From a virus: a stretch of 29,899 nucleotides of DNA. Positions 1 to 29,899 of the stretch are shown here, piece after piece; position 1 is the stretch's first letter; each line of letters begins with the position of its first letter. The position numbers and the translations under genes are program-made. A model generated the notes under the pieces. The model saw only the letters and a list, made by a program, of their open reading frames with translations. It searched no databases and was not told the DNA's origin. Location: the IMG/VR virus record IMGVR_UViG_3300000313_000009, positions 1 through 29,899 of that record, one strand, 5' to 3'.

Positions 1-88
1 AGTTTGCTGCTTCGTATTTATTCCCACGGCATGCATTGACGTATTCATTCAGCCCGGGCAATCGCATGGGTATTGTTATTTGGATCAT
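1..88 (-). CDS. RusA-family Holliday junction resolvase, N-terminal part (cut by window edge)
   Basis: Only the first 29 residues lie in the window. After a short hydrophobic strand they read PGLNEYVNACRGNKYEAAN, which resembles the N-terminus of RusA-type crossover junction endodeoxyribonucleases, where a proline-leucine-asparagine segment opens the fold. RusA enzymes cleave four-way DNA junctions as dimers during phage recombination and replication. The catalytic aspartates lie further along and cannot be checked here. The ATG overlaps the stop codon of the preceding small gene in an ATGA arrangement, indicating translational coupling at the end of the early operon. The family call rests on a short stretch, so it is likely but not proven. 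Confidence 0.72.
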   Translation of the reverse strand, partial: MIQITIPMRLPGLNEYVNACRGNKYEAAN

Positions 89-222
89 AACCCCTTAACC
101 CTCTTTCTAAGCCTTTCTATCCGCTTTTTATTTCTGCTTTCCGGTGGTAAAATCAGTTCCCATGCTAGAGCAGAAGCCCAACTGTATTCGGTTTTTCTGC
201 GAGTTTGATTCCAATTTTTCAT
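85..222 (-). CDS. small basic phage protein (45 aa) upstream of rusA-like gene
   Basis: A 45-residue protein beginning MKNWNQTRRKTEYSW and ending in a very basic helix (NKKRIERLRKRVKGL). The ATG is preceded by GGTGACAGGAAA, a usable ribosome binding site, and the stop overlaps the start of the RusA-like gene as ATGA. No family is recognised. Its charge would allow nucleic-acid binding, but that is only a guess. Its support is the overlap with its neighbour, its ribosome binding site and its place in the same-strand gene series. Confidence 0.6.
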   Translation of the reverse strand: MKNWNQTRRKTEYSWASALAWELILPPESRNKKRIERLRKRVKGL

Positions 223-343
223 TTTCCTGTCACCTTTTTAATATACATTTTCTAATTTTTATTGGTTTAAAATATTGCCTGCCTAAAATCCATCAAGAAC
301 ATTTATCAAATTTAATGCACCATACGTAATTGGTCTTTTATGG

Positions 344-508
344 TCAATTCCTTTTTTTATCAGCTTCGAGGCGTTCCCTAAGCTCTTTTAAAATTCTATA
401 TTGCTGTTCGTGATCTGTAGTATCTTGATTTTTCTCTTTATTCCAATCAATACTATAAGCTTCATAGTTTATCATTGCATTCAACTTTTCATCGCTAATT
501 TTTTCCAT
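344..508 (-). CDS. small hypothetical phage protein (54 aa)
   Basis: A 54-residue hydrophilic protein starting MEKISDEKLNAMINYEAYSI, probably mostly helical, with a charged C-terminal helix (RILKELRERLEADKKRN). The start is preceded by GGAGAGCTGACA. That sequence also forms the last codons of the upstream gene, whose stop ends only 2 nt before this ATG, so the two are closely coupled. No function is recognised. After its stop, 223-343 holds only ORFs of about ten codons and no clear signal. Confidence 0.65.
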   Translation of the reverse strand: MEKISDEKLNAMINYEAYSIDWNKEKNQDTTDHEQQYRILKELRERLEADKKRN

Positions 509-510
509 TG

Positions 511-738
511 TCAGCTCTCCTGTGTGGGTAATATTGTTTGGAATAAGGGATTTGCATTATCAACAAAAGCTCTGCATTCTTTACATTTTTCTAAATGTGA
601 TTCTGTTGAACGATCTATTAATCCATAACAAAATTGCCTATTATCGTACTGCCCATATTCATTCGTAGTTGTGTTAGCCTTTTTACAATCATCATCAAGC
701 TTTTTGCCTCTTAATTGTCTACGTGATCCTGCTTTCAT
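511..738 (-). CDS. small cysteine-containing phage protein (75 aa)
   Basis: A 75-residue protein with a basic N-terminus (MKAGSRRQLRGKKLDDDCKK) and four cysteines, two of them in a C-x2-C pair (EKCKECRAF). The arrangement suggests a small metal-binding or structural fold, but no family is recognised. The ATG lies 7 nt after AGGAGGG, a strong ribosome binding site that itself lies inside the tail of a broken zinc-ribbon gene (735-791). The stop is 2 nt from the next start, so it belongs to the early operon. Confidence 0.65.
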   Translation of the reverse strand: MKAGSRRQLRGKKLDDDCKKANTTTNEYGQYDNRQFCYGLIDRSTESHLEKCKECRAFVDNANPLFQTILPTQES

Positions 739-791
739 TTGCTAGCCCTCCTATTCCATGCTTCTATAGCCGTATCAGCATTTTTGCATTT
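735..791 (-). pseudogene. C-terminal remnant of a Lar-like zinc-ribbon gene
   Basis: After a TAA stop, this frame reads KCKNADTAIEAWNRRASK and then stops at a TGA overlapping the next ATG. The piece AD-A--AWNRR matches the C-terminus of the intact zinc-ribbon proteins at 998-1379, but it has no start codon, and the cysteine-rich N-terminal half is missing from this frame. It looks like the leftover of a fourth paralogue after a deletion or frameshift. Its AATAGGAGGG codons still provide the ribosome binding site of the gene starting at 738, which may be why this end survived. Confidence 0.6.
746..752 (-). promoter_or_regulatory. Shine-Dalgarno AGGAGGG inside the remnant's R-R-A codons
   Basis: Read on the minus strand, TGG AAT AGG AGG GCT encodes W-N-R-R-A in the remnant frame. 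AGGAGGG lies 7 nt before the ATG at 738 and is the only ribosome binding site for that gene. Confidence 0.75.
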
Positions 792-1008
792 TTATTTTGT
801 CTTTAACATCATGCTTCATCACCATTTTTAAAGCTAAAAGGAATTGTACATCTTCTTCAATCTTTTCCATTGCTAAATCTCCTTTTACCTTAATATATTT
901 TTTGTACCTTCTGTCGAAATTACAATATTCTATACATTGTTCGCATGGCTTTTCGTCTAATTCGCAAAATGCGTAGGTGCATAAGTAGCAAGCTTTTTTA
1001 AGTTTCAT
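775..1008 (-). CDS. cysteine-rich small phage protein (77 aa), possible internal second start
   Basis: A 77-residue protein whose first 30 residues carry six cysteines (C-x2-C at YLCTY, C-x2-C at PCEQC, plus two more), likely a small zinc-binding module, followed by a basic stretch and a helical C-terminus. It starts 6 nt after AGGAGGG, which lies in the terminal codons of the upstream zinc-ribbon gene; the two overlap by 11 nt. A second ATG at 870, in the same frame, has its own strong AAGGAGA site, so a 31-residue C-terminal product may also be made. The C-terminus may be a fusion with debris of a fourth Lar-like gene, since the remnant tail at 735-791 follows in another frame. Confidence 0.62.
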   Translation of the reverse strand: MKLKKACYLCTYAFCELDEKPCEQCIEYCNFDRRYKKYIKVKGDLAMEKIEEDVQFLLALKMVMKHDVKDKIKMQKC

Positions 1009-1207
1009 CGTTATCCCTCCTGTTCCATGCTTTTACAAATTTTCCGTAATCAACACAACCAATGCAAAAGCTAATACCGCATTTACAATCTATGTGATAT
1101 GAATCTCCTCCACTGTCCGGATCGTTAAATGTCGGTTTCCATTCTTCCGGCCCGCCAGATACTTTTACGTTGCTATTGCAAATCGGGCACGGCTTAATAT
1201 TTTCCAT
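998..1207 (-). CDS. Lar-like zinc-ribbon protein (69 aa)
   Basis: Starts MENIKPCPICNSN, has a second C-x-C pair (HIDCKCGISFC), and ends in KAWNRRDNDET. This two-CxxC zinc ribbon with a terminal A-W-N-R-R is the signature of the restriction alleviation protein Lar family; Lar proteins modulate type I restriction in enteric systems, but most phage homologues are untested. The middle P-T-F--P-D-S-G-G segment is also typical. I chose the ATG at 1207 because GGAGGG lies 6 nt upstream. A longer frame to 1312 adds a hydrophobic stretch that merely reads the neighbouring gene out of frame. It overlaps the previous gene by 14 nt. Confidence 0.75.
   Translation of the reverse strand: MENIKPCPICNSNVKVSGGPEEWKPTFNDPDSGGDSYHIDCKCGISFCIGCVDYGKFVKAWNRRDNDET
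1015..1021 (-). promoter_or_regulatory. Shine-Dalgarno AGGAGGG within WNRR codons of the 998-1207 gene
   Basis: The codons TGG AAC AGG AGG GAT (W-N-R-R-D) contain AGGAGGG, 6 nt before the ATG at 1008. The protein motif and the ribosome binding site of the next gene are therefore the same bases. Confidence 0.75.
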
Positions 1208-1379
1208 TGTCAACCCTCCGGTTCCATATTTTCGTAGCATCTTTTTCTTTGTCAAAAGAATCAGTATGAATATTACACCCAGGACAATCAATACGATATA
1301 AAAATTTACCATATGGAAGTTTTTCTTTTGTTATATTAACTTCCGATCCACAAAATGGACATTTTAATAATTTATTCAT
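1194..1379 (-). CDS. Lar-like zinc-ribbon protein (61 aa)
   Basis: A 61-residue protein MNKLLKCPFCGSEVNI..., with a C-x2-C pair (CPFC), a second pair (DCPGC) and a terminal KDATKIWNRRVDNGKY. The length and the double zinc knuckle plus W-N-R-R fit the Lar / anti-restriction family. The ATG overlaps the end of the preceding paralogue by 8 nt and has no clear Shine-Dalgarno, because that neighbour ends in W-N-K-K rather than W-N-R-R; it probably depends on coupled translation. Its own WNRR codons (CGGAGGG) provide the site for the gene starting at 1207. Confidence 0.75.
   Translation of the reverse strand: MNKLLKCPFCGSEVNITKEKLPYGKFLYRIDCPGCNIHTDSFDKEKDATKIWNRRVDNGKY
1214..1220 (-). promoter_or_regulatory. 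Shine-Dalgarno CGGAGGG within WNRR codons of the 1194-1379 gene
   Basis: TGG AAC CGG AGG GTT (W-N-R-R-V) places GGAGGG 6 nt ahead of the ATG at 1207, repeating the arrangement seen at 1015 and 746. Confidence 0.72.
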
Positions 1380-1536
1380 GATTAATCTTTTTGTTCCATG
1401 CTTTTATTGCTTGTTTTTCACTTCCCCATCTGCCAGTACTACATTTGCAACTCACACACATAACTTGCGATAGACCATTTTCCTTCATGATTCTAAGTTT
1501 TGAATTTCCACAGTTGCATGGTTTTATTTCACTCAC
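1372..1536 (-). CDS. Lar-like zinc-ribbon protein, GTG start (54 aa; in-frame longer form of 90 aa possible)
   Basis: Reads (M)SEIKPCNCGNSKLRIM... with C-x-C and C-x2-C pairs (PCNCG, CVSCKC) and ends KQAIKAWNKKINHE, a divergent member of the Lar-like cluster. The GTG at 1536 lies 6 nt after AGGAGGG (1543-1549), a very strong site. The same frame is open up to an ATG at 1644, which overlaps the upstream stop codon. That longer form adds a 36-residue N-terminal segment without cysteines (MNEQIKQQKQYVAEIIEINE...). The upstream start lacks a clear ribosome binding site, so I favour GTG for the zinc ribbon, but both products are possible. Confidence 0.65.
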   Translation of the reverse strand: MSEIKPCNCGNSKLRIMKENGLSQVMCVSCKCSTGRWGSEKQAIKAWNKKINHE

Positions 1537-1640
1537 TGTAATCCCTCCTGTCTCATTTATAAATATTCCATGATAATAATTTTCTTCGTTAATTTCTATT
1601 ATTTCTGCAACATATTGTTTTTGCTGTTTTATTTGTTCAT

Positions 1641-1985
1641 TCATGGCAACTCAATATATACGATGATTACCTTTTCCCACGGCAATTCATCAACTTTTTT
1701 CATTGCTATCTTTTCTGTTTTTTCATCTACAACATTAATCGGCATATCGTCTATAAAATTCTGATATAAATCTTCTGCGTCTATGCTTTCAATATATATC
1801 ATTTCATCGTCTGAATAAATTCTTTCAATAGACGATTTACCCCATTTACCCCGCCAATATGCACAGTCATCGCCAGCAACGATTTCATAATTAATCATCG
1901 GCACAATACGTAAATCCGGATTTTCAGCAATTAATTTCAATAAAGTTTGTATGTTTTCTTTTTGTACTTCAATTTCTGTTTTCAT
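1641..1985 (-). CDS. hypothetical phage protein (114 aa)
   Basis: A soluble, acidic 114-residue protein. A helical N-terminus (VQKENIQTLLKLIAENPDL) precedes a mixed section with aromatic residues (DDCAYWRGKWGKSSIERIY) and acidic patches. I recall proteins of this general look in the early regions of Firmicutes phages and prophages, but I know of no function. The ATG has AGAGGG upstream. The stop overlaps the ATG of the long form of the next gene, so it is part of the same coupled series. Confidence 0.7.
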   Translation of the reverse strand: MKTEIEVQKENIQTLLKLIAENPDLRIVPMINYEIVAGDDCAYWRGKWGKSSIERIYSDDEMIYIESIDAEDLYQNFIDDMPINVVDEKTEKIAMKKVDELPWEKVIIVYIELP

Positions 1986-2014
1986 ATTTTACCCTCTTTT
2001 CATATAGTTCATAA

Positions 2015-2230
2015 TCATTCCGGATATTTTGGTAATTCCATCCAGTGAGTAACCTGTCCGTTTATTCGTGGTTCATCTGCATCATCGCAATATGACGGAA
2101 TCCATTCTCCACCGCCATCTAATGATCTATCATCATAATATGCGCCAACAGTAATACCATATTCTTTGCTATATGCAAGAACTTCTCTATCGTCATCTGG
2201 TAATTGATCTTTAATATTTATCCATTTCAT
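2015..2230 (-). CDS. DUF551-family phage protein (71 aa)
   Basis: Starts MKWINIKDQLPDDDREVLAY and ends VTHWMELPKYPE. An opening W-x5-LP-x4-VL and a closing T-H-W-M-x-LP are the hallmarks of DUF551, a small family frequent in phage and prophage early regions and of unknown function. The length matches the family. The start overlaps the end of the preceding gene as ATGA, showing coupling. Confidence 0.8.
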   Translation of the reverse strand: MKWINIKDQLPDDDREVLAYSKEYGITVGAYYDDRSLDGGGEWIPSYCDDADEPRINGQVTHWMELPKYPE

Positions 2231-2484
2231 TCACGGCAACTCCTCTCGTAAGAACTTGCAGCATATTCCGAAACTGTCATCATAGGAACATCCTCCTGCT
2301 CTTTCATCTTTCCATCTGTCCGGTATAAAACAACATATGCAGGATCATTTTTGTGGTACCTGTCAAACACTTCTGCCGACCAGTCAAACAATATACCGTT
2401 GTTGCGATATACGACCATTTCTTCGCCGTGCTTTAGTTTGTAATCGTCAGCTTTCTCAATCCACTTTTCTAGTTCTTTGTCCAA
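2227..2484 (-). CDS. hypothetical phage protein (85 aa), TTG start
   Basis: An 85-residue charged protein (ELEKWIEKADDYKLKHGEEM at the N-terminus) with a central aromatic-rich part and no recognised domain. The first codon is TTG at 2484, supported by a strong AGGAGGGG a few bases upstream. There is no ATG near the N-terminus. It lies 11 nt after the PAPS-reductase-like gene and overlaps the DUF551 gene by 4 nt. Confidence 0.65.
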   Translation of the reverse strand: MDKELEKWIEKADDYKLKHGEEMVVYRNNGILFDWSAEVFDRYHKNDPAYVVLYRTDGKMKEQEDVPMMTVSEYAASSYERSCRE

Positions 2485-2495
2485 AATTTCCCCTC

Positions 2496-3326
2496 CTACG
2501 TTATCGACTCATCTGCCATAAGTCCAAAAATCGATATTTGCCGATCGTCTTCATGTCTTGATCTAGCTTGAGCAATCCACCAATCATACATTTCATCACC
2601 GTTTTTCCAAGTCATATATTTTCCGTCAGAAATTGCCTTTTTATAAGATTTTTCACAAGCTGATTTATACATTGCAGCATATTTAGGCCAACGTTTTTCT
2701 TCTATTTTTATTTTGCTAGGGCTAGATAGCGGACACATTATACAACCTAATCGCTTGAATCCTTCGTCATACAAGGAACAATATGGAACACTATATTTAT
2801 GAATGTATTCCCATACTTCATATTCCGACCAATCAATAATAATATTTAAATATTGTTTGTCTTTGTGTTGATTACAAGTCTCAACCATTTTACGTTTTGC
2901 TCGTCTTGGAGATTCTTCATGTCTAACTCCAGTTATAACTACTCTTCCATCTCCACCACGTTCTTTAAAAATTTGACAACAGTATCTAACCATTCGCGTG
3001 GGAGGTATTCTCTTTTTTACAATCAAATTCCACATTGATACACGCGTTTTTTCAGCTGCGCCATCAATCACTGGTGGAAGTTCTAAAGTGACTTCCTGAT
3101 AATTATCTCGAACAAAATGCACTAATTCCGGAGGATCTACCGTTGTTAGATTATAATGCGCATCAAATTTCACTCCTGCGCGCTTTACTAAGTCAAGGAT
3201 TACACAACTATCTTTGCCACCGCTAAAAGCAACATAATATCCATCTGGCGGTTCATGTAATTTCAAACGAGCAATAGCTATTTTTACCTTGTCTACCTTT
3301 CCAAATAATGTATCATCAATTAACAT
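2496..3326 (-). CDS. phage PAPS-reductase-like PP-loop ATPase family protein
   Basis: Member of the phosphoadenosine phosphosulfate reductase / PP-loop superfamily. Near residue 35 it has the pyrophosphate loop SGGKDS, and near 133 GVRHEESPRR, a conserved substrate-side motif. Cysteines at about 116-117, 195 and 198 (the last two in GCIMC) could hold an Fe-S cluster, as in DndC-like relatives. Phage members are widespread, and their substrate is not established; roles in sulfur or nucleotide chemistry, including DNA modification, have been suggested. No other modification gene is visible nearby. I prefer the ATG at 3326 because GAGGA lies just upstream; an in-frame ATG at 3338 adds four residues and overlaps the preceding stop. 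Confidence 0.85.
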   Translation of the reverse strand: MLIDDTLFGKVDKVKIAIARLKLHEPPDGYYVAFSGGKDSCVILDLVKRAGVKFDAHYNLTTVDPPELVHFVRDNYQEVTLELPPVIDGAAEKTRVSMWNLIVKKRIPPTRMVRYCCQIFKERGGDGRVVITGVRHEESPRRAKRKMVETCNQHKDKQYLNIIIDWSEYEVWEYIHKYSVPYCSLYDEGFKRLGCIMCPLSSPSKIKIEEKRWPKYAAMYKSACEKSYKKAISDGKYMTWKNGDEMYDWWIAQARSRHEDDRQISIFGLMADESIT

Positions 3327-3334
3327 TTTTATCC

Positions 3335-3901
3335 TCATTCTTTTGGCATAATCATTTTTTTACTTGTAGATCCAATCAATTCATTTATTCTTCCTGTTGG
3401 TAATGACTTAACCACTTCTTTATTTGCAGCATTGTTTTTGCTTCGTTGAATAATATTGTTATACATTTTTGTAAATTGGGCGCGCGCCGTATTCAAATCT
3501 TTCGCTTCAATCGTGCATAATTCACGCTTCCCGAAATTTTCTATTGCTTTTTTTACTTCAGCGCAAGAATATTCCCATTTACCATAAAGCCATTTATCAT
3601 GAGCAAGCTTCATTGCTTCATGCCAAGCGTCATCTGCTTCAGGTATTTCCTGCTTGCCAATAAATTTTCTTATGTCCTTTGCTTCCTCAAATATTTCTGC
3701 AATCGTAGGAAACCATTTCATATTTTGCATCAGCTTCAGCATTGCAGCGTCAATTTCAGCTAATGATAATGGCATCAATGCCTTTGCATACACGATAAGA
3801 CTTCCGGTATTTATTTTGCTTTGAGGAAGTGCCATAAGATACGGCTCTAATATTTTTACTGTTTCTATCTGCTTTTCTTTTATTTTATCCATTTTATCCA
3901 T
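3335..3901 (-). CDS. putative helicase loader (G39P / loader-and-inhibitor type)
   Basis: A 188-residue helical protein. The N-terminal part (residues about 5-75) has the pattern of SPP1 G39P-like loaders: a helix with a hydrophobic face, LEPYLMALPQ, and a conserved FPTIAEIFEEA segment. These proteins bring the replicative helicase to the initiator and keep it inactive until loaded. The gene lies directly after the replisome organizer and overlaps it by 8 nt, which is the expected neighbour. The start could be ATG 3901 or ATG 3892, since the reading is MDKMDK. The C-terminal part is basic and less conserved. The family call is moderately sure. Confidence 0.6.
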   Translation of the reverse strand: MDKMDKIKEKQIETVKILEPYLMALPQSKINTGSLIVYAKALMPLSLAEIDAAMLKLMQNMKWFPTIAEIFEEAKDIRKFIGKQEIPEADDAWHEAMKLAHDKWLYGKWEYSCAEVKKAIENFGKRELCTIEAKDLNTARAQFTKMYNNIIQRSKNNAANKEVVKSLPTGRINELIGSTSKKMIMPKE

Positions 3902-4676
3902 TACGTATCATCTCGATTGCTTCGCGAGTCATTTTTGCCTGTGGATTTTCATATGCATTGTTTTTGGTAAAATTATTTTTAAGAGGGAAGATCCCTTTCC
4001 AACTGTTCATAATACTTTGATTAAGTATTTCAATTTTTTCTGCATCATTGTCCGCAAGTTTATCAAGATTTGAAAGAAGTAAAGATATCGCCCGATCTGT
4101 CATCGGTGCCTTTATCTGCTTTCGCATTTTGACAAAGTCATTAAGAGATATCATAAGATTATTATTTGATGTGTAATCATCAAATGGATAAATCTTCTTT
4201 TTATTTATATCTTTCTTTGTCTCTAACTCTTTATCTGGTTCTTTCTCTTTCTCTTTCTCTTTCTCTGTGTTACCGATTGTTACAGTGCCGTTACATTGTA
4301 ACTCTTTTTCTTTTTGTCTATGCCTTCTAACCCTTGATGCACATGATGTTTCTGATCCTATGCTTTCTCGTGTTTGTGGCAAAGAATACTCGTTTTCTTG
4401 TCCTTTTTCTATAAATCCACATTTTTCTAAAAACAATAACGTTATTTCTACATTTTTAGGATCTTCGTCAATTTCTAAAGCAAGTTCTTCTGCAAAAGTA
4501 TCTTCGATTCCATCAAAATATATTTTACCGTTATCTTTCAAACTGATAAGTTGCATTTTTAAATAAATTATCGTGTATGTATCACCCCCTGCAATTCTTC
4601 TAAGTTTTTTTATTTCTTTTTGACTAAAAAAATCATTCTTTAATTTCAACCAGTAAAATCTTTTGTTGTCACTCAT
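3894..4676 (-). CDS. phage replisome organizer (N-terminal winged-helix domain)
   Basis: The first 110 residues match the phage replisome organizer N-terminal domain: RFYWLKLKNDFF, then IKKLRRIAGGDTYTIIYLKM and EELALEIDED, ending with the helix LLFLEKCGFIEK. Such initiators bind the phage origin and recruit the helicase. A charged linker (residues about 115-165) includes a Glu-Lys repeat coded by a hexanucleotide repeat. The C-terminal part (about 170-260) is helical and ends NSWKGIFPLKNNFTKNN, like the DnaD-type tail of related organizers. AAGGTGA precedes the ATG. The gene follows the HTH gene by 21 nt. The origin often lies inside such genes, though I see no clear iteron set. Confidence 0.85.
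   Translation of the reverse strand: MSDNKRFYWLKLKNDFFSQKEIKKLRRIAGGDTYTIIYLKMQLISLKDNGKIYFDGIEDTFAEELALEIDEDPKNVEITLLFLEKCGFIEKGQENEYSLPQTRESIGSETSCASRVRRHRQKEKELQCNGTVTIGNTEKEKEKEKEPDKELETKKDINKKKIYPFDDYTSNNNLMISLNDFVKMRKQIKAPMTDRAISLLLSNLDKLADNDAEKIEILNQSIMNSWKGIFPLKNNFTKNNAYENPQAKMTREAIEMIRNG
4241..4266. repeat. hexanucleotide repeat (CTTTCT)4+CT
   Basis: Four tandem copies of CTTTCT plus two bases, coding on the minus strand for alternating Glu-Lys in the linker of the replisome organizer. Because the unit is six bases, slippage would change linker length without breaking the frame. Confidence 0.85.
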
Positions 4677-4697
4677 GTTTTATTCACCTTTGTATAT

Positions 4698-4898
4698 TTA
4701 TTTTCGAGTTTCTGATCTTCCTAGCAAATAATCCGTAGTGCATCCAAACAAATCAGCCAGTTTTCCAAGTATTTCAATGCTAGGAGTCGCCAAGTTATTT
4801 TCCCAACGATAAACGCTTTGTCCTGTGCTTGAAATTTTACTTGCCAATTCATCTTGTGACCAATGTTTCATTGATCTTTCCGATCTAAGTCTATCCAT
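4698..4898 (-). CDS. XRE-family HTH regulator (Cro/CI-like, 66 aa)
   Basis: A single helix-turn-helix domain fills the protein: WSQDELASKISSTGQSVYRWENNLATPSIEILGKLADLFGCTTDYLLG. The pattern Q-x2-LA--I--S---V-RWE----P-----L-KLA--F----DYLLG is diagnostic of the XRE family. With no C-terminal dimer or protease domain it looks Cro-like or like a small repressor. It is the first gene of the leftward early operon, downstream of the TTGACA/TATTAT promoter at 4926-4954, which it probably controls. AAAGGGG lies before the ATG. Confidence 0.88.
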   Translation of the reverse strand: MDRLRSERSMKHWSQDELASKISSTGQSVYRWENNLATPSIEILGKLADLFGCTTDYLLGRSETRK

Positions 4899-4925
4899 CC
4901 GCTGTCATCCCCTTTCATGATTTAT

Positions 4926-4954
4926 ATAATACAGAATATAATATATAATGTCAA
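4926..4954 (-). promoter_or_regulatory. early operon promoter (TTGACA-17-TATTAT)
   Basis: On the minus strand a perfect -35 TTGACA (4949-4954) is followed after 17 bp by TATTAT (4926-4931). It lies 28 bp before the start of the HTH gene and is the clear promoter of the replication operon. AT-rich inverted-repeat-like sequence around it may bind the HTH or RHH proteins. Confidence 0.8.
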
Positions 4955-4972
4955 CATATTTGTTTAAATAAT

Positions 4973-5008
4973 AAAATATCGATGCATAATAAATTGCATC
5001 GATATTTT
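4973..5008. terminator. bidirectional intrinsic terminator after the RHH gene
   Basis: A perfect 14-bp stem, AAAATATCGATGCA against TGCATCGATATTTT, with an 8-nt loop. The stem begins 4 bp past the stop of the RHH gene. T-rich sequence on both sides lets it act in either direction, although the stem is AT-rich. Confidence 0.75.
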
Positions 5009-5012
5009 TGAT

Positions 5013-5183
5013 CTATTTTTTTATATATCCATCTTCTCCATATTTTTCATTGAAAAGATTTATAGCCACATCCAGAATTCTGCTGCGTGGTATTTTTGTC
5101 TTTTTGCTTAATTCATCAAGTAATTTTACGGCTGAATTATCTATTGTGCAAGTTATTTGCTTTCTCGTTTTATATCTATCCAT
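5013..5183 (-). CDS. ribbon-helix-helix (Arc/MetJ-type) regulator, 56 aa
   Basis: MDRYKTRKQITCTIDNSAVKL... shows a basic strand (RKQITCTID), then helix AVKLLDELSKKTKIPRSRILDVAINLFNEK, the standard ribbon-helix-helix layout in which the strand enters the DNA major groove of a dimer. I chose ATG 5183 because AAAGGAAG precedes it; the longer frame from 5228 reads through the promoter. The gene has its own promoter with a palindrome over the -10 box and its own terminator, so it is probably autoregulated and could act on the early/late switch. Confidence 0.82.
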   Translation of the reverse strand: MDRYKTRKQITCTIDNSAVKLLDELSKKTKIPRSRILDVAINLFNEKYGEDGYIKK

Positions 5184-5197
5184 ATTGTCACTTCCTT

Positions 5198-5213
5198 TTA
5201 TACAATTGTATAA
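5198..5213. promoter_or_regulatory. 16-bp palindromic operator candidate
   Basis: TTATACAATTGTATAA is a perfect 16-bp palindrome lying over the -10 box of the RHH gene promoter and just before its ribosome binding site. Short palindromes at this position are typical targets of RHH dimers. Confidence 0.65.
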
Positions 5214-5233
5214 CGTTTTATTCAGCATGTAAA
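5205..5233 (-). promoter_or_regulatory. promoter of the RHH gene (TTTACA-17-TACAAT)
   Basis: On the minus strand TTTACA (5228-5233) and TACAAT (5205-5210) are 17 bp apart. The -10 box lies inside the 16-bp palindrome. The remaining 5234-5384 is AT-rich and shows no gene on either strand. Confidence 0.65.
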
Positions 5234-5384
5234 TAGATTATTTTTATAATATATACATTATGTTTATATATTAAATGCCAATTAAAACTCCAAATTCGTT
5301 GCAGGTTAACTTTTTATTTAATTTTGGTATACTTTATTGTGTATATAAAAAAGTTTCATTATACGTTGTTTATAGAAGCTTTAA

Positions 5385-5418
5385 AAAGGCTACTAGATTT
5401 TTATTTCTAGTAGCCTTT
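5385..5418. terminator. intrinsic terminator ending the tail operon
   Basis: A perfect 13-bp stem, AAAGGCTACTAGA with TCTAGTAGCCTTT, 8-nt loop, followed on the minus strand by TT and an AT-rich run. It starts 4 bp after the stop codon of the last tail gene. Confidence 0.88.
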
Positions 5419-5422
5419 ATTT

Positions 5423-7468
5423 TTATGAAGAAGCTCCTTCGTTGTAGTTTATTTTATAACTTCCTGCCGTTATCAATTTAACAGTAAGAACATTATTATT
5501 TGTGTAGCCATAAGTAACATTTGTTCCGTATACTGCATGATCCCAGGAACCTTTCATATTAACTGTCATAGCTAAATTATCAAGTAGACAACTATCTGCA
5601 ACACTATTTTCTGATAACAAAAATCCTATTGCTACCCCCGAAGATGTTCCAATAAGACTAGCCCATTGTGCTTCTGTTATCGTTGAAAGTAATGGTGCTG
5701 ATATTCCATTTGTCTTTACTGCTGTTAAATTTGTTGGGTCTATTGTTTCCCATGCCTGTGAAGTAAAGTTAAATGTTTTATAGTTTACTAAATCTAGTGA
5801 TAGTATAATTCTTATCGTGGCTATATTATCCATTGTATAAGCTAATACAGGTGGTGTAAATGATTCTATCCATCTTGCTCCTTTTGATACTCTTAATTCA
5901 TCAATATAGCCATTAAAATATTCTGCAACTGCCGGATATGTTACATATCTAGCCCCAATAGTTGCCCCTTGTGACGGTGCAATATTAGGTTCATATACCT
6001 GTGATGCTACAAGATTTCCATCTAAATATAAATAGCATATCCCAGATATTCTAACTACCGCCACATGATACCATGTATTTATTACTATATTCATTGATGG
6101 TGAAACAAAATCAGTTGCATATGTTGAAGCACTTAAATTATAACCAATACCAAACCTAACTCCTGTTCCCCATGTTGAATTATAACCAACACCGAAAAAC
6201 AATAAACTACCTGCTGTTGCTGATAGTGCTCCTATTGAAACAATACGATTAACGCCTGCAACAGATGTTAAATATATATTAGCATCAATTGTGAAATCTC
6301 CTGTACCAAAATTAAAATCAGTTGATGCAGGTGCTGTTAAATAATCAGTTGTTCCATTCAGTTTTAAAGACTTACCACCAAATTTGCTTTGGTCTGCTGA
6401 TACCACTGGACTTCCTACGGCTGACCACATCTTCCCGCTTTCATCTGTAAAATCTGTATCAAAATGCATTAAACTAACTGCTTGCTTATAGTTTGATATT
6501 GTTGAAGCCACTGTCATTGCTACAATATCATTATATGTGTACATACTTATTGAGGATTTTGGCAATAACAACTTATCATTTGGAACTGCTGAAAGTTTTA
6601 TAGTTGGAATTGTTGCCCCTATTGTATCCTGCCAACATACTCGTTTAGGTCTATTTGATCCTGTAGCAATAGATTCTAAATCTGATTGCTTTGGTGGGTA
6701 ATATGTTCCACTTGCTTGCATTAAAGATACTAAAGCAGTATCATCAGCAGGTGTTCCAAGGTCTACCCACGTACCACTTTTGATTGTTTTATAATTTCCT
6801 GCTGTTAATTTTGCAAGATAATATTTATCATAAGTATATGCAGTTGTCGGTGGTGTAAAAGCTGTTGTCCATCTTGCAAATTTAGACACTCTGAATTCAT
6901 CTACGTACCCACCAAATTGATTAGACAGTCCACCATCGCTTGTTATAATACCACCAATTGAAGAATTACCATGAGTTAGTATTGAAGCACTTGAAGTAGT
7001 GGTACTTTTTAATACTCCGTTTTGAAAAGCCATTATTGAATTTCCGCTTCTAACCAAAGCATAATGTGTCCATGCATTAAGTATAGGAGTACCCATACTT
7101 ACACCATTAGCAATATCATAAGATGTTCCGGCAGAAGATAAATTCATATACATGTTTGAGCCACTTGCAACACCAACAAGTGAAGAATAAGGACCATTAG
7201 ACATTGTGAAAAGAACATTATTTGTAGTTGTTGCTGTTCTATATTCCCACCAATCTATTGTAAAATCGCTATTACCAAAGTTAAAATATGAGGAAAACGT
7301 GGATAGGCAATCAGTTGTTCCATTTAACAATAATGATTTGCCACCAAACTTACTTTGAACAGCTGAAATTGTTGGTGTTCCACCGACTGACCATACTTTG
7401 CCACTTTCATCTGTAAAGTCTGTATCAAAATGTAATATTGATTTTACATATTTATCTATACCGCTCAT
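5423..7468 (-). CDS. tail fibre protein with two LamG-type lectin domains
   Basis: 681 residues, last gene of the tail operon. It holds two copies of a concanavalin-A-like (LamG/Laminin_G_3) domain, at about residues 10-207 and 332-545. Both begin HFDTDFTDESGK-WS, continue FGGKSL-LNGTTD, FNFG--DFTID, and end GY-DE-RVSK-ARW---FTPP. Each is followed by a linker with a YKT-type strand. These domains bind sugars, so the protein probably makes first contact with host surface glycans. The C-terminal 130 residues form a separate, unrecognised module. The ATG overlaps the stop of the previous fibre gene and is preceded by GGGGGT. The two copies are alike enough to show internal duplication. Confidence 0.8.
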   Translation of the reverse strand: MSGIDKYVKSILHFDTDFTDESGKVWSVGGTPTISAVQSKFGGKSLLLNGTTDCLSTFSSYFNFGNSDFTIDWWEYRTATTTNNVLFTMSNGPYSSLVGVASGSNMYMNLSSAGTSYDIANGVSMGTPILNAWTHYALVRSGNSIMAFQNGVLKSTTTSSASILTHGNSSIGGIITSDGGLSNQFGGYVDEFRVSKFARWTTAFTPPTTAYTYDKYYLAKLTAGNYKTIKSGTWVDLGTPADDTALVSLMQASGTYYPPKQSDLESIATGSNRPKRVCWQDTIGATIPTIKLSAVPNDKLLLPKSSISMYTYNDIVAMTVASTISNYKQAVSLMHFDTDFTDESGKMWSAVGSPVVSADQSKFGGKSLKLNGTTDYLTAPASTDFNFGTGDFTIDANIYLTSVAGVNRIVSIGALSATAGSLLFFGVGYNSTWGTGVRFGIGYNLSASTYATDFVSPSMNIVINTWYHVAVVRISGICYLYLDGNLVASQVYEPNIAPSQGATIGARYVTYPAVAEYFNGYIDELRVSKGARWIESFTPPVLAYTMDNIATIRIILSLDLVNYKTFNFTSQAWETIDPTNLTAVKTNGISAPLLSTITEAQWASLIGTSSGVAIGFLLSENSVADSCLLDNLAMTVNMKGSWDHAVYGTNVTYGYTNNNVLTVKLITAGSYKINYNEGASS

Positions 7469-9747
7469 AATTCAACCCCCGATTCTATTGATTTGTATAG
7501 TGTATCATCAATATTACTATCCATACTTAGTTGTCCGGCTCCTGTAAATCCTGCTACAGCTACCATCTGTTTATTATAAGTATTTACTGGATGTGCTGTA
7601 CCATCAAATGCTACATAAGGACTAGTTTCAGCACTTACTCCATCAACCGTAAATGAACTCCCATCTCCTGCAACAAAAGTAAATTCATTTACTATGCTTC
7701 CCTGTGCTCCTGCATTATATATTAAAATTTCTACAGGTGGGGTAATAAAAGTTAATGTATTATTAATCGGTATAGTAACTAAAGTATTTGCAGCAACACC
7801 GCTTTCAGTCAGTTGCTTCCAGTCTCCGATAGTTGCCGAAGTATTTATCGTTCGCCATTTTTCCGTTCCTGTCTGCATATCTCCTGCAAATGTACTACCA
7901 CTTGTATGTGTAGAATTTGCTAGATATATAACATCGTTATAAACAACGGCTTCATCTTTGCTGTATGGAGTATTTGGTTCCCATAAAGCTACAACTGCGC
8001 CACGACTAGCTATTATAGACCAATTTGTTGCTTCTGTTGTATCATATGTTGCTCTGCTCGTATGTGCTGTTGAACATCTTATAATACTATTTCCGTTTAT
8101 AGTAACTTCATATTGGCTGTAATATCTAAGCGGTTCCCAATTGCCGATATATCCGAGTGTTAATTCTTGCCAATTCGATAAAACAAATGTATTTCCGCTC
8201 GTGTGTGCAGTTGTGCATTTGTATAATTTATTATCATTAGTTACCAGTTGATTTAATATATATGGTTCAGTTGGTTCCCATGCCGTTGCACCGCCAACGA
8301 TCGTTTGATTATTATAAGTTAAATTTCCGTTAGTATCTTCACCGATTTTATCTAACTGCGTTTTATTTGAATGTGAATGTTTAACCGCTCCAACTTCTTG
8401 CAAAGCCGTTTCAACATCCGTTCCGGTAAAATAACTTCCTGTATCAATAATTGATATGTCTGAAGCATTTGAAGCGGATTGACCGGAAAAGTTTGCTCCA
8501 AATGCTGTTTCAATTGACGCTGCTGTCGTTGCTGATTTTTGGCATATAATTCTTCCTACAAGGACTGTTTGTGTTGATATAATTGCCGGAAGTGCTGGAC
8601 ATGGTGATGTTTTTGCATCTGCTAAAGAATATGAATTTGTACCAAGAACTAAAAATACTCTTTTTGCGGTATCGGTAACGTCTCTGAAAACCCAGGTAAC
8701 ATTATATTTATTATTCGCAAGATCAGCCAATCCGGCAGATCCATTATATTGTGAATTATTATATTGAGTTACTTGAGAAGATGACCATACCCCAGAAGTC
8801 AAAATCATTTGCCACATTTCATCGTCAGCAGAAGTAAATGATAATAAAGATATTTCTCTTGTAGAAAACCAAACAGTACCGCTTGTCAAAGTTACGATTC
8901 TTCCAGTTAATTCACCAAGAGAAAGCCCATTTTCATAAGGAAAACGATTTGTTCGGTTAAGCCTTTTTAAAAGCATTCCTGCTAAATTTTTAGCATATGA
9001 AGACCAAGGCTTCATGTCAATGAAGTTTCCGTCTCTAAACATGCTACAAATAATAACTATATTAGAATAGTTTATTGTAGACCTATCCGCTAATTGGTAA
9101 TCTACAGATCCATTGTTTAAATAAGCGCAAAGAAAATTGTCTGATTTGTCAACCAAAGTCAATGTTTTTGTTCCTATTTGTGTATATTGTGTCAAAGGGA
9201 GAGTACCGGATGAATCTGCATATAAATTATATGAACCTGCACTAACTGTAATTGTTCCGTTTTCATTATCTACAATTGTAGGATAGACTATTACTCCTGC
9301 TTCTGTATATTCTGTTTTTGACATAAGAGCAGCGAGAGCAATTTCTAATCCAGTTATCGCAGATAAAGGATGAGCGTTGTCCGCATCTCTATCGCTTAAA
9401 TCGTTATGAACAGAAAACCCACCCGATATTTTTTCTAGCTTCCATGTAACACTGTTATCCGTTACTATATCGCCTACGTTTGACGCTGTAGGTTCAACGG
9501 TGCCAGATGTACCAGTTGTACTAATTGCTTCTAAAACTCCCCATGATGGCACGTTATTGGATCTAACGATTGATCCTTTTGGATATTCGGTGCTTTTATA
9601 CCATATAGGAAAATGCATTACACTTGTTTTATGTGATATTGGCAAAGCTGCTGCATCTATCTGTTGTAGTGCAGCGTTAAAACCTTCTTTGGCAAATTTT
9701 GTAGGGCCACCGATCAAAGGTATTTCTAAATTTGACGTTGTTGTCAT
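7465..9747 (-). CDS. tail fibre protein with three carbohydrate-binding-like repeats
   Basis: 760 residues. The N-terminal part probably anchors to the tail tip. Around 435-470 is a segment common in phage fibres (FTGTDVETALQEVG, then HSHSNKTQLDKIG). Three modules follow at about 490-528, 536-577 and 588-633, of the form W-EP---Y----V--N---Y-C---HTSG-------W, resembling the CBM5/12 chitin-binding fold. An earlier similar strand set occurs near 50-104 (YKSTEYPKGSIVRSNN). Such repeats suggest binding to N-acetylglucosamine-containing cell-wall or surface sugars. The gene starts a few bases after the tail hub gene and overlaps the LamG fibre by 4 nt. Confidence 0.75.
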   Translation of the reverse strand: MTTTSNLEIPLIGGPTKFAKEGFNAALQQIDAAALPISHKTSVMHFPIWYKSTEYPKGSIVRSNNVPSWGVLEAISTTGTSGTVEPTASNVGDIVTDNSVTWKLEKISGGFSVHNDLSDRDADNAHPLSAITGLEIALAALMSKTEYTEAGVIVYPTIVDNENGTITVSAGSYNLYADSSGTLPLTQYTQIGTKTLTLVDKSDNFLCAYLNNGSVDYQLADRSTINYSNIVIICSMFRDGNFIDMKPWSSYAKNLAGMLLKRLNRTNRFPYENGLSLGELTGRIVTLTSGTVWFSTREISLLSFTSADDEMWQMILTSGVWSSSQVTQYNNSQYNGSAGLADLANNKYNVTWVFRDVTDTAKRVFLVLGTNSYSLADAKTSPCPALPAIISTQTVLVGRIICQKSATTAASIETAFGANFSGQSASNASDISIIDTGSYFTGTDVETALQEVGAVKHSHSNKTQLDKIGEDTNGNLTYNNQTIVGGATAWEPTEPYILNQLVTNDNKLYKCTTAHTSGNTFVLSNWQELTLGYIGNWEPLRYYSQYEVTINGNSIIRCSTAHTSRATYDTTEATNWSIIASRGAVVALWEPNTPYSKDEAVVYNDVIYLANSTHTSGSTFAGDMQTGTEKWRTINTSATIGDWKQLTESGVAANTLVTIPINNTLTFITPPVEILIYNAGAQGSIVNEFTFVAGDGSSFTVDGVSAETSPYVAFDGTAHPVNTYNKQMVAVAGFTGAGQLSMDSNIDDTLYKSIESGVEL

Positions 9748-9759
9748 TTTATCACGACC

Positions 9760-12700
9760 TTAATATATATAATTTATATACGTTGATGAGTCTGTCGAAA
9801 AATATGTTCTGAATCCATATCCTTTCTCAATATCAATTATACTATATTGTGTTGGGCTTGTAACGATTGCAATTTTACCATTAGGAACAATATAATTCCC
9901 ATCATAATTTAAAATAGATCCTACGGTATTTTTCGTTCCTATAACCCCAAAAACAAATATAGGAAGTTCCGAAAATTCTATATCTCGTTGAATTGTATAA
10001 TCATTTTCAGGAATAATTATTTTTGTTGAAGCCCATGCTTGCAATCTAGCTGTAATTTCAGTTTCAGAAGTAATCGCATCAACCATTGAAGGCCTTTTCC
10101 AATTCATTGTTCTTTCGTGACATTGATTTGATTTTAATTCATTTCGTACACTCCACAATTTTATAATTGTTTCACTATCTAAATCAGATGAATCCAAGCA
10201 TCTTTGTTGCCAACTATATTTTATTTCTTTTGTTGTATCAATATATTCGGCTATTTTTGTTGTGGCTGCATAAACTTCTAAAAGATAAGTTGTATTATTT
10301 GGTAAAACAAATGAATTTCCAGAATAATAATCTTGTATATCATCTTGAGATAATATTCCTTTGTTTGTTTCTATATCTCTATATTCATAGTTTATGATTA
10401 AATCGCCAATTGGTTCATCAATTTTTTTCAAAGATGTATTGTTTAAATCACTTATTCTAAACTTCCCAGGCGGTGTTTGTCTTTCTGATCTTCTTGTAGT
10501 CATAACGTCTCGCGCTTTTGTTGTACTAAATTCTTCTTCAGTGTCATTGCTTGCTGTTGTTATCGTATATATTTCATTCGTTATATATCCTGATGAGCAA
10601 ACTTTTCCTCCACCAGTTACATTTGATATATTTCCGTTTTCAACAAAATATAAAATAGTTCCGGCATTGTGTTTTTGCGGAACCGTATCATATATTCCAC
10701 GAATTAACCCGGTTAAAAGATAGTTTCCATTTGCTAAAACAGAAAAGTTGCTAAAAGCGATTAATTCATCATCGATTAAAATAACTTTACCGCCCGATCT
10801 TGCGCTTGATTCTCCTGATATATCTGAATTTATTAGATTGTCCATACCACCTTTATTTAATATTTCTATTCCGGTATTATCTAGTGAATCGCCTAATTCT
10901 GCATAATCATATACAAGTTGGCCTGTTTTAGTCCATTTAATACTGGAATTAGATTCTGTCCATTCTTGACCTTTGTTCCTCCATATATTCCATTTTATAG
11001 TTTTGTTATCCGGCTGATTAGCAAAAGCATATACATTTGTATTTGTTTCATATGTTAATTGCCGTGGCATTTCTAAAAATAAATAATTTGAAACACCAGT
11101 TGGAGTTGTTTTTTCCGTGTTCCAGTTTGAAGATCCGTCATAAGAATAAACAGTTTTAGGCAAACTAAAGATATCTTCAACTACAGATATTTTTACTTCT
11201 CCGCTGATAAAATCACCAATTTGAACATCTGTTACTCTACAATACATATTTGATATTCCAAATGCTTCAAATGTACATTTAACGACTTCGCCTTTGCGAA
11301 TATTTGAAAGTGATCTATTGCCTTTCATTTGGCATGATGCTAATGGATATCCTTGAGACTTACCTTCTCTTTTTGCTGCATAAATCGCATTTGCTGAATT
11401 TGTAAAATATCCATATGAATATGTTTTTGTTGTTTTTTCACTATTATTTATTTCAATCAAAGCCGGATCTGCATCATTTACGGTACTTTGTTCATACAAA
11501 TCATTTCGATCTGTATATGTTACGGCTATTTCATCTACAGTTTCTTGCCAATCGGCACGAGTGACTTCGATATCACTACAATTACTTTCGTTTAATTCAA
11601 TAACTCCGGAATAATCCGTTATTTCTCTTATTAATTTGAAAGCCCATTTCCCGGTTGATGGTTCTTTGAACATGGTGCCGTTTATATGATCTAATATGGA
11701 TGTTATCATATCGTCAGCAGTCGTTCTTGATGATTGTTCAATAGATATGCCGAGTTCTTCTTTTTTAAGTGTTGTTCCTATTTCTATCAATGAAGAATTA
11801 TCAAGTTCGTTTGGATCTTTACCAGCTCCCCATTTTTTATTTGTATAAATTGCAAAAATCGCTTCGGCTGCGTTTGCGTCATCGCCTATTCCGCCTAAGC
11901 CTAAATAATTTGGTATCCACTGGAATTCAAGCCACATCTCTGGCAGTGTTGCTGATTTTCCAACATATGCCGTAGGTGTAACAGTTGATACAAACGGCCT
12001 GTATGCTGGTGTAAGTCCTCGTAAATCGCTTGCGATAGTAGATTGATTCATTTGCGAAACCATCCATGGATCTGTTCCTTGTTGTTTTCCACCGAAATAA
12101 ACTTTTATATCACCAGAAAATCCTCCACCTTCATCGACTCCGCCAAATAAATCAGGACTATCTATATTTATTACATATGGTGCGGTTAAATGGTCTTCAC
12201 GGCTTACGTCACCTGTCCATACTGCTGACATTTCGCTTTCTGCTGCCATTCCGTCCGAATCATCAAAATACTTGTTCATATAAATTGCTCTAAGTCTTAT
12301 ATTTTCTTCCGAAAAGCACCAAATATATTGATATCCTAAATAATATTTAAAACCTTTTTGAATCGTAGTTTTAAGCATGAATTTATTGATTAAATATCCA
12401 AATAGCCACTGCGCAAAATATAAAAGCATTTCCCCAGTTTTTGTTTCTTTTATTGGAAGTGGTGCAGTCGGTCTTTCTTGATCTGTAAACGATTGTATCC
12501 TACCGCCGTAAGGATTACCAATTACTTGAGCAGATACAGTATGAGTATGAGGTGCTGCTGCTGCCCCTGTAACTGGTTCGGAAAGGAGAAGTGCCACTTC
12601 GCCCAAAATCATTGACCACGCGGAGAATTTAGAGCTTGCACCATAAGTTTCTGTATATGGACTAGCTGAAAAATCTCCATAATATGCAATCAAACTATCT

Positions 12701-12891
12701 TTTATCATATGTCTGCCTATAATAAACGGAATTGGTGTTCCTATGGCGGTTTGGTTTACAGACAAGCGGTCTGAATCTTCCGTGACTGAATCAGTCATTG
12801 CTTTATTGATGAAATAGGTTAAAAGGGTAGTTACTCCCCATCCTATCCATGCGGATCGTTCACTTTTTTTATTTTTATCATCATTTGCCAT
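9760..12891 (-). CDS. tail tip hub protein (phage-tail_3 / central fibre type)
   Basis: A protein of about 1043 residues. The N-terminus has hydrophobic helices (WIGWGVTTLLTYFINKAM) and a GTPIPFIIGRH strand typical of tail hub proteins. The middle (about 390-590) includes ADDMITSILDHINGT and a DRNDLYEQSTVNDAD segment of the phage-tail_3 type. Further on, LLTGLIRGIYDT and HNAGTILYFVENG match a tail-tip motif known from gene transfer agent and Gram-negative siphophage hubs. It probably forms the hub from which fibres extend. I chose ATG 12891; the frame also has a GTG at 12903, but the only AGGA-like site is too close to it. Confidence 0.75.
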   Translation of the reverse strand: MANDDKNKKSERSAWIGWGVTTLLTYFINKAMTDSVTEDSDRLSVNQTAIGTPIPFIIGRHMIKDSLIAYYGDFSASPYTETYGASSKFSAWSMILGEVALLLSEPVTGAAAAPHTHTVSAQVIGNPYGGRIQSFTDQERPTAPLPIKETKTGEMLLYFAQWLFGYLINKFMLKTTIQKGFKYYLGYQYIWCFSEENIRLRAIYMNKYFDDSDGMAAESEMSAVWTGDVSREDHLTAPYVINIDSPDLFGGVDEGGGFSGDIKVYFGGKQQGTDPWMVSQMNQSTIASDLRGLTPAYRPFVSTVTPTAYVGKSATLPEMWLEFQWIPNYLGLGGIGDDANAAEAIFAIYTNKKWGAGKDPNELDNSSLIEIGTTLKKEELGISIEQSSRTTADDMITSILDHINGTMFKEPSTGKWAFKLIREITDYSGVIELNESNCSDIEVTRADWQETVDEIAVTYTDRNDLYEQSTVNDADPALIEINNSEKTTKTYSYGYFTNSANAIYAAKREGKSQGYPLASCQMKGNRSLSNIRKGEVVKCTFEAFGISNMYCRVTDVQIGDFISGEVKISVVEDIFSLPKTVYSYDGSSNWNTEKTTPTGVSNYLFLEMPRQLTYETNTNVYAFANQPDNKTIKWNIWRNKGQEWTESNSSIKWTKTGQLVYDYAELGDSLDNTGIEILNKGGMDNLINSDISGESSARSGGKVILIDDELIAFSNFSVLANGNYLLTGLIRGIYDTVPQKHNAGTILYFVENGNISNVTGGGKVCSSGYITNEIYTITTASNDTEEEFSTTKARDVMTTRRSERQTPPGKFRISDLNNTSLKKIDEPIGDLIINYEYRDIETNKGILSQDDIQDYYSGNSFVLPNNTTYLLEVYAATTKIAEYIDTTKEIKYSWQQRCLDSSDLDSETIIKLWSVRNELKSNQCHERTMNWKRPSMVDAITSETEITARLQAWASTKIIIPENDYTIQRDIEFSELPIFVFGVIGTKNTVGSILNYDGNYIVPNGKIAIVTSPTQYSIIDIEKGYGFRTYFSTDSSTYINYIY

Positions 12892-12906
12892 TATTGATAG
12901 CACATC

Positions 12907-13791
12907 CTATAAATCTATTTGTCCTACAAATCCGTCTGAATCTCTTACAATAACTTCATCATTAACCCAATAAGTACCACGTCCAACGGCAGTTCTTTTT
13001 GCATTTGTTGGCGAAACATATGGGAATCCTTTAAAATTTAATGTATTTGAATATTTTGAAGCACATGTTTTAAAAAGTTGGTCACACCCAGGAGCCACTT
13101 TTATAGTACCTGCCGGAACAGATGTTAACGGATACTTAAATTCAATATAATTACCTACATGCTTATATATCTGTCGCACTTTTCCTTCATATCTAGCTAT
13201 ACCATTATTAAAATATCCATCTGGATATGCTGAAAAAGCTGAAGAATATATGCCTGTTTTTAATCCGCTGTCAATTGTTGCAGTTATTTGATAATTTGTT
13301 TCGATAAGTTCGCAATCATCATCATAAATAACATTTTTACAAGTATATCCTTTTGTACAGTTTGGAATTTCCTTGTTTAAATACGTCATCATTTTAACGC
13401 TAAGTGTGCATATTGAATCTTTAAAATTTGCCTGTGAAACATGACCTTGAAATATAATATCGTATTTAGTATGATCTTGCTCATGCAAACGATAAATATA
13501 AAGTTTTGTTGGTACTTCTGGTGGTGGCCCTTTATATAAAGCAGCAACGGAATTATCAAGTCCAACCTCTACATCTGCGTCATTATCTCCATTTTTTTGA
13601 TTGGGGTTTATATCTGATCTTTTTATATATACAGCTTGGTATGTTCCGGCAGCGTCACCGCTTGTTAAAGCTATCGTTCTTTCAGTGCTATTGTAAAGGT
13701 AAGAAACATTACCACATATAAATTTATAACACTCTATCGGCATTCCTTCTTCTTGTGATGATTCATATACTTCTATGTTTGAATCAGCCAT
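12907..13791 (-). CDS. tail-tip protein, BR0599 / DUF2163-like
   Basis: 294 residues with YQAVYIKRSDINPNQ in the N-terminal third, a cysteine-containing middle (NCTKGYTCKNVIYDDDCEL), and a C-terminal half with PAGTIKVAPGCDQLFKTCASKYSNTLNFKGFPYV. The last pattern (GCD---KTC--K--N-LNF-GFP) is the signature of the phage BR0599 family, which sits at the tail tip next to the hub and is related to the cell-wall-facing part of gene transfer agents. The position just before the hub gene fits. AAGGGGGT precedes the ATG. Confidence 0.8.
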   Translation of the reverse strand: MADSNIEVYESSQEEGMPIECYKFICGNVSYLYNSTERTIALTSGDAAGTYQAVYIKRSDINPNQKNGDNDADVEVGLDNSVAALYKGPPPEVPTKLYIYRLHEQDHTKYDIIFQGHVSQANFKDSICTLSVKMMTYLNKEIPNCTKGYTCKNVIYDDDCELIETNYQITATIDSGLKTGIYSSAFSAYPDGYFNNGIARYEGKVRQIYKHVGNYIEFKYPLTSVPAGTIKVAPGCDQLFKTCASKYSNTLNFKGFPYVSPTNAKRTAVGRGTYWVNDEVIVRDSDGFVGQIDL

Positions 13792-13803
13792 ATTATAACC
13801 CCC

Positions 13804-15012
13804 TTATTCATATACTTCGCTTATCGGAATTGAAACTTTGGCAAGTTGGGTATCTTCGTAGTCTGTTGTCATATCATCACTGTTAAATCGTACAAGAGTC
13901 ATAAATGATATTCTATCAATATCAGAAATATTTATAGCTTTTGTTAATGTATTCATCAGATATATTTTACCGTAGGTTCCTGTATTATCTGTGCTGAATC
14001 CTGATAAGTTCAAAATATATGATGTTTTATTTTTAAGCATAACAATGATAGATTTTCGATTACTGTTTGATGCATAATATTTATAATATCCGGGAAACTT
14101 TGCATATAGGATTAAATCTCCTATTGCTGCATTTTGAGAAAGTTCAATGTCATTATTCCATGTAGGATAATAAAAGCTTGTAAGTTTTCCTCTCATTCGG
14201 CAAAAAAACCGTTGGAAATTATTTATCATTTTTTTGTTTTCCAAAACAAAATTATATGTTTTAGTTTGAAGTGGCTGTTTATTTGTTACAACATATGCAA
14301 ATATACCACTTGTATTATCTATTAAATTTGCTGATTTACCAAAACTTGAAGAAATATCGTCCGTCCAGTCCGGCTCAATCATTAATATTTCTTTTGAGTT
14401 GTAATAGTTATCCATATTATGCATATATTCATAAGTAATATTTTCATCATGTAAATAATTATATTGGTCCGGAATATTTTGAGCCTGATCTTCATAGACT
14501 AAATCAAATTTTATTTGTGTGCTTGAAACAACTGGTGAAGCATCCGAATAACTGGTTTCGCTTGATAAAGATCCCCATGCTACCGGATAAACTTTTGTAC
14601 CTTTGGGCCAAGATTTTTTTAAGTTTGTAGTTGCTTGTATTGTTTTATCGCTATATATATTTTTTATTTTATATACTTCACCGCCGATATCATCAGTTAA
14701 CCAAGTCTGAAAATAAGAACATCCTCTGAATTGCCACATATTTGTCGAGTCAATTACTACATTATCAACATCAGACAGGAGAATTTTATCTGATATATAT
14801 AAGTTATACCATAATGGTATTTTAACAATTGTTTTCTGACTTGAATATGCCATTGCTTTTAATTGCTCTGACAATCGTCCATTCATTCCAATATAATCAA
14901 ACGTAACCGATCGACGTGGATTATATCTAAGTGCTGATCTTTGTTCATGCTGATTATATGATGTATGAATTTGAGTATAAAATGATATTGTTTCTTGTAT
15001 TCTTCCATTCAT
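13804..15012 (-). CDS. probable tail-tip structural protein (402 aa)
   Basis: The N-terminus reads FYTQIHTSYNQHEQRSALRY followed by NPRRSVTFDYIGMN. An E-Q-R--LR--PR element like this is seen at the start of several minor tail proteins of Gram-negative siphophages. The remainder is beta-rich with many aromatic residues. It sits directly before the BR0599-like gene, as expected for the tail-tip block, so a distal tail or tip role is likely. No catalytic motif is seen. GGAGGA precedes the ATG. I am confident that it is a virion protein, less so of the exact family. Confidence 0.6.
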   Translation of the reverse strand: MNGRIQETISFYTQIHTSYNQHEQRSALRYNPRRSVTFDYIGMNGRLSEQLKAMAYSSQKTIVKIPLWYNLYISDKILLSDVDNVVIDSTNMWQFRGCSYFQTWLTDDIGGEVYKIKNIYSDKTIQATTNLKKSWPKGTKVYPVAWGSLSSETSYSDASPVVSSTQIKFDLVYEDQAQNIPDQYNYLHDENITYEYMHNMDNYYNSKEILMIEPDWTDDISSSFGKSANLIDNTSGIFAYVVTNKQPLQTKTYNFVLENKKMINNFQRFFCRMRGKLTSFYYPTWNNDIELSQNAAIGDLILYAKFPGYYKYYASNSNRKSIIVMLKNKTSYILNLSGFSTDNTGTYGKIYLMNTLTKAINISDIDRISFMTLVRFNSDDMTTDYEDTQLAKVSIPISEVYE

Positions 15013-15025
15013 TTTTTATCCTCCA

Positions 15026-15970
15026 TTAACGTGGACTATCCCACATAGGGGATAAGTCAAATGCTCTTGCCGTTGCTTCTATTGCTGTATCAGTCGACAC
15101 CCACTTGAATGTACCACTATCGCCTTTCCCATAGGTTCCATACACACCAAATATCATCCAAGGTTCAAGGGCCGGATAAGTGGCATTGAATATACTGGCG
15201 AATACTGCTATCATCATCATTTTTCCTGTAGCGCGATAGAATGCTTCTCTTTCTATTGACCGGGTAAATATTTCTTTTGTTCCTGTTTTGCTTCCAGTTA
15301 AGTTAAATACAAATTCGGAACTAGCCGTAAGTGATTTTCTCATTGCAGATAATATTATTGTCTTTTCTTTATCGCTAAAGATAAATCCTAAATCAAAAAC
15401 ATCTGTTAATGCAGCGATATTTGTTTTTCCATATATTGCATAATATATCCCAACTGTTACCGCTGCATTTAGATAGTTTTCAACATAGCTATATTTATAT
15501 TCTTCATGAATAGCATCTCGCATATCAGTATTTTTAGTACCAATAATAAAATTGTTACTATCAGCATTTGCTTTATAAATTATAGAAAACTGGCTAGAAC
15601 AAAATATATCTTGTGATATTTTTAAATCCGCGATTGTTTCTATGTTGGTATATGTAGTTGCATTAGCTGAAGTATCTGTAACTACAAAATTTCCTGTAGA
15701 TAAATTCCATACATACGTATAGCCAACTATTAAATCAGTGTAATTAAGATCAGTTCCTTCACCCCAAATAACGTTTATTTTTTCTGCTTGATCGGCAGTT
15801 AATGTGTTTCCATAGAATATTTGTTCTCCAGTTTCATCATTTACAAAAAATCCAGCACTCATTAACCGAACAGAAAAAAACGGAATAGGGCGCTTTATTA
15901 TTGATTTATTTATTGAGCCAAGAAAACTACTTTCAGAACTTCTTGCTAAAATCGCCCCTCTGTCTGCCAT
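15026..15970 (-). CDS. hypothetical tail-associated protein (314 aa)
   Basis: A protein of 314 residues beginning MADRGAILARSSESSFLGSI, without a recognised domain. The first part is beta-rich (ETGEQIFYGNTLTADQAEKI and later strands), the second half is more helical with YFAIYGKTNIAALTD-like hydrophobic segments and ends in MWDSPR. It lies in the row of tail genes, 13 nt before the 13804-15012 gene, and has GGAGGG upstream. A structural or assembly role is inferred from context only. Confidence 0.55.
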   Translation of the reverse strand: MADRGAILARSSESSFLGSINKSIIKRPIPFFSVRLMSAGFFVNDETGEQIFYGNTLTADQAEKINVIWGEGTDLNYTDLIVGYTYVWNLSTGNFVVTDTSANATTYTNIETIADLKISQDIFCSSQFSIIYKANADSNNFIIGTKNTDMRDAIHEEYKYSYVENYLNAAVTVGIYYAIYGKTNIAALTDVFDLGFIFSDKEKTIILSAMRKSLTASSEFVFNLTGSKTGTKEIFTRSIEREAFYRATGKMMMIAVFASIFNATYPALEPWMIFGVYGTYGKGDSGTFKWVSTDTAIEATARAFDLSPMWDSPR

Positions 15971-15981
15971 CGTATACCCTC

Positions 15982-17070
15982 CTACTGTTTAACGGACAAT
16001 CCATCGTATCCTAAACTTCCGCCACGTCTTATATGAGAAAATACTTGATAATATGTTCCGCTGTCAGGATATGATATTTCATACTTGTTTGTATCTGCAA
16101 GACATTTCGTTGATATGAAAAAAATCCCAGGAACATAGCCAACCAAAGAAAAATTATATAAAGTATCCGGATCACGAAGAACGTGAAGCTCTAAAGGCTG
16201 GTTTACCGATATGCAATTTAATGTATTTATATTTCTTCCGGAATCATCGGATGACTGCGATTGTAAATATCCATAATGAGGTATTTTAGGGAAATCATTT
16301 CGGCTCATAAGAGTTGTATCCACAACTGGAATACCTAATATTTTACCAGTATATCCATAAGTTATATCAGTGTTTAAATCTCCACATGCGGAAGCCCATG
16401 TTATATCTCTGTCTGGTGCTGCATCAACATCCAGTCTTAAAAATGTGCTTGCTTTTAATGAAAATCCAAATAAATGATTTGTATTTGCTTCTATTCCGAC
16501 CGTAGTCCAAGCAGTTGGGAACATATTGTTTGAATTTTTAGATGCGCTTAAAAGTGCTCCGCCAGTCCAATTACCGACTTTTTCTGTTACTCCAAAAGCA
16601 ATATGCTGAAAAACACCTGCATATATTTCCAGTGAAAAAACAAGCATCATTGAAGGATCTGTTATAACGTTGCAATATAAGTTTAGATTATTTGATGGAC
16701 TAACAGGAATTCCGGCCCCAACAACTTCTCCGGAAGTGTGCATTGTTTTCCCGGGCTGATCGTACCAAAATCCAGATGATGGGCTTGCATTATATCCGGT
16801 TGCTCCTATAATACCAATGCCATAGCATAAGCCAGTCGTTCCGCTTACTTGAGTTGGAAATATTTTCTTACCGTTTGCGCTGCGAAGATGAAAAATTGCA
16901 TCTCCATATTGCAAACATAGTTTATAACCATCATTTGTTGCACCGCCTAAGATATCGGTATCTTGTACCATATTAATTTGGGCCGTCCATCCATTTGCTA
17001 TAGCGAAATCTCGTATTTTTGTCAATACTGCATTCGGATCAACCAAATTTGTGTATTTTGTAAAAGCCAT
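15982..17070 (-). CDS. tail-associated protein, third member of an EQPG/DQPG paralogue trio (362 aa)
   Basis: Starts MAFTKYTNLVDPNAVLTKIR, then DFAIANGW. It keeps a helix at the N-terminus, a WYDQPGK segment and a HIAFGVTEKVGNWTGGALL segment, which parallel WWEQPGG and the Y-G-F plus GG segments of the next two proteins upstream. This suggests distant common descent. The fold appears beta-rich with a helical start; a receptor-contact or tail-decoration role is plausible but unproven. I chose ATG 17070, with AGGAGATG upstream; the longer frame to 17130 reads the end of the neighbour. Confidence 0.58.
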   Translation of the reverse strand: MAFTKYTNLVDPNAVLTKIRDFAIANGWTAQINMVQDTDILGGATNDGYKLCLQYGDAIFHLRSANGKKIFPTQVSGTTGLCYGIGIIGATGYNASPSSGFWYDQPGKTMHTSGEVVGAGIPVSPSNNLNLYCNVITDPSMMLVFSLEIYAGVFQHIAFGVTEKVGNWTGGALLSASKNSNNMFPTAWTTVGIEANTNHLFGFSLKASTFLRLDVDAAPDRDITWASACGDLNTDITYGYTGKILGIPVVDTTLMSRNDFPKIPHYGYLQSQSSDDSGRNINTLNCISVNQPLELHVLRDPDTLYNFSLVGYVPGIFFISTKCLADTNKYEISYPDSGTYYQVFSHIRRGGSLGYDGLSVKQ

Positions 17071-17072
17071 AA

Positions 17073-18476
17073 TTATGCATCTCCTAAAAGTAAAACGACA
17101 TTCATCGTTTTTGATATTTTTTCTAACCATTTGTCTTGTTCCGTAAGACTGTTTTCATCCACTAAAAAAGTAGCTCCGTGCATTATCCAAAATTTTCTAT
17201 TTTCATAACAAGATGGTAATATAAGATATTTTTTTGATCCAATAGTAATTTCTCCATATCTATATATTGGAGATGAGCACCACCATGAATTTATCATTTT
17301 ACCAAGCATATTTTTATTAAAATCAGTCGCTTGAACTATTTCCAGTTCTTCCAGTTGATACGATTCTTGTGAACTATCTAAAATATGTTGGGTTCCGGAT
17401 AAATCTGAATAAGTTGGTCTTAAGTACAGTTCTATTCCTTCCGGCTGTTCCGGCTTATTGTTTACAAAATACCATGTTGGATAATTACCGCTTCCAACAG
17501 ATATTTTTCCTTTAGTTTCAGTATAATTTATAATCGGTTTCCATTGACCATCAGGAAGCATTATCATAAATTGACTAGATGATTTTTGAGAAGTCCATGC
17601 CGTATCACCATTCTTTTTTGATCCAGATGGAAATGTAAATATTCCATGACTAAGATTTGGATTTTTAGACGAAAAATCATATAAATTTCCGTATTGCTCG
17701 TTTCTATATGGGTTATAAATTTCGCGTCCGTGCGTTATTTGTCCAGATGTTCCGCCAAAAGCATAGGCCGGAAGTGCATATTCAAAGCTACCTTGATATG
17801 GTGTAAATATTCCTGAACCTCCGCAATCCCATTGTTCGCCATTATTTATAACAATATACAATGTGCTTCTTGTTTTTATAGCATAAAATGTAAAGGTGCT
17901 ATCATTATCATAATCCATGCCAATAGCAGGAAAGCCGACTGGTGGCATTATTGGTCTATTCCAACTAGAATTATTACCATTTATTGTTAAGTTCATCTGT
18001 GTTGAATCTACTGGTCTATCTATTCCACCGGGCTGTTCCCACCATTTCAAGCCTTCTTGATATTGTTTAAATGCTCCAATAAAAATATTTTTGCTGGAAT
18101 TTAAAAACAATTCTAAATCAGTGAAAGAATAAGTTGTATTACCAACCGTTACACTAGATGCTCCAACAGAAACATTGTCTAGGTCTTTATTTGTAAGCCC
18201 TAAATATTTTTTATTATACACTATGATATCATATATGTTTTCGGCAAACCATTCTTGATATGTTGTTCCTGTGATAATATCAAAAGGCAAAAGACCAATA
18301 TAGAAATAATCTCCTGAATTAACGTTAGGAACTTTAAATATAGTTCCATAAGGGGAATCTTCATTTTGAACAACTTCCCATATGTCCGAACCATGAATAG
18401 AAGAATTAGCAACCCATATGCATAACTTACTGACTAAATCAGTAAAGCTTGTTGCTGTGCCTTTTAAATATGGCAT
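17073..18476 (-). CDS. tail-associated protein, second paralogue (467 aa)
   Basis: Begins MPYLKGTATSFTDLVSKLC, followed by a helix and a strand IFIGAF. Around the middle is KWWEQPGGID, then PAIGMDYDNDSTFTFYAI and LYIVINNGEQW, later YALPAYAFGG, and LPDGQWKPIINY near 300. The order of these blocks matches the 327-residue protein from the neighbouring gene, so the two arose by duplication. No enzyme motif is visible. Such proteins sit between tape measure and tail tip, and may decorate the tail or bind surface polymers. AAGGGGG precedes the ATG. Confidence 0.6.
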   Translation of the reverse strand: MPYLKGTATSFTDLVSKLCIWVANSSIHGSDIWEVVQNEDSPYGTIFKVPNVNSGDYFYIGLLPFDIITGTTYQEWFAENIYDIIVYNKKYLGLTNKDLDNVSVGASSVTVGNTTYSFTDLELFLNSSKNIFIGAFKQYQEGLKWWEQPGGIDRPVDSTQMNLTINGNNSSWNRPIMPPVGFPAIGMDYDNDSTFTFYAIKTRSTLYIVINNGEQWDCGGSGIFTPYQGSFEYALPAYAFGGTSGQITHGREIYNPYRNEQYGNLYDFSSKNPNLSHGIFTFPSGSKKNGDTAWTSQKSSSQFMIMLPDGQWKPIINYTETKGKISVGSGNYPTWYFVNNKPEQPEGIELYLRPTYSDLSGTQHILDSSQESYQLEELEIVQATDFNKNMLGKMINSWWCSSPIYRYGEITIGSKKYLILPSCYENRKFWIMHGATFLVDENSLTEQDKWLEKISKTMNVVLLLGDA

Positions 18477-18488
18477 TTATAAGCCCCC

Positions 18489-19472
18489 TTAAAACCATTC
18501 AATACAGAAATATTGATCGTTATCGCGCCGATTTACATTGTTAAATACCATATATGTTTTGCTGTTGTATACAATAGATTCTTTTGAGCTTAAATCTTCT
18601 CTGTTTCCTACAAAATATACACCGTCAAATTCTCCTATTATTCCATGAGGATAATTTTCTATTACTTGTTCCGCATAGAAGTTTACATTTTCTATAGTTA
18701 GTGTATTGTCAAGAACTGTCAGGGTATTTACCGGATCTGTATTTTGTGGCCAAACATTCATTCTTTGAAAATGAAGCGATTTTCCTGCTAGATTTTTGTT
18801 TATTACAGCACACCATTTACCATCTGGTCTGCGTATTCTCAATGACGTTGTGTGTTCTGCTTCTGTTTCTGCTGCTGGGAACGATGCAAGCGTATCTGCT
18901 ATTCCGTTTGATGTGTCACTCCGCGGATCAAGAAAGCAAGAATGACCATTGCTTGCGCTGCTCCATCTGCCACCTTCTATATAACTTCCGCCAACTGCCA
19001 TAGGGTAAGGATATTGTCTATCACAAGAAACCGCCTTTAGAAATCCAACGTATGCGCTCTCATACTGCGTTGAGAGCTGGCAAACTATAATTACCCTATA
19101 AGTATTAGCAGAGAACCAATAAGCCACTCTTACACCCTCTGCAAGAGGTATACAAGGTAAACTGCCTATTTCTATCCCCCCCGGCTGTTCTTCCCAGGAC
19201 AAATTTGCATCGTATCCGGCAAAACCATTAAGCAAAATGTCGGTTTGTCCGCTATATGTTGCAGATGCTTTAATTTTAAATCCAATAAATATTGAATCAG
19301 TACCATCTCCAACACCTTCGAGAATAACATCATTTGTTATGTCATTTATTGTTGATGGATATTTAAGCGCCCATGCTTTTCCAGTGCCAAAAATTGTTTC
19401 ATCTGTTAGAAAGGTAGCAAGCGCTTTTACAAGCGCCGTTACCGATATTGCCGATCCTGATATACAAGCCAT
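18489..19472 (-). CDS. tail-associated protein, first paralogue (327 aa)
   Basis: The first gene after the tape measure. Blocks in order: SVTALVKALATFL (helix), DSIFIGFKI, LSWEEQPGGIEI, VRVAYWFSANTYRVIIVCQL, SAYVGFLKAVSCDRQYPYPM followed by AVGGS, and RRPDGKWCAVINK. They correspond one for one with blocks of the following gene. The Y-V-G-F plus Y-P-Y-P---GGS element resembles proteins I associate with tail modules of Gram-negative phages. The function is unknown; a tail decoration or adhesin role is inferred from position. AGGAGTG lies before the ATG. Confidence 0.6.
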   Translation of the reverse strand: MACISGSAISVTALVKALATFLTDETIFGTGKAWALKYPSTINDITNDVILEGVGDGTDSIFIGFKIKASATYSGQTDILLNGFAGYDANLSWEEQPGGIEIGSLPCIPLAEGVRVAYWFSANTYRVIIVCQLSTQYESAYVGFLKAVSCDRQYPYPMAVGGSYIEGGRWSSASNGHSCFLDPRSDTSNGIADTLASFPAAETEAEHTTSLRIRRPDGKWCAVINKNLAGKSLHFQRMNVWPQNTDPVNTLTVLDNTLTIENVNFYAEQVIENYPHGIIGEFDGVYFVGNREDLSSKESIVYNSKTYMVFNNVNRRDNDQYFCIEWF

Positions 19473-19484
19473 TTAAAATCACTC

Positions 19485-22400
19485 CTATAGTCTTTTTATT
19501 ATTCCCTTATTCCCATTGATGACATTTATAATTGTTCTTGCTCCATCCGTAGAATTAAGATAATTCGCTATCTGATTTGGATCATGCAAATTAACTATTT
19601 TAACAGGAACGCTTACATTATTTTTTGTCAAACTTTGGTTCTGAAGAACGCTACTTGCTAACGAACTTGCGCCATCAGATATATCACCACCACTAGCATA
19701 GTTTGATAATGATTTAGGGTTAATTCCTTGATTTATCAAGTCTAAAGTATCTTTGCCTACTGTATTTACTCCCAAACCGCTAACCATATACTCGCCATTT
19801 GCTACACCCATAAATTTTTTATATCGTCCAGAATATGCAAGTATACTATCACTAGTCGCGGTTCCTGGGCCTTGAATTAATCCGGTTCCAATATCACCAC
19901 CGCTTGCAAAAGCTCCGCTTGCTTGTAGTGGCCCTTGAATAGAAACTCCGCCAAGTGATGGTCTTGTACTATTATTATCAGATCCAAAAAATGTATTCAT
20001 AAGGCTTTGAACAATTTGGTTAGAAAATATTTTATTGACTTCGCTCAATACAGCTAGTGCTAAATTGCCAATTGCTTTTAGCAGATTATTGCAACTTTCT
20101 GTACCATTTTCAAAAAATGTTGTGAGTCCATTTTCTAAACCTTGTTTTGCAGCTCCTCTTACTTTGTCAAACTGATCCGGAAGTTTTCCCATCGTGTCAG
20201 AAAGTCTTGAAGCATATAAATATTCTTTTGCCAATGCTGGGTTATTGGCCCATTCAGCTTGAGCAGCTTGATAATAGGCTTGTGAAGTTTGTTGATTTAC
20301 TTGCCTATCATATTGCATTTCTTCTTGCTTTTTTTGGCCTGTTGTTAATGATGGATTTTTTTCTATAGATTGTTTTACATAATCATTGATTTTTTTTATT
20401 TGAGATAGCGTACTTTCTAACATTGTGGATACATATGAATAAACAGAATTTATTTCTTTTTGAATACCATTAGCAATCGTTTTAAGGCCCATAGCTTTTG
20501 CTTGTGATAATTCGCTGTTTAAATTATATAGCGTTTCTTCCGTATCGAAAAGATATCTATTCATCGATGCAGCATATTCTTTATATGCATTGTTTGGATT
20601 TATAAGGCGAAGATTGTCTTTTTGAGAAAACTGTATGTTTGTCAATTGCTCTGAAGTTTGTTTTATTTGTGCCTGAAGCATTTCAACTTGATTCTGTTTG
20701 TTTATTGCGTCTACTGCTTCTGTATATCCTCCGGAAGATAACTTGCTGATAGCCGATCTTGATGCAAGAGTATTTTTTATATCTGTAGATTGAGTATATT
20801 TACCTTGCGTTTCCAGCCATTTTTCTTTTGATGATGCTGCAAGATCATTAAGTTCCGTGTTTGAATCGACTGCTAAATTATCAAGTTCTGATAATGTATT
20901 TGCCAATGTTTGTTGTCTTGTGTTTATTTGTCCTTGTAATTCGGCAATATCCGCCTGAACATTGATGTTTTCTGCTTTTCCGGCTCCTTGCGCTGTGTTT
21001 TTTTTGCTAACTTCGCTTATTTTAACATTGAGTAAAGATATTTCCGCATCGGCCTTTGCTTGTTCAATATCTTTTCTTTTTGTTATATAAGTATTAACGT
21101 CCATTGGCTCGCCAGTTCCGGCATTAGCTCTTTTATACTGTTCTTCAACGTCTTTATTCATTCCTTCAAGTGACGCTAGATAAGTATCTGTATTCCCTTG
21201 TGCTTGCGCTTCTGCTAGTTTTATTTGAGCGTCAACAACGGCTTTTTTTTCAAGTTGCGCTTGTTTTAATGCAAGTTCGCCAGATTTATCATCTATTTTA
21301 GTATTGGTATTTTGTGTTTGTGTTCCAACACTAGGATTTTGTGCATTCATATCCAATGCTTCTTGCAATTCTGTTGAATATCTATTCGAATCAGAAGGAT
21401 TTACTTGAGCGCGCATTGCATAAAGTTGTTTTAAAAATGTTTCATCGTCCATTTGTGTGAAATCTTCTATGCCATTATTATTTTTAATTTTATCGATGAT
21501 ATTTTCATATCCGGAACCACCATGTTGAATCGAAGTTGAAAATACTGCTTCTTGAACTGCTCGCCCTCTTTGATCTGCATATAATCCACCGTATGAAGCT
21601 TCTGGATCATAATACTGTTCTTTAGCAAATTGTTCATAAGCATTCTTAAATGAATCTCCATATTTTGATACTACATCTTTCCAGCGATTTGTATAATCAA
21701 AGCTTCCCGGCGAAAGTCCTTCGAATTCATATCCTGCATCATATCCTTGATCTTTAAGCCATTGAACAAACCTAGAAACGGTACCGCCTGTACTTCCATC
21801 TTCATCTTTTGATGTAAATTGATATTTACCATATGAATTACCGCCTGCGTCACCCCATGATTCACCAGTTGATACAGTATCGTAATCACCTTCATGAGCA
21901 GCTGAAAGAGATCCCCAACCGGGAGGGCTTGCAGACGTTTTACCTTTGTTTGCAAGCTTATTTGCTTTATCGCTTGTTGAACTTACTTTATCAATTAATT
22001 TTTCAATCGCCCACCCTGCTGCAACTGCTCCAAGTCCTATGAGTGTAGATGATAAAAATGCTCTCATAGATAATTTGCAAATATCAATAGCACCTGTAAG
22101 ACCGTTGAACGCCCTGCTTGCTGTAGTGGCTCCGGCTGCCGTTTTAACCCCTGCTTCCATACCTGCCGTACCAACTGCCCTAGTTGCAATTTCCGCTTCG
22201 ATAGAAGCCATTTTAAACGCATTCATATATCCAACCATTTTATTGATAATAACCCACGAAGCAATCGCTCCAACAATTCCATTTATATTTTCTGCTACGC
22301 TCCTTGCTATACCAGATACACCACCAAATATTGATAAAAATTGACTTGTTGCGTTGGCACCTTTCCACATATTACCAGCAAGTATTTCAACATCCGTTTG

Positions 22401-23564
22401 TAATTCTTTAGCAGCAGATAGAACAGATGAATTAAACATTATTTTCCCTGTAGCTTCATCAGTTACAAACAATTCCTTGTTTAAGTCTTGAATAATTACT
22501 TTTACATCATTAAATGATTCTTCGTATGCGCTACCAGATGCCTGACTAAATCTTGATTGAAAACTTTCAACCGTTCCTGTCATTGAATTCTGCCATGCTC
22601 CACTTGCAAGATCATTTATACCTGACATTTTACCCATTAAATAACCGTAAAGACCATCAACTTTAGTTTTTGCATTTTCTACATCAGCATTTGTGATGCC
22701 TAAACTTTTTGATACTGTCGCATCTTGATTAATGGTACCTGATATCATCGCCCTTAATTCTTGTGCAATCTGTATGTTATTACCTTGTGGCCCTAAAATT
22801 GTTTTTACTGCTTTTGTTCCAACTGTAGCAAGACCAACAATTTGTTCTAGCGTCATTTTTGCCTGTAAAGATGGCGCGAGTATCGCCTGAAAAGCAGTAG
22901 CTAAATCTTCAGTTTTTAAGCCGACCGTAACTGCTTTTTGATTAATCATAGCAAGAGCGTTATTTGCTAATCCAAACGCTGTATTTATATCTGTAGCCTT
23001 GCCATTCCATGTTGTCATAGATGCCAGCACACCAGCAATACCCATCCTGTACGTTTCCATCTGCTGGTCAAACCCAAATCCTGCGCCAAATATAGATTTC
23101 AACGTTTCTCCAACGGTTTTAGCAATATCAATAATTCCATACATAGATACGGTTATTTTGGATAATGTATCAAGAAATGAACCGCCGGAAGAATTTGCAG
23201 TTGAAAATATATCTCCAATAGACCTGACTTCAGGAGTTTTTGCTGACGATCCAATAGATCCGCTTGTTCGTTGATTTACATTTACAGATACAGTTTTATT
23301 GCTTAAAGAATCAATCATACGAGATAAATTGCTTATTTCGTTTTTTGCTTCGCCAGTTGCAGCCGAAATATTTACAGATTTTCCGGTCAATGCTTTTAGT
23401 TCGTTTTTTAATACGGATAATTTTTCAATTGTTTTTTCAGTTGAAGAATCTATTATTATCTTTTTACCTGTCAGCTTATCAATATTGGTCTGTAATGTTT
23501 TTATAGATGATATCGCTTTTGCTATATCGGCACTGACGGTTATTGATATATCATTACCAGCCAT
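19485..23564 (-). CDS. tape measure protein with embedded muralytic domain (1359 aa)
   Basis: The largest gene, directly after the chaperone. It opens with a helical region (residues 1-100) and MITF-type tail hub helices, with hydrophobic stretches at about 430-525 (IVGAIASWVIINKMVGYM; LSSTLIGLGAVAAGWAI). Residues about 551-735 form an inserted lysozyme-like domain: LSAAHEGDYDTVSTGESWGD, then NSYGKYQF, with Glu558 as candidate catalytic acid. It probably opens peptidoglycan during injection. Residues about 760-1170 are coiled coil. The C-terminus has repeated ASGGDI segments and VANGEYMVSGLGV, usual in tape measures. By the usual scale of about 0.15 nm per residue the tail could be near 200 nm. 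Confidence 0.88.
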   Translation of the reverse strand: MAGNDISITVSADIAKAISSIKTLQTNIDKLTGKKIIIDSSTEKTIEKLSVLKNELKALTGKSVNISAATGEAKNEISNLSRMIDSLSNKTVSVNVNQRTSGSIGSSAKTPEVRSIGDIFSTANSSGGSFLDTLSKITVSMYGIIDIAKTVGETLKSIFGAGFGFDQQMETYRMGIAGVLASMTTWNGKATDINTAFGLANNALAMINQKAVTVGLKTEDLATAFQAILAPSLQAKMTLEQIVGLATVGTKAVKTILGPQGNNIQIAQELRAMISGTINQDATVSKSLGITNADVENAKTKVDGLYGYLMGKMSGINDLASGAWQNSMTGTVESFQSRFSQASGSAYEESFNDVKVIIQDLNKELFVTDEATGKIMFNSSVLSAAKELQTDVEILAGNMWKGANATSQFLSIFGGVSGIARSVAENINGIVGAIASWVIINKMVGYMNAFKMASIEAEIATRAVGTAGMEAGVKTAAGATTASRAFNGLTGAIDICKLSMRAFLSSTLIGLGAVAAGWAIEKLIDKVSSTSDKANKLANKGKTSASPPGWGSLSAAHEGDYDTVSTGESWGDAGGNSYGKYQFTSKDEDGSTGGTVSRFVQWLKDQGYDAGYEFEGLSPGSFDYTNRWKDVVSKYGDSFKNAYEQFAKEQYYDPEASYGGLYADQRGRAVQEAVFSTSIQHGGSGYENIIDKIKNNNGIEDFTQMDDETFLKQLYAMRAQVNPSDSNRYSTELQEALDMNAQNPSVGTQTQNTNTKIDDKSGELALKQAQLEKKAVVDAQIKLAEAQAQGNTDTYLASLEGMNKDVEEQYKRANAGTGEPMDVNTYITKRKDIEQAKADAEISLLNVKISEVSKKNTAQGAGKAENINVQADIAELQGQINTRQQTLANTLSELDNLAVDSNTELNDLAASSKEKWLETQGKYTQSTDIKNTLASRSAISKLSSGGYTEAVDAINKQNQVEMLQAQIKQTSEQLTNIQFSQKDNLRLINPNNAYKEYAASMNRYLFDTEETLYNLNSELSQAKAMGLKTIANGIQKEINSVYSYVSTMLESTLSQIKKINDYVKQSIEKNPSLTTGQKKQEEMQYDRQVNQQTSQAYYQAAQAEWANNPALAKEYLYASRLSDTMGKLPDQFDKVRGAAKQGLENGLTTFFENGTESCNNLLKAIGNLALAVLSEVNKIFSNQIVQSLMNTFFGSDNNSTRPSLGGVSIQGPLQASGAFASGGDIGTGLIQGPGTATSDSILAYSGRYKKFMGVANGEYMVSGLGVNTVGKDTLDLINQGINPKSLSNYASGGDISDGASSLASSVLQNQSLTKNNVSVPVKIVNLHDPNQIANYLNSTDGARTIINVINGNKGIIKRL
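21360..21914 (-). other. lysozyme-like domain inside the tape measure
   Basis: Domain annotation for residues about 551-735 of the tape measure. The pattern S-A-x-H/Y-E-x-G-D, then D-x-G-G-x-S-Y-G-x-Y-Q-F followed by a conserved G-G and an F-V-x-W-L helix is that of muralytic domains found in phage tail lysozymes and VgrG-associated proteins. Coiled coil and hydrophobic tape sequence resume on either side. Confidence 0.65.
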
Positions 23565-23589
23565 TAAAATTCCCCTTTCTAAAAGTAAA

Positions 23590-23607
23590 GGGTGGCATTA
23601 GCCACCC
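23590..23607 (-). terminator. hairpin between chaperone and tape measure (probable attenuator)
   Basis: On the minus strand GGGTGGC-TAAT-GCCACCC is a perfect 7-bp GC-rich stem followed by TTTACTTTT. It lies between the stop of the frameshift extension (23634) and the tape measure ribosome binding site. The U-tract is interrupted, so partial termination is more likely than full stop. Confidence 0.7.
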
Positions 23608-23633
23608 ACTAAAATTGTAAGTTTTACTCTTTA

Positions 23634-24352
23634 TTATTCAGTTATTTTTTTTATATATTCGCTCATATCTTTCTTTTCGGCCCAAACTGCTGATCTTATG
23701 TCGTTAATATAATTTATCCGGTGAACGATTGATTGTTCATAGAAAAAAGTAATCTGGTCAAGAGTATAATTATTAATATCTTCAAGCCTGTGATGATCGT
23801 TGATTAAGCTTGATATGACCTTATTTATTTTTTCTATTTCTTTTTCTAAACGTTTTCTTGCTGACTTTGGTTTATATATTCCGCTTTCATTTCCTTTATC
23901 TTTTGCGAAATAAATTCCATAAAAAAACTATAGTTTTCCTGCACAATCGCAATTATTATTGCAATTGCTTTTTTATAATCAAAATCATATTCCTTATTCA
24001 TAAGATCCTCAAATGTTATTTTGGTATAAAGCGAAATAAGCTGACAACAACTTTCAACATTTTTGCCAACTGAAACAGCTATTGCTTCTATCAATTCTGG
24101 TGAGAATATAATCTCATTTGTTCTCCTGTAAGTTGTCTCTCCACCTTCTTCAACCGGATCAATTGTTTCTATTTTGAATTTAACTTCTTTCAAAACATCA
24201 TTCATCGCAGCACCAAAATTTGCAATTACATTTGTCATCTTAACCATATCGGAAAAATGAAACGGAGATATATATACATCTTCGCCCTTAAATGTAATAT
24301 TTTCAACTTTTGTTTGATTATTGAATATTTTTACCAAGTTCCTTTTTGCCAT
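23634..24352 (-). CDS. tail assembly chaperone, -1 frameshift product (239 aa, gpGT-like)
   Basis: Long form made if ribosomes slip back one base at seven U's (23927-23921). The first 144 residues are those of the short chaperone, up to ENYSFF; translation then continues YGIYFAKDKGNESGIYKPKS and runs 95 codons to a TAA at 23634. The extension frame is open from a stop immediately ahead of the slip site to 23634 and lacks any usable start codon near its beginning, so it cannot be a separate gene. The extension is charged and helical. In many siphoviruses such G/GT pairs load the tape measure for tail assembly; the place directly before the tape measure gene fits. Confidence 0.8.
23846..24352 (-). 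CDS. tail assembly chaperone, short form (168 aa, gpG-like)
   Basis: Non-shifted product: MAKRNLVKIFNNQTKVENIT... ending EYINQSQQENV. It is a small helical protein with ISPFHFSDMVKMTNVIANFG and AIAIIIAIVQENYSFFMEF, with size and place (between tail tube and tape measure) expected of the tail chaperone gpG. It is read from the extended -10 promoter and AGGAGG site just upstream. I recognise it by position and by the frameshift rather than by strong sequence motifs. Confidence 0.8.
   Translation of the reverse strand: MAKRNLVKIFNNQTKVENITFKGEDVYISPFHFSDMVKMTNVIANFGAAMNDVLKEVKFKIETIDPVEEGGETTYRRTNEIIFSPELIEAIAVSVGKNVESCCQLISLYTKITFEDLMNKEYDFDYKKAIAIIIAIVQENYSFFMEFISQKIKEMKAEYINQSQQENV
23921..23927 (-). 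promoter_or_regulatory. slippery heptamer U-UUU-UUU for -1 frameshifting
   Basis: In the zero frame the codons are AGT TTT TTT ATG, giving the X-XXY-YYZ pattern T-TTT-TTT. A TAG in the -1 frame ends one base before the run, so the run lies at the very start of the open extension frame. No other canonical heptamer fits the overlap. Confidence 0.75.
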
Positions 24353-24381
24353 TTGTATTCCTCCTAAAATTTTATATCTAT

Positions 24382-24390
24382 ATTATACCA
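24382..24390 (-). promoter_or_regulatory. extended -10 promoter ahead of the chaperone gene
   Basis: On the minus strand TGGTATAAT is a full extended -10 element (TGn plus TATAAT), placed just after the tail tube terminator and before AGGAGG and the chaperone ATG. A -35 box is not evident. Confidence 0.5.
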
Positions 24391-24401
24391 TAAAAAAAGA
24401 A

Positions 24402-24417
24402 GCGGATATATATCCGC
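24402..24417 (-). terminator. intrinsic terminator after the tail tube gene
   Basis: GCGGATATATATCCGC is a perfect palindrome able to form a GC-clamped hairpin, followed on the minus strand by TTCTTTTTTT. It begins 12 bp after the stop of the major tail protein. Confidence 0.82.
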
Positions 24418-24428
24418 CCCTCATTTTG

Positions 24429-25565
24429 TTATGCCGGAATGTATTGCATAAGAAATCTGGGATTGTCAGGATGATTGTAATCATCATCAAGAACAGATGC
24501 TTTGATCTGAAACGTTTCAAAGTCTTCTGCAATCTGATTCATATCGCCTGTAGGAGATAATTTTACTTTCCACCAGTCAATAACTTTTCTCTTACCATAT
24601 GTCGGATCGCCAACAAAATACAAATGAGCTTTGATATTCGATTTGCTGCCACCAACTGTTGGAATTGTCTTTGCCGGAACTGTATAAGAAATTAAGCAGT
24701 TTGTTCCAGCATCAAGAATCGAAGCAGTATCCTTTGTATAGTATACACCGCCAGCAAGTTGAGGTAATGTATAATCAAAATCAGCTCCTTTGACAAGATT
24801 AGTCGTTGCCGAAGCTGCAACAACAGAGAATTTAAAGATATCATCAAGCTCAAAGTATCCACTTACTCCTACATCAAATGTAGCAGTTATACCGTTTTCA
24901 AGCGTCATAGCACCGGAAACGATGGTAACATCTGCACTGTAAGTTCCTGCTGATCCTTTTTTCCACTGGAATTTAGCTCCGGTTAAAGCGCCAGCAGTTG
25001 TATTCATTGCTGTGATCTTGATATAATAATCTGCATTATCAGTACCGGAATAAGTTCCGCCTGTCGTAATTGTTCCTGTCGATGCAATAGATCCGCCCTG
25101 TGTCGATAAAGTAGCAGCACCAACGCTTGCCACTGTCGGATCAATTTTCTTTATCGTTAAAGCTGTTACTCCAAGATAAGGTATTCTGAAATATCCGGCA
25201 GGTGTAAGTGTAACAGGTAAATCAGTTACGGTTTTTGCTGCCTGGGTAGTTGTTCCGGTTTCACCATATAACGCAAGCGCAACGTTAAACGGTGAATATT
25301 CCTGCAATGTAATGGTTAAAGTCTGATCGAGTTTAACATCGCATTCAGCATATTTTGTTCTTGATGCTTTCATTGAATTATATTTTGAAACAGTTGTTGG
25401 GGTTGTGTTCATTGCAGCACTTTCGGTATTGCCTAAAGGTCGCATTACACCTTCAACACCATCATCATCAATGAGAGCGACATAATACATGCCAGCGCCG
25501 ATTTCAAGCAAATCAGAGCTAGGCGAATTATTTGCGAATCGTTGTAAATCAAATTTGAAATTCAT
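24429..25565 (-). CDS. major tail (tube) protein (378 aa)
   Basis: Tube subunit, recognised by its position (tail completion gene, tube, chaperone, tape measure) and composition. It starts MNFKFDLQRFAN, an opening often met in structural proteins of Firmicutes phages. The N-terminal part (YYVALIDDDGVEGVMRPLGN) and the C-terminal part (KVIDWWKVKLSPTGDMNQIA) probably build the tube fold. The middle (about 165-290) is rich in Gly, Thr and Ala with a YYIKITA strand, probably an inserted outward-facing domain. I chose ATG 25565, with AGGAATT upstream; a TTG one codon earlier is less likely. Confidence 0.75.
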   Translation of the reverse strand: MNFKFDLQRFANNSPSSDLLEIGAGMYYVALIDDDGVEGVMRPLGNTESAAMNTTPTTVSKYNSMKASRTKYAECDVKLDQTLTITLQEYSPFNVALALYGETGTTTQAAKTVTDLPVTLTPAGYFRIPYLGVTALTIKKIDPTVASVGAATLSTQGGSIASTGTITTGGTYSGTDNADYYIKITAMNTTAGALTGAKFQWKKGSAGTYSADVTIVSGAMTLENGITATFDVGVSGYFELDDIFKFSVVAASATTNLVKGADFDYTLPQLAGGVYYTKDTASILDAGTNCLISYTVPAKTIPTVGGSKSNIKAHLYFVGDPTYGKRKVIDWWKVKLSPTGDMNQIAEDFETFQIKASVLDDDYNHPDNPRFLMQYIPA

Positions 25566-26038
25566 CAATAATTCCTACTTTCTTTCCAATTTATTTGTAA
25601 AGCTTGTGAGAATGTGGCCCACGGAGTACCAAACGATATTCCGCTTATAGCGGTTGATATGTTAACCCCGATAGAAACGGAATCCTTTATATCTAAAGGC
25701 AATCTAAGAAATATGTTTGTCATATTTTCTTGTATTGCAGAAATTTGTTTACATACTTTTTCTGTATCTTTTTCATCTGTACGATAATACACGTCAATAT
25801 AAACAATTATATTACCATCGCGCATTGGCGCAAGTTTTATATCGCCCTCGCCTTGTGCCGATATTTCAATTGAATTTTTTTTTGAATTTCGTGTTGATCC
25901 AAGACTGCCGATGATAATATCCCAATCATGAAAGACTGTATTACCATCTATACCATTGATTATATTACCATCTACATCAATACAATTAATTAATGTTTGC
26001 TGAATTTGCTTACAAACCGGAAACCATTTGAAAATCAT
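25565..26038 (-). CDS. probable tail completion / terminator protein (157 aa)
   Basis: A 157-residue protein that directly precedes the tail tube gene and overlaps it at TGA/ATG. The segment DIKLAPMRDGNIIVYIDVYY, and helices EKVCKQISAIQENMTNIFLR, fit the alpha/beta outline of tail terminator proteins, which cap the tube and join it to the head. Sequence recognition alone is weak; the call relies mostly on gene order. AGAGGGTG precedes the ATG. Confidence 0.5.
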   Translation of the reverse strand: MIFKWFPVCKQIQQTLINCIDVDGNIINGIDGNTVFHDWDIIIGSLGSTRNSKKNSIEISAQGEGDIKLAPMRDGNIIVYIDVYYRTDEKDTEKVCKQISAIQENMTNIFLRLPLDIKDSVSIGVNISTAISGISFGTPWATFSQALQINWKESRNY

Positions 26039-26042
26039 TGCG

Positions 26043-26450
26043 TCACCCTCTCAAAAAAGGAATGTTTATAGGGTATGCTCCGTTTTCAACGATTGGCAGT
26101 CCGTGTTCATCAAGTTTAGGGCCACCCCTGAAATCTTCAGCTACTAAATTCAATTGAGCCTGTGCGACTTTTTCTTCATAAATTTCCCTTTTTAGTTCAT
26201 ATGCGTCTTTTCCGTCTTTTCCGTCTGCTCCTGTCATTGTAGACAAGTTTAAAGCAGCTTCAGTAAGTGCTTTATATTCAGCAAGTTTTTTAATTTTATA
26301 TGGTACCGGGTCAATTTTTATTTCGCCAGATTGAACACCATATCTTTTAGCCAAATCATCGATAAATGAAGTTGATGAAAGTATACAATCATCTGTTATT
26401 TTACCAATTAATAATCCATCTGTTATATCGTCTACAGAAAAATAAGCCAC
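26043..26450 (-). CDS. head-tail connector (gp36 / DUF1320-like), GTG start
   Basis: 135 residues. The first half, SSTSFIDDLAKRYGV then PYKIKKLAEYKALTEAALNL, has the helical outline of small head-tail adaptors, where a residue run before RY is followed by a helix that packs on the ring. A short collagen-like GADGKDGKD precedes a charged helix. The first codon is GTG at 26450, following immediately after the stop of the gp10-like gene; AAGGCGGTG serves as the ribosome binding site. Its place between the neck protein and the tail completion gene supports an adaptor role. Confidence 0.5.
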   Translation of the reverse strand: MAYFSVDDITDGLLIGKITDDCILSSTSFIDDLAKRYGVQSGEIKIDPVPYKIKKLAEYKALTEAALNLSTMTGADGKDGKDAYELKREIYEEKVAQAQLNLVAEDFRGGPKLDEHGLPIVENGAYPINIPFLRG

Positions 26451-26924
26451 TTATATATTCACCGCCTTTTTAACACTGTCCGCAATTATTTTACTTACCG
26501 CATCAGCTCTTAAAGTTACCGCTTCATAAAGAAAAGCGTCTCTTTTTATACCGCTGACCATATGGCCTTTTGAAAAGCATCGTTTCCCTGTGTATGGATC
26601 TATCCATGATAAAGCCTTTGCGTTTTTAGGTGGTCCAACAAAATGACTTTTTGTTCCGCCATGAATAAACTTACCGTATGGGGCTTTGCCTAAATCAAGA
26701 TAAACGGCAGCAACTACAAAACCGCTGTTACTTACTGTTTCTGTTTTATCTACTGACCATTCAAGATAACCGCTGCGAGATAAGAACCGATGGCGTGCCT
26801 TTGCAAAATCACGAATTATAGTAGCTGATTGAGTTACCCCTTTTGTTACTTCTGTTAAAAGATTATCGTGGATTTTTTGAAGTCGCTCTAATCCCCTAGA
26901 AGCATCAATTGACACATCAATCAT
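26451..26924 (-). CDS. HK97 gp10-like neck protein (157 aa)
   Basis: A helix (GLERLQKIHDNLLTEVTKGV) is followed by ARHRFLSRSGYLEWSV, a strand with AAVYLDLGKAPYGKFIHGGT and later a C-terminal helix. The motif Y-x-x-F-I-H-G-G-T with the preceding R-S-G-x-L is characteristic of HK97 gp10 neck proteins, which sit at the head-tail joint. It lies four bases after the small acidic gene and immediately before the connector gene. Confidence 0.78.
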   Translation of the reverse strand: MIDVSIDASRGLERLQKIHDNLLTEVTKGVTQSATIIRDFAKARHRFLSRSGYLEWSVDKTETVSNSGFVVAAVYLDLGKAPYGKFIHGGTKSHFVGPPKNAKALSWIDPYTGKRCFSKGHMVSGIKRDAFLYEAVTLRADAVSKIIADSVKKAVNI

Positions 26925-26927
26925 TTA

Positions 26928-27149
26928 TTATTTCTTCGATCCGCGAAGACCGCTTTTGTTTTCTGGTTCTGCATCAGGTGGCAAAGTTTCCGGTTCTTTT
27001 TCTGCTTCCGGTTCTTTTTCCGGTTCTATATTCGCAATAGTATAACCGTTCTTTTCTGCATTTTCTACATCAAAATGATTGATAAGAACAATCCTACCGC
27101 TTTCTTCATGTTTCATCCTCACCGTTTTAATCGGATTTTTATTAATCAT
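26928..27149 (-). CDS. small acidic phage protein (73 aa)
   Basis: A 73-residue protein between coat and neck genes. A compact N-terminus (TVRMKHEESGRIVLINHFD then VENAEKNGYTI) could form a small SH3-like or beta fold; the C-terminal half is a low-complexity run of Glu, Pro and Lys with EKEPEAEKEPE. Such small proteins next to the coat gene may be head fibres or decoration subunits, but nothing proves it. GGAGGAAA before the ATG is a strong site placed just after the coat terminator. Confidence 0.6.
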   Translation of the reverse strand: MINKNPIKTVRMKHEESGRIVLINHFDVENAEKNGYTIANIEPEKEPEAEKEPETLPPDAEPENKSGLRGSKK

Positions 27150-27169
27150 AAATATTTCCTCCTAAGTAA

Positions 27170-27189
27170 AAAGGCTCGTGAGAGCCTTT
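27170..27189 (-). terminator. intrinsic terminator after the coat gene
   Basis: Stem AAAGGCTC with GAGCCTTT and a 4-nt loop; on the minus strand it ends in TTTTTAC. It starts 2 bp past the coat stop codon and stands right before the ribosome binding site of the next gene. Confidence 0.82.
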
Positions 27190-27191
27190 AT

Positions 27192-28298
27192 TTATTCTAT
27201 GAATCTGCAAGCGAGTTCCGGCTGAATCGTCTTGAAACCGCAAAGCATATCAATCGATACTGTGTCAGTTTTATGAACGTTATCGTATGACTGAACAACG
27301 CGAAGGCCAAGACCGTTATAATTGATATATGAAGACAGTGCATTCCCCATTGGCTGCGCAAGCTGTCGACTAACCATTGCAAAAGCGTGCTGGTGGAAAG
27401 CAACATTAGCTGTATGAGCACCAACAATCGTAATCGTTGCACCAGAAGCCCACGCAACCGCGTTAGAAGGTGAGAACGTCAATGTTCCTGCCGTTGCATT
27501 AGGTGTGCTATCAGCGGAAACGACATATTTATTTGGATCACCTGCTACCGTAAATATATCGCCCTGTTTAATTACTCCGCTCATGCCTGTACCTGCAAAA
27601 GATATCGTTGAATTACCTATAGCAAGTGTTGTAGAAGTCGCTACAGCAGTTCCGGCAAATGTCGAGCCGATTTCAGCCACGTTCTGATCCATAAAAATAT
27701 CAAATCCGTATTTACGACCAAGCGAAGCATTTGTCATTGCGTCAGTCGTGCCAACCTGATTGTATGATGTAAACTGTTCAAGAGCTAAAAGTTCTTGTTC
27801 CTTAATCGGATCGATGACAAGTGAACGACCATCCATCGGCACTTTGTTCTGATTCATTACTTTGCGTAAAAGCGTAATATCAGCAGCAGAAGTCGTTGCT
27901 GCACCTTTAGTTCCAATGTAATAAGGAACCGATTTTACCTGATCGAGAATGCGTTTATCGATGTCTTGTGCAAATGCCCTCATAGCTGGCTGCAAGAACT
28001 GTGTGCTGAAATCAGAAATGTTCAATGCCATATCGCGAGACGTTACTGCAAAAGAAACATCAAGCAATTTATCCATAACGACAGGAACACCAGTTTCTTT
28101 TGCGTCCTGAACAACAATTTCAGTCGAGAATTCTTTTACTTCGAACGTTGTAGGTTTTCTGATTGTGATTGTATCGCCAACATTGGCAAATTCCATAGAA
28201 TAATCGTGGTACACCATCGGAAACATTACCATGTTATTCTGCAAAACCATCAAAGATTCTCTTGCTATGATCGATGGTGTTAAAAGTGTATTAGCCAT
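27192..28298 (-). CDS. major capsid protein, P22 coat-like (368 aa)
   Basis: Coat protein of the HK97-fold P22 branch. It begins MANTLLTPSIIARESLMVLQ; then DTITIRKPTTFEVKEF and DVSFAVTSRDMALNI build the N-arm and E-loop region. Between about 205 and 300 lies an insertion with GVIKQGDIFTVAGDPNKYVV, reminiscent of the P22 I-domain. The end returns to the coat core (AMVSRQLAQPMG, then SIDMLCGFKTIQPELACRF). It follows the scaffold gene. AAGGAT precedes the ATG, and a strong terminator follows. Confidence 0.85.
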   Translation of the reverse strand: MANTLLTPSIIARESLMVLQNNMVMFPMVYHDYSMEFANVGDTITIRKPTTFEVKEFSTEIVVQDAKETGVPVVMDKLLDVSFAVTSRDMALNISDFSTQFLQPAMRAFAQDIDKRILDQVKSVPYYIGTKGAATTSAADITLLRKVMNQNKVPMDGRSLVIDPIKEQELLALEQFTSYNQVGTTDAMTNASLGRKYGFDIFMDQNVAEIGSTFAGTAVATSTTLAIGNSTISFAGTGMSGVIKQGDIFTVAGDPNKYVVSADSTPNATAGTLTFSPSNAVAWASGATITIVGAHTANVAFHQHAFAMVSRQLAQPMGNALSSYINYNGLGLRVVQSYDNVHKTDTVSIDMLCGFKTIQPELACRFIE

Positions 28299-28329
28299 TT
28301 TATCAAATCCTTATTTTTATTTGACCCGA

Positions 28330-29064
28330 TTACTGTATTTTTCCTTCTTTTCTGCACTTGTTATATTCTTCTTGACTCATATTTTCAACGTCAAGCATTT
28401 TAACTTTGCCACCGTAAGAACTTCCCGATCCGGGCCGTCCGGGATTACTTACAAAGTCAGGGTTCGTTTCGAGAAATGACTTAATTCCTTCGGAAAGAGG
28501 AACATCGCCCGATTCAGTTGCATATAGGAAACCTTCACCAGATTCATCAAGTTTAATGTTTCCTTCAACAATTTTAGATAAAAGTTGTGGCTTAATTGCG
28601 TTATTTGCAACAAGTTCTTTTGTGATCGCGTTTTCACGCATGTATGAAATACGCTTCTGTTTTTCCGCTTCAGCCATACTTTTATTGTCGACTGCTTCTT
28701 TTTGCAACTGCTTCAGTTGTCTTTGTGATTCATTGATTTTTGCATTTAATTCAGCAACGACATTGTCTGAACTGCCGTCTTTGCTTGCTGCTTTCTTCTG
28801 CGTCTTCAATTCATCAATTTTTGCAGCGATGGTAGATTCATCCGCCTGGGATTCATCATCTACAGATAGACCAAGATGAGTCATGAGAGCATTCATTGTC
28901 AATTTTGTTTTATTTGTTGCTTCTTCCTGTTCTCTCAATCGTCTGCGAAGACTAGCTGATTCATCATTAGTCTTTTTTTGTTTGGCAAACATAGTTTCCA
29001 ATGCGACCGCTTCTTCTTCGCGCCCTTCTTCTCTCGATTTTGCAATCATTTCTTCTAATGTCAT
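28330..29064 (-). CDS. capsid scaffold protein (244 aa)
   Basis: A long charged coiled coil (residues about 5-180: MTLEEMIAKSREEGREEEAV, then LRRRLREQEEATNKTKLT and QRQLKQLQKEAVDNKSM) followed by a short glycine-rich hinge (PGRPGSGSSYGGK) and a C-terminal basic tail MSQEEYNKCRKEGK. This is the build of phage scaffold proteins, which place the coat and leave before packaging; the C-terminal tail usually binds coat. I chose ATG 29064 because GGAGGAGAG precedes it; the longer frame reaches into the promoter. The neighbouring coat gene confirms the role. Confidence 0.8.
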   Translation of the reverse strand: MTLEEMIAKSREEGREEEAVALETMFAKQKKTNDESASLRRRLREQEEATNKTKLTMNALMTHLGLSVDDESQADESTIAAKIDELKTQKKAASKDGSSDNVVAELNAKINESQRQLKQLQKEAVDNKSMAEAEKQKRISYMRENAITKELVANNAIKPQLLSKIVEGNIKLDESGEGFLYATESGDVPLSEGIKSFLETNPDFVSNPGRPGSGSSYGGKVKMLDVENMSQEEYNKCRKEGKIQ

Positions 29065-29119
29065 AGTTTTCTCTCCTCCTGGGATTTTATTTTTGACTTC
29101 CAGAGTCTCTAATACACTA

Positions 29120-29148
29120 ATTATAGTATATTTTATATAAAAGCACAA
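29120..29148 (-). promoter_or_regulatory. promoter of the scaffold-coat unit
   Basis: On the minus strand TATAAT (29120-29125) stands 17 bp after TTGTGC (29143-29148). It lies 55 bp before the scaffold ATG and immediately downstream of the ncRNA terminator. Confidence 0.62.
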
Positions 29149-29171
29149 TATATAGTATTTAATTAAGTATA

Positions 29172-29207
29172 GCAAAAAGAGCCTAATATTTCATAGGCTC
29201 TTTTTGC
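29172..29207. terminator. strong bidirectional intrinsic terminator
   Basis: Perfect 14-bp stem GCAAAAAGAGCCTA with TAGGCTCTTTTTGC, 8-nt loop. It ends the short transcription unit at 29172-29396, and could also stop transcription entering from the other side. Confidence 0.85.
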
Positions 29208-29396
29208 ATCGATAATGCTAGAACATTGTCGATCAATCTATTCAGGACTATTTGTGTGTAGTCCTTACTTGGGAGGGTGCACTCTGGATGTGAAGCGCAC
29301 AGTAAAAGCAGCAATCAATTATATTAATTGAGTTTTTATGTCTGCTCTCAATAGCAGTTTACTGCTTTTACCGCGCGTTTCAAACGCGGTTATCCT
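29172..29396 (-). ncRNA. candidate structured non-coding RNA of about 225 nt
   Basis: Between a consensus promoter and a 14-bp terminator there is no credible ORF, but almost every base can pair. Helices on the minus-strand RNA: ACCGCG/CGCGGT at 29370-29390; an outer stem GGTAAAAGCAG-type (29302-29311 with 29362-29371, 10 bp) closing a junction with two inner hairpins at 29316-29330 and 29342-29357; a 7-bp stem at 29277-29300 that needs a G-U pair on this strand; AGGACTA/TAGTCCT at 29244-29265; and a 9-of-10 stem at about 29208-29233. No known RNA family is recognised. It could be an sRNA or the leader of the scaffold gene. Confidence 0.65.
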
Positions 29397-29402
29397 TTGA
29401 AT

Positions 29403-29432
29403 ATTATATTACATTGAGTTATCAACTGTCAA
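29403..29432 (-). promoter_or_regulatory. consensus promoter of the candidate RNA (TTGACA-18-TATAAT)
   Basis: Minus strand: perfect -35 TTGACA (29427-29432) overlaps the stop codon of the upstream gene; perfect -10 TATAAT (29403-29408) follows after 18 bp. The predicted start site is close to 29396-29394. Confidence 0.8.
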
Positions 29433-29899
29433 GATTTAGCAGTGAGTTCCGCAATTTTAGCAGTTAACTTTGTTTTAAGTTTTGCAATTTCGCTTGAAAT
29501 GGCTGCCTGACTTACTTCAATTGCAAGCCATTTAAAATCAAGCGCAACGGCTCCCCAAAAATCAGTATTTTTTCTTGCATCAAGAACAAGCTTCTGATAT
29601 TTGTCAATTCTTGAATTGATATTTGTCTGGACAGAGTTTACTTCATCGGTAAATGCTGTAACGACTTCTTTTTCAAGTGTCAAAGAATCGATCAGTGATT
29701 CAATTGATGAAATACCAGCTTCTATTTCACTTTTAATTGTGCTCCATGCTGTACTCAAAGTATCGTCTCCATTCGCCGCTTCTGCAATTTCAGTCGTAAT
29801 TTTTGTAGCCGTATCGGTTGCGGCTGCGGTTGCTTCAGATACCGTTTTTGTGATAACCTCGGCTGCTAGGACAATTTCAAGTTCTGCTGAATATCCATC
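29429..29899 (-). CDS. C-terminal part of an alanine/threonine-rich helical protein (cut by window edge)
   Basis: The frame is open from the window edge to a TGA at 29429, at least 156 residues. A TTG at 29758 could act as an internal start but has no clear ribosome binding site; I take the whole as one protein entering from outside. It is almost entirely helical: AEVITKTVSEATAAATDTAT, repeated Ala/Thr/Ile heptads, and a basic ending SEIAKLKTKLTAKIAELTAK. Located just before the scaffold, it may be part of a portal-proximal or minor head protein, but no family can be assigned. Confidence 0.6.
   Translation of the reverse strand, partial: DGYSAELEIVLAAEVITKTVSEATAAATDTATKITTEIAEAANGDDTLSTAWSTIKSEIEAGISSIESLIDSLTLEKEVVTAFTDEVNSVQTNINSRIDKYQKLVLDARKNTDFWGAVALDFKWLAIEVSQAAISSEIAKLKTKLTAKIAELTAKS

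Follow-up and report, generated by a model that had tools for sequence, protein, structure and literature searches.

The locus and its genomic setting

The window, that is, the whole stretch of 29,899 bp of DNA analysed here, and a second contig, IMGVR_UViG_3300000313_000011, belong to a single phage. Both ends of the window (29818-29899 and 1-72) overlap this partner, by 82 and 72 identical bases respectively, which indicates that the two contigs make up one circular or circularly permuted phage of 58,480 bp. A third contig, IMGVR_UViG_3300001213_000021, shares 10,945 identical bases with the window, among them the RNA described below. Copies of positions 85-228, 859-1021, and 1651-1989 of the window, with 79-87% identity, are found in the other contig of the phage, and represent duplicated small accessory genes.

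The terminase is SPP1-like and related to those of Brevibacillus and Bacillus phages, the portal is of the SPP1 type, the coat protein is of the P22 type, and the tail protein has its best relatives in phages of Gram-negative bacteria. The combination of terminase, coat, and tail protein suggests, as a guess from the sequence, that the host may be a diderm member of the Bacillota.

The feature lies on the minus strand, immediately downstream from a lysis cassette that runs in the order holin, amidase, a 161-aa protein, and a 268-aa protein with a carboxypeptidase-regulatory-like domain (CarboxypepD_reg). The 3' part of this fourth and last gene occupies positions 29429-29899 of the minus strand, and the gene then runs off the window (L003:3064-3870). 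Downstream are the putative scaffold gene (28330-29062, minus strand, with its ATG at approximately 29062), which is 38% identical to its counterpart in a sister phage, and the gene of the major capsid protein, of the P22 coat family (27192-28298, minus strand). The earlier note, made from the sequence alone, had placed the feature between a head gene and the scaffold; the scaffold is indeed downstream, but the supposed head gene upstream is the one that ends the holin/amidase lysis cassette.

Promoter, extent, and coding content

A promoter of the form TTGACA-18-TATAAT is found at 29403-29432 on the minus strand and, as had been claimed, the match is perfect (12/12), with the -35 box overlapping the TGA stop codon (29429-29431) of the upstream gene. 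This is the only 12/12 TTGACA/TATAAT site in the 58,480-bp genome, whereas some 0.07 would be expected on that strand from the base composition. The terminator follows 225 nt past the promoter, with no gene in between, and the predicted non-coding RNA is thus approximately 222 nt long (29174-29396, minus strand), if transcription starts about 7 nt after the -10 box. The longest reading frame wholly inside it has 43 codons and a TTG start, with no Shine-Dalgarno sequence visible by inspection, in accordance with the description of this stretch as devoid of a credible reading frame over some 225 nt. The locus therefore has its own promoter, its own terminator, and no reading frame, as expected of an independent small RNA (sRNA) gene.

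Folding and termination

The minus-strand RNA folds to -76.2 kcal/mol (z -8.4), with no shuffled sequence folding as well, and is the strongest-folding of 540 window/strand segments, exceeding its shuffles by -36 kcal/mol in comparison with a mean of -1.8 (sd 4.9). The plus strand folds equally well (-79.9 kcal/mol, z -7.8), so the strand is set by the promoter, and not by the folding.

The central element is a three-way junction (29296-29377, minus strand), with an outer stem formed by 29377-29359 and 29314-29296 (core pair probability 0.96) and arms at 29357-29342 and 29331-29315. The junction and its closing stem, which had been proposed from the letters, are borne out by mean pair probabilities of 0.86-0.98, and the same applies to the GGACUA arm, a hairpin of the form AGGACUA-CACACAAA-UAGUCCU (29244-29265, minus strand), and the AUCGACAAUG arm, the hairpin AUCGACAAUG...CAUUAUCGAU (29208-29233, minus strand). 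Two further helices are less certain: a 5' hairpin, CGCGUU-UGA-AACGCG (29374-29388, minus strand; probability approximately 0.37), which excludes the extension of the outer stem, and an alternative 6-bp stem, GUGCGC/GUGCAC, with one G-U pair (29277-29300, minus strand; approximately 0.48). The molecule is balanced between two states, one with the outer stem extended to 19 pairs and the other with the 5' hairpin plus the 29300-29277 stem, at -76.2 and -76.1 kcal/mol, respectively. Two competing folds had been anticipated through AGCAG-UAAA-CUGCU, and two balanced folds do exist, but they involve a different pair, the AGCAG-UAAA-CUGCU hairpin having a probability of 0.01. The 29300-29277 stem had also been taken as support for the strand; its G-U pair is indeed unique to the minus strand, yet carries little weight alone, given that the plus strand folds as well.

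The intrinsic terminator (29174-29205, minus strand) consists of a stem followed by U5; the stem has 12 bp, rather than the 14 bp previously counted, and its near-symmetric sequence could also act on the plus strand. With the RNA cut short within the terminator, no upstream segment pairs with the 5' arm of the terminator as an antiterminator, which speaks against riboswitch-type attenuation.

The folding of both strands to an equal extent is what DNA palindromes would produce, and could mean that there is no functional RNA, the locus being a strong promoter-like sequence with inverted repeats that act as DNA elements, such as operators or an insertion junction, or that arose by chance. The restriction of the sequence to a single lineage (see below) fits this reading, but the promoter, non-coding length, and terminator are all found on the same strand, correctly ordered and spaced, and the outer stem has three G-U pairs on the minus strand, which makes this reading very improbable. 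By contrast, a real independent RNA gene is likely.

Searches for families and homologues

The window has no Rfam 15 match at the gathering score, as the earlier note had supposed in assigning the RNA to no known family, and the top hit to the region without any score cutoff (E 0.11) lies on the opposite strand and falls well short of its threshold. The anatomy of the locus, together with the absence of Rfam matches, gives good support to the central claim of an independent, undescribed structured RNA gene. The blastn searches against phages recovered only identical copies of the same phage, with nothing but chance matches of 19-35 nt up to E 10, and those against plasmids recovered no homologue of the RNA. 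Pattern searches of viral contigs for the DNA of the stem and of the C-rich stretch found nothing beyond the identical copies. Some of the neighbour and structural proteins have relatives in viral contigs, none of them with the RNA, and no relative was found in genome contigs. A covariance model (R2) run over 68 loci, 33 whole records, and 44 further loci recovered no other member, the best other match (E 0.34) being at the level of chance. As R2 has no member in any relative, only the identical copies, the RNA is known from one phage lineage.

Two further candidates were rejected. An antisense RNA to the phage's own genes is contradicted by the longest perfect complement, of 13 nt, while shuffled sequences reach 14, and there is no tRNA or tmRNA in the window.

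The site in related phages

The sister record (G007, 67.5 kb) is syntenic with the window phage from the terminase to the tail, with identities of 60% for the terminase, 57% for the capsid, and 38% for the scaffold. Its order is Tad2-like gene, terminator, short leader, and scaffold, without the RNA, while the window phage has some 3 kb, comprising the lysis genes and the RNA, between the homologous Tad2-like gene and the scaffold. The RNA is at the downstream edge of this block, which is absent from this place in the sister. The flanking genes thus adjoin in the sister, as around a moron, although this applies to the lysis-plus-RNA block as a whole, and not to the RNA alone; the RNA has its own promoter and terminator, and the comparison of base composition gives 38.8% G+C versus 35.0%. 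Other relatives carry different small genes at the site before the scaffold, which gives this place the appearance of an accessory-gene site.

The Tad2-like (Thoeris anti-defence 2) gene of the window phage is located at L003:630-1085, and is conserved beside the scaffold in the sister phage. The sister record also encodes a tyrosine integrase (G007:46-597, minus strand), a family with no match in the two contigs of the window phage.

An accessory site of this type could also harbour a protein-binding or decoy RNA, either a counter-defence RNA or one that acts as a sponge for an sRNA or an RNA-binding protein of the host; the active part would then be the fold, rather than the C-rich seed described below. 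The compact, very stable fold, the Tad2-like anti-Thoeris gene a few genes upstream, and the variation of the region between relatives are all consistent with this role, which is nevertheless unlikely, given that the RNA matches no described family and has no known partner.

The position beside the scaffold and capsid genes had also prompted the suggestion of a packaging-related RNA, and is the sole support for an RNA like the phi29 packaging RNA (pRNA). This suggestion finds no support, as the phage has SPP1-like terminase subunits, an SPP1-type portal, and a P22-type coat, rather than a phi29-type machine, its packaging genes have homologues in the sister phage, which lacks the RNA, and there is no Rfam match; this role is scarcely credible.

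A different hairpin is common to the relatives directly before the scaffold Shine-Dalgarno sequence (L038, at approximately 4150-4190; L039; L041 and L043, both at approximately 5337-5366), in each case 3' of a terminator. The stems, GUUCUUAGUU/AGUUAAGAG, GUUCCUAGUU/AGUUGGGAG, and GUUUCCAGUU/AGUUGGAAG, differ by changes that look compensatory, and the hairpin may be a leader element of the scaffold gene.

A second unit before the holin

A terminator scan of the intergenic DNA of the genome found eight terminators, two of which are preceded by a promoter matching at least 11/12 positions, with no intervening gene. One is that of the RNA studied here, and the other belongs to a unit directly before the holin, outside the window (L003:1326-1418), with the promoter TAGACA-17-TATAAT and an RNA of approximately 58 nt, which has a classic sRNA layout, formed by a hairpin, the single-stranded ACCACCUUCUUUU, and the terminator. 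The two units have no clear sequence similarity. In both, the -35 box overlaps the preceding stop codon, the RNA carries an anti-Shine-Dalgarno stretch rich in pyrimidines, and the terminator is followed by a promoter-like site. One of these sites is TTGTGC-17-TATAAT, which separates the terminator of the larger RNA from the scaffold gene (29120-29148, minus strand), and the other is at L003:1420-1448 (plus strand). Both fit the pattern TTGNNC-16-CTAWAAT, which occurs nowhere else in the 58.5-kb phage, a rarity that is suggestive but does not constitute a test, since the pattern was defined after both sites had been seen. It is a possible late promoter.

The main rival to a separate RNA gene is a terminated leader of the late head and tail operon, resembling the PR'-tR' arrangement of lambda. 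In such a leader, the polymerase would start at this promoter and stop early at the terminator, and an antitermination signal or protein would allow it to read through into the scaffold, capsid, and tail genes, the short RNA being a by-product or having a second role, like StxS, a stable sRNA from the PR'-tR' interval (PMC7873438). The unit does lie directly before the structural genes, with the PR'-tR' succession of promoter, short RNA, and terminator before late genes, and the second promoter, short RNA, and terminator before the holin mean that both late modules start alike. However, each terminator is followed by a promoter-like site, from which the scaffold could be transcribed independently of the promoter of the RNA, and a separate RNA gene is favoured over a leader. 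In addition, the truncated RNA offers no upstream antiterminator segment for the 5' arm of the terminator, and the relatives have a terminator followed by a short leader before the scaffold, without any unit of promoter, RNA, and terminator. A leader of this type, while less probable than a separate RNA gene, would be the next most likely reading; the earlier note had listed both an sRNA and a leader acting on capsid expression.

The paired units provide a direct, testable idea of late-gene timing. In its most elaborate form, two RNA-only modules, each with a promoter, a terminated RNA with an anti-Shine-Dalgarno stretch, a terminator, and a second promoter, would bracket the lysis cassette, and the larger RNA would be a two-state switch that times lysis versus head assembly in trans, which appears quite unlikely.

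The C-rich stretch and the proposed role

The RNA contains a C-rich, anti-Shine-Dalgarno-like stretch, CACCCUCCCAAG (29268-29279, minus strand), which is partly single-stranded and represents a candidate seed; CACCCUCCC is partly exposed, with an unpaired probability of 0.24-0.70 (computed for CCCUCCC). Within the phage, it is predicted to pair best with the ribosome-binding site of a gene for a 157-aa protein (25565-26038), at -27.8 kcal/mol, in comparison with -19.4 +/- 2.5 kcal/mol for the best pairing of shuffled seeds. When the core CACCCTCCC is fixed and the flanks are shuffled, 5/100 seeds pair as well, and the median pairing across all the ribosome-binding sites is only weakly better than that of shuffled seeds (7/100 as good). 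Pairing with the genes of the sister phage reaches -26.0 kcal/mol, even though the sister has no such RNA, so the seed behaves as a generic anti-Shine-Dalgarno sequence, with no specific target established.

The feature is best explained, with a probability of about 0.5, as a phage-encoded sRNA gene with a sigma70-type promoter, a structured RNA of approximately 222 nt, an intrinsic terminator, and a candidate for pairing at ribosome-binding sites. The host RNA polymerase would transcribe the RNA from the sigma70-type promoter, and the partly exposed CACCCUCCC would pair with the Shine-Dalgarno regions of phage or host mRNAs, blocking their translation, while the two balanced folds may hide or expose CACCCUCCC. 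Base pairing at ribosome-binding sites is the most likely role, albeit a tentative one. The RNA is probably a lineage-specific phage regulatory RNA, of a kind already known, with a sequence and fold that match nothing described. On the sequence of one phage, it is a strong candidate for an RNA gene; if true, a phage that is uncultured and probably infects Bacillota would have a complete RNA gene placed between its lysis and head modules.

Comparison with known systems

The phi29 packaging RNA is also a structured phage RNA near the head genes, but serves a different packaging machine, and the RNA described here has no family match.

The C-rich motifs of the staphylococcal IsrR and the Bacillus FsrA pair with Shine-Dalgarno sequences (PMC9410917). 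The RNA described here shares with them a C-rich stretch suited to such sequences and an intrinsic terminator, but its candidate seed is only partly exposed, and it is encoded by a phage.

In one group of lambdoid phages, StxS is an sRNA derived from the terminated PR'-tR' transcript, and binds a ribosome-binding site (PMC7873438). In both cases, a late module opens with a promoter, a short non-coding RNA, and a terminator. In the window phage, however, the terminator is followed by a promoter-like site, no Q or qut system is identified, the host is probably a member of the Bacillota, and no sequence relation to StxS or PR'-tR' is shown.

Phage sRNAs in moron sites are known from lambdoid prophages, where the moron-borne anti-sRNAs AsxR and AgvB are 51-60 nt long, bound by Hfq, and arranged in convergent pairs (PMC4104026). 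The RNA described here likewise lies close to the lysis genes and the late region, at a site of accessory genes, although it is much longer, at approximately 222 nt, and contains a three-way junction. If true, it would add a case from outside the enterobacterial prophages, the source of the phage sRNAs compared here.
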